Below are positions 1 to 40,316 of a DNA stretch of 40,316 nucleotides, piece after piece. The DNA is taken from assembly GCA_015055655.1 (NCBI GenBank), contig SVHW01000011.1, positions 1-40,316 on the forward strand. The letters run 5' to 3'. Position 1 is the stretch's first letter, and each line of letters opens with the position of its first letter. Made by a program: the position numbers and the translations under genes. The notes under the pieces were generated by a model. That model was not told the origin of the DNA, ran no database searches, and saw nothing but the letters and a program-made list of their open reading frames with translations. Source of the DNA: Clostridiales bacterium. Its GTDB lineage: Bacteria > Bacillota > Clostridia > Christensenellales > Borkfalkiaceae.

Positions 1-17
1 ATGATGCGCTTTTGTGT

Positions 18-94
18 GGCCCAATAGCTCAGTTGGTTAGAGCGCCAGCCTGTCACGCTGGAGGTCGACGGTTCGAGCCCGTTTTGGGTCGCCA
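18..94 (+). tRNA. tRNA-Asp (GTC)
   Basis: A complete cloverleaf with encoded CCA. The acceptor arm at 18-24 pairs with 84-90. The anticodon stem ccagc/gctgg encloses the loop ctgtcac, giving anticodon GTC. The T-loop ttcgagc is canonical. It is the first gene of a short tRNA cluster that may continue to the left of the window. Confidence 0.97.
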
Positions 95-99
95 CATAT

Positions 100-175
100 G
101 CCTTGGTAGCTCAGTCGGTAGAGCAGCAGACTGAAAATCTGCCTGTCGGTGGTTCGATTCCGCCCCAAGGCACCA
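100..175 (+). tRNA. tRNA-Phe (GAA)
   Basis: A complete cloverleaf with encoded CCA. The acceptor arm gccttgg pairs with ccaaggc. The anticodon stem gcaga/tctgc closes a ctgaaaa loop with anticodon GAA. It lies 5 bases after tRNA-Asp, so the two are probably one transcript. Confidence 0.97.
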
Positions 176-176
176 C

Positions 177-209
177 AAAAAGTGGCGTCCTGTAAGGATA
201 ACGCTTTTT
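177..209 (+). terminator. probable terminator after tRNA-Asp/tRNA-Phe
   Basis: An imperfect hairpin (arms 177-190 and 196-209, loop tgtaa) with an A-run on the left arm and a T-run at the right end. A small internal mismatch lies in the middle of the stem. It would separate the Asp-Phe unit from the Thr-Tyr unit. Confidence 0.55.
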
Positions 210-267
210 GTAATAACTTTGGCGATGCGAGAAACTTTGCATTGTTGTTAGTAGCCAAATACACCAC

Positions 268-343
268 GCCGGTGTAGCTCAATTGGCAGAGCAGCTGATT
301 TGTAATCAGCAGGTTGTGGGTTCGAGTCCAATCACCGGCTCCA
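268..343 (+). tRNA. tRNA-Thr (TGT)
   Basis: A complete cloverleaf with encoded CCA. The acceptor arm gccggtg pairs with caccggc. The anticodon stem gctga/tcagc encloses tttgtaa, giving anticodon TGT. The T-loop is ttcgagt. Confidence 0.97.
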
Positions 344-362
344 CAACAAAACAATTTAATAC

Positions 363-447
363 GGGCAGATTCCAGAGCGGCCAAATGGATCAGACTGTAA
401 ATCTGACGTCTTCGACTTCGGTGGTTCGAATCCACCTCTGCCCACCA
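363..447 (+). tRNA. tRNA-Tyr (GTA), probable integration site
   Basis: A class II tRNA with a long variable arm and encoded CCA. The acceptor arm gggcaga pairs with tctgccc. The anticodon stem tcaga/tctga encloses ctgtaaa, giving GTA. Its last 25 bases plus 5 following bases are repeated exactly at 6484-6513. This suggests the gene was used as an attachment site and that its present 3' end came in with the inserted DNA, leaving the tRNA intact. Confidence 0.97.
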
Positions 448-452
448 CAAAA
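423..452 (+). repeat. 30-bp direct repeat, left copy (candidate attL)
   Basis: Thirty bases covering the T-arm, acceptor 3' strand, CCA and the trailing cacaaaa of tRNA-Tyr are identical to 6484-6513. The bases just outside differ (t versus a on the left, g versus a on the right). A tRNA 3' end repeated on both sides of a gene block is the classic mark of site-specific integration. Confidence 0.8.
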
Positions 453-478
453 GAGCATCCCGTTTGGGATGCTCTTTT
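449..478 (+). terminator. terminator after tRNA-Thr/tRNA-Tyr
   Basis: A perfect 13-bp hairpin (449-461 with 466-478, loop gttt). The right arm ends in a short T-run. It follows the tRNA-Tyr CCA directly. Confidence 0.85.
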
Positions 479-617
479 GTGGTGTACGGGGTAACTAAGC
501 GAACTCCGTTTTATCGGTGGTTCGTGCGAGGAGTGAGAAACGAACGGGTAAAATAAGGAGATAAGGTATGCAAGCGACGAAGCTCTCGCTAAGCGAGACT
601 GCAGCTCTGCCCACCAA
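479..617. other. non-coding stretch with a split partial copy of the tRNA-Tyr 3' end
   Basis: Eleven bases at 514-524 match tRNA-Tyr 418-428, and twelve bases at 605-616 match 436-447. In the tRNA these are separated by 7 bases; here by 80. The 80-base filler holds an inverted repeat (520-525 with 540-545) and a near-palindrome tctcgct-a-agcgaga. A short reading frame with a good ribosome site (ATG at 568, 55 codons, stop at 733-735) crosses the following terminator and is probably not a gene. Confidence 0.5.
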
Positions 618-618
618 G

Positions 619-668
619 AGAAACCTAAATCGAACCACTTTGTTGGCGTTTAGGTTTCTATTTTTTTT
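619..668 (+). terminator. terminator after the partial tRNA 3' copy
   Basis: A perfect 11-bp hairpin (619-629 with 649-659, loop of 19 bases) followed by an eight-T run. It sits just after the 12-base copy of the tRNA-Tyr end, mirroring the hairpins after the other two copies. Confidence 0.75.
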
Positions 669-740
669 GCACAAAATTGAAGGATGTCTTTATTGTTTTA
701 CACTAAAAGGTTATAAAATTAATATAGAATATTAAAACTC

Positions 741-769
741 TTGACGGGAAAGGAAAAATATGCTAAAAT
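741..769 (+). promoter_or_regulatory. promoter of the BspA-like gene
   Basis: TTGACG (741-746), 17-bp spacer, TAAAAT (764-769). This is close to the sigma-70/SigA consensus. Transcription would begin near 776, exactly where the leader helix P1 starts, leaving a leader of about 180 bases. Confidence 0.8.
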
Positions 770-775
770 GAAAAT

Positions 776-941
776 GCGACGTAACTTAATATTTTCAGGT
801 GAAGTATACTTCTCGGGTAGAAGTGTACCTTTTCGCGTTACATAAATCTTTACTTGAAAATAGAGATATGGTTGCGTCGCGGCAAAGCGGAAAATCACTT
901 TTATCAGGTGTCGTCTGCTTTGTGGGCGACACTTTTTTTAT
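776..941 (+). promoter_or_regulatory. structured leader RNA: candidate riboswitch or attenuator
   Basis: Three helices nest inside one another. P1 pairs 776-785 with 871-880 (10 bp, one G-U). P2 pairs 791-797 with 855-861. P3 pairs 804-813 with 819-828 (loop cgggt). Downstream is an intrinsic terminator: stem 908-915/925-932, then seven T. An alternative helix pairs 876-880 with 926-930 and 883-888 with 917-922, using the right strand of P1 and the loop and right arm of the terminator. P1 and this antiterminator exclude each other, which is how transcriptional riboswitches work. If P1 is stabilised, the terminator forms and the adhesin gene is off. I do not recognise the aptamer as a known class. 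The pairings are seen; the function is inferred. Confidence 0.6.
908..939 (+). terminator. intrinsic terminator inside the BspA leader
   Basis: Stem 908-915/925-932 (8 bp with one G-U pair), loop of 9 bases, then a run of seven T. It ends about 15 bases before the start codon of the lipoprotein gene, so it can only act as conditional attenuation of that gene. Confidence 0.75.
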
Positions 942-953
942 TATAGGTGGACT

Positions 954-3900
954 ATGAAAAAAAGATTTTTAACATTACTTGTTACTCTCACGGCTATGCT
1001 TATGTGTATATTCGGTTTTTCTGCTTGTGGTAGGGTGGAATTTAAGGTAAACTTCGTGGTAGACGGCGCGGTATATTCTACGCTGAACACCAACGGCGAA
1101 GAAATTATCAAAATGCCCGAAAATCCCACGAAAGAAGATTATACTTTTGATGGCTGGTATTGGGACGAGGGTACTTGGCAAACGCCGTTTACGGCAAATT
1201 CCCTTTTAGACGCGCCCTTGTCTAGCGATATGAACGTATATTGCAAATGGAAACCGAACACTGTCAATGTGGAAAGTATCGCTTTCGATAAAACGGAAAT
1301 TTCGCTTCACGAAAACGATATAGCGTATCTCACTGCGACAATATTGCCTGAAAACGCTACGGATACGTCTGTTACATGGGAGAGTTCCAATACGTCTATC
1401 GCTACAGTTATTGGTGGAAAGGTGACTGCGATTCGTGTTGGTACGGCAACGATAAGCGCTACTACTACGGATGGTGGAAAAGTGGCTACTTGCGTTGTAA
1501 GTGTAGAGTCTATTCACGTGGAAAGCGTTTCCTTAAATATCACGTCGTTGACAATGAACAACGGCGAAAGCAAAACGTTGACGGCAACGGTACTGCCCAA
1601 TGATGCAACGGATAAAGGTGTGATTTGGCATAGCTCTAACGCTTCGATTGTAACGGTAGAAAATGGCGCAGTAGAAGCCGTTGGTTACGGCACGGCAACG
1701 ATTACCGTAACGACAATTGACGGCGAAAAAACGGCTACTTGCGTAATAGAAATAATAGAAGATAGAATTACGTTTGCAACGTTATCCGTTGACGGTGAAA
1801 CGGTATATGGGAAGGTGAGCAACGACACAACGACGTTCTCGTTTATCCAAGAAATAACTGAACACGGCAACGCCACCTATCAAATGTATAAAGAAATTAC
1901 TTGTGAAACGCTGATTGCTAGTAAATCGATTGCCTTGAAAGTGGGTGATAACACCGTTTACGTATTGCAAACGGTGGGTAGAGATTTAACGCTATACACG
2001 GTAACCGTGCGTCGTCGCCCTATGTATGACGTAACCTTTGATAGCAATGGTGGTACGGCGGTCGAAAAGCAGGTTATTGAGGAAGATTATTGCGCTACCG
2101 AGCCGATTACGACGAGAACGGGCTATGCTTTTGCTGGGTGGGATTACGATTTTTCTCAACCTATCACGCAAAACACTACGATAAAAGCAAATTGGACGGC
2201 AAACACCAATACGCCATATAAGGTAGAATATTACCTTCAAAACCTTGAAAACGACGATTATACGTTAGAAACGACGGAAAATAAAACGGGCACGTCGGAT
2301 ACGACGGCAAACGCGGAAATCAAAACGTTTGCTCACTTTACGCACGCGCCCAGTGAAACGGACAGTGGCAATATTGCACCCGATGGCTCGGCAGTGTTAA
2401 AGGTATATTATACGCGTGATAAATACACCGTTACGTTTGACGGCAACGGTGGTACGCTGGTAAACGGCGTTGATAGCCAAATAATAAAATACGGTGGGGA
2501 AGCAACCGCACCTACGTATGAAAGGGAAGGGTATACTTTTGATGGTTATGATAAGGCATTTACAAATATCAGTGAAGATACCATTGTAACGGCAAAATGG
2601 CAAATCAATCAATATACCCTTACCATTGTGTATGGCAACGGGCAAGAAGATAAAGTTATCACGCAAGATTATAACACGCCTATCGAAACAATTGCAGTCC
2701 CCGAACAACGCGCTGGATATGATTTTGATGGCTGGGATGCAATGCCTGAGACAATGCCTGCAAAAAATATGACGGTAAAGGCGAAATGGAAGGCAATTTA
2801 TAAGCTCTCGGGCGGTACGATTACGGGTTTGACAGATTACGGCAAAGCAAATTACACCGCATTAGATATCCCGTCGGCAATAGACGGCGTGGATATTACA
2901 AGCATAGGAGATTATGCGTTCTATAATTGCTACAGCTTAACAGAAGTCACAATTCCCGACAGCGTAACGAACATTAGTGAAGGGGCTTTTCGTGGATGCA
3001 GTGGTTTAACGGAAATCACGTTGCCGTTTGTGGGTGCAAGCAAGGGTGCTACGGGGTATAAATCGGTATTTGGATACATCTTTGGATATACCGCTTCGTC
3101 AAGCGATTCTACCATTAGTGGTGCAACGTATCAATATTATTATGATAACAATTATTATCATTATTATATACCTACGTCGTTAAAGAAAGTAACGATAACG
3201 GGCGGTCAGATAAACTCCGATGCGTTCTATAATTGTTCTAGCTTAACGGGTGTAGTAATTGGGGATAGTGTAACAAGAATTGGCTATGAAGCGTTCTGTG
3301 CTTGCAGTGGTTTAACGGAAATAATAATACCCAACAGTGTAACGAGCATAGGCAATTATGCGTTCTATGATTGTGACGGCTTAATGAGCGTAGAAATAGG
3401 AGACAGTGTAACGAGTATTGGCGATTATGCGTTCCGTACTTGCAGTGGTTTAACGGAAATAATAATCCCCAACAGTGTAACGAGCATAGGCAATTATGCG
3501 TTCTATGATTGTGACGGCTTAATGAGCGTAGTCATTGGTGACAGTGTAGAAAGCATTGGCTATGAAGCGTTCTATAATTGCTCCGGCTTAACGAGCGTAG
3601 AAATAGGCGACAGCGTAAAAACGATTAGCACTTCTGCGTTCTCTTATTGCAACAGCTTAACGAGTGTAGAAATAGGAGACAGTGTAGAAAGTATTGGCGA
3701 AGGGGCTTTCCGTGGATGCAGAGGTTTAACGGAAATCACGTTGCCGTTTGTGGGGGCAAGCAAGGATGCAACATGGTATCAATCGGTATTTGGGTATATC
3801 TTTGGATATACTACTCGTTCAAGCTCTTCTACCATCAGCGGTGCAACGTATCAATATAATAAAGGGAACAAGTATTATCATTATTATATACCTACGTCGT

Positions 3901-5249
3901 TAAAGAAAGTAACGATAACGGGCGGTCAGATAAACTCCGATGCGTTCTATAATTGTTCTAGCTTAACGAGTGTAGTAATTGGTGACAGTGTAGAAAGCAT
4001 TGGCTATGAAGCGTTCTATAATTGCTCCAGCCTAACGAGCGTAGAAATAGGCGATAGTGTAAAAATGATTTGCACTTCTGCGTTCTATTCTTGTTACAGA
4101 TTGACGGAAATCATAATCCCTGACAGCGTAACAAGCATTCACTATTCTGCGTTCAAAGGTTGCACCAGTTTAACCTATAATACATATGGCAATTGTAAAT
4201 ATTTAGGCGGCAAAGATAACCCTTATTACGCGTTGATAGAAACGGTATATGATGATTACAGCAGCTATACAATCCACGAAGATACGAAGATAATTGCTGA
4301 AAACGTGTTCAAAAATTGCGACAGGTTAACGGAAATAATAATCCCTGACAGTGTAACAAGCATTGGCGGTTCTGCGTTCTATGATTGCGACAGCTTAACG
4401 AGTGTAGAAATCGGTGACAGCGTAACAAGCATTGGCAATTATGCGTTCAAAGATTGTGACAGCTTAACGGAAATAATCATCCCTGACAGTGTAACAAGCA
4501 TTGACTATGAAGCGTTCTATGATTGCGACTGCTTAACGAATGTAGAAATTGGTGACAGCGTAACAAGCATTGGCGAACGTGCGTTCTATGATTGTGACAG
4601 CTTAACGGAAATAATCATCCCTGACAGTGTAACAAGCATTGGCGATTCTGCGTTCTCTTCTTGCGGCAGCTTAACCTATAACACATATGGCAATTGTAAA
4701 TATTTGGGCAGCAAAGATAACCCTTATTACGCGTTGATAGGAACAGTAAATGATGATTACAGCAGTTATACAATCAACGAAGATACGAAGATAATTGTGG
4801 GTAGTGCATTTTGGGGTTGTTCTCATATGGGTAGAATTGTCATCCCTGACAGTGTAACGAGCATTGGCGATTATGCGTTCTATTATTGTGACAGCTTAAC
4901 GAGTGTAGAAATCGGTGACAGCGTAACAAGCATTGGCAATTATGCGTTCTATTATTGTACCAGCTTAACGAATGTAGTAATCGGTGACAGCGTAACAAGC
5001 ATTGACGCTTATGCGTTCTATAATTGCGATAGCTTAACGGAAATAATCATCCCTGACAGTGTAATTGTTATTGATTGTTGTGCGTTCTTTTGTTGTGATC
5101 AATTAACCATATTTTGTGAAAGTGATAGTAAATTGGAAGGTTGGGACGATTATTGGAATTGTTGTTTTAGAGTTTGGTCTGATACATCTCAGAAATTCAT
5201 AAATGTTTCTTATCTATCTGTTGTTTGGGGATATGTAGATACGAATTAA
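954..5249 (+). CDS. BspA-like leucine-rich-repeat surface lipoprotein with Big2 and InlB-type repeats
   Basis: A 1431-residue exported lipoprotein. Residues 1-25 form a lipoprotein signal peptide ending FSAC, with lipidated Cys25. Next come a Listeria-Bacteroides (InlB B-type) repeat at about 30-85, two Big2 immunoglobulin-like domains at about 103-265, and further InlB/MucBP-like repeats at about 360-610 with FDGW/FAGW motifs. Residues 615-1385 are tandem 23-residue LRR_5 repeats of the form SVTSIGDYAFYNC-SLTEIIIPD, and a short unique tail follows. There is no LPXTG, so anchoring is by lipid. BspA-like proteins of this kind bind host matrix or other bacteria; the ligand here is unknown. The ATG has a GGTGG-type site 6 bases upstream and is controlled by the structured leader. 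The gene fills most of the tRNA-Tyr island and is followed 38 bases later by a GIY-YIG gene. Confidence 0.9.
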   Translation: MKKRFLTLLVTLTAMLMCIFGFSACGRVEFKVNFVVDGAVYSTLNTNGEEIIKMPENPTKEDYTFDGWYWDEGTWQTPFTANSLLDAPLSSDMNVYCKWKPNTVNVESIAFDKTEISLHENDIAYLTATILPENATDTSVTWESSNTSIATVIGGKVTAIRVGTATISATTTDGGKVATCVVSVESIHVESVSLNITSLTMNNGESKTLTATVLPNDATDKGVIWHSSNASIVTVENGAVEAVGYGTATITVTTIDGEKTATCVIEIIEDRITFATLSVDGETVYGKVSNDTTTFSFIQEITEHGNATYQMYKEITCETLIASKSIALKVGDNTVYVLQTVGRDLTLYTVTVRRRPMYDVTFDSNGGTAVEKQVIEEDYCATEPITTRTGYAFAGWDYDFSQPITQNTTIKANWTANTNTPYKVEYYLQNLENDDYTLETTENKTGTSDTTANAEIKTFAHFTHAPSETDSGNIAPDGSAVLKVYYTRDKYTVTFDGNGGTLVNGVDSQIIKYGGEATAPTYEREGYTFDGYDKAFTNISEDTIVTAKWQINQYTLTIVYGNGQEDKVITQDYNTPIETIAVPEQRAGYDFDGWDAMPETMPAKNMTVKAKWKAIYKLSGGTITGLTDYGKANYTALDIPSAIDGVDITSIGDYAFYNCYSLTEVTIPDSVTNISEGAFRGCSGLTEITLPFVGASKGATGYKSVFGYIFGYTASSSDSTISGATYQYYYDNNYYHYYIPTSLKKVTITGGQINSDAFYNCSSLTGVVIGDSVTRIGYEAFCACSGLTEIIIPNSVTSIGNYAFYDCDGLMSVEIGDSVTSIGDYAFRTCSGLTEIIIPNSVTSIGNYAFYDCDGLMSVVIGDSVESIGYEAFYNCSGLTSVEIGDSVKTISTSAFSYCNSLTSVEIGDSVESIGEGAFRGCRGLTEITLPFVGASKDATWYQSVFGYIFGYTTRSSSSTISGATYQYNKGNKYYHYYIPTSLKKVTITGGQINSDAFYNCSSLTSVVIGDSVESIGYEAFYNCSSLTSVEIGDSVKMICTSAFYSCYRLTEIIIPDSVTSIHYSAFKGCTSLTYNTYGNCKYLGGKDNPYYALIETVYDDYSSYTIHEDTKIIAENVFKNCDRLTEIIIPDSVTSIGGSAFYDCDSLTSVEIGDSVTSIGNYAFKDCDSLTEIIIPDSVTSIDYEAFYDCDCLTNVEIGDSVTSIGERAFYDCDSLTEIIIPDSVTSIGDSAFSSCGSLTYNTYGNCKYLGSKDNPYYALIGTVNDDYSSYTINEDTKIIVGSAFWGCSHMGRIVIPDSVTSIGDYAFYYCDSLTSVEIGDSVTSIGNYAFYYCTSLTNVVIGDSVTSIDAYAFYNCDSLTEIIIPDSVIVIDCCAFFCCDQLTIFCESDSKLEGWDDYWNCCFRVWSDTSQKFINVSYLSVVWGYVDTN
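2980..3245 (+). repeat. intragenic 720-bp-offset duplication, first copy
   Basis: This block of about 265 bases recurs with a few substitutions at 3700-3965, exactly 720 bases (240 codons) later. It encodes a GAFRGC repeat, an insertion containing VFGYIFGYT, and the following LRR unit. It looks like a segmental duplication of several LRR units. Confidence 0.85.
3700..3965 (+). repeat. intragenic 720-bp-offset duplication, second copy
   Basis: Second copy of 2980-3245. The flanks are identical over long runs (for example from the lysine codons at 3901 onward). The differences cluster in the middle, where the two loops read differently. Confidence 0.85.
4170..4297 (+). repeat. intragenic 501-bp-offset duplication, first copy
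   Basis: About 125 bases encoding a non-LRR insert (YNTYGNCKYLG followed by DNPYYALI) recur at 4671-4798, an offset of 501 bases or 167 codons. The insert interrupts the 23-residue LRR_5 register in both places. Confidence 0.8.
4671..4798 (+). repeat. intragenic 501-bp-offset duplication, second copy
   Basis: Second copy of 4170-4297, with several base changes. Together with the 720-base pair it shows the LRR region grew by in-frame duplication. Confidence 0.8.
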
Positions 5250-5287
5250 AATTTGGTTTTAAGGAACAAGCGAAAAGGAGAAATTTT

Positions 5288-5761
5288 ATGGCAAACATTG
5301 TAGTAGATACTATTATTAAAGTAGTTGGTGCTGATATTAGGAATTATATAGAAGGAAAAGTTCAATGGCAAGAAGGTAATAAACCCAAGTTGCAAGAGCG
5401 AGGTGGCGTTTATGGTATTGCTATCAAATTGGCAACCAGTGAAGCTGAAGAGTTTTTTTTGCAACATAAAGATGAAAAAAAAGACTTAAATTTTTATGAT
5501 TGGATACCACTTGGCGAGAAAGGATTGGAAAACTATTATCCTTTATATTGGGGAAAAGATATTAATTTAGGGTTTAGACTTTTTGAGCATATGAAATCGA
5601 GTAAATCTACAGCGAGTGTGCAATTAGACCAACGAACGGATTTGATTGGTAGAGATATTATTTATGGTGCAGTCTTTTGCTCTAAAAATGCAGAAAACGA
5701 AAAGCTATTGCGTCAAAAATATCCTGATATTTTCAAAACGAAAAAATTAAAAATGGAATAG
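5288..5761 (+). CDS. GIY-YIG superfamily nuclease-like protein
   Basis: A 157-residue cytoplasmic protein. The start is set by AAAGGAG at 5274-5280, 7 bases before ATG 5288; a longer in-frame start at 5225 would overlap the BspA gene and lacks such a site. The GIY-YIG signature is visible: GVYGI at 40-44, then LYWGKDINLGFRLFEH at 86-101. The second Tyr is Y87 with G89, and R97 sits at the catalytic Arg position. E138 is a possible metal-binding Glu; the conserved terminal Asn of the fold is not evident. The family cuts DNA in homing, repair and restriction; the role here is unknown. It follows the BspA gene by 38 bases and precedes an HNH-like gene by about 20, suggesting one transcript and a mobile-element origin. 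Confidence 0.6.
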   Translation: MANIVVDTIIKVVGADIRNYIEGKVQWQEGNKPKLQERGGVYGIAIKLATSEAEEFFLQHKDEKKDLNFYDWIPLGEKGLENYYPLYWGKDINLGFRLFEHMKSSKSTASVQLDQRTDLIGRDIIYGAVFCSKNAENEKLLRQKYPDIFKTKKLKME

Positions 5762-5782
5762 GGAAATGGGATAATTGGTGCG

Positions 5783-6116
5783 ATGAAAAAAACATTTTTT
5801 GACTACTCGACAAAAAAGAGAAATGATGGGGAATACTCCTAAGTTTTGCGCTCATTGTGGTATTTCCGAGACGGATTGTAGAGACTTCTTCATGAGCCAT
5901 TGGGATTTTACGCGTGGTGGACATCGAGGTCTTAGTTTAGAGGTTGATAGAATTGATTCTAATGGGGATTATCAATCTGGAAATGTTGTTTGGGCTTGTT
6001 ATCCTTGTAATAATAGTAAAAGTAATTATTGCAATACAATGGCTGAGTTTGAGCCTATAGCAAAGGGTATCCGCGATGTTTGGATAGTGCGAGGGTACCA
6101 CCCTAAGAAAGTGTAA
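5783..6116 (+). pseudogene. HNH-like endonuclease gene, apparently frameshifted
   Basis: Two overlapping frames seem to be one gene. From ATG 5783 the frame reads MKKTFFDYSTKKRNDG and then stops at 5842. The frame open from 5787 to 6116 carries NTPKFCAHCGISE and the rest. Removing one G from the GGGG run at 5828-5831 joins them into a continuous protein of about 110 residues. The downstream part has two CxxC pairs (CAHC and CYPC), a DRID motif where many HNH proteins have DH, and GNVVWACYPCNNSK supplying the Asn and the second zinc pair. Without the fix, translation could start at TTG 5799 or ATG 5823/5826, none with a good ribosome site. The error could be a real mutation or a sequencing error. 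It follows the GIY-YIG gene by 21 bases. Confidence 0.55.
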
Positions 6117-6483
6117 AAATACATAGCCCATAAAAAATCCTTAAAATATATCCAGTCTTTATTTTTTATAAAATTGACTAAATTTCATTCTAATACCGCC
6201 AATAAGTTTTCACGCTTATTTGGCGGTATTTTTCTTTTAAAGTGCAGAAATGCGGAAAAAAATTGCACTTTGAGAAATTGAAATAAATTATTGGAAAGAG
6301 GAGTCCTATATGTATGGTTTGTATTGAATCCTAAAAACTAACAATCCATAAGGGTGGTTAGTTGCTTTTATAGGTGAAAATAGTTGTGTGGTAATACGAA
6401 AATGCAGTGCCAATTTTTGGGGTGTTATTGGGAGAAAGGGGCTGAGTCCCTTGAAAAACCTAGCTTTTTTAAGATTTTCTATA
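6117..6483. other. AT-rich non-coding right end of the tRNA-Tyr island
   Basis: About 370 bases without a convincing gene. They contain a terminator (6193-6231), a 7-bp inverted repeat (6336-6342 with 6357-6363) and a small GC-rich hairpin near 6436-6450. Such paired sites beside a tRNA-end repeat could be integrase or excisionase binding sites, but nothing here proves that. I see no integrase remnant. Confidence 0.4.
6193..6236 (+). terminator. terminator downstream of the nuclease genes
   Basis: Hairpin with arms 6193-6207 and 6216-6231 (one bulged base) followed by TTTTTC. It would end the BspA/GIY-YIG/HNH transcript. Confidence 0.75.
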
Positions 6484-6513
6484 GGTTCGAATCCACCTCT
6501 GCCCACCACAAAA
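6484..6513 (+). repeat. 30-bp direct repeat, right copy (candidate attR)
   Basis: Identical over 30 bases to the end of tRNA-Tyr at 423-452, including the encoded CCA. No tRNA 5' half precedes it, so it is a stranded tRNA 3' end. It marks the right border of the island. Confidence 0.8.
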
Positions 6514-6539
6514 AGGACACCTTGTAGGGTGTCCTTTTT
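6510..6539 (+). terminator. terminator after the stranded tRNA-Tyr 3' end
   Basis: A perfect 12-bp hairpin (6510-6521 with 6528-6539) ending in five T. It is probably the original terminator of tRNA-Tyr, displaced about 6 kb by the insertion. Confidence 0.8.
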
Positions 6540-6633
6540 GTGTGTGGTTGCGGCTATTGATTATCTATAATACAATAGATAACGAATAAAAAATTGCCTT
6601 TATCAAAGAAACGACAGGGTTAAGTGATTTATC

Positions 6634-6753
6634 GTGAAAAAACTACTATTAAAATGCTATCCACGTTATATTTGTTCTGCGATAAATGTTGAGGAAGAGG
6701 ATTTGGGATGGCTGTTTGATAGAAGAAAGTACGTTTTTAAAAGAAGTATTTAA
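6634..6753 (+). CDS. possible small protein (39 residues), uncertain
   Basis: An open frame from GTG 6634 to TAA 6753 encodes a basic start (MKKLLLKCYPRY) and an acidic-aromatic middle (EEEDLGWLFDRRKY). No strong ribosome site or promoter precedes it and I do not recognise it. It could be a gene remnant at the island border or chance. Confidence 0.15.
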   Translation: MKKLLLKCYPRYICSAINVEEEDLGWLFDRRKYVFKRSI

Positions 6754-6760
6754 AAGGGGG

Positions 6761-6789
6761 TTGAAAAACGCGGTGAAAAGAGGTATAAT
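6761..6789 (+). promoter_or_regulatory. promoter of the CoA-disulfide reductase gene
   Basis: TTGAAA (6761-6766), 17-bp spacer, TATAAT (6784-6789). It overlaps an in-frame ATG at 6790, which therefore cannot be the start. AAAGGAGGGG at 6795-6804 places the start at 6811. Confidence 0.85.
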
Positions 6790-6810
6790 ATGACAAAGGA
6801 GGGGCTTATT

Positions 6811-8499
6811 ATGAAAATTGTAATCGTTGGTGGGGTTGCAGGTGGTGCAACGGCGGCGGCAAGAATAAGAAGGTTGGATGAAAACGCGGAAATAATTATT
6901 TTTGAACGTTCGGGGTATATTTCTTATGCAAACTGCGGTTTGCCATATTACGTCGGTGGGGTTATTGAAGATAAGGAAGATTTGACCTTGCAAACCCCAG
7001 AAAGCTTTTTTCGACGTTTCAAAATCCAAGCGAAAGTCCATCACGAGGTAACGGATATTGACGTGAAAAACAAAACCGTTTCCGTGACCAATTTACAAAC
7101 GGGAACGAGCTTTACGGAAACTTATGATAAACTGATTTTATCCCCCGGTGCAAAGCCCGTTTTTCCCGATTTCTATGCAGAAAACGAAAGGACGTTTACC
7201 CTCCGTACGGTAGAAGATACGCTGAAAATTCGCGCGGCTGTAGAGAACAAACCGCCTGAAACGGCGGTGGTTATCGGCGGTGGGTTTATCGGGCTTGAAA
7301 TGGCGGAAAATCTTACTACGTTAGGAATAAAAACGACCGTTGTTCAGCGTGGTGACCACCTTTTACCGACTTTGGATTATGATATGGCGTCCTTTATCCA
7401 CGCGAAATTTAGAAGCAGAGGCGTACAACTTCTATTAAACGCAAATACGACTTCGATGCGTCTTGAAAATGATAAAGTGCTGTTGACGTTTGCCGACGGA
7501 AACAAACTTGCCTCGGATATGGCGGTGCTTGCCGTTGGCGTAACGCCTGAAAATACGCTGGCGAAAAAAGCTGCGTTGGCGCTCGGGGTGAAAGGCGCAA
7601 TTAAAGTCAACGAAAAAATGGAAACGTCCGTTGCCGATATTTACGCCGTAGGGGACGCGGTACAAGTGAAGCATTTTATAACCGAGCAAGATTCGGTGAT
7701 TTCTTTGGCGGGGCCTGCCAACAAGCAAGGTCGTATCGCTGCCGATAACGTTTGCGGCTTTAACAGCGCATACAAAGGTTCGCAAGGCTCGTCCGTGATA
7801 AAATTGTTCGATATGACGGTGGCAACGACGGGAATAAACGAAAAGCAAGCAAAAGCGAACGGCTATGCCTACGAGAAAATTATTTTAACGCAAAATTCGC
7901 ACGCGGGGTACTATCCCAATGCAACGGCGATGACCTTGAAACTGATTTTTGGAAAAGAGTCGTACAAAATTTTAGGGGCGCAAATCGTCGGCTATGACGG
8001 CGTTGATAAACGCATTGACGTGATAGCAACGGCAATGCGGGCAGGGTTGAAGGCAGACGAATTAAAGGAACTGGACCTCGCTTACGCACCGCCGTATTCT
8101 TCGGCAAAAGACCCTGTAAATATGGCTGGGTTCGTTGCGGAAAATATCAAAAATGGCATTGTAAAACAGTTCTATTTTGAGGATATTTCCGCTTTGCGCG
8201 CAAGAAACGACGTGATTTTGTTGGATACTCGCACTCCGTTGGAATATACGCGAGGGCACGCCGACGGATTTATCAATATCCCTTTGGATGAAATAAGAGT
8301 ACGTTTGGGCGAGCTTGATAAGAGCAAAAAAATCTACGTGATGTGTCAAAGCGGACTTCGCAGCTATCTGGCGACGCGGATTTTAAGCCAAAATGGCTTT
8401 GAGACGTACAACTTTGCAGGGGGATATAGGGTATACAGCAGTATCAAAAACGAAGAAGTGTTATCCAAGCAATGTTATGCTTGCGGTATGGAGAAGTAA
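6811..8499 (+). CDS. CoA-disulfide reductase with C-terminal rhodanese domain
   Basis: A 562-residue FAD- and NAD(P)H-dependent disulfide reductase of the CoADR-RHD type, which reduces CoA disulfide, persulfides or polysulfides in the cytoplasm. The N-terminal FAD motif is VGGVAGG. The single redox Cys42 lies in YANCGLPY, as in CoA-disulfide reductases rather than two-Cys reductases. The second nucleotide-binding motif is VVIGGGFIGLEMAE, near residue 155. The last 100 or so residues are a rhodanese domain with active-site loop CQSGLRS (Cys512). The tail CYACGMEK adds two more cysteines that may relay sulfur or bind metal. Length is normal for the fusion family. It is the first chromosomal gene after the island and has its own promoter. 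Known relatives act in thiol and sulfur homeostasis; the exact substrate is inferred. Confidence 0.9.
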   Translation: MKIVIVGGVAGGATAAARIRRLDENAEIIIFERSGYISYANCGLPYYVGGVIEDKEDLTLQTPESFFRRFKIQAKVHHEVTDIDVKNKTVSVTNLQTGTSFTETYDKLILSPGAKPVFPDFYAENERTFTLRTVEDTLKIRAAVENKPPETAVVIGGGFIGLEMAENLTTLGIKTTVVQRGDHLLPTLDYDMASFIHAKFRSRGVQLLLNANTTSMRLENDKVLLTFADGNKLASDMAVLAVGVTPENTLAKKAALALGVKGAIKVNEKMETSVADIYAVGDAVQVKHFITEQDSVISLAGPANKQGRIAADNVCGFNSAYKGSQGSSVIKLFDMTVATTGINEKQAKANGYAYEKIILTQNSHAGYYPNATAMTLKLIFGKESYKILGAQIVGYDGVDKRIDVIATAMRAGLKADELKELDLAYAPPYSSAKDPVNMAGFVAENIKNGIVKQFYFEDISALRARNDVILLDTRTPLEYTRGHADGFINIPLDEIRVRLGELDKSKKIYVMCQSGLRSYLATRILSQNGFETYNFAGGYRVYSSIKNEEVLSKQCYACGMEK

Positions 8500-8626
8500 A
8501 GAAAGGAAAAGGGAAGAATTGTTTTTTTGGGTGGCGCTGAGATGATAAAAATCACATTATAGCAAACGTTTTTTTGAGATAGTAATAGGAAATAATAAAT
8601 AATTACAAAAAAAATCCATAATAGTA

Positions 8627-8664
8627 TTGCAATTTTTGTCAAAAGATGTTACAATAGGTAAAAT
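8627..8664 (+). promoter_or_regulatory. overlapping promoters of the purine permease operon
   Basis: Two overlapping sets fit: TTGCAA 8627-8632, 17 bp, TACAAT 8650-8655; and TTGTCA 8636-8641, 17 bp, TAAAAT 8659-8664. A hairpin (ttgtgc-gcga-gcacaa) lies at 8666-8681 just before the AAGGAG site. There is no room for a purine riboswitch. Confidence 0.65.
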
Positions 8665-8696
8665 ATTGTGCGCGAGCACAAAAAAAGGAGATTGTT

Positions 8697-10196
8697 ATGA
8701 ACAAGTTTTGTAAGTTTCTTGGTTTTGACGAAAGCAAGAAAACAACGGTAAGAACTGAAATCATGGCAGGCGTCGTAACCTTCTTGGCGATGGCGTATAT
8801 TCTTACGTTGAATCCCTTGCTTATGTTAGACCTGTTTAACTCGTCTACTTACGGATATATGTATTCTTCCGTGTTCGTGGCGACGGCACTTGGCGGCTTT
8901 TTAGGGACGTTGTTCATGGCTATTTATGCGAAGTTGCCTTTAGCGCAAGCACCCGGCTTAGGATTAAATTCGATGGTGGGCGGTTTGCTTGGCGGTAGCT
9001 TGATTGGTTTCTCGCTGTCGTTTGGGAACTCCATGTTGCTCGTCTTTATTTCGGGGTTATTATTTTTAGGGTTAAGTATCTTTAAAATTCAAGGTACGTC
9101 TATCAGAAAGATTATTTTTGATTGTATTCCCGAATCGATACGAAAAGCAATTTCCGTTGGTATTGGTTTATTCATCGCCTTAATTGGGCTTGCCAATGCA
9201 GGGATTGTTGTCGTAGGGGACGGTACGGTTATCGATATGGTTAAATTATCGACGTGGGATATGGCGTCTGTTGGTCCTGCTTTGGTTTGCCTCTTCGGTT
9301 TTTTGGTTATCGTCGTACTTTCTCATTTCAAGATTAAAGGTGCGGTTATTATCGGTATCATCGCCGCAACGTTGCTGGGTATGATTCCCAGTATCGGCGT
9401 GACGAAATGGTCGGGAGAAACTTGGGCGTTTTGGGAACATTTTGCCAACTTTTTCTCGTTCGACCCCTCTAAGGGCGGCGCGTTCTTTGCTGTGTTTACC
9501 GAAGGTTTCTCTTTTGCTGACGGCGTGCCCGTAATGTCGCTTATTATGACGGTTATTACTTTCTGTATGATTGATATGTTCGACACGATGGGTACTTGCG
9601 TTGGTTGCTGTTCGGCGGCAGGTCTTATAACGGAAGACGGTACGCCGGTAAACTATGATAAAATTATGGTTTGCGACTCGGTTGCAACGTGTGCAGGTGC
9701 ATTGTTTGGTACGTCCACGGTTACGACGTTTGTTGAATCGGGCGCAGGGATTTCTGCAGGTGGTAAAACGGGGCTTACGTCGCTCGTTACCGCAGGTTTA
9801 TTCCTGTTCTCTATATTCTTATTGCCCTTGTTTGCGTCTATTCCCGGCGCAGCAGCTTCGTCTGCCTTGATTTGGGTTGGTTGCTTGATGTTGAAAGGCG
9901 TAAAAGACGTGAAAGTGGACAGCGTGAAAGAATTCGTGCCTACCTTCCTTACGATTGCTATGATGCCCCTTTGTTATTCCATTACGGAAGGTATTGGATT
10001 TGGTATTCTTTCGTATGTGATTATTGATATTTTCGGCTATCTTGGCGATTTAATTTCGTACAAAATCAAATCGAAGAAGGCAAATGCAACGGAAGACGGC
10101 GAAGAAATTAAGAAACCCGTTTGGGATTTGAAAGTGGTTACTATCGTTATAGCCTTGCTTTTTGTGGTATATTTCTTTGTTCCAACTACTTTTTAA
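8697..10196 (+). CDS. NCS2-family purine permease (AzgA/PbuG-like)
   Basis: A 499-residue membrane transporter for hypoxanthine, guanine or adenine, driven by a cation gradient. The start motif GVVTFLAMAYILTLNP and the APGLGLN and MFDTMGT motifs are typical of the AzgA-like branch of NCS2 permeases. About 12-14 membrane segments are evident, and a charged loop (KSKKANATEDGEE) lies before the last segment. The next gene, 24 bases on, is hypoxanthine phosphoribosyltransferase. Uptake and trapping of the base as nucleotide are therefore encoded together. The start has AAGGAG 6-7 bases upstream. Confidence 0.9.
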   Translation: MNKFCKFLGFDESKKTTVRTEIMAGVVTFLAMAYILTLNPLLMLDLFNSSTYGYMYSSVFVATALGGFLGTLFMAIYAKLPLAQAPGLGLNSMVGGLLGGSLIGFSLSFGNSMLLVFISGLLFLGLSIFKIQGTSIRKIIFDCIPESIRKAISVGIGLFIALIGLANAGIVVVGDGTVIDMVKLSTWDMASVGPALVCLFGFLVIVVLSHFKIKGAVIIGIIAATLLGMIPSIGVTKWSGETWAFWEHFANFFSFDPSKGGAFFAVFTEGFSFADGVPVMSLIMTVITFCMIDMFDTMGTCVGCCSAAGLITEDGTPVNYDKIMVCDSVATCAGALFGTSTVTTFVESGAGISAGGKTGLTSLVTAGLFLFSIFLLPLFASIPGAAASSALIWVGCLMLKGVKDVKVDSVKEFVPTFLTIAMMPLCYSITEGIGFGILSYVIIDIFGYLGDLISYKIKSKKANATEDGEEIKKPVWDLKVVTIVIALLFVVYFFVPTTF

Positions 10197-10220
10197 CAAC
10201 GTTAAGCGTAGGAAAAGTAT

Positions 10221-10778
10221 ATGAATCAAAACGAGTTAATAACGGGATATAAAAATAAAATCAAACGTGTTTTGATTTCGCAAGAGGAAATTCAAGCGGC
10301 AATTCAAAAAGCGGGAAAGGCCATTGACGAAATTTATGACGGCCGTCCCATATTGCTTGTCAGTATCTTAAAAGGCGCGTTTGTGTTTATGGCGGATGTA
10401 TGCCGCGCGGTAAACGTACCTTGTGAAATTGCGTTTATGTGCGCGAAAAGCTATTATGCCGGCACACAATCTTCGGGCGTAGTGAAAATTACGATGGATT
10501 TGGATAGAGATATCACCGATTGTCACGTGGTTATCATTGAGGATATTATCGATACGGGCAGGACGTTAAACGATATCGTAAAGGTGTTAAAATCGCGTAA
10601 TCCTGCTTCTTTGCGCGTAATAACGTTGCTTGATAAACCCTCGCGTAGGGTGGTGGATTTTAAGGCGGATTTGTCTTTATTTACGATTCCGGATTTGTTT
10701 GTCATAGGATACGGCTTGGATTGTGGGGAGTTATATAGAAATCTTCCGTACATTGCCGAGTATAATACCGACGCATAA
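10221..10778 (+). CDS. hpt: hypoxanthine phosphoribosyltransferase
   Basis: A 185-residue cytoplasmic enzyme that joins hypoxanthine (or guanine) to PRPP to give IMP or GMP. The PRPP loop VVIIEDIIDTGRTL is at residues 103-116. The flexible loop with SYYAGTQSSG (77-86) and the SILKGAF motif (48-54) match the family, and length is typical. It follows the purine permease by 24 bases and presumably shares its promoter. No strong terminator is visible before the next promoter. Confidence 0.95.
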   Translation: MNQNELITGYKNKIKRVLISQEEIQAAIQKAGKAIDEIYDGRPILLVSILKGAFVFMADVCRAVNVPCEIAFMCAKSYYAGTQSSGVVKITMDLDRDITDCHVVIIEDIIDTGRTLNDIVKVLKSRNPASLRVITLLDKPSRRVVDFKADLSLFTIPDLFVIGYGLDCGELYRNLPYIAEYNTDA

Positions 10779-10805
10779 AAAAATCGTGTTTTTTTCATAG
10801 ACCTA

Positions 10806-10833
10806 TTGCAAAAATTAAAAAAACTGCTATAAT
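10806..10833 (+). promoter_or_regulatory. promoter of the small lipoprotein gene
   Basis: TTGCAA (10806-10811), 16-bp spacer, TATAAT (10828-10833). AGGAGGA follows at 10855-10861, 7 bases before the ATG. Confidence 0.75.
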
Positions 10834-10868
10834 AAAATTAGTAGACGTCAATTAGGAGGATAGTTTTT

Positions 10869-11270
10869 ATGAAAAAAAGAGCAAAATGGTTGGCTTTGGC
10901 GGCGGCTTCTGCGCTGGGTTGTATGACGTTGGCGGCTTGCGCGCCTACGAATTTGGATAAAGCGTATAAGAAAATGTCTGCGGAGGGATATAAAGTAGAC
11001 ATCATCGCTGAAAATAAGGACGACGACGAAGGCTTACTTATCGCGAGAAAATCGGAAAGCTTGACGGAACGCGACGTAATCGTTGCTTGCTTATTTGAAA
11101 ATAAGGAAGACGCCAAAGAGTTTTACGAAGAAGTAAAATATAACGCCGGAATTTTCCTTGCAAGCTTGGCAATATACGGCGTGGACGCTGAAGACGTCGG
11201 TTCGCCTACGCGCGACGGCAAGTGGGTGTATTTCGGTTCTTCAGACGCGATTGAAGATTTCACGGATTGA
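10869..11270 (+). CDS. small lipoprotein of unknown function
   Basis: A 133-residue exported protein. The signal peptide ends LAAC with lipidation at Cys24. The mature part of about 110 residues is acidic, begins with TNLDKAYKKMSAEGYKV, and has no family I recognise. It has its own promoter and terminator, so it is a single-gene unit between purine salvage and the symporter operon. Confidence 0.75.
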   Translation: MKKRAKWLALAAASALGCMTLAACAPTNLDKAYKKMSAEGYKVDIIAENKDDDEGLLIARKSESLTERDVIVACLFENKEDAKEFYEEVKYNAGIFLASLAIYGVDAEDVGSPTRDGKWVYFGSSDAIEDFTD

Positions 11271-11284
11271 TAAAACGTAATACG

Positions 11285-11311
11285 TAAAAAACACGCCTCG
11301 GCGTGTTTTTT
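11285..11311 (+). terminator. terminator after the small lipoprotein gene
   Basis: Hairpin aaaaaacacgc-ctcg-gcgtgttttt with an A-run on one side and a T-run on the other, so it could work in both directions. Confidence 0.85.
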
Positions 11312-11334
11312 ATTTTAGAAAGATTGTTCGTATC

Positions 11335-11375
11335 CCTGTCGTTCGGTTGACAGGCTCTTGATAATATGCTATAAT
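11335..11375 (+). promoter_or_regulatory. consensus promoter with overlapping inverted repeat (symporter operon)
   Basis: TTGACA (11347-11352), 17-bp spacer, TATAAT (11370-11375): a perfect SigA-type consensus. The inverted repeat CCTGTC-N8-GACAGG (11335-11340 and 11349-11354) overlaps the -35 box and has the geometry of a repressor operator. The regulator is not in the window. Confidence 0.75.
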
Positions 11376-11447
11376 AAACAATAATCACAAAATTCGATTA
11401 AATTTTGGTTAAAAATCAAAAAAACAAATAAGAAGGCAAAAGATAAA

Positions 11448-13001
11448 ATGGTTTGGGATTATATAATTTTGGCAATATATGCGTTGAGCATGATAGGGAT
11501 TGCGATTTACACGCGCAACCGTTCCAAGTCGGTAAACGATTTTTTATTGGCAGGGAAGAAGGGGCTTAACGGTTGGATGACGGCGTTTGCGTACGGAACG
11601 ACGTATTTTTCCGCTGTTATTTTCATAGGCTATGCAGGGAAATTCGGCGCGCAGTACGGTTTGGCGGCGGTGTGGATTGGTATTGGCAACGCCATACTCG
11701 GTTCGCTTATCGCTTGGTTGGTATTGGCAAAACGCACCAAAACTATGACCACCCGTTTGGCTGCAAAAACGATGCCGGAATTTTTCGAGAAACGGTACGG
11801 CAGCCGTCGGTTAAAAATCGTTTCCGCGGTAATCATTTTCTTGTTCTTAATCCCGTATTCCGCGTCGGTGTACAACGGATTGAGTTCGCTTTTTATGGTT
11901 GTATTTGATATTCCCGGCTGGGTAATTATGTTGGCGCTTGCTGCGCTGACGGCGTTGTATCTCTTTTTCGGGGGATATTTCGCGACGGCGCTTTCCGATT
12001 TTATTCAAGGCATTATTATGCTTATCGGCGTAGTGGCGATGGTGATTTGTTTTATGAATCACGGCAACGTCGATTGGGATTTGAGCAAGCTTACGAGCAG
12101 CAGCGAACTGGGTTGGTTTACGTTTTCCAGCGCGAACACGGGTTTGTACGGCAATACGGTATCGCTGATTTCGTTGATACTTTTGACGTCGTTTGGCGTA
12201 TGGGCGTTGCCGCAAACGATACATAAATACTACGCCGTGCGCGATAACAAAGCGATTATGCAAGGCACGGTGGTAAGCACGTTATTCGCCCTTATTATTG
12301 GGTTTGGCGCATATTTTACGGGCGCGCTTTCCGCGTATTTCCCCAATGCGCTTGTGCAGGGTAGCGATAATATTATCCCTTTGATGATAAAAGCGGTGAT
12401 TCCGTCGGGGCTTATCGGCGTCCTTGCCGTATTGATTTTATCGGCGAGTATGTCCACCCTCTCGTCGGTGTCGCTGGCGTCGGCGTCCGTCGTTGCCGTG
12501 GATATCTATAAGGGAAAAATCAACCCCAACGCCTCGGATAAAAAGGTGAATTGGGTGCTGAAATCGCTGTGCTTGGTGTTCGTGGCGATTTCCGTAGTGC
12601 TGGCAATTCTCAACGAGAAATACAAAATTTCCGCCATTGCCTACCTTATGGGGTTAAGCTGGGGCGTGTTGGCAGGTTGTTTTATGGGCCCGTACGTGCT
12701 TGGCGTATTGTGGAAGAAGGTTTCGCGGCCTGCGGTGTGGAGCTCGATTATCAGCTCGCTCGTGCTGACGGTGACGCTGATTTTCATCTTCGGTTACGAT
12801 AAAAACGGTTGGGATTGCGCCTTTGGCAAAGCGTTGCAAGACGGAATCAACTGTTCGCCGATGATAGGCGTGATTTGTATGGCGTTTTCGCTGATAATTA
12901 CGACGGTGGTCAGTTTGTTTACCAAAGCGCCTACGCAGGAAACGCAAGCGGCGTTTGAAGATAAGACAGATAAGGAAGAAAAGGCGGTGGAAGAGAAATG
13001 A
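11448..13001 (+). CDS. sodium:solute symporter family transporter
   Basis: A 517-residue inner membrane protein of the SSS family with about 13 membrane segments. The early segment is followed by the family's SVNDFLLAGKK stretch, and later FAYGTTYFSAVIF and SASMSTLSS resemble sodium-site regions. The acidic C-terminus (DKTDKEEKAVEEK) is cytoplasmic. It overlaps the phenylacetate-CoA ligase start by 4 bases (ATGA), so the two are translated together. From that context an aromatic or aryl carboxylic acid is the likely substrate; that is inference. The ribosome site is a weaker AGAAGG about 11 bases before ATG. Confidence 0.85.
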   Translation: MVWDYIILAIYALSMIGIAIYTRNRSKSVNDFLLAGKKGLNGWMTAFAYGTTYFSAVIFIGYAGKFGAQYGLAAVWIGIGNAILGSLIAWLVLAKRTKTMTTRLAAKTMPEFFEKRYGSRRLKIVSAVIIFLFLIPYSASVYNGLSSLFMVVFDIPGWVIMLALAALTALYLFFGGYFATALSDFIQGIIMLIGVVAMVICFMNHGNVDWDLSKLTSSSELGWFTFSSANTGLYGNTVSLISLILLTSFGVWALPQTIHKYYAVRDNKAIMQGTVVSTLFALIIGFGAYFTGALSAYFPNALVQGSDNIIPLMIKAVIPSGLIGVLAVLILSASMSTLSSVSLASASVVAVDIYKGKINPNASDKKVNWVLKSLCLVFVAISVVLAILNEKYKISAIAYLMGLSWGVLAGCFMGPYVLGVLWKKVSRPAVWSSIISSLVLTVTLIFIFGYDKNGWDCAFGKALQDGINCSPMIGVICMAFSLIITTVVSLFTKAPTQETQAAFEDKTDKEEKAVEEK

Positions 13002-14299
13002 TTTGGTCGAAAGAAGAAACGTTTTCGCGCGAGGAAATGGAAGCTTTACAGCTTTCCCGTTTGCAAGAAACGGTGGCAAGAGTATACGATAAAGTGCCGT
13101 ATTACCGCGCAAAAATGGACGAAAAGGGCGTAAAGCCGCAGGATATCAAAACGCTGAAAGATTTGGCAAAATTGCCTTTTACAACGAAGCAAGATATGCG
13201 CGATACCTATCCGTTTGGGTTATTTGCCGTGCCGCAAGATAAAATCGTGCGTATTCACGCAAGTTCCGGCACGACGGGGAAACCTACGGTGGTAGGGTAC
13301 ACCCAAGCCGATTTGGAAACGTGGACGGACTGCGTTTCCCGTATCGCTTGTATGGGCGGCGCGAGTGAAAAGGACGTGGCGCAAATTTGTTTTGGTTACG
13401 GTATGTTCACGGGCGCGCTGGGTTTGCATTACGGCTTGGAAAAAATCGGCGCGGCTATCGTGCCTTCTTCGACGGGGAACTCGGAAAAGCAACTGATGTA
13501 TATGCAAGATTTTAAAACGTCGCTTTTGGTTGCTACGCCCTCGTACGCGTTGCGACTTGCCGAAGTGGCTAGGCAAAACGGCATTGAACCGCAAACCGAT
13601 TTGCATATCAAAATTGCGCTTGTTGGCAGCGAATTGTTGACGGACGCGATGCGTGAAGAAATGCATTTGGCGTGGGGCAGGGACGTGAAGATTACGTCGA
13701 ACTACGGCATGAGCGAGTTGATGGGCCCCGGCGTTTCGGGCGAGTGTTTAGAACATTGCGGTATGCACATCAACGAAGATTATTTTATCCCTGAAATCAT
13801 CGACAGCGCGACGGGCGAAGTGTTGCCTGCGGGCGAGAAAGGGGAACTGGTTATCACCTGTATCAAAAAAGAAGGGTTGCCGCTTATCCGTTACCGCACG
13901 AAAGACATTACGCGCCTTTTCTACGAGCCGTGCGCTTGCGGAAGAACGACGGTGCGTATGGAAAACTTGTCGGGCAGAAGCGACGATATGTTAAAAATCC
14001 GTGGCGTCAACGTCTTCCCCGGACAGATTGAAGAAGTGGTGTTATCCGTGGAAGAGCTCGGTCCTCATTACGAAATTATCGTGGAAAGAGAGGGCTATAC
14101 GGACAAACTGACGGTGCGTGTGGAACTCAATAAGGAAACGGACTCGTTTGCGGAATTGCAACGCATTGAAGCGACGACGAGGAATAAGTTGAAAGTGGTG
14201 CTTGGATTAGATGCGAAAATCCGTTTGGAATCGCCGAACACGTTGCAACGTTTTGAGGGGAAAGCCAAGCGTATTAAAGATTTACGGAATACGAAATAA
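12998..14299 (+). CDS. paaK: phenylacetate-CoA ligase
   Basis: A 433-residue cytoplasmic adenylate-forming enzyme that makes aryl-CoA from an aryl acetate, ATP and CoA. The adenylation signature SSGTTGKPT begins at residue 89. A later YGMSELMGPGVSGEC motif and the RYRTKDIT motif are characteristic, and length is typical. It may use phenylacetate, indoleacetate or related acids. In anaerobes such ligases often serve with ketoacid ferredoxin oxidoreductases, which are not in this window. It overlaps the symporter gene by 4 bases and is followed 13 bases later by an ACT-domain gene, an arrangement common in Firmicutes. Confidence 0.92.
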   Translation: MIWSKEETFSREEMEALQLSRLQETVARVYDKVPYYRAKMDEKGVKPQDIKTLKDLAKLPFTTKQDMRDTYPFGLFAVPQDKIVRIHASSGTTGKPTVVGYTQADLETWTDCVSRIACMGGASEKDVAQICFGYGMFTGALGLHYGLEKIGAAIVPSSTGNSEKQLMYMQDFKTSLLVATPSYALRLAEVARQNGIEPQTDLHIKIALVGSELLTDAMREEMHLAWGRDVKITSNYGMSELMGPGVSGECLEHCGMHINEDYFIPEIIDSATGEVLPAGEKGELVITCIKKEGLPLIRYRTKDITRLFYEPCACGRTTVRMENLSGRSDDMLKIRGVNVFPGQIEEVVLSVEELGPHYEIIVEREGYTDKLTVRVELNKETDSFAELQRIEATTRNKLKVVLGLDAKIRLESPNTLQRFEGKAKRIKDLRNTK

Positions 14300-14312
14300 A
14301 AAGGGGAAAACT

Positions 14313-14735
14313 ATGACGGCAAAACAAATTTCGGTATTTATAGAAAACAGAAAAGGGCGTTTGGGCGCAGTATTGGACGTTTTGAAGGAAAACGACGTCA
14401 ATATCCTTTCGCTGAGCCTTGCCGATACGGCGGAATACGGCATTTTGCGTATTATTTCCAATAAGGCGGAAGAGGGCAAAAAAGCGTTGTCTTCCGCAGG
14501 GTTTTCCAGTATGCTGACGGACGTGTTTATCGTGCAAGCTCCGCATACGCCCGGCGCGCTGCAAAATATTTTACGCGTCATTTCCGCGGAAGAGTTGAAC
14601 GTGGAGTATATGTACGGGCTTTCCGTGGCGAGCGAAGAAGGCTCTATCGTCGTAAAGACGTCGGATACCGAACGCGCGGAAGAAATCTTTAAAAAATACG
14701 GCATCGTTACGCTGACGGAAGAAAATTTACTGTAA
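14313..14735 (+). CDS. tandem ACT-domain protein
   Basis: A 140-residue cytoplasmic protein made of two ACT domains (about 1-70 and 71-140). Each begins with a beta-strand-type start (QISVFIENRKGRL and then IVQAPHTPGALQNIL). ACT pairs bind amino acids. Proteins of this type are usually encoded beside phenylacetate-CoA ligase and may sense an aromatic amino acid. The start ATG 14313 has AAAGGGGAAA just upstream; a longer frame from 14211 overlaps the ligase gene and is less likely. Confidence 0.88.
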   Translation: MTAKQISVFIENRKGRLGAVLDVLKENDVNILSLSLADTAEYGILRIISNKAEEGKKALSSAGFSSMLTDVFIVQAPHTPGALQNILRVISAEELNVEYMYGLSVASEEGSIVVKTSDTERAEEIFKKYGIVTLTEENLL

Positions 14736-14742
14736 AGAAAAT

Positions 14743-15297
14743 ATGAAGAACACGAAAAATGCGGAAAAACGCCCGTTGTGGGTAAAGATAACGCTGTGGG
14801 TGCTGTTGGCGGCGGTGGCGACGCTATGCGCGCTGTCGTTTACCGTGTTTAGAGGCGCGTGTCAGCGGTCGGAATTAAAAGGCGTGGACAAGGATTTTAC
14901 CGTGGAAGATAAAAACGGCAACGCCGTTTCCCTGTACGAAATGTCCAATAAACCGATAGTGGTCAATTTTTGGGCGATTTGGTGTCCGCCTTGCAAGACG
15001 GAATTGCCTGCCTTTCAAGATTTGTACGAAGAATATAAAGACGAAGTTTCCTTCGTGTTCGTCAACGAGTTACATTGGCGTGGAAATACGGTGGCGGAAG
15101 TGGAGGCGTTTTTAGACGAAAACGGGTATACCTTTCCCACCTATTACGATATAGACGGCGACGCGGCAGACGCGTATGACGTATCTTCTATACCGCTGAC
15201 GGTGTTTATCGGGCAGGACGGCAAAGTGAAAAAAACGTACAGCGGCGCGATGCCAAAAACCTTGCTCCGCGCGTATATCAAAGATATTTTAGAATAA
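14743..15297 (+). CDS. TlpA-like membrane-anchored thioredoxin
   Basis: A 184-residue protein with an N-terminal membrane segment at about 14-37 and an extracytoplasmic thioredoxin fold. The active site is WCPPC (Cys81 and Cys84), and the cis-proline motif SSIPLT is near residue 150. This is a thiol-disulfide oxidoreductase of the TlpA/ResA type that acts outside the membrane. It lacks a proper lipobox (the cysteine at 40 is preceded by RGA). It starts 7 bases after the ACT gene, so it belongs to the same operon, though a functional link to aryl-CoA formation is not obvious. Confidence 0.88.
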   Translation: MKNTKNAEKRPLWVKITLWVLLAAVATLCALSFTVFRGACQRSELKGVDKDFTVEDKNGNAVSLYEMSNKPIVVNFWAIWCPPCKTELPAFQDLYEEYKDEVSFVFVNELHWRGNTVAEVEAFLDENGYTFPTYYDIDGDAADAYDVSSIPLTVFIGQDGKVKKTYSGAMPKTLLRAYIKDILE

Positions 15298-15430
15298 AGC
15301 AAAACAAGGAAATAAAAAACAGCCGTATTTGGCGGCAAAAACCGCGCAAAAGCATAAACCGAGTGTTTATCTTACAAGATGTGAAATCGACGAAATACGG
15401 GCGATTTACGGCGTTTAATAAGACGTAAAG

Positions 15431-15466
15431 CAACGAGAGGGAACGGGCAACCGTTCCCTCTCGTTG
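15431..15466 (+). terminator. long perfect hairpin ending the symporter operon
   Basis: A 16-bp perfect stem (15431-15446 with 15451-15466, loop gcaa). It lies between two convergent transcripts. The T-run is weak (ttgttattg), so its efficiency in either direction is uncertain. Confidence 0.6.
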
Positions 15467-15485
15467 TTATTGACGAAAAAAGAAA

Positions 15486-15519
15486 GGAAAAACCCCGATT
15501 GCGTTTCCGCAATCGGGGG
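15486..15519 (-). terminator. terminator of the minus-strand surface-protein cluster
   Basis: An 11-bp stem ccccgattgcg/cgcaatcgggg with loop tttc. Read on the minus strand it is followed by TTTTT. It lies about 40 bases past the stop of the 1669-residue lipoprotein gene. Confidence 0.85.
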
Positions 15520-15555
15520 AAAATAGTTTTTATTGAGTTGTTTTACAAACTATCC

Positions 15556-18500
15556 TTATGCGGTTTTGCCGTAATGGATGTTGTACAATAACACAGTACC
15601 AAGTGTGACGCTTTCATTTAATTTGATAGGCATACGGATAAACGCGTGCGTCGTGTTAATGGAAGCCGTAGGCAAGTTTGCCGCATCAATAATACCGCCC
15701 AATTCACTTACATAAGAAGGAACGGTGTGATTCGGCGCCAAGGTACCAACGTCAGCTACCATAATCAATGCAAGACTTACTTGTTGGTCGCTCGTTTGCA
15801 TATGACCAAGAATATTTGCCCATTTCGCATTGATTTCAGGCGTGTTTTCCGCGCCGAAGAGGCTGTTGCGAAGCACCGAAAGGGAAGCGTTGTATATCAT
15901 ATCAAAGGTAAATTTCCCTGCGCCTAAAGCGGTAAGGTCAATATTATAGGTATTGAGATAAGACGTGTCCATCTTATGCAAGTTACCTTTTGCGTCGATG
16001 CTACCTTCGAAGGTGATTTGTTGCGCTTCGTTGTTATTGTTGCCCGCTTGGTTAGAAAATTCAGGGTACATTTCGATGCCGGCAGCACCGCAAGCGCCAA
16101 GCTTAAGATTTCTCATCGTGATAATCGACGAACGTATACCAATGCCGTTTTGCCAACAGTTGTGCGCGTACGCGTTTTCGAATACGCTGGGTACAACTTT
16201 GCCTTCTACTTCTCTGGAAACGGCGTTGGTAATCATAAAGCCGTTTTTGAAGCCTTCTGCCGTTACGTTGTTGACGTCGACGAGATATTTGGCGTGGGGT
16301 TGCGTGACGTGCCCAATGACGATACCTGCTTCGTACGCGCCTCTAAAGAGACCGGGGGTTACTTTGTTTTCATACGTGATAGGCGCGTTGCCTTTTATCG
16401 ACAAATCGTTGATTATCGCGTAGAAATCACCCGTGATAGTGCCTTCGCCGTTGCTCATACCTGCTTGATAAGGTTCAATGGCAACCAATGCGCCGTGCGT
16501 CAGATATCGGTTGGCTTCAGCTACGTCTTTCCCAGTACCATTTTCACCGTAATATTCGTTTATTTCGCTTTCGAGAATTACGCGCAGGTTGGAGGCGTCC
16601 ACGGTGAAGTTGTTGCCGTTGATGTGCGCGCTCTTATTAACAGCTATGATACGGGTTTTACCCGCATGCTTAACTTCCTCGAAAGATTGTTCAGACTTCG
16701 GTTTTAACGCAGTTTCGGGAACGAACGCGTAGCCGTAGTTGTACTTGCCGTCAGCGACGCCGTCGTTGATATCGTCTGCATGGTCAACGTTGCCTACTAC
16801 CTTTTCCAAGGCAACGAAGTTGACGATTTGTCCGGTGTAGGCATCCGAGGGAAGGAAGCTGGCTGCTTCTTGGAAGGAATACACGTTGTAACCGTTGTTG
16901 ATGTTGAAGTTATAGGAAACGGATTGTTCGCGGATACTGCCCGAATTGGACGTTGCCGTTACCGTAACGTTACCCGTCTTCTTAAAGGTAATTTTGCCAT
17001 TTGCATAGGTTGCCACTGCATCGCCCGTCGTGCCGTCTTCGTGCGCGAAGGTGTAGACAAGGTCGGTGCAAGGGTTGGGTTTGCCCGCGCTAGAGCTGGG
17101 TAAGCAAACGAAAGGCAATGCAGAAGGTTTGCCTGCTGCGCTCGTGCTGGTGTAATCGGTCAACGCGTAATTGAACGTGTAGTTCAATCTCGTGCCTCTA
17201 AACACTTCGGGAAGGTCAACGAATTCGGGAGGAACGACTACGTTTACTTTCGTTTCCTTAGAAATATCGCTGATGCCGTCGATGTATACCCTTACGGTAG
17301 CTTCGCCGTGGCCCAACGCCTTAAAGTTACATACGTATCCGCTGTAAGTGATAGAAAGGAATTCAGCACCGTCAATCACTTCGAATACGAGAGGTTTATC
17401 GGTGATTTCTTCACCGTTAGCGTTGATAATCATTGCTTCCAATACGGGGATAGAAGTTTCCGCCGTGTCGATTTTCAATTCATCGTCAAGGATGAAACGA
17501 TACGTGCTTGCGTTGATTTCTTCTTGCGTAGGCATTACGGTGATGGTGATAACGTTACTTTCAACGTCGCCGCAAACCGCTTTTACTTTAATCGTCGCGC
17601 CCGTCGTTGCGTTTTTAGCGACGGTGAGGATATTATCCGTAAGCGTTGCAAACGCGTCGCCTTCCACAATCACCCAGTTGTATTTCGCCGTTGCGTTTGC
17701 AGGGGTGGTCGTTGCGGAAAGGATTGCCATATTGCCTTTCACGATTTCCGTCGAGTTTACCGTCGCGTTGATTGCCGTGATGGGTTTACCTACGATAATG
17801 TCGGCAATGACGTTACTTTCAATTGTGCCGTTTACCGCTTTTACGGAGATGACTGCACCGATAGGCGCGTCTTCGTTCACCGTAAGTACGTTGCCTACAA
17901 TCGAGCAGTATTGTGCGCCTGCTACTGCGACGAGTTCGTACGTCGTATCCGTCGATTCTGCGGGGATTCTCGTTACGGAGAAGGTACGCGAAGAATTGGG
18001 GTCAACGTTCTTGCTGCCTGCCATAGAAAGGTTGAGGCCGGTCAAGGCTACGCCGATTTGGAAGGAAAGTACGTTGCTTTCTTTGCCGCCGCAAACCGCT
18101 TTCACCGTCAACGTCGAGCCGTGGGGCGCGTTTTGGTTGACGTAAAGCACGTTGCCTGCAACGGAAGCCCAATTTTCGTTGGAAAGTACCCACGTTATCG
18201 GTTGTGCGCTTGCGTTGGTGGGCGCAATAGCAACGTTAAGAGGATAGTTGCCGCCGTGCGCCAATACGGAGGGCGCGGTGCTGGAAAGGGTAAGTCCTTC
18301 TACGGGAACGCCTACGATAATGGTTACGTATTCACTTGCAATATCGCCGTTTACTACTCTTACTTTAATTTCTTGGCCGATGGTTGCGCCTTTCTTAACT
18401 TGCAATCTGTCACCGAAAATCTCGCAAAGGTTTTCGCCGCTTACAAAGTCGTATTCGAAAGATGAATCCGTCGTGGCGGCAGGAACTCTCGTTACGTTAA

Positions 18501-20565
18501 ACGTGCAAGATTCCGTCGGTTCGATATTGTATTTGCCGTCTTCGTTCGCGTCGACGCCTACTACTGCAAGGGTAAGGCTTTCCAAAGCGATACCTACTTG
18601 GAAGGAAAGTTCGTTGCTTTCAATGCTACCGCTAATCGCTTTGACGATTAACGTTACGCCGTGAGGCGCGTTGCTGCTGATGTTCAATTTGCCGTTTGCA
18701 ACGTTTGCCCACGCTACGGGGTTGTCGTTTTCATCTAAGGTACGCCACGTTACCGCGTGCGTGCTTGCGCCTGCGGGCGTTGCCGTAAAGGATACGTCGT
18801 AGCTGCCGCCGTGTTCCAAAATGGCGGGGGCGGTGGAGCTTACGGAAATACCTTCGATGGGAATACCGATAACAACCGTGATTTCGTCGCTTTCTACTGC
18901 GCCAACCGCTTTGAATTTGATAACCGTGTCGAAAGGCGTTTCGCTATCGATAATCAATTTATCGTTTTCAATCGTGCAATATCCTTCGCCTTGCGTGATG
19001 TCCCACGTGTAATCGCCGTTCGTCGTGTTGGCAGGGATACGCGTTACGTTGAGGGTAACGGTAGAGCCTGCGGAAACGTTGGTAGAACCTGCTACGCTTA
19101 CGCGGAGTTCTTGCAAAGGATAGCCGACGATGAAGGAAAGTTCGTCACTTTCTACTTCGCCGCAAACCGCTTTCAGCTTGATAACCGTGCCGGTTTCTAC
19201 GCCTGCGTTTACGGAAAGCACGTTGCCGTTTACCGTACAAACGTTGTTGCCTTCGGTGATTTGCCATTGCGCTTCTGCAGCGTCAGCTTCTTCGGGAAGT
19301 ACCGTCTTGGTAAGCGTCATACTGTTGCCAGCCAAAATATTGGTAACGCCGTTTGCGCTGACGTTGATATCCGTGATAGGATAGCCGACGATGAAGGAAA
19401 GTTCGTCACTTTCTACTTCGCCGTTTACCGCTTTCAATTTGATAACCGTGCCGGTTGTTGCGTTTGCGTTTACGGAAAGTACGTTGCCGTTTATCGAGCA
19501 AGCGGAAGAACCTTCAACGATTTGCCATTGCGCTTCCGTTGCGTCAGCTTCTTCGGGAAGTACCGTCTTGGTAAGGGTAAGGTTGCTACCTTTCAAGATA
19601 TTGGTAACGCCGTTTGCACCAACGGTAATTTCCGTGATGGGATAGCCGACGATGAAGGAAATTTCGTTACTTTCAACGTCGCCGCAAACCGCTTTTACTT
19701 TGACTATCGTGCCCGTCGTAGCGTTCGATTTTACCATAAGTACGTCGCCGCTAATCGAGCAAGCCGTTGCGCCTTCGGTGATTTGCCATTGGAACGCGCT
19801 CACGTCTGCTTGCGAGGGGGTTATCGTCTTGGTAAGCGTAACGCTTTCACCTTTCAATACGTTCGTGACGTCGCCGATAGAAACGGTGATGTCTTCCAAA
19901 GGATAACCAACGATGAAGGAAAGTTCGTTACTTTCGATTTCGCCGCTTACCGCTTGCACTTTGATAATCGTGCCCGTCGCAACGTTTGCGTTGACGATAA
20001 GGACGTCGCCGTTCATCGTGCAGTAATCTGCGCCTTCGGTGATTTTCCATTGAAGCGCGCTCGTGTCTGCGCCGGCAGGGGAGAGCGTTTTCGTAAGCGA
20101 AACGCTGTTACCGCTCATTACGTTCGTGACGTTGCCTGCGCTGATAGAAACGCCCGTTAAAGGTACGTTTACTTTGATTTCGATAATGTTCGAATCAGTT
20201 GCGCCCACCTTGGCTTTTGCCTTGATAATCGTATTGTGCGGGGCGTTTTGTCCAATCGTTATTTTATTGGACGTGAGCGTTGCGTAACTGCCGCCTTCTA
20301 CGATTTGGTATGCTGCGCCTTCTGCCGCTACGTCTTCTTCGCCTTCAGCGTGTAAAAATGCGGAAAGCGTGATTTCGTCGCCGCGGAGCGCGGTCGTTTT
20401 GTCTGCAGTCAAGTTTAACGTATAGGTGATGGGGGTGGTTGCGGGAGGCGGAGTATTGTTCGGGTTTTCGTTTTCGATTTTTTCCGTCGCGTCGCACGCC
20501 GTTGCACCTATCATCATCAATGCTGCCAGACAAAGAGGTCCGAAAAGTTTTTTAATGATGTTCAT
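15556..20565 (-). CDS. giant lipoprotein with eleven or twelve tandem Big-like repeats and a beta-helix-like C-terminus
   Basis: A 1669-residue exported protein. The signal peptide ends GATAC with lipidation at Cys24, followed by a short Asn/Pro-rich linker. From about residue 50 to 1160 there are eleven units of roughly 87 residues plus a divergent twelfth. The core pattern is TLTKT...ADTSALQW.ITEG, then IKVKAV.G.VESNE...VGYP, a Big/Ig-like fold. Four of the units keep a 261-base period in the DNA. From about residue 1220 on, a region rich in short Asn-containing strands (for example NGNNFTVDASNLRV) resembles a right-handed beta-helix. There is no cell-wall sorting signal. AAGGAG lies 7 bases before ATG. 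The role is probably surface stalk plus binding or carbohydrate-active head; this is inference. Confidence 0.75.
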   Translation of the reverse strand: MNIIKKLFGPLCLAALMMIGATACDATEKIENENPNNTPPPATTPITYTLNLTADKTTALRGDEITLSAFLHAEGEEDVAAEGAAYQIVEGGSYATLTSNKITIGQNAPHNTIIKAKAKVGATDSNIIEIKVNVPLTGVSISAGNVTNVMSGNSVSLTKTLSPAGADTSALQWKITEGADYCTMNGDVLIVNANVATGTIIKVQAVSGEIESNELSFIVGYPLEDITVSIGDVTNVLKGESVTLTKTITPSQADVSAFQWQITEGATACSISGDVLMVKSNATTGTIVKVKAVCGDVESNEISFIVGYPITEITVGANGVTNILKGSNLTLTKTVLPEEADATEAQWQIVEGSSACSINGNVLSVNANATTGTVIKLKAVNGEVESDELSFIVGYPITDINVSANGVTNILAGNSMTLTKTVLPEEADAAEAQWQITEGNNVCTVNGNVLSVNAGVETGTVIKLKAVCGEVESDELSFIVGYPLQELRVSVAGSTNVSAGSTVTLNVTRIPANTTNGDYTWDITQGEGYCTIENDKLIIDSETPFDTVIKFKAVGAVESDEITVVIGIPIEGISVSSTAPAILEHGGSYDVSFTATPAGASTHAVTWRTLDENDNPVAWANVANGKLNISSNAPHGVTLIVKAISGSIESNELSFQVGIALESLTLAVVGVDANEDGKYNIEPTESCTFNVTRVPAATTDSSFEYDFVSGENLCEIFGDRLQVKKGATIGQEIKVRVVNGDIASEYVTIIVGVPVEGLTLSSTAPSVLAHGGNYPLNVAIAPTNASAQPITWVLSNENWASVAGNVLYVNQNAPHGSTLTVKAVCGGKESNVLSFQIGVALTGLNLSMAGSKNVDPNSSRTFSVTRIPAESTDTTYELVAVAGAQYCSIVGNVLTVNEDAPIGAVISVKAVNGTIESNVIADIIVGKPITAINATVNSTEIVKGNMAILSATTTPANATAKYNWVIVEGDAFATLTDNILTVAKNATTGATIKVKAVCGDVESNVITITVMPTQEEINASTYRFILDDELKIDTAETSIPVLEAMIINANGEEITDKPLVFEVIDGAEFLSITYSGYVCNFKALGHGEATVRVYIDGISDISKETKVNVVVPPEFVDLPEVFRGTRLNYTFNYALTDYTSTSAAGKPSALPFVCLPSSSAGKPNPCTDLVYTFAHEDGTTGDAVATYANGKITFKKTGNVTVTATSNSGSIREQSVSYNFNINNGYNVYSFQEAASFLPSDAYTGQIVNFVALEKVVGNVDHADDINDGVADGKYNYGYAFVPETALKPKSEQSFEEVKHAGKTRIIAVNKSAHINGNNFTVDASNLRVILESEINEYYGENGTGKDVAEANRYLTHGALVAIEPYQAGMSNGEGTITGDFYAIINDLSIKGNAPITYENKVTPGLFRGAYEAGIVIGHVTQPHAKYLVDVNNVTAEGFKNGFMITNAVSREVEGKVVPSVFENAYAHNCWQNGIGIRSSIITMRNLKLGACGAAGIEMYPEFSNQAGNNNNEAQQITFEGSIDAKGNLHKMDTSYLNTYNIDLTALGAGKFTFDMIYNASLSVLRNSLFGAENTPEINAKWANILGHMQTSDQQVSLALIMVADVGTLAPNHTVPSYVSELGGIIDAANLPTASINTTHAFIRMPIKLNESVTLGTVLLYNIHYGKTA
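18880..20165 (-). repeat. tandem 261-bp repeats encoding Big-like domains
   Basis: Successive units start every 261 bases or so (87 codons). For example, the plus-strand strings beginning tagccgacgatgaaggaaa recur at 19121, 19382 and 19643, with a near copy at 19904. Sequence identity between neighbours is high enough for unequal recombination to change the copy number. Confidence 0.8.
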
Positions 20566-20595
20566 AAACTTTTTCTCCTTATTTTTTTCTTATTC

Positions 20596-20623
20596 TCTAT
20601 ATCATCAAAACAATCCGTTTCAA
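20596..20623 (-). promoter_or_regulatory. possible promoter of the giant lipoprotein gene
   Basis: On the minus strand TTGAAA (20623-20618), 16-bp spacer, TATAGA (20601-20596). The gap between the two surface genes is 99 bases, enough for a separate start. Read-through from the upstream ABC genes is also possible. Confidence 0.5.
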
Positions 20624-20664
20624 TACCACGAATGAAATGGTTTGATAGGAAAGTTTTGTTGTTT

Positions 20665-21585
20665 TTACTTCCATTCGAGAAGTATTTTCGATTGGTAAAC
20701 GGGCTTCGCTTCGTCGCCTACGTATACCATAAGTTGTATCAACGCGTTCTTTTTAAAGGTCAATACGTGGTTTTGGTCGATTTCCACGGCGCTGCCGTTG
20801 GAGGTGGCTTTGACGTGTATATCTTCTTTATTTACCTTTTCTGGATTGAAAACGATATAATCATTTAACGAAATCGTTGGCGTGGACGTGACGTACGTGC
20901 TGCCGGCTTTCGTGATGAAATCAGCGTTTGTGAAATCAAATACGAGCGTCGGTATGCCTTTGATAACCGTTACGGTACAAGTATCCGTGTATTCGCCGTC
21001 GACCGTCGTTACGGAGATTTTTGCCGTTCCTTCGCTAAGCGCGGTGATTTCGCCGCTTGCGTTTACTTTCGCAACCGCAGGGTTGGAGGAAGCGAACAAT
21101 ACGTTTTTGTTATCAGCCACGGGGAGTTGTACTTCGGGCGTCAATTTAAACGAATCGCCGATATTCAACGTTTTCTCGTGTACGGGCAAGGTTACGCCAA
21201 TAACTTTATCGGCGCGCACCAATACGTTTAAGAAAGCCGTTCGGTTGCCGTCTTTCGTCGTGACGAGAATTTGCGCGTTGCCATAGGATACGCCGTATAT
21301 AACGCCGTTTTCGTTTACCGTGCAAATGCTTTCGTCCGAAGAAGTATAGGTTACTTCTTTATTCGTTGCGTATTCGGGATAAATACGGATAGTCGTTGCT
21401 TTTTCCGTTCCCATTTGAATTTCAAACTTGTCGTCTTCTTCCCATTCGTTATTCAATATGTCTACGAAAGCGACACGCTCTACCGCGATGTCTTGATAGT
21501 AGGACAATATCTTGCCCGCAAAAGCGATAGTGACAAGAAGGAATATGGGAAGTACTGCTAAAATTATAATAACTGTCTTTTTCAT
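20665..21585 (-). CDS. membrane-anchored Big2-domain protein
   Basis: A 306-residue protein with an uncleaved N-terminal membrane segment (about 4-26) and no lipobox. Two Big2-type domains follow at about 35-125 and 130-210, each with the SSNPAVAKVN- or SSDESICTVN-type core and a G.A.I.V.T.DG ending. The last 95 residues (from about TLVFDFTNADF) form a further beta-rich domain I do not recognise. It begins 7 bases after the ABC permease with GAGGAAG as ribosome site, so it is in the same operon. It may be an extracytoplasmic partner of the transporter. Confidence 0.75.
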   Translation of the reverse strand: MKKTVIIILAVLPIFLLVTIAFAGKILSYYQDIAVERVAFVDILNNEWEEDDKFEIQMGTEKATTIRIYPEYATNKEVTYTSSDESICTVNENGVIYGVSYGNAQILVTTKDGNRTAFLNVLVRADKVIGVTLPVHEKTLNIGDSFKLTPEVQLPVADNKNVLFASSNPAVAKVNASGEITALSEGTAKISVTTVDGEYTDTCTVTVIKGIPTLVFDFTNADFITKAGSTYVTSTPTISLNDYIVFNPEKVNKEDIHVKATSNGSAVEIDQNHVLTFKKNALIQLMVYVGDEAKPVYQSKILLEWK

Positions 21586-21592
21586 AACTTCC

Positions 21593-23203
21593 TCACATTT
21601 CTATCTTATCGTAACTTAAATGAATACGCAAAATCAGCATATAAATGCGGTATATAGCAAACAAAACGGAAATTCCCAAAATGATAAGATAGGGGAGAAT
21701 TAACGTCTTATAATTGGACATCAATATAATAATGATGCCAAGGATAAACCCTATAATTAAACCGCTGATTAAGCTCTTGGGCGTGCTCTTACTCGTGATA
21801 GACGCTTCTTCGTTACCCTGCAAGTTGATGGTAGGGTTTTTGATGTCCATATCGATGCTCCACGCAATATGTCCAATCGAGGCGAACATAATCGCCACCG
21901 TGCCAAGGATGATTTGCCAAGGAACTGCGTTGGGCGAAGAGAAGAAGGATATGACCATAGTAGTGAGCAATGCGTCGATAGTGAATATAGCGTTAAACAC
22001 CAACTTTGCGAAAATTTGCGAATAGTAGTTGATAGGGATAATTTTCGAGGTGTAGAAATTGCCGCTGTCGCGCGATACTGCCGAGGCGGAAGAGATGTTG
22101 GACAACATCGCAAGAATCGCCACGACCATTACGTGCGCGCCCGAAATCATATTCGTACCGGCTTGGTTTACCGTAATCGTCGTCAATAATCTATCGTACG
22201 AGAATACGATGAACGGCATCAATAACGTGAAAAGGAAATACTCAAAGATATCCGTAGGAGAACGGAAGATGCAAAGAGTTTCTTTTTTAATAAGGCTGAA
22301 GAAAGAACTGCTTTTTCTAAAAGGCTTATTTTTGCTTTTCGTCTTGATAGTGTTTTCCAAGCTGGACATTGCCATTTTGAAATATAAGGGGCGTATTGCC
22401 AAAATCGTCAACGTAGAAATTACGGCGCATATGGCGATAAACGCGGCAAACCAATACCATTGCGCAAAGGAAAGCATACCTTTCGCCAATTGGAAATATA
22501 CAACGATATGTTGGCCGATATTATACACGGTGCTGTTGATTTTGATAACCGTTTCCAATTGTTGCGTAGCGATGTTAAAGTTGCCTGCAATGCTGCCGAT
22601 AAGGGAGATATATCCCCAAAGCACAGCGGCGACAAGCCCTAAAATAACGATAATGGAAAGTACGGTGTGCTTTTTCAAGAACCGTATCACCGCCATAACG
22701 GGGATGCTGATAAAGCTCGCCAAAACAATAGGGAAAATCGGCAAAAGCAACATTAAGATAGGCAGCGAGAGGAAAAAGCTCGCGTTAAGCCCGCCGTAAA
22801 TACCCAAAGATATGAATAACGGTATGCTAATCATCGAGTTTACTGCTATTTCGCGAAGGTAAATCAAGAGAATCTTGGAAATAAACAGCTGGTTGGGGGT
22901 TACGGGCAAACAGATTAACATATCGTTGTCTTTACAAAGATACAACGTATTGATAATATTGCCTATGGCAAAAAACAGGGAAATGGCTTGCGTTGCTAAG
23001 AGAATAAGCGCCAACAATTCCGCGTTGATTGTAATACCTAACGAAAAAATACGCAATAAAACGAGCACGACGCCAACGGTAAGCAACGCCACCAACAACA
23101 ATACTTTGATGATGGACGCTATCATCTTCTTGGGGGACGCCGTTTTTAAGATGTCCGTTTTATTATCGATTTGTAATTTTAAAAGGTTTAAAATGGTGCT
23201 CAT
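21593..23203 (-). CDS. ABC transporter permease
   Basis: A 536-residue integral membrane protein with about 12 hydrophobic segments in two clusters, separated by a basic loop (TKSKNKPFRKSS) near residue 290. The layout resembles large ABC-2 type permeases of export systems. Its start overlaps the stop of the ATPase gene by one base (TAATG), so the two form one transporter. The substrate is unknown. Confidence 0.82.
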   Translation of the reverse strand: MSTILNLLKLQIDNKTDILKTASPKKMIASIIKVLLLVALLTVGVVLVLLRIFSLGITINAELLALILLATQAISLFFAIGNIINTLYLCKDNDMLICLPVTPNQLFISKILLIYLREIAVNSMISIPLFISLGIYGGLNASFFLSLPILMLLLPIFPIVLASFISIPVMAVIRFLKKHTVLSIIVILGLVAAVLWGYISLIGSIAGNFNIATQQLETVIKINSTVYNIGQHIVVYFQLAKGMLSFAQWYWFAAFIAICAVISTLTILAIRPLYFKMAMSSLENTIKTKSKNKPFRKSSSFFSLIKKETLCIFRSPTDIFEYFLFTLLMPFIVFSYDRLLTTITVNQAGTNMISGAHVMVVAILAMLSNISSASAVSRDSGNFYTSKIIPINYYSQIFAKLVFNAIFTIDALLTTMVISFFSSPNAVPWQIILGTVAIMFASIGHIAWSIDMDIKNPTINLQGNEEASITSKSTPKSLISGLIIGFILGIIIILMSNYKTLILPYLIILGISVLFAIYRIYMLILRIHLSYDKIEM

Positions 23204-23937
23204 TACACTTCCTCTTCCATTCTATTACCGGTTGCTTGCATAAAGATTTCTTCCAAGGATTGATTGGTTTCTTTCAATTCCTTTAAATCGTACACGCCTT
23301 GCAATTTGCCTTTTTCAATAATACAGCATCTATCGCAGAGATTTTGCACTACGTCGAGGATGTGCGAGCTGAAAAAGACGGTGTTGCCTTCTTGCGCGTG
23401 TTGTTTCATAACTTGTTTTAACTGATAAGAGCTGTGGGGGTCTAAGCCCGTTAAAGGTTCGTCCAAAACCCAAAGTTTGGGATTGTGTACGAGCGCGGCA
23501 ATAACGGATATTTTTTGTTTCATACCGTGAGAATAACTCTTAACAGGGCGGTTGAACGCTTCTTCCAACTTGAATATTTTCAACAAACGGCTGCAACGTT
23601 CTTCCACTTCTTCCATAGGAACTTTATAAAGATTTGCCATATGGTTGACGTATTCTTTACCCGTCAAACGTTCGAATACGGCGTGGTTGTCGGAAACGTA
23701 GCCGATTTGTTTTTTTGCGTTGAGGGGGTCGGTTTTGATAGAAATACCATTGATTAAAATATCGCCTTCTTGGAAGGGGTAAATCCCTACGAGGCTTTTA
23801 ATCGTCGTACTTTTCCCTGCGCCGTTAGAGCCGAGGAATCCGTAGATTTCACCGGCTTTTAAGGAGATGGAAAGATTGTCAACGGCTTTCACCGTGGAGT
23901 TTCCGTAGCTTTTTGATAAATTCTTAATTTCTAACAT
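23203..23937 (-). CDS. ABC transporter ATP-binding protein
   Basis: A 244-residue ATPase. Walker A is GSNGAGKST (about 36-44), the signature is SHGMKQ (136-141), and Walker B is LWVLDEPLTGLDP (155-167), followed by the SSHIL switch. The family is the ABC-2 type, often multidrug, lantibiotic or polysaccharide export. It precedes the permease with a one-base overlap and follows the YwaF-like gene by 39 bases. Confidence 0.93.
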   Translation of the reverse strand: MLEIKNLSKSYGNSTVKAVDNLSISLKAGEIYGFLGSNGAGKSTTIKSLVGIYPFQEGDILINGISIKTDPLNAKKQIGYVSDNHAVFERLTGKEYVNHMANLYKVPMEEVEERCSRLLKIFKLEEAFNRPVKSYSHGMKQKISVIAALVHNPKLWVLDEPLTGLDPHSSYQLKQVMKQHAQEGNTVFFSSHILDVVQNLCDRCCIIEKGKLQGVYDLKELKETNQSLEEIFMQATGNRMEEEV

Positions 23938-23976
23938 ATATGTGCTCCTTGTTGGATATAACGCTGTATATGCGGA

Positions 23977-25395
23977 TTATTCGATAAATTCTTTTGGACG
24001 TATAGATTTTTTGCCCGTTAATTCTTCGTAAAGGGTTATGCTTGATAATCGAAGCTGTAAATGGTCGTCTTCCAACTTGTAGAAGAGTTTGACAAGTGCG
24101 TAGAAGAGGAGGCAGAGAAGGAAGAACCCGACGTAGATAAAACAAATTATCAAGGGGTAGACTTCAAAGCGTCCAAATACGTAGTGATAGTTTTCGGTGA
24201 AAGTAATGAACGGGAAATATTCAAATGCCATTTCCAAGTCGAACATATAGAAATAGTTTACGCTATGCCCGTATCCGTTCAACAGCGTCCCGATAACGAA
24301 GACGAAGACGAAATAACACGAAAAGCCTATCCACGTATATAATATCGACTTTCTTTCCAAACGAGGGAAAATACGAAGCCCCATTACCAGCGCGGGGATG
24401 GCGATTACCAACGAGTGTTCGAAGATGTAATGGATATTCCAGAAACCGAAGCTTCCCGTCGAGAAGTCGGGCGCAAGAATTGCGATTAACGCGCCGACGA
24501 TATTCGCGAGGAAACAGAAATGGAACATCTTCTTCAAACGGAAGGGGATGGCGATAAGATAGAAATAGGACGCGATGTTGCAAAGCTGTACGGGCAAACG
24601 TTTGATGGTAAAGCCCATTAAGTACAACGAATCGTAGTGGAAGAACAATACGACGGTTAAGAAAACGCAAAGCATATATCTATCTTGCGCGCTTCGAAAA
24701 CGGAACAAGTAGTAAAGCGCCATGATGCCTATAAAAAGACACACGAGCCATATAATATGGAAAGGTTCGAAAGCTTGAAGGGTTTCTTGCGCGTAACCCA
24801 ATATGGCTTGCGGCGCGTAAACGGGCATCATGATAAATGCGACGAAAGGTAAGGCGATAAAGAAACGTATCCACTCCCATTTATCCTTTACGTTGAAAAG
24901 GTGTTTTTCGCGGATTTGGAAGAGCAAGGGGATAGAAATCGCCATTACTAATTCTATAATGAAATACGCGTAGCGGAAACCTCTCGTCAAATGCAACCCA
25001 AGCCCCAAAGGGGAAAGGAAATACACCATATAGTCGTTGAAGAAAACGGCGGATAAGATGGAGAAAGGTAAACAAATATACGCCGCTAAATTTTTAAAGA
25101 GTCTGCTCTTAAAAAATACTGCCATCGGCAACACGGCGTAGTTGAGATAGTAGCCCCAACGCAGCACGAGTTGTAAATAATCCGTCGTTTCATAATATTT
25201 ATTAAGGAACAAACCGCCGTTGATGATGTACAAAAATGCGTCGGACAGCATAAAGCGGAAAAAACCGACGGCGCAAAAAGCGACGGTGAAGATTTTTAAA
25301 AATAAACCGAACGCCTTGTCGCTGCGTTTGTAGAACAAAAGCAGGGCAAGCGCCGTTATAAATATTGCTGATAAAAAGACTATCGATTGATACAT
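23977..25395 (-). CDS. YwaF/TMEM164-like integral membrane protein
   Basis: A 472-residue protein with about 12-14 membrane segments. The segment KRLPVQLCNIASYFY, later GFWNIHYIFEHSLV, and the overall arrangement fit the YwaF (TIGR02206)/TMEM164 family, whose vertebrate members are thought to be acyltransferases. The protein is longer than Bacillus YwaF, with extra segments at both ends. It may act on lipids in the membrane, but the family link itself is from motif recall and should be checked. It is the first gene of the minus-strand cluster, upstream of the ABC transporter. Confidence 0.55.
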   Translation of the reverse strand: MYQSIVFLSAIFITALALLLFYKRSDKAFGLFLKIFTVAFCAVGFFRFMLSDAFLYIINGGLFLNKYYETTDYLQLVLRWGYYLNYAVLPMAVFFKSRLFKNLAAYICLPFSILSAVFFNDYMVYFLSPLGLGLHLTRGFRYAYFIIELVMAISIPLLFQIREKHLFNVKDKWEWIRFFIALPFVAFIMMPVYAPQAILGYAQETLQAFEPFHIIWLVCLFIGIMALYYLFRFRSAQDRYMLCVFLTVVLFFHYDSLYLMGFTIKRLPVQLCNIASYFYLIAIPFRLKKMFHFCFLANIVGALIAILAPDFSTGSFGFWNIHYIFEHSLVIAIPALVMGLRIFPRLERKSILYTWIGFSCYFVFVFVIGTLLNGYGHSVNYFYMFDLEMAFEYFPFITFTENYHYVFGRFEVYPLIICFIYVGFFLLCLLFYALVKLFYKLEDDHLQLRLSSITLYEELTGKKSIRPKEFIE

Positions 25396-25997
25396 GCCTA
25401 CTCCATTTCGTCTATTTTGACGTTTTACGTGACGTATTTTAATAAAATATTCTTATGTATAAATGCGCATATGCGTGAGGACGCACAATCCGCATCATAT
25501 GGATTATATCATATTCGCGGAAGAAAAAGCAAGCAAATTTTCACACAATTTTCAAAATTCAATCACCCCGACGAGGGTGCGGCGGGCAATTTTGACGGAC
25601 GAAAAACAAGAAAAAGATAGGAAAACCCTGACGAATTTTCGCTTAAAATTGGGAAAAAATTCTTAAAAAATTTTTGCTATTTTTTGTCGAATTAAGAGGA
25701 ATTGGAAGATATTTATTGTAAAAAGAGTGATAAAAAATGTAAAATAATTCAACATTTTACTATTTTTCTCAAAACGAAAAGGGGAAATTGGGAGAAAAAG
25801 AGGACAAACTCGTTTTTTCGTTGTTACGGAGGAAAAAGAGGCGGCGGTGAAAATGGAAGAAAGAGAAATAAAAGGCAAAAAATCACGTTCAAATACTTGA
25901 CTTAAATATAATATTCTATTATAATAGAAATAGTTTGCACGGTTAAGCTGTTGCAACGGACGGAAAATGCCGTCGAAACGAAAAGGAGAACGAGAGG
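25396..25997. other. AT-rich intergenic region between divergent genes
   Basis: About 600 bases lie between the divergent starts of the YwaF-like gene and the hexosaminidase. The short frames in it have no good ribosome sites or recognisable products. It includes an inverted repeat gtaaaat-N8-attttac near 25739-25760 and the plus-strand promoter at 25897-25925. The minus-strand promoter was not found with confidence. Confidence 0.4.
25897..25925 (+). promoter_or_regulatory. promoter of the hexosaminidase gene
   Basis: TTGACT (25897-25902), 17-bp spacer, TATAAT (25920-25925). AAGGAG follows in the leader, about 10 bases before the ATG. Confidence 0.85.
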
Positions 25998-27611
25998 ATG
26001 AAGGAATTTAGACATTTCGGCGTAATGCTTGATTGCTCGCGTGACGGGGTAATGAAAGTAAGCGCAGTGAAGCAAATGATTGATTGTTTGCAAAAAATGG
26101 GATACAATACGTTGGAATTGTACACCGAGGATACGTACGAGGTGGAAGGTGAACCGTATTTCGGGTATTTGCGTGGACGTTACACGAAAGCGGAATTGAA
26201 AGATATCGACGCGTATGCGAAGTCGAAGGGGATAGAATTGATTCCCTGTATTCAAACGTTGGCGCATTATACGGCGCTCGTTCGTCATCCTGCGTATGCA
26301 AAAATCGTTGACACCAATGATATTTTGTTGATTGACGAACCGGAAACGTACGTTTTAATCGATAAAATTTTTGCGACGATTGCGGAGTGCTTTACTTCGC
26401 GCAACGTCAACATCGGTATGGACGAAGCGCATATGGTTGGGCTTGGTAGATACTTAGATAAACACGGCTATGAGAACCGTAACGAGTTAATTCTTCGCCA
26501 CTTGAATAAAGTGTCGGAAATTGCAGAAAAATACGGATTTACCGCGCATATGTGGAGTGATATGTTCTTCCGTTTAAAGACGAAAGGGGATTATTACGTG
26601 GACGAACCGCTTTCTTTCCCCGAAGAAATCACCCAAAAAGTGCCTAAAAACGTAGAACTCGTATATTGGGATTATTATCACTCGAAACAACAAACGTACG
26701 ACGCTATGTTCGAATCGCATAAATGTTTCGAGGGGAATATTTGGTTTGGCGGCGGCGCTTGGAGCTGGAACGGCTTTGCGCCTTTGAACTGGTTTACCGT
26801 ACAAACGATGGTTCCTGCGATGAAGAGCGTTATCAAAAACGACATCCAAGACGTTATGATAACCTGTTGGGGGGATAACGGCAAGGAATGTTCCTTCTTC
26901 TCCCTGTTGCCTGCTTTGTACGCGGCGCGCCAATACGCGGAAGGCAATTTTGATATGGAAAGCATTGAAAAGGGCTTCTATAAATTGTTTAAAGTGCCTT
27001 TTGCTGATTTTATGTTGTTGGATTTGCCTAACAAAACGGCGCGTAAAATGGTGGATTGGCAAGGGATTGAAAAAATTCAAAATCCTTGCAAAACGTTGTT
27101 GTATTGCGACCCGCTTATGGGTATTTTCGATAATCTTATCGCTCAAGAACGCGCGATTCCTTACGGCGACTACGCAATGCAGTTGAAAAAGGCGAGCAAG
27201 CGCGCCGGTAAATACGATTATTTGTTTGATACGCTTTCCAAATTATGCTCGGTATTGGAATTAAAGGCAGAATTGGGCGTACGCACCCGTCGCGCGTATC
27301 AGGCGAAAAATAAGAAAGATTTACTGAACTGCATTAAAGAATTTGCGGAAGTGGAAAACAGAATCGGCGTATTCCACGCAGCGTTTATGGACCTTTGGGA
27401 TAGAGAGAACAAGCCGCAGGGTTGGGAAATTCACGATATGCGTCTTGGTGGCTTGATGCGCCGCGTAAAGACTTGTCGTGAAAAGTTGCAAAAATACGTG
27501 AAGGGTAAATTATCGAAGATTGACGAGTTGGAAGAGGAAATTTTGCCTTACGGCGACGGTACTTTCCAAGAAAACGTCCATACGTTTATCGTTTCGATGA
27601 ACTTGGCGTAA
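25998..27611 (+). CDS. GH20 family beta-N-acetylhexosaminidase (cytoplasmic)
   Basis: A 537-residue protein with no signal peptide. The N-terminal barrel motif GYNTLELYTEDTYEVEGEP, LIPCIQTLAH (81-90) and the catalytic pair Asp142-Glu143 in IGMDEAHMVGLG match the intracellular GH20 type known from streptococci (GH20C-like). WFGGGAW, near 250, fits the substrate-binding Trp region. It would remove terminal GlcNAc or GalNAc from imported oligosaccharides in the cytoplasm. The second half (from about 340) is helical. It is a single-gene unit with its own promoter. Confidence 0.85.
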   Translation: MKEFRHFGVMLDCSRDGVMKVSAVKQMIDCLQKMGYNTLELYTEDTYEVEGEPYFGYLRGRYTKAELKDIDAYAKSKGIELIPCIQTLAHYTALVRHPAYAKIVDTNDILLIDEPETYVLIDKIFATIAECFTSRNVNIGMDEAHMVGLGRYLDKHGYENRNELILRHLNKVSEIAEKYGFTAHMWSDMFFRLKTKGDYYVDEPLSFPEEITQKVPKNVELVYWDYYHSKQQTYDAMFESHKCFEGNIWFGGGAWSWNGFAPLNWFTVQTMVPAMKSVIKNDIQDVMITCWGDNGKECSFFSLLPALYAARQYAEGNFDMESIEKGFYKLFKVPFADFMLLDLPNKTARKMVDWQGIEKIQNPCKTLLYCDPLMGIFDNLIAQERAIPYGDYAMQLKKASKRAGKYDYLFDTLSKLCSVLELKAELGVRTRRAYQAKNKKDLLNCIKEFAEVENRIGVFHAAFMDLWDRENKPQGWEIHDMRLGGLMRRVKTCREKLQKYVKGKLSKIDELEEEILPYGDGTFQENVHTFIVSMNLA

Positions 27612-27690
27612 TTGCAACGCAAAAAAACCGCGAAAAGCGTGGGGAAGAGATAAAAAATCCTCTTTGTACGGTTGCGTTTTTCGTCGTTTT
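27612..27690 (+). terminator. imperfect branched terminator after the hexosaminidase
   Basis: Sequences at about 27615-27630 (caacgcaaaaaaaccg) pair imperfectly with 27667-27680 (cggttgcgtttt), with a bulge of A residues and small internal hairpins. A T-run follows. Its right arm overlaps the -35 box of the pur promoter, so termination and initiation signals are superimposed. Confidence 0.4.
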
Positions 27691-27700
27691 TTGGTATAAT
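27672..27700 (+). promoter_or_regulatory. promoter of the pur operon
   Basis: TTGCGT (27672-27677), 17-bp spacer, TATAAT (27695-27700). Transcription would start near 27707, giving a leader of about 240 bases. I do not see a recognisable purine, ZTP or PRPP riboswitch in it. Confidence 0.75.
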
Positions 27701-27759
27701 AAATATGTGAGCGATAAAATCGCGAAACACGGAAGAAAAATCTCGGTGAAGGGAACGCT

Positions 27760-27888
27760 ATGATACATTTGCGAAAAAAGAGAATTTTCGGATTGGTATT
27801 TTTTGACGGGGCAAGCAACGTGGGCTTGCACGGACAAAACGCGCCTTTTTTTGGGGTAAAACACACTTTTTTAAGAAAAATAAACTAG
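27760..27888 (+). CDS. possible 42-residue leader peptide of the pur operon
   Basis: Open frame from ATG 27760 to TAG 27888 with GAAGGG about 7 bases upstream. It encodes a basic start (MIHLRKKRIFGLVFFD) and ends KHTFLRKIN. Its stop lies 3 bases before the attenuator stem at 27892, so a ribosome at the stop codon would cover the left arm of that hairpin. The geometry fits translation-coupled attenuation. No codon runs point to a specific amino acid. Confidence 0.35.
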   Translation: MIHLRKKRIFGLVFFDGASNVGLHGQNAPFFGVKHTFLRKIN

Positions 27889-27891
27889 CAG

Positions 27892-27927
27892 AATAGGTGC
27901 AACACAGCCGTTGCACCTATTTGTTTT
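27892..27927 (+). terminator. attenuator hairpin upstream of purE
   Basis: A perfect 12-bp stem (27892-27903 with 27910-27921, loop acagcc) followed by TGTTTT. It lies between the pur promoter and purE, so it must act as conditional termination or RNA processing. The purE ribosome site AAGGAG comes right after. Confidence 0.75.
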
Positions 27928-27947
27928 AAAAAAAGGAGAAACGAACG

Positions 27948-28439
27948 ATGAGCAAAGTTGGTATTTTGATGGGAAGCAAATCGGATTTCGACGTAGTGAA
28001 ACCTGCGGTTTCCGTATTGAAAAAATTTGGCGTGGAAACGGAAGTTAGGGTAATTTCCGCGCACCGTACGCCCGACGAGGCGCACGAATTCGCTGCGACG
28101 GCGAAGGAAAAAGGGATAGAAGTGATTATTTGCGCGGCAGGAAAAGCGGCGCATCTTGGCGGCGTTATCGCGGCGTTTACAACGCTCCCCGTTATCGGTT
28201 TGCCTGTAAAAACGGATATGATGGGCGGATTGGATAGCTTACTTTCCATCGTCCAAATGCCGGCAGGGATTCCCGTAGCGACGGTAGGTGTCAACGGAGG
28301 TGAAAACGCTGGGCTTTTGGCGTTGCAAATGCTCGCGATTAAATATCCGGAAATTGAAAAACAGCTCGTTGCATATAAAGAGGCAATGAAAACGAAAATC
28401 AACAACGACGACGAAGCGTTGCAAGCAATGCTCGGCTAA
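27948..28439 (+). CDS. purE: N5-carboxyaminoimidazole ribonucleotide mutase, PurE class I
   Basis: A 163-residue cytoplasmic enzyme of purine synthesis that converts N5-CAIR to CAIR (or makes CAIR from AIR in class II types). The family motifs are MGSKSD (8-13), SAHRTP (37-42) with the key His39, and AGKAAHL (64-70). SIVQMP appears in the second half. Length and motifs fit the bacterial octameric class I. purK is not in the window, so the CO2-fixing partner must be elsewhere or unnecessary. AAGGAG is 9-10 bases before ATG. It is the first structural gene of the operon. Confidence 0.95.
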   Translation: MSKVGILMGSKSDFDVVKPAVSVLKKFGVETEVRVISAHRTPDEAHEFAATAKEKGIEVIICAAGKAAHLGGVIAAFTTLPVIGLPVKTDMMGGLDSLLSIVQMPAGIPVATVGVNGGENAGLLALQMLAIKYPEIEKQLVAYKEAMKTKINNDDEALQAMLG

Positions 28440-28471
28440 GGGAACGGACGGTTAATCCATAGGAGAAAAGT

Positions 28472-29881
28472 ATGGCAGTATTTGGTATTTTTGGGGTAAA
28501 GACGGAGAACGTGGCGTCGAGTACCTATTACGGTTTATACGCATTGCAGCATAGAGGACAAGCCTCTTGCGGTATCGTCGTCAATGACGACGGCGTGTTT
28601 CACGCGTATAAAGATTCTGGGCTCGTAAACGAGGTGTTTACGCACCGTTTGTTAAAAGAACTTGGGCTTGGGCAAATGGCGCTCGGCAACGTTCGCTACG
28701 GCACGAGCAAATCGAAAGAAAGAGTAAACGCAGAGCCGATTCTTATCAATCACGTCAAGGGGAAAATGGCAATTTCGCACGACGGCGCGTTGGTAAATTA
28801 CGCGGAGCTGCGCAGAGAATTTGAGATGCAAGGCTGTATTTTCCATACGACGAACGAGGCAGAGGTGATTGCTTGCGCGATTACGAGGGAACGTATCACC
28901 GCGCCTTCGATAGAAGAAGCCATCAATCGTGCGATGGATAAATTAAAGGGCGGCTACTCGTTGATGGTGATGTCGCCGCAAAAATTGATAGCGGCGCGCG
29001 ACGAAAACGGATTGCATCCGCTTTGCTACGGCGTACGCGACGATGGAGAATACGTAATTTCCAGCGAGAGCTGTGCACTTAATACGGTGGGTGCGAAGTT
29101 CGTACGGGAAATAGACCCGGGTGAAATCGTGGTGTTTACCAAAGAAGGCATCAAAAGTATCCGCGACCATTGCGATAAAAAACCTGAACGGCTTTGCGTG
29201 TTCGAGTATTTATATACCGCCCGTCCCGATTCGGATATAGACGGTTGTTCGGTGCATCTTGCGAGAAAACGTGCGGGGAAATTCCTTGCCAAAGCGCACC
29301 CCGTTGAGGCGGACGTCGTTATCGGCGCTCCCGATTCGGGTATCGACGCGGCAATTGGGTACGCGGAAGAATCGGGGATTCCTTACGGGCTTGGGTTGAT
29401 TAAGAATAAATATATCGGCAGAACGTTCATCGACCCCGGTCAAAACGTGCGCGAGGATAAGGTGAAAATTAAGCTGAACCCCGTGCCTGAGACGATTAAA
29501 GATAAGCGTGTAATCTTGGTAGACGATTCGATTGTGCGCGGTACGACGTGCGTACGCGTAGTGAAATTGCTCCGCGACGCTGGGGCGAAGGAAATTCATA
29601 TCCGTTCGTCTGCGCCGGAGTTTTTAAATCCCTGTTATTACGGCACGGATATCGGCTCGAAAGACGAATTGATTGCCTGCAAGTATAGCGCAGAGGAAAT
29701 GGCGAAGATATTCGGCGCGGATTCGGTAGGTTTCCTGCCTTTAGAAGACGTGTTTAAATTGGGCGCGCCGGGAAATTGTAAAGGGTATTGCGCGGCGTGT
29801 TTTAACGGAGAATATCCCACCGATATCCCCGTAGAACAAAAGAATAAGTACGAACAAAAGATTTCGGACAATAAAAACTAA
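28472..29881 (+). CDS. purF: amidophosphoribosyltransferase PurF lacking the N-terminal cysteine nucleophile
   Basis: A 469-residue protein of the committed step PRPP to phosphoribosylamine. The PRTase half is complete: VILVDDSIVRGTT (347-359) and GRTFIDPGQ. All four iron-sulfur ligands of the Bacillus type are in place: Cys242, Cys388, Cys440 and Cys443. The glutaminase half is altered. The mature protein should begin with Cys (CGVFGI), but this one starts MAVFGIFG, and an in-frame TAG at 28460 rules out a longer propeptide. The oxyanion-hole HNG is HDG at 103-105, and the expected glutamine-binding Asp reads Glu (NEAE, 128-131); Arg75 is kept. Glutamine use is therefore doubtful; ammonia-dependent activity is possible. 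It lies 32 bases after purE with AGGAG 6 bases before ATG. Confidence 0.92.
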   Translation: MAVFGIFGVKTENVASSTYYGLYALQHRGQASCGIVVNDDGVFHAYKDSGLVNEVFTHRLLKELGLGQMALGNVRYGTSKSKERVNAEPILINHVKGKMAISHDGALVNYAELRREFEMQGCIFHTTNEAEVIACAITRERITAPSIEEAINRAMDKLKGGYSLMVMSPQKLIAARDENGLHPLCYGVRDDGEYVISSESCALNTVGAKFVREIDPGEIVVFTKEGIKSIRDHCDKKPERLCVFEYLYTARPDSDIDGCSVHLARKRAGKFLAKAHPVEADVVIGAPDSGIDAAIGYAEESGIPYGLGLIKNKYIGRTFIDPGQNVREDKVKIKLNPVPETIKDKRVILVDDSIVRGTTCVRVVKLLRDAGAKEIHIRSSAPEFLNPCYYGTDIGSKDELIACKYSAEEMAKIFGADSVGFLPLEDVFKLGAPGNCKGYCAACFNGEYPTDIPVEQKNKYEQKISDNKN

Positions 29882-29911
29882 AAGAAAAAAATAAATTGGA
29901 GAATATATAAA

Positions 29912-30937
29912 ATGGCTATTTCTTATAAAGACAGCGGCGTAGACGTAACGAGAGGATACAAAGCGGTAGAACTCATGAAAAAACACGTAAAATCCACGTA
30001 TAACGAAAACGTTATCGGGGATTTAGGCTCTTTCGGCGGTTTCTTCTCGATTGCAAACGAAAAGATGGAAGAACCCGTTTTGGTTGCGGGTACGGACGGG
30101 GTAGGAACGAAACTGAAATACGCGTTCCTTTTGGAAAAACACGATACGATTGGTATCGACGCGGTGGCAATGTGCGTAAACGACATCGTTTGTCAAGGCG
30201 CAAAACCCTTATTCTTCCTTGATTATTACGCTTGCGGCAGATTGTATCCCGAAGCGGAATCGGAAGTGGTAAAAGGTATTGCGGAGGGGTGCCGTCAGGC
30301 AGGCTGCGCGCTCATCGGCGGTGAAACGGCGGAAATGCCGGGCTTTTATCCCGACGGGGAATACGACCTTGCTGGCTTTGCTGTAGGTATCGTCGACAAA
30401 AAGAAGGTTATTAACGGCAAAAATATCGTGCCCGGCGACGTGATTATCGGTTTGAAATCGACGGGGGTACATTCTAACGGTTATTCGTTGGTTAGAAAGC
30501 TTTTTGGGGATAGCGATAAAGCGGCTTTGGAAGCGTACGACGAACAGCTTGGTGCGTCGGCGGCGGAAGTATTGTTAAAGCCTACGAAAATTTACGTAAA
30601 GAGTATTCTTTCTCTCATTGAAAAAGTGGACGTAAAGGGTATCGCGCATATTACGGGCGGTGGTTTCATCGAAAACGTACCCAGAATTTTGCCTGAAGGC
30701 GTGGCGGCGGAAATCGAAAAGAATTCGTATGAAGTTCCCGCTGTGTTTAAAGTTATGCAACAACGCGCAGGTATCACCGACGAGCAAATTTACAATACGT
30801 TCAATATGGGTATCGGTATGATGGTTGTCGTCGATGCAAAGGACGTAGATAAAGCGATGGAATCGTTGAAGGCAAGCGGTGAAGACGTCGTTGTTATCGG
30901 TAAGACGGTTGCAGGCAAAGGCGTTATTTTAAAATAA
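29912..30937 (+). CDS. purM: phosphoribosylformylglycinamidine cyclo-ligase (AIR synthetase)
   Basis: A 341-residue enzyme that uses ATP to close FGAM to AIR. The start YKDSGVDVTRGYKAV is characteristic. VAGTDGVGTKLK (about 58-69) holds the substrate-binding loop. The acidic D-rich motif GIDAVAMCVNDI (about 79-90) and the GGGFIENVPRILPEG stretch fit the family. It sits between purF and purN and has GGAG 9-10 bases upstream. The spacing of 30 bases to purF and 9 bases to purN indicates one transcript. Confidence 0.96.
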   Translation: MAISYKDSGVDVTRGYKAVELMKKHVKSTYNENVIGDLGSFGGFFSIANEKMEEPVLVAGTDGVGTKLKYAFLLEKHDTIGIDAVAMCVNDIVCQGAKPLFFLDYYACGRLYPEAESEVVKGIAEGCRQAGCALIGGETAEMPGFYPDGEYDLAGFAVGIVDKKKVINGKNIVPGDVIIGLKSTGVHSNGYSLVRKLFGDSDKAALEAYDEQLGASAAEVLLKPTKIYVKSILSLIEKVDVKGIAHITGGGFIENVPRILPEGVAAEIEKNSYEVPAVFKVMQQRAGITDEQIYNTFNMGIGMMVVVDAKDVDKAMESLKASGEDVVVIGKTVAGKGVILK

Positions 30938-30946
30938 GGGAAAGTT

Positions 30947-31564
30947 ATGAAAAAAATTGCGGTATTCGCCTCGGGTGGCGGCACGGATTTTCAATCGATT
31001 ATCGACGCAAACGAGTGTGAAAAGTTTTGTGAAATAGCATATTTAGTGGCGTCTAAACCACAAATCGGCGCGATAGGACGCGCGGAAAAACACGGCATTG
31101 CTACGCTCGTTTACGATAAGACGACGGGCGAGAGCAAGGACGCTTTTTACGAAAGAGTGGCGAAAACGCTGAAAGACGACGGTGTAGAATACGTCGTTTT
31201 GGCGGGTTGGTTATTGGTTGTGCCTGCGGCGTTTATCAACGAGTTTGAGGACAGAATTATCAATATTCATCCTTCGCTGATACCTTCGTTTTGCGGTATG
31301 GGATATTACGGCTTACGCGTACACGCGGCGGCGATTGAATACGGCGTGAAGGTAAGCGGCGCGACGGTACATTTTGTATCGGCAGACGTAGACGGTGGCG
31401 CAATTATTATGCAAAGGGCGGTGGAAGTAAAAGACGACGACACGCCCGAAACGTTGCAAGCGCGCATCTTAAAAGAAGAACACGTGATGTTGCCTACTTG
31501 CGTGAAATGGCTTTGTCAAGGCAAAATTATCAAAGTGGGTAGAAAGGTAAACGTTTTGCAATAA
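30947..31564 (+). CDS. purN: phosphoribosylglycinamide formyltransferase
   Basis: A 205-residue folate-dependent enzyme that formylates GAR with 10-formyl-tetrahydrofolate. The N-terminal nucleotide loop is ASGGGTDFQS. The catalytic triad is visible: Asn106 and His108 in INIHPSLIPSF, and Asp149 in VSADVDGGA. Length is typical. In the common clostridial order purH follows purN; here the next gene is purD, and the 48-base gap has no purH remnant. Confidence 0.95.
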   Translation: MKKIAVFASGGGTDFQSIIDANECEKFCEIAYLVASKPQIGAIGRAEKHGIATLVYDKTTGESKDAFYERVAKTLKDDGVEYVVLAGWLLVVPAAFINEFEDRIINIHPSLIPSFCGMGYYGLRVHAAAIEYGVKVSGATVHFVSADVDGGAIIMQRAVEVKDDDTPETLQARILKEEHVMLPTCVKWLCQGKIIKVGRKVNVLQ

Positions 31565-31612
31565 AGCAATTTCCTTTTTCCATAAAGAAAGAAAAGAAAA
31601 ACGGAGAACGAC

Positions 31613-32887
31613 ATGAATGTTTTGGTGATTGGAAACGGTGGCAGAGAACACGCTATCGTGCAGGCATTGAGCAAATCCCCGAAGGTGGATAAAATTTTCG
31701 CAATGAAAGGTAACGCAGGCATCGGGGAGATTGCTGAACTCGTCAACGTGGATTATTGCGACGTGAAGGCGGTTGGCGATTGGGTAGACGCGCATAAGGA
31801 AATCGATTATACGGTTATCGCGCCGGACGACCCGCTTGCTTTGGGGCTTGCAGACGAGCTGGAAAGCCGTGGACACCGTGTTTTTGGGCCGAGAAAGAAC
31901 GCCGCGATTATCGAGGCGAGTAAGGCCTTTTCCAAAGAACTTATGAAAAAATATAATATCCCGACGGCGAAATATGAAACGTTTAACGATTACGAAAAGG
32001 CAAAATCGTACGTGGAAACGTGCGATATTCCCGTGGTGTTAAAGGCGGACGGACTCGCGCTGGGGAAAGGCGTTTTAATATGCAAGACGCGTGAAGAGGC
32101 ACTTGACGGAATTAGGGAAATGATGCTCGATAAAAAATTCGGCTCGGCTGGCAGTAAAGTCGTCGTGGAAGAATTTTTGGAAGGCCCTGAGGTGTCCGCG
32201 CTTGCATTTACCGACGGCAAAACGATGAAACCGATGATTACGAGTTGCGACCATAAACGCGCGTTTGATAACGACGAGGGTTTGAATACGGGCGGTATGG
32301 GTACATTTTCTCCTGCGCCGTTCTATGGCGAGAAAACGGAAAAGGAAGTTATGGAAAAGATTATGCTTCCTACGATGAACGCAATGAACGCCGAAGGCAG
32401 GACGTTTAAAGGCGTGCTGTATTTTGGGCTTATGAAGACGAAAGACGGGATGAAGGTTATCGAATATAATTCTCGTTTTGGCGACCCTGAAACGCAAGTG
32501 CTTTTGCCGATGTTAAAAACCGACCTTATGGAAATTTTCGAGGCTATCACGGACGAACGACTTGCCGATATCGATATTGAGTGGGATACGGGCGCTTGCG
32601 TATGCGTCGTGCTTGCCAGCGGCGGCTACCCCGTTAAATACGAAAAGGGCAAAGAAATCACGTTTGGGGATTTGGACAAAGACGTTATTTTGTGCCACGC
32701 AGGTACGAAGATGAAAGACGGAAAGCTCGTTACCGACGGCGGTAGAGTGCTTGGCGTATGCGCCAAGGGCGAAACGATTGAAGAAGCGAGAAAGAAAGCG
32801 TACGCTAACGTAGAGAAAATTGCATTTGAAGGGATGCATTTTAGAAAAGATATCGGTATCAAATATCGCAATATTGAAAGAGAATAA
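31613..32887 (+). CDS. purD: phosphoribosylamine-glycine ligase (GAR synthetase)
   Basis: A 424-residue ATP-grasp enzyme that joins phosphoribosylamine and glycine. The start VLVIGNGGREHA and the ATP-grasp stretch VVLKADGLALGKGV (near 140-155) are typical. The later NSRFGDPETQVLLP motif is the family signature. It uses the unstable product of PurF, which matters given the odd PurF in this operon. Ribosome site GGAG lies 8 bases before ATG. Confidence 0.96.
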   Translation: MNVLVIGNGGREHAIVQALSKSPKVDKIFAMKGNAGIGEIAELVNVDYCDVKAVGDWVDAHKEIDYTVIAPDDPLALGLADELESRGHRVFGPRKNAAIIEASKAFSKELMKKYNIPTAKYETFNDYEKAKSYVETCDIPVVLKADGLALGKGVLICKTREEALDGIREMMLDKKFGSAGSKVVVEEFLEGPEVSALAFTDGKTMKPMITSCDHKRAFDNDEGLNTGGMGTFSPAPFYGEKTEKEVMEKIMLPTMNAMNAEGRTFKGVLYFGLMKTKDGMKVIEYNSRFGDPETQVLLPMLKTDLMEIFEAITDERLADIDIEWDTGACVCVVLASGGYPVKYEKGKEITFGDLDKDVILCHAGTKMKDGKLVTDGGRVLGVCAKGETIEEARKKAYANVEKIAFEGMHFRKDIGIKYRNIERE

Positions 32888-32908
32888 TTAGGTAGGACAA
32901 CGAAAGAT

Positions 32909-35900
32909 ATGATTTATAGAATTTTTGTAGAAAAGAAAGACAACGTACAAGCGAGAAAAGAACAAGCGGATATTAAAACGCTGTTGAAAATCGACACGGA
33001 AGATTTCCGTTTGGTGCTCCGTTACGACGTGGAAGGGTTAAGCGAGGAAGAACTTAACGCCGCGCTTGGCACGGTATTTTCCGAACCGCCCGTTGACGAC
33101 GTGTATTTGGAAACGTTGGAAATCCCTGCAGGGTATAAGGCGTTTGCCGTTAGCTATTTAACGGGACAATACGACCAGCGCGCGGACAGTGCGGCGCAAT
33201 GCGTGCAGCTTTTGACGAGAAAAGCGCGTCCTATGGTGAAGTGCGCAAGGGTATATCTCGTAAAAGGCGTTACCTGTCAGCAACTTGCGGCGATTAAAAA
33301 ACATATCATCAACCCCGTAGAAAGCGAAGAAGTGGGGTTTGAAAAACCGACGACGTTGAAACAGGCGACGGTAGAAGGCGCGCCCGTTAGCAACGTAAAC
33401 GGATTCATTGATATGTCCGACGAACAAATTAAGGCTTACCATAAAGAAATTGGGTTCGCGATGAGCGCGCTCGACTTGGCGTTCGTTCGCGATTATTTCA
33501 AGAGTGAAAACCGTAATCCTACCGAAACGGAATTAAAAGTTATCGATACGTATTGGTCAGACCATTGTCGCCATACGACGTTCGCAACCGAATTGAAAAA
33601 CGTAAAAATCAACTCGGCTAACCCCGTTATTGAAAAAGCGTATCACTTATACGAAGACTTGTATAAAGAACTCAACGGTAACCGTCCCGACAAGTATCCT
33701 TGTTTGATGGATTTGGCGACGATTGCCGCAAAGAAATTAAAGAAAGACGGAAAACTTGACAATCTTGATATTTCCGACGAAATCAATGCTTGTTCTATCT
33801 GTATCGAAGCGGAAATTGACGGCAAGACGGAACAATACCTTGTTATGTTCAAAAACGAAACGCATAACCACCCGACGGAAATCGAGCCGTTCGGTGGCGC
33901 GGCTACTTGTCTTGGCGGCGCTATCCGTGACCCGTTGTCGGGTAGAACGTACGTATATCAAGCGATGCGTGTAACGGGCGCGGCAGACCCCAGAGAAAAA
34001 TTGGAAGATACGCTGGCGGGTAAACTTCCCCAACGCGCCATTACGCAACGCGCGGCGGCTGGGTTCTCGTCTTACGGCAACCAAATCGGCTTGGCGACGG
34101 GCATTGTTGACGAAGTGTATCACGAAGGGTATAAAGCGAAGCGTTTGGAAACGGGTTTCGTCGTTGGTGGCGCAAGAAAGGAAATGGTATATCGTGAAGC
34201 GCCCAAGGCTGGGGACGTGATTATCCTGCTCGGTGGCGAAACGGGACGTGACGGCTGCGGAGGTGCAACCGGTTCGTCCAAGGCGCACGATTCCCACTCG
34301 GTAGAAACGTGCGGCGCGGAAGTACAAAAAGGTAACGCGCTCACGGAAAGAAAATTGCAACGTTTGTTCCTGAATAAGGCGGCGACGAGAAAGATTAAAA
34401 AATGTAACGACTTTGGTGCAGGCGGCGTTTCGGTTGCTATTGGCGAGCTTGCTGACGGGTTGAATATTGATTTGGATAAAGTGCCTAAAAAATACGACGG
34501 TTTGAACGGCACGGAACTTGCAATTTCCGAATCGCAAGAACGTATGGCTGTGGTAGTGGCTGAAAAGGACGTAGAGGCGTTTATCGCGCTTGCGGCGGAG
34601 GAAAACCTTTCTGCTACGCCTGTGGCGGTGGTTACCGATACGGGACGCATGAAGATGTTCTTGAAAGGTAAGGCAATCGTAGATATTTCCCGTGAATTCT
34701 TGAACACGAACGGCGTAAAACAAGAAGCTGACGTAGAGATTACGGATAAGAAAACGACGTGGTTTGATAAAAAACAAGGGCTTTCCTTTGCGGAAGAAAC
34801 GAAGAAAGTGCTTGGCGATTTGAACGTGTGCGCAAAGAAAGGGCTTTCGGAAACGTTCGACTCGACGATTGGCGCAAGAACGGTGTTTATGCCTTGGGGC
34901 GGTAAAAATCAAGCGACGCCCGCAATCGCTATGGCGGCGAAAATCTGCGGTGGCGAAACGGACGTTTGTACCGTTTCCGCGTACGGCTATTCTCCTTACC
35001 TTATGGAAACGAGTCCGTTTATCGGCGCAATTTACTCCATTGTAGGCTCGGTATCCAAAGTGGTGGCTACGGGCGCGAAATATAGCGATATTCGCTTGAC
35101 GTTGCAAGAATTCTTCCAACGTATGACGGGCGAAGCGAAGGTATGGGGTGTTCCTGCCTCTGCGCTCCTTGGCGCGGTGTACGCGCAAATCGGTTTAGGG
35201 CTTGGCGCAATCGGCGGTAAAGACAGTATGAGTGGTACGTTTGAAAGCATCCACGTGCCGCCTACGCTTATTTCGTTTGCGTTAGCGCCCGCTAAGGCAA
35301 GCAAGCTTATCACCAACGTTTTGAAGGGCGGCGAAAAACTTTACTATATCCCCGTGCCTAAGGACGAAAATTCCGTGCCCGATTTCGAGGGATTGAAAGC
35401 GGTGTACGAAGAAGTGTACAAAAACATTGAAAACGGGAATATCACGTTTGCGACGGTTGCGGAAAACGGCGGTATCGGCGCGGCGGTTATCAAATCGGCG
35501 CTCGGCAACGGCGTTGGCGTTACGTTTGATATGTCTGCGGACGAATTGTACAGCGAAGCGTACGGTGATTTAGTAGTTTCGTTGAAAGACGAAACGGCGT
35601 TTAATGCGTCCGTTTTGAAAAAATACGTAGGACAGGTATGCGGCGAAGCGTTTACGTGTGGAAATGACAGCGTAGCGCTTGCTTGCGCGAACGACGCGTA
35701 CATGGGTGCGCTTGAAAGCGTCTTTTCCATCACTGCGCCGGCAGACGGCAAGGCGGAAAACTGCGATTATACGGGTGGCGCGAAATATACGAACATTGCA
35801 ACGAAAGTGGCAAAACCGCGCGTATTTATCCCCGTATTCCCCGGTACGAACTGCGAAATTGATACGGCGAGAAGATTCGTTCTCGCAGGCGCAGACGTAG

Positions 35901-36610
35901 AAACGGTGGTTGTGAAAAACCGTTCTGCTGCTGATATTGAAGATAGCGTAGAAAGAATCGTGAAAGCGATTAAGAGAGCGAATATCGTGGCTTTCCCCGG
36001 CGGTTTCTCGGGCGGCGACGAACCGGACGGCAGCGGTAAGTTTATCGCAACGACCTTCCGTAATCCGTATATTGCAGAGCAATTGGAAGAACTTCTTAAT
36101 AACCGTGACGGTTTGGCAATCGGTATTTGTAACGGTTTCCAAGCGCTCATCAAGCTTGGGCTTGTGCCTTACGGTCACGTAAAAGAGATGACGGCAGATT
36201 CGCCTACGCTTACGTTTAACAACATCTCTCGTCACGTATCCACGATTGTAGACGTGCGCGTAGCGTCCAACCTTTCGCCTTGGCTTTCCGCTTGTAAGGT
36301 GGGTGAGGTTTATAAAGTACCCGTATCTCACGGCGAAGGTAAAATCGTTGCGCCTATCGCAGCGCTTGAAGAGATGAAGAAGAACGGGCAAGTAGCTACG
36401 CAATACGCCGATTTAAGCGGCAAAGCGACGATGGTATCGCCGTTTAACCCCAACGGCTCGATGTGGGCAATCGAAGGTATCACCTCGCCCGACGGTAGAG
36501 TTTTGGGTAAAATGGGACACAGCGAACGTATTGGCGATAACCTTTACAAGAACGTCGAAGGCAATTTCGATATGAAAATTTTTGAAAGCGGCGTACGTTA
36601 CTTTAAATAA
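32909..36610 (+). CDS. purL: phosphoribosylformylglycinamidine synthase, fused PurL-PurQ
   Basis: A 1233-residue enzyme that converts FGAR to FGAM using glutamine and ATP. The N-terminal part, the AIR-synthetase-like core (GGAATCLGGAIRDPLSG, 330-346) and the C-terminal class I glutaminase domain (from about 970) are on one chain. The glutaminase triad is complete: Cys1074 in GICNGFQ, His1141 and Glu1143 in VSHGEGK. The organisation and length match the single-chain form known in Clostridia and relatives, and no separate purS or purQ is needed. So glutamine use is kept here, in contrast to PurF. It lies 21 bases after purD. Confidence 0.95.
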   Translation: MIYRIFVEKKDNVQARKEQADIKTLLKIDTEDFRLVLRYDVEGLSEEELNAALGTVFSEPPVDDVYLETLEIPAGYKAFAVSYLTGQYDQRADSAAQCVQLLTRKARPMVKCARVYLVKGVTCQQLAAIKKHIINPVESEEVGFEKPTTLKQATVEGAPVSNVNGFIDMSDEQIKAYHKEIGFAMSALDLAFVRDYFKSENRNPTETELKVIDTYWSDHCRHTTFATELKNVKINSANPVIEKAYHLYEDLYKELNGNRPDKYPCLMDLATIAAKKLKKDGKLDNLDISDEINACSICIEAEIDGKTEQYLVMFKNETHNHPTEIEPFGGAATCLGGAIRDPLSGRTYVYQAMRVTGAADPREKLEDTLAGKLPQRAITQRAAAGFSSYGNQIGLATGIVDEVYHEGYKAKRLETGFVVGGARKEMVYREAPKAGDVIILLGGETGRDGCGGATGSSKAHDSHSVETCGAEVQKGNALTERKLQRLFLNKAATRKIKKCNDFGAGGVSVAIGELADGLNIDLDKVPKKYDGLNGTELAISESQERMAVVVAEKDVEAFIALAAEENLSATPVAVVTDTGRMKMFLKGKAIVDISREFLNTNGVKQEADVEITDKKTTWFDKKQGLSFAEETKKVLGDLNVCAKKGLSETFDSTIGARTVFMPWGGKNQATPAIAMAAKICGGETDVCTVSAYGYSPYLMETSPFIGAIYSIVGSVSKVVATGAKYSDIRLTLQEFFQRMTGEAKVWGVPASALLGAVYAQIGLGLGAIGGKDSMSGTFESIHVPPTLISFALAPAKASKLITNVLKGGEKLYYIPVPKDENSVPDFEGLKAVYEEVYKNIENGNITFATVAENGGIGAAVIKSALGNGVGVTFDMSADELYSEAYGDLVVSLKDETAFNASVLKKYVGQVCGEAFTCGNDSVALACANDAYMGALESVFSITAPADGKAENCDYTGGAKYTNIATKVAKPRVFIPVFPGTNCEIDTARRFVLAGADVETVVVKNRSAADIEDSVERIVKAIKRANIVAFPGGFSGGDEPDGSGKFIATTFRNPYIAEQLEELLNNRDGLAIGICNGFQALIKLGLVPYGHVKEMTADSPTLTFNNISRHVSTIVDVRVASNLSPWLSACKVGEVYKVPVSHGEGKIVAPIAALEEMKKNGQVATQYADLSGKATMVSPFNPNGSMWAIEGITSPDGRVLGKMGHSERIGDNLYKNVEGNFDMKIFESGVRYFK

Positions 36611-36643
36611 GATTTTCGTGGCATAGCCACTTGCGAGGCAGAT

Positions 36644-37393
36644 ATGATTGATATTCACACGCATATATTGCCTGGTATCGACGACGGGGCGGCGGACGTA
36701 TCCGCCGCTGCGGAATTGATACGTATGGAAGCAGAACAAGGCGTAAAGGAAATAGTATTTACGCCGCATTATTATGGAAAACAAACCGTAGAAACGTTTC
36801 TTGCCCATCGCACGCAGGCAAAACAAAGCATAGAGGAATATATTCCGCGCACGTTAAAGGTACGTTGCGGCGCAGAAATATTGCTGACGGGGGTAAACGA
36901 CCCGTCAAACGAAACGATATGCTCGCTTGCGATAGAGGGTACGCAATGCGTTATTTTTGAGTTGCCGTTTGTTTCCCGTTGGTCGGAAAGGCTGTTTGAC
37001 AAAATTGCCGATTTTATTGAGGAAACGGGGTATACGCCGATTATTGCGCATATCGAGCGATATGAAACGGTGTTGGAAAATCCGTCGATTGTCACGTATC
37101 TGGCGCAAATGGGTTGTTTAATTCAAATCAATACGCACGCGTTTTTGGATAAAAAAACTCGGCGTTTTGCATTGGCGTTAATGAAACACGGTTTGGCGCA
37201 TTGCATTGGCACGGACGCACACGACCCTGTAAAACGCGCGCCCGATTACGCTGCGGCAAAATCTGTCGTCTATCGTAAAAAACGTGGCGACGAGTTTAGA
37301 AATGCACAATGGTGTATGAAAAAGATTTTGGCAGGCGAGGCGCTTCGCAATCCCTTTGGAAAAGTGAGAAAAATTGGTAGATATTACTTTTAA
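36644..37393 (+). CDS. CpsB/YwqE-type PHP-domain protein tyrosine phosphatase
   Basis: A 249-residue metal-dependent phosphatase of the PHP superfamily. The start MIDIHTHILPGIDDG supplies metal-binding His5 and His7. Further metal ligands appear in FTPHYY, IAHIERY and IGTDAHD. Relatives (CpsB, YwqE, Wzb-like) dephosphorylate the tyrosine kinase that controls capsule or exopolysaccharide export; no kinase or polysaccharide genes are visible here. It follows purL by 33 bases, and a small hairpin (gtggc-ata-gccac) lies between them. It may be cotranscribed with the pur operon, or have its own unseen promoter. Confidence 0.88.
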   Translation: MIDIHTHILPGIDDGAADVSAAAELIRMEAEQGVKEIVFTPHYYGKQTVETFLAHRTQAKQSIEEYIPRTLKVRCGAEILLTGVNDPSNETICSLAIEGTQCVIFELPFVSRWSERLFDKIADFIEETGYTPIIAHIERYETVLENPSIVTYLAQMGCLIQINTHAFLDKKTRRFALALMKHGLAHCIGTDAHDPVKRAPDYAAAKSVVYRKKRGDEFRNAQWCMKKILAGEALRNPFGKVRKIGRYYF

Positions 37394-37433
37394 AAAGGAA
37401 AAAATTCTCATTAAAAAAATGCACGATATACGG

Positions 37434-37462
37434 TTGTGTTTTTAATAAAAAATTGGTACAAT
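37434..37462 (+). promoter_or_regulatory. promoter of the DUF1858 gene
   Basis: TTGTGT (37434-37439), 17-bp spacer, TACAAT (37457-37462), followed by AAGGAG 8-9 bases before the ATG. Confidence 0.7.
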
Positions 37463-37491
37463 AATAAAAAAAGAAAAAGGAGATAAATATT

Positions 37492-37692
37492 ATGGCTAAA
37501 ATTACGGCAGATACGTTGATTGCAGATTGCTTACAAATCAACCCCAACGCACCGGAAATTCTTATGGCGGCAGGTATGCATTGTTTTGGTTGCGCTATGG
37601 CGCACGGGGAATCGGTTGCGGAAGCGGTGGCTGTACACGGCGAAGATTTGGAAACGCTTTTGGCAAAACTGAACGAAGGATTGGAAGACTAA
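37492..37692 (+). CDS. DUF1858 domain protein (small CxxC redox-type protein)
   Basis: A 66-residue cytoplasmic protein. The pattern ITADTLIADCLQINP, then AAGMHCFGCAMAHGESV, matches the DUF1858 family, often noted near hybrid cluster and redox proteins. The CFGC pair (Cys31 and Cys34) is the likely redox or metal site, and Cys14 is an extra cysteine. The function in any organism is not well known. It has its own promoter and terminator. Confidence 0.88.
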   Translation: MAKITADTLIADCLQINPNAPEILMAAGMHCFGCAMAHGESVAEAVAVHGEDLETLLAKLNEGLED

Positions 37693-37706
37693 ACGTTATT
37701 AATGAT

Positions 37707-37740
37707 AAAAGAAGACGGGTTGTCCCGTCTTCTTTTATTT
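37707..37740 (+). terminator. terminator after the DUF1858 gene
   Basis: A perfect 13-bp stem (37707-37719 with 37724-37736, loop ttgt) followed by ATTTTAAT. Confidence 0.9.
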
Positions 37741-37777
37741 TAATGCGCTAAAATAGGCGCAATTTGCGCTTTCACAT

Positions 37778-37811
37778 AAAAACCCGACTACTTTTAGGTG
37801 GTCGGGTTTTT
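37778..37811. terminator. bidirectional terminator between convergent genes
   Basis: Stem aaaaacccgac/gtcgggttttt (37778-37788 with 37801-37811). It has an A-run on the left and a T-run on the right, so it can stop transcripts from either side. It lies about 40 bases beyond the stop of the minus-strand surface gene. Confidence 0.85.
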
Positions 37812-37849
37812 CGTTTGTTTTTTAGGTCACTAAACCGCCGTAAATGGGG

Positions 37850-40316
37850 TTAATAATTGGAACTGTTACGTTCTGCAGCAATTACGCCGTCAAGACCTTG
37901 AGAGTGCTCTTCGTGCGTCGAAAGCGTTGCTTTCAATTTCACGTCGAGGACGCTTACCACGTTCATTTCAGCATACAACGAGTTGATGTTCATATTGCTA
38001 TCGTGGCCGATATCCAAAGTGATTTCGTGAATATCCCCGATAAGCGCTTCGAGGTCGAGTTCCACGTGGAAGGAATTCGTTCCGTTATAGCTATAACCAA
38101 GGAAGGTGTTTTCAATGGTTGCCGTCGAAACGTGGTCGCTCGGTTTATCGATGGCATTTCTAATCGTTGACGAGAAGTGCAACATATCCAACAAAGGTGT
38201 TTTAATATCAGCCATAAATTCTTCCACCGTGTATTTTTTATAAGTAACGGTAGTGGTGTATTGATAGATGATAAAGCCTTTTCTCGTTCTTGATTCGTCC
38301 TTGATATAAATCATTTGTTCTTCGGGGTCAAAGTACAAAGTGGCTTGCCCGTCGTAATCGTCCCAAACGGCAATTACGTGTTCACGCTTCAATTGGACAA
38401 CGGCATACGTCTTATTATTGATAATTTCCAATTTCGCAGTAATGGTTGCCTTATCCGTAAAGTTAAGGATGGATAATGCTTTCATGCTTATTTTACCCGA
38501 AATCGAGAAGGAACGATAACGCGAGGTAACTTCCAGCGCGCCAAGCAGTTCGTTAATCGACGAGAAGTCGTTTACCGTTCCACTCGGCGTATAGGTAAAC
38601 GTGTTACCGTCAAACGCCGTTGCGGGTTTGCCCAACGTAACAGCGAGGTTATTCACGGACAAACCGTCAATTGCAAGAGAGGGCAAGGAAAGCGTCAATA
38701 CGTTATTATTGGTGGCAAGGGTTGCGATAATGCTTTCAGGCAAGTTGCTCATAAACGTACTGCCGTTCAAATCCAAGGTAAGCAAATTATCTTGCAACGT
38801 AATGGTATTGAATAACGTCGTCAAGTCAATGCTTGCTTCGGGAATCGTAGGATATCCGTTTTCGTCAGGAACGAAGATGAATCGCAACGCATCGGTGAGT
38901 TCCGGCATATTCTTGTAGATTTTCTTCAAGATTTCCAACGTTTCATCGATTTTTGCCGTCGTGAACGAGCCTTCGAATTTGTCATTGGGATTCGATAAGT
39001 CGTTGTAATAGAAGTATACGTTTGGAGTACCTTCCGCAACGAGCGACAAATCATTATACAGTAAGAATACTTCGTGATTGGTCGTTTTTACAGAGCCGTC
39101 TTCATTGTTCGTGACGATGCCAATGTTGAGCAACGCTTTTGCTTGGGGCGCGGTTTCCAAACCTTTAATTTCCACGTTTGCGCTAAGCGTAATCGTAGAA
39201 TTGCCGCTGACAATCGTTCCTGCGAGGGTTGCCGACAGCTCATCAGAGGTAAATACGTCGTTAAGCGCGCCGCTGAACGTATCTACCAGTTCTTGTACGC
39301 TGATATACGTTGCGTCAGTATCAAACAAAGGATGGAAAGGTTCGCTGTACTGTATTGCCGAAAGCTGCATATCGCCAAGCGTTACGGTCGCGTTGTCAAA
39401 GGTTAAATTGTTGTTTTCCGTTAAACAGTTCAGCGTAATTGTAATGCCGCTGATTTCTACGTCAATCGTCAAGTAATCGTTCATATCCGTTACGATAATG
39501 GACGAGATAATGTCTTCGACGTTCAATTCTTCTAAACCGCTTAAATCCAAATCAGCTAACGCGGAATCTCCTGCCAGCTTGTCAATCGTGGGTTGTAACG
39601 CTTCCATAAGCGAGCCGACGTCATTAAAGTTCGCCGTGGCTTGTATGCCAGAATAGCGTACGTACAAATCTCCGGAATTAAGGTCTGCATAGATTTCCAC
39701 GCCTTCAATCGTTGCGTACAACGAAAGCGTATTCAAATCAAGCGTCAATAATAATTCCGAACCATTGAAATCAACCGAAAGGGAGATATAACCGTTTTCG
39801 TCAATGATGTCTAAAAGCGATACGATATTGTAATAGTTGGCCTCAGGCATATCGTAGTTTGCCTTTTCGCAAGGAACTACGTTTACGGAAAGTTCGTCAA
39901 TCGCAACGGAGATGCTGTTCACCGTTAAGTTGCCGTCCGTGGTGTTGAGCAAGATGTTCGCATCCAAACCAAAGAGGGTAGCAGCGATATTCAAGCCATT
40001 TTCATCGTCCGTTACGACAATGCCGTCAATGATTTCTTCTACGTTGATATTTTCAAGCGCAGACAAATCAATTTCACCAACGATAGGCGCAAGCTTCGCC
40101 ATAACGTCGTCGATATCGTTGATATCCGCAGAAACGTTGAGGCCCTTGTAGGAAATATATACCATATCGTCTGCAAACTTGATAAGCAACGTTTCGCCGA
40201 AGATTTCCGTCTTGGCAAGAATCGTCAACGTTTCAAGATTGATATTTACGTCAACGGAAAGCGTGTCAACCGTAGCTTTAAGATTGATTTCATTGTTTTC
40301 GTCAATGATATCAAGC
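37850..40316 (-). CDS. large repetitive surface-type protein, C-terminal part (5' end outside window)
   Basis: The last 821 codons of a longer gene; the frame is open to the window edge, so the TTG at 40226-40228 is not a proven start. A unit of about 167 residues is repeated: the motif LDIIDEN occurs at the window edge and again 167 residues later. Other shared motifs are LEELNVEDIISSIIVTD and LENINVEEIIDGIVVTD. The units are beta-rich and acidic. The C-terminal 400 or so residues are different and end GVIAAERNSSNY, with no LPXTG or membrane tail. It is probably an exported or lipid-anchored protein, but the signal is not in view. I do not recognise the family. Confidence 0.7.
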   Translation of the reverse strand, partial: LDIIDENNEINLKATVDTLSVDVNINLETLTILAKTEIFGETLLIKFADDMVYISYKGLNVSADINDIDDVMAKLAPIVGEIDLSALENINVEEIIDGIVVTDDENGLNIAATLFGLDANILLNTTDGNLTVNSISVAIDELSVNVVPCEKANYDMPEANYYNIVSLLDIIDENGYISLSVDFNGSELLLTLDLNTLSLYATIEGVEIYADLNSGDLYVRYSGIQATANFNDVGSLMEALQPTIDKLAGDSALADLDLSGLEELNVEDIISSIIVTDMNDYLTIDVEISGITITLNCLTENNNLTFDNATVTLGDMQLSAIQYSEPFHPLFDTDATYISVQELVDTFSGALNDVFTSDELSATLAGTIVSGNSTITLSANVEIKGLETAPQAKALLNIGIVTNNEDGSVKTTNHEVFLLYNDLSLVAEGTPNVYFYYNDLSNPNDKFEGSFTTAKIDETLEILKKIYKNMPELTDALRFIFVPDENGYPTIPEASIDLTTLFNTITLQDNLLTLDLNGSTFMSNLPESIIATLATNNNVLTLSLPSLAIDGLSVNNLAVTLGKPATAFDGNTFTYTPSGTVNDFSSINELLGALEVTSRYRSFSISGKISMKALSILNFTDKATITAKLEIINNKTYAVVQLKREHVIAVWDDYDGQATLYFDPEEQMIYIKDESRTRKGFIIYQYTTTVTYKKYTVEEFMADIKTPLLDMLHFSSTIRNAIDKPSDHVSTATIENTFLGYSYNGTNSFHVELDLEALIGDIHEITLDIGHDSNMNINSLYAEMNVVSVLDVKLKATLSTHEEHSQGLDGVIAAERNSSNY

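Follow-up and report, generated by a model that had tools for sequence, protein, structure and literature searches.

The purF gene of the window (the whole 40,316-nucleotide stretch analysed here) encodes an amidophosphoribosyltransferase that has lost the catalytic cysteine of its glutaminase domain. As judged from the sequences of the lineage, the enzyme probably aminates PRPP with ammonia and belongs to a wider shift, shared across the lineage, in which nucleotide synthesis draws on free ammonia in place of the glutamine amide. The glutaminases of PurF, CarA and GuaA are lost in the same genomes, the dead PurF glutaminase domain is under purifying selection, and the transferase motifs of PurF are intact. 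Textbook accounts have glutamine donate the amide nitrogen of nucleotides, and purine synthesis is committed at the PurF step. A lineage whose PurF, CarA and GuaA have lost their glutaminases, with those of PurL and HisH intact in the six and three genomes read, is a natural experiment on why enzymes usually make and tunnel ammonia internally, and makes it testable whether environmental ammonia can replace glutamine, at which steps, and why a dead domain persists.

The purF gene of the window and its operon

The window purF (28472-29881, + strand) encodes 469 aa that open with MAVFGIFG and match the curated PurF model TIGR01134 over its full length (463 bits, cut-off 350). It is the one amidophosphoribosyltransferase gene found by profile search in its own genome (G000; 1.38 Mb, 96.7% complete). 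In alignment with B. subtilis PurF, Met1 falls in the Cys1 column and no exposed N-terminal Cys is present, as an initial annotation made from this gene had claimed. Its further claim that no longer N-terminus is possible also stands. An in-frame TAG (28460-28462) overlaps the AGGAG region, and the only codons between this stop and the ATG (GAG, AAA and AGT) include no start codon; thus, there is no room for a propeptide or a Cys. The ribosome-binding site and the ATG together span 28461-28474 (+ strand), with a well-placed AGGAG at 28461-28465. A hidden upstream Cys-containing start, or a frameshift, was considered and rejected, as no start codon lies ahead and the same start is read in many relatives. 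In two relatives (L024 and L054) the few codons open ahead of Met1 include one for Cys, yet neither gene has a start codon upstream of it.

The Ntn-type glutaminase half (28472-29197; Pfam GATase_7/GATase_6) is conserved as a domain, with its catalytic residues gone. The changes in the window protein, all on the + strand, include: (i) HDG for HNG at residues 103-105 (28778-28786), as initially annotated, (ii) Glu for Gln85 (28733-28735), and (iii) Glu at residue 129 for B. subtilis Asp127 (28856-28858). The Arg-Tyr pair of the glutamine site (B. subtilis Arg72-Tyr73) is retained (28694-28699). The phosphoribosyltransferase half (29195-29878, + strand) has an intact PRPP loop, VDDSIVRGTT (29519-29548), and all four cysteines (C242, C388, C440 and C443) at what we take to be the Fe-S positions of B. 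subtilis-type PurF. An AlphaFold model of the protein (24-row alignment) has a mean pLDDT of 60, with residues 1-98 below 50, and no structural claim is based on it.

The surrounding operon is purE (27948-28439, TIGR01162), purF, purM (29912-30937, TIGR00878), purN (30947-31564, TIGR00639), purD (31613-32887, TIGR00877) and purL (32909-36610, TIGR01857), all on the + strand and each of the five partners above the cut-off of its model. PurD takes phosphoribosylamine as the partner of PurF, and PurL is of the large form with its glutaminase residues (GICNGF, SHGEG and HSER) intact. Between the upstream gene and purE, a hairpin (GGTGCAAC...GTTGCACC, 27893-27925) followed by a T-rich stretch appears by eye to be terminator- or attenuator-like; Rfam reports no riboswitch in the window. 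A family 20 glycoside hydrolase (25998-27611; PF00728, PF18088) is encoded directly upstream of the pur genes and could relate to amino-sugar supply. Elsewhere in the window are a xanthine/uracil-type permease (8697-10196, PF00860), which is a possible base-salvage route, and, after four tRNA genes (18-444), a gene for a 1431-aa surface-type protein (954-5249) with BspA leucine-rich repeats, List-Bact repeats and Big_2 domains.

Comparison of 54 distinct Cys-less with 35 distinct Cys-bearing PurF proteins (B. subtilis numbering) separates decayed from retained positions. In the Cys-less proteins Cys1 is Met (54/54), Gly2 is Ala, Gly or Ser, and Gln85, which is Gln in 35/35 Cys-bearing proteins, is Glu (54/54). 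At position 29 the acidic residue, presumably part of the proposed catalytic triad as its third member, has become Ala in 43/54; Asn102 is Asp in 43/54 and Asn in 6/54; His101 is kept in 16/54, Gly77 in 4/54 and Asn104 in 1/54. Arg26, Tyr73 and Glu129 are kept in all 54, Arg72 in 53 and Gly103 in 51. The initial annotation had listed Glu for the glutamine-site Asp as a further loss; this holds for the species of the window but not generally, as Asp127 is kept in 48/54 and is Glu in 6/54. Together with Arg72 and Tyr73, Asp127 is taken here to belong to the glutamine site of PurF, and its retention along with that of Arg72 indicates that part of the glutamine pocket survives. All 54 proteins have the PRPP loop, the flexible loop (KNKYIGRTFI) and the four Fe-S cysteines, so that the annotation's statement that the loop and cysteines are intact holds for each of them. 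The retention of Asn102 in several deeper members (L067, L071-L073 and L076) suggests that Cys1 was lost first and the oxyanion site later, whereas L039, a member of the derived group that still reads HNG, speaks against a simple sequence of events.

Selection on the dead domain is purifying. In Cys-less PurF (162 close pairs) the two halves have a median omega of 0.087 (glutaminase) and 0.073 (transferase), with a maximum of 0.142, compared to 0.124 and 0.101 in Cys-bearing PurF (211 pairs); these values are only approximate owing to high synonymous divergence (median dS about 1.5). At 60-80% identity the ratio of glutaminase to transferase differences is 1.31-1.55 in Cys-less versus 1.02-1.08 in Cys-bearing PurF, whereas among pairs 80-99% identical the two sets scarcely differ (1.21-1.32 versus 1.23-1.30). 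Constraint on the dead glutaminase half may have eased, yet is still present, and the domain is presumably kept as a scaffold and channel.

Distribution and origin of the Cys-less PurF

All genomes surveyed are drafts and many are incomplete. In the genus, 44 of 57 genomes encode a Cys-less PurF, with the N-terminus read in each; six encode a Cys-bearing PurF (G001, G002, G003, G054, G055 and G056), in six PurF is missing or present as a fragment only (G022, G023, G024, G027, G028 and G032), and the remaining one, G034, has just a much more divergent PurF-like protein. Profile search found no other PurF above the family cut-off in 43 of the 44 Cys-less draft genomes, the genome of the window included; the idea that the window gene is a spare copy beside a canonical purF is thus rejected. 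The exception, G050, has a second PurF, with the Cys, which shares a 4.4-kb contig with a full GuaA; this contig is probably stray in view of its small size, its gene content and the tree place of its PurF outside the Cys-less clade. A scan of sequenced genomes adds 52 Cys-less cases among 80 named records, which overlap partly with the 44 genus genomes. The titles of the Cys-less RGIG records name roe deer, water deer, sheep, goat and yak gut, while SIG titles give no host. The members of the Cys-less lineage are uncultured bacteria, mostly of the ruminant gut.

Among 204 full-length PurF readings from 345 fetched loci (partial rows L110 and L150 left out, some genomes counted more than once), the Cys1 column is Met in 102, Cys in 100 and out of register in two, in both of which a Cys follows a few residues further on. 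The recurrence of Met across many loci means that the start of the window gene is not a sequencing error. An order-level search with the Cys-less alignment (248 genomes, E up to 1e-150) matched from query position 1 in G000 only; at the Cys1 column of its 30 loci, Met stands in G000 and Cys in 27, while two are out of register with a Cys a few residues further on. In the family sample (301 genomes), judged from the genome table, no Cys-less PurF is seen in other genera, the matches listed all scoring at least about 503 bits, which is above the Cys-less score. The deeper members of the Cys-less group (L067, L070-L076, L106 and L108) are 65-73% identical.

The PurF tree (77 rows; 32 Cys-less and 45 Cys-bearing) uses only the transferase half, which keeps the Cys1 trait from shaping its topology. 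All Cys-less rows fall on one side of a single branch (SH-aLRT 99 in a quick tree, one change), nested inside Clostridia PurF, and the sister rows (support 89) are Cys-bearing PurFs of the same family, order and genus (G054). The Cys-less PurF of the window's type appears to have arisen once, and the loss first seen in a single gene is lineage-wide, fixed throughout a clade that counts 54 or more distinct proteins.

CarA, GuaA and other glutaminases of the lineage

In the CarA of G000, GICLGHQ has become GLGLGHQ and FHPEA has become FAPEA. CarA could be read in 35 of the 44 Cys-less-PurF genomes (not in G006, G012, G017, G021, G033, G039, G042, G047 or G048), and its catalytic Cys is replaced in 35/35 (Gly 32, Asp 2, Glu 1) and its catalytic His in 34/35, the column being cut off in the remaining one. 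The Cys, His and Glu are kept in 6/6 Cys-PurF genomes. The reading comprised 50 rows, with no usable CarA in G006 and G034 (the latter read separately) and a 48-aa end only in G052b. The lineage CarA thus combines loss of the Cys with retention of the domain, and the G000 protein still scores above the CarA cut-off. For dead CarA at 50-80% identity, the ratio of differences in the glutaminase half to those in the other half is 1.06-1.16, versus 0.79-0.88 for Cys-bearing CarA. One genome (G053) has an additional intact CarA on the same contig as a full PyrG, which is probably stray. Within Cys-less genomes, the contigs G050:C14, G053:C33 and G052:C38 carry Cys-bearing PurF, CarA, full GuaA or PyrG and are probably mis-binned, judged by size, gene content and the tree place of the G050 copy.

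In 39 of the 44 Cys-less-PurF genomes only the synthetase half of GuaA remains, encoded by open frames of 326-352 aa; seven of these were read as protein, as were the short forms of G022 and G034, and the rest are assigned by frame length and model coverage. The G000 protein matches the GMP synthase model (512 positions) from 187 to 512 only, and its gene follows a frame that we take to be IMP-dehydrogenase-like; the short frame of G025 contains one stop. Both short and full GuaA occur in G050 and G052, and GuaA above the cut-off was not found in 5/44. In Cys-PurF genomes GuaA is full-length in five of six, with none found in G002. The PF00117 proteins of G000 are CarA and HisH only, and its sole PF13522 match is PurF; thus, no separate GuaA glutaminase of the PF00117 family is found in this genome. 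The loss of the CarA and GuaA glutaminases in the same genomes extends the change beyond PurF, although the association is not a large-sample statistic, as the CarA loss amounts to two independent events in the genus and the short GuaA to one lineage shared with G034.

No PyrG was detected in 42 of the 44 Cys-less-PurF genomes, several of which are at least 93% complete; G053 has a full and G052 a partial PyrG, and it is present in 6/6 Cys-PurF genomes. Without PyrG, CTP may come from salvage or an unknown enzyme. GlmS is found in 6/44 Cys-less-PurF genomes, where MCGIVG and HNG are intact, and in 4/6 Cys-PurF genomes. Of the 38 genomes in which GlmS was not found, 36 encode a PF01182 protein (40/44 overall), as do all six Cys-PurF genomes; the G000 protein is NagB by TIGR00502, and the others may be either NagB or 6-phosphogluconolactonase. 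NagB can run in reverse with ammonia, and in these genomes the PF01182 proteins (L354:459-1190 among them) might in this way give glucosamine-6-phosphate from ammonia.

Glutamine use is probably not lost altogether. The PurL glutaminase is intact (GICNGF and HGEG) in the six genomes read, the HisH Cys and HPE are intact in the three genomes read (two among the 44), and a glutamine synthetase match is present in 40/44, the G000 enzyme being type III. An early idea of total loss was dropped on these grounds; glutamine is available and is probably still used.

The PurF, CarA and GuaA part of this pattern recurs in G034 (79% complete). In this genome a divergent 'type B' PurF-like protein is encoded between purE and purM (L140:3976-5400, - strand), and profile search found no other PurF, although at this completeness a canonical copy may have been missed. 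Like the window PurF, type B is PurF-like, has Met at the place of Cys1 and keeps the PRPP loop. Unlike it, type B falls below the TIGR01134 cut-off (175 bits against 350) and has lost the QHRG and HNG motifs; the L140 protein starts MGGFFG and reads TRRGG for QHRG. Type-B proteins occur in 16/299 genomes of a phylum sample (E up to 1e-60), with further loci that encode no N-terminal Cys at L141:3962-5365 (- strand) and L151-L167, and the gene adjoins a canonical purF in three loci (L151, L171 and L184). The G034 CarA (GVGLGYQ and QPE) has lost both Cys and His and falls in a different CarA lineage; the AU test rejects one common origin of the dead CarA proteins (p 1.5e-6, 37 rows versus 11). 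The G034 GuaA is the short form and of the same lineage as the other short GuaA proteins, which is thus shared by descent or transfer, and full-length PyrG and GlmS are kept. G034 is therefore a partial, independent repeat of the PurF-CarA-GuaA part only. Beyond the genus, 26 genomes of other genera were hand-picked from about 41 whose best PurF score fits type B alone. With match sizes standing for names, 21 of the 26 have no CarA-, GuaA- or PyrG-sized glutaminase match (exceptions G087, G120, G123, G157 and G163). Hand-picked Cys-PurF controls have CarA- and GuaA-sized matches in 6/6 and PyrG-sized matches that are full in four, cut in one and missing in one (G081). Judged by match size, this pattern is suggestive only; the 21 may carry glutaminase-free versions or may lack the pathways.

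Ammonia as the probable nitrogen donor

With Cys1 absent and HNG decayed, glutamine would not be able to serve as the direct donor to the window PurF by the known mechanism. The best reading is that free ammonia serves the lineage as amino donor at the PRPP, carbamoyl phosphate and XMP steps, for which the Cys-less PurF', E. coli PurF Cys1 mutants, the ATPPase subunit of GMP synthetase and CPS I provide precedents. The initial annotation had left three options open, namely ammonia, another glutaminase or a different reaction. Ammonia fits best, as the loss is fixed in the clade, the transferase motifs are unchanged, the purE-F-M-N-D-L order is kept, and the CarA and GuaA glutaminases are lost too; the chemistry is what we infer from these features. 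Ammonia would pass from the old glutamine pocket along the interdomain channel of PurF, meet PRPP in the intact transferase site and yield phosphoribosylamine for PurD, with the glutaminase domain likely retained for shaping the channel and the closed transferase site. CarA would be a dead glutaminase that leaves CarB using ammonia, as in vertebrate CPS I, and GuaA would persist as an ammonia-using synthetase half. Glutamine synthetase spends ATP for each amide, and the saving of this ATP would be the likely gain. A habitat ammonia concentration was not found in the open-access papers searched, the accessible part of PMC5552732 giving culture values only.

Two other readings concern the pocket itself. 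It may conceivably, though this is unlikely, have been rebuilt as an ammonium-capture port that binds NH4+, takes a proton and feeds NH3 to the channel, within a PurF/CarA/GuaA shift to ammonia made more than once in the family; the change of Gln85 to Glu in all 54 proteins and of Asn102 to Asp in 43 places acidic residues at or near the old glutamine position. It is improbable that the pocket serves as an allosteric sensor of glutamine or glutamate instead of a substrate site. Arg72, Tyr73 and Asp127 are kept in 53, 54 and 48 of the 54 proteins despite the loss of Cys1, which would suit such a role, but their retention may be structural, and the pocket appears rebuilt given that Asn104 and Gly77 are changed in nearly all proteins, His101 and Asn102 in most, and Gln85 in every one.

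Against direct use of free ammonia by PurF, a separate glutaminase (the PurL domain, HisH or an unidentified protein) could supply the ammonia in trans. The intact residues of PurL (six genomes) and HisH (three), and the place of purL in the same operon as purF, make such a donor imaginable. Yet the purE-to-purL cluster holds no glutaminase gene except that of PurL, the retained PurF domain would probably hinder docking, and CarA and GuaA would need donors as well, in a genome where, for the two glutaminase families searched, the PF00117 matches are limited to CarA and HisH and the PF13522 match is PurF itself; supply in trans is accordingly held to have little chance. Decay of the pathway, with purines imported and PurF becoming a pseudogene, is very unlikely. 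It would account for the greater relative divergence of the glutaminase half in Cys-less than in Cys-bearing PurF at 60-80% identity, though the two are alike at 80-99%, and would suit the permease of the window and the lack of detectable PyrG in 42/44 genomes; median omega is nevertheless 0.07-0.09 in both halves, the transferase motifs are invariant in 54/54 and the pur cluster is intact. The chance of an artefact, be it a sequencing or assembly error, a wrong start or a canonical PurF missed elsewhere, is close to nil: the genome is a draft at 96.7% completeness and G050 has its Cys-bearing copy, but the identical Cys-less start recurs in 44 genus genomes and in 52 of the 80 partly overlapping named records, from many separate assemblies, and 43 of the 44 genomes have no second PurF above the cut-off, the G050 copy being probably a stray.

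Ammonia use by an amidotransferase of this kind has parallels in the accessible parts of several sources. In E. coli PurF, replacement of Cys1 by Ala or Ser abolishes glutamine use and leaves ammonia use, and the PurF' of Crenarchaeota, a PurF-like protein without N-terminal Cys near purine genes, is proposed to be possibly ammonia-dependent (PMC3261824). The ATPPase subunit of two-subunit GMP synthetase takes external ammonia in vitro (PMC10526850), vertebrate CPS I is missing its glutaminase Cys and has free ammonia as sole nitrogen source (PMC7657897), and single-domain NAD synthetase uses ammonia without a glutaminase domain of its own (PMC3376133).

The window PurF shares with canonical PurF (TIGR01134; B. 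subtilis 1gph, 1ao0) the two-domain architecture, Fe-S cysteines, PRPP and flexible loops and pur-gene setting, and differs in having no Cys1 or propeptide, a decayed HNG and Glu for Gln85. Like PurF', as far as the accessible account of the latter goes, it is a Cys-less PurF-like protein near purine genes; by contrast, PurF' accompanies a Cys-bearing PurF, whereas PurF of the window's type is the only PurF found above the cut-off (43/44), nests in Clostridia PurF and belongs to a lineage in which CarA and GuaA are affected too. On a similarly partial view of its source, CPS I shares loss of the glutaminase Cys with retention of the domain, and CarA of the lineage has a CPS I-like loss in a bacterium, while PurF is of another reaction and class. 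The ammonia-using NAD synthetase and the GMP synthetase subunit, as described in the portions available, parallel the short GuaA found here; the window PurF differs from both in keeping its dead domain rather than shedding it. A Cys-less PurF as such is thus already known from PurF', as is the ammonia idea proposed for it. As far as the open-access literature shows (titles and abstract starts), in which no prior report of joint PurF, CarA and GuaA glutaminase loss was found, what is new is a Cys-less sole PurF in bacteria and this joint loss across a lineage. The finding carries a warning for annotation, as the dead PurF, the dead CarA and the short GuaA of G000 all score above the cut-offs of glutamine-dependent models.
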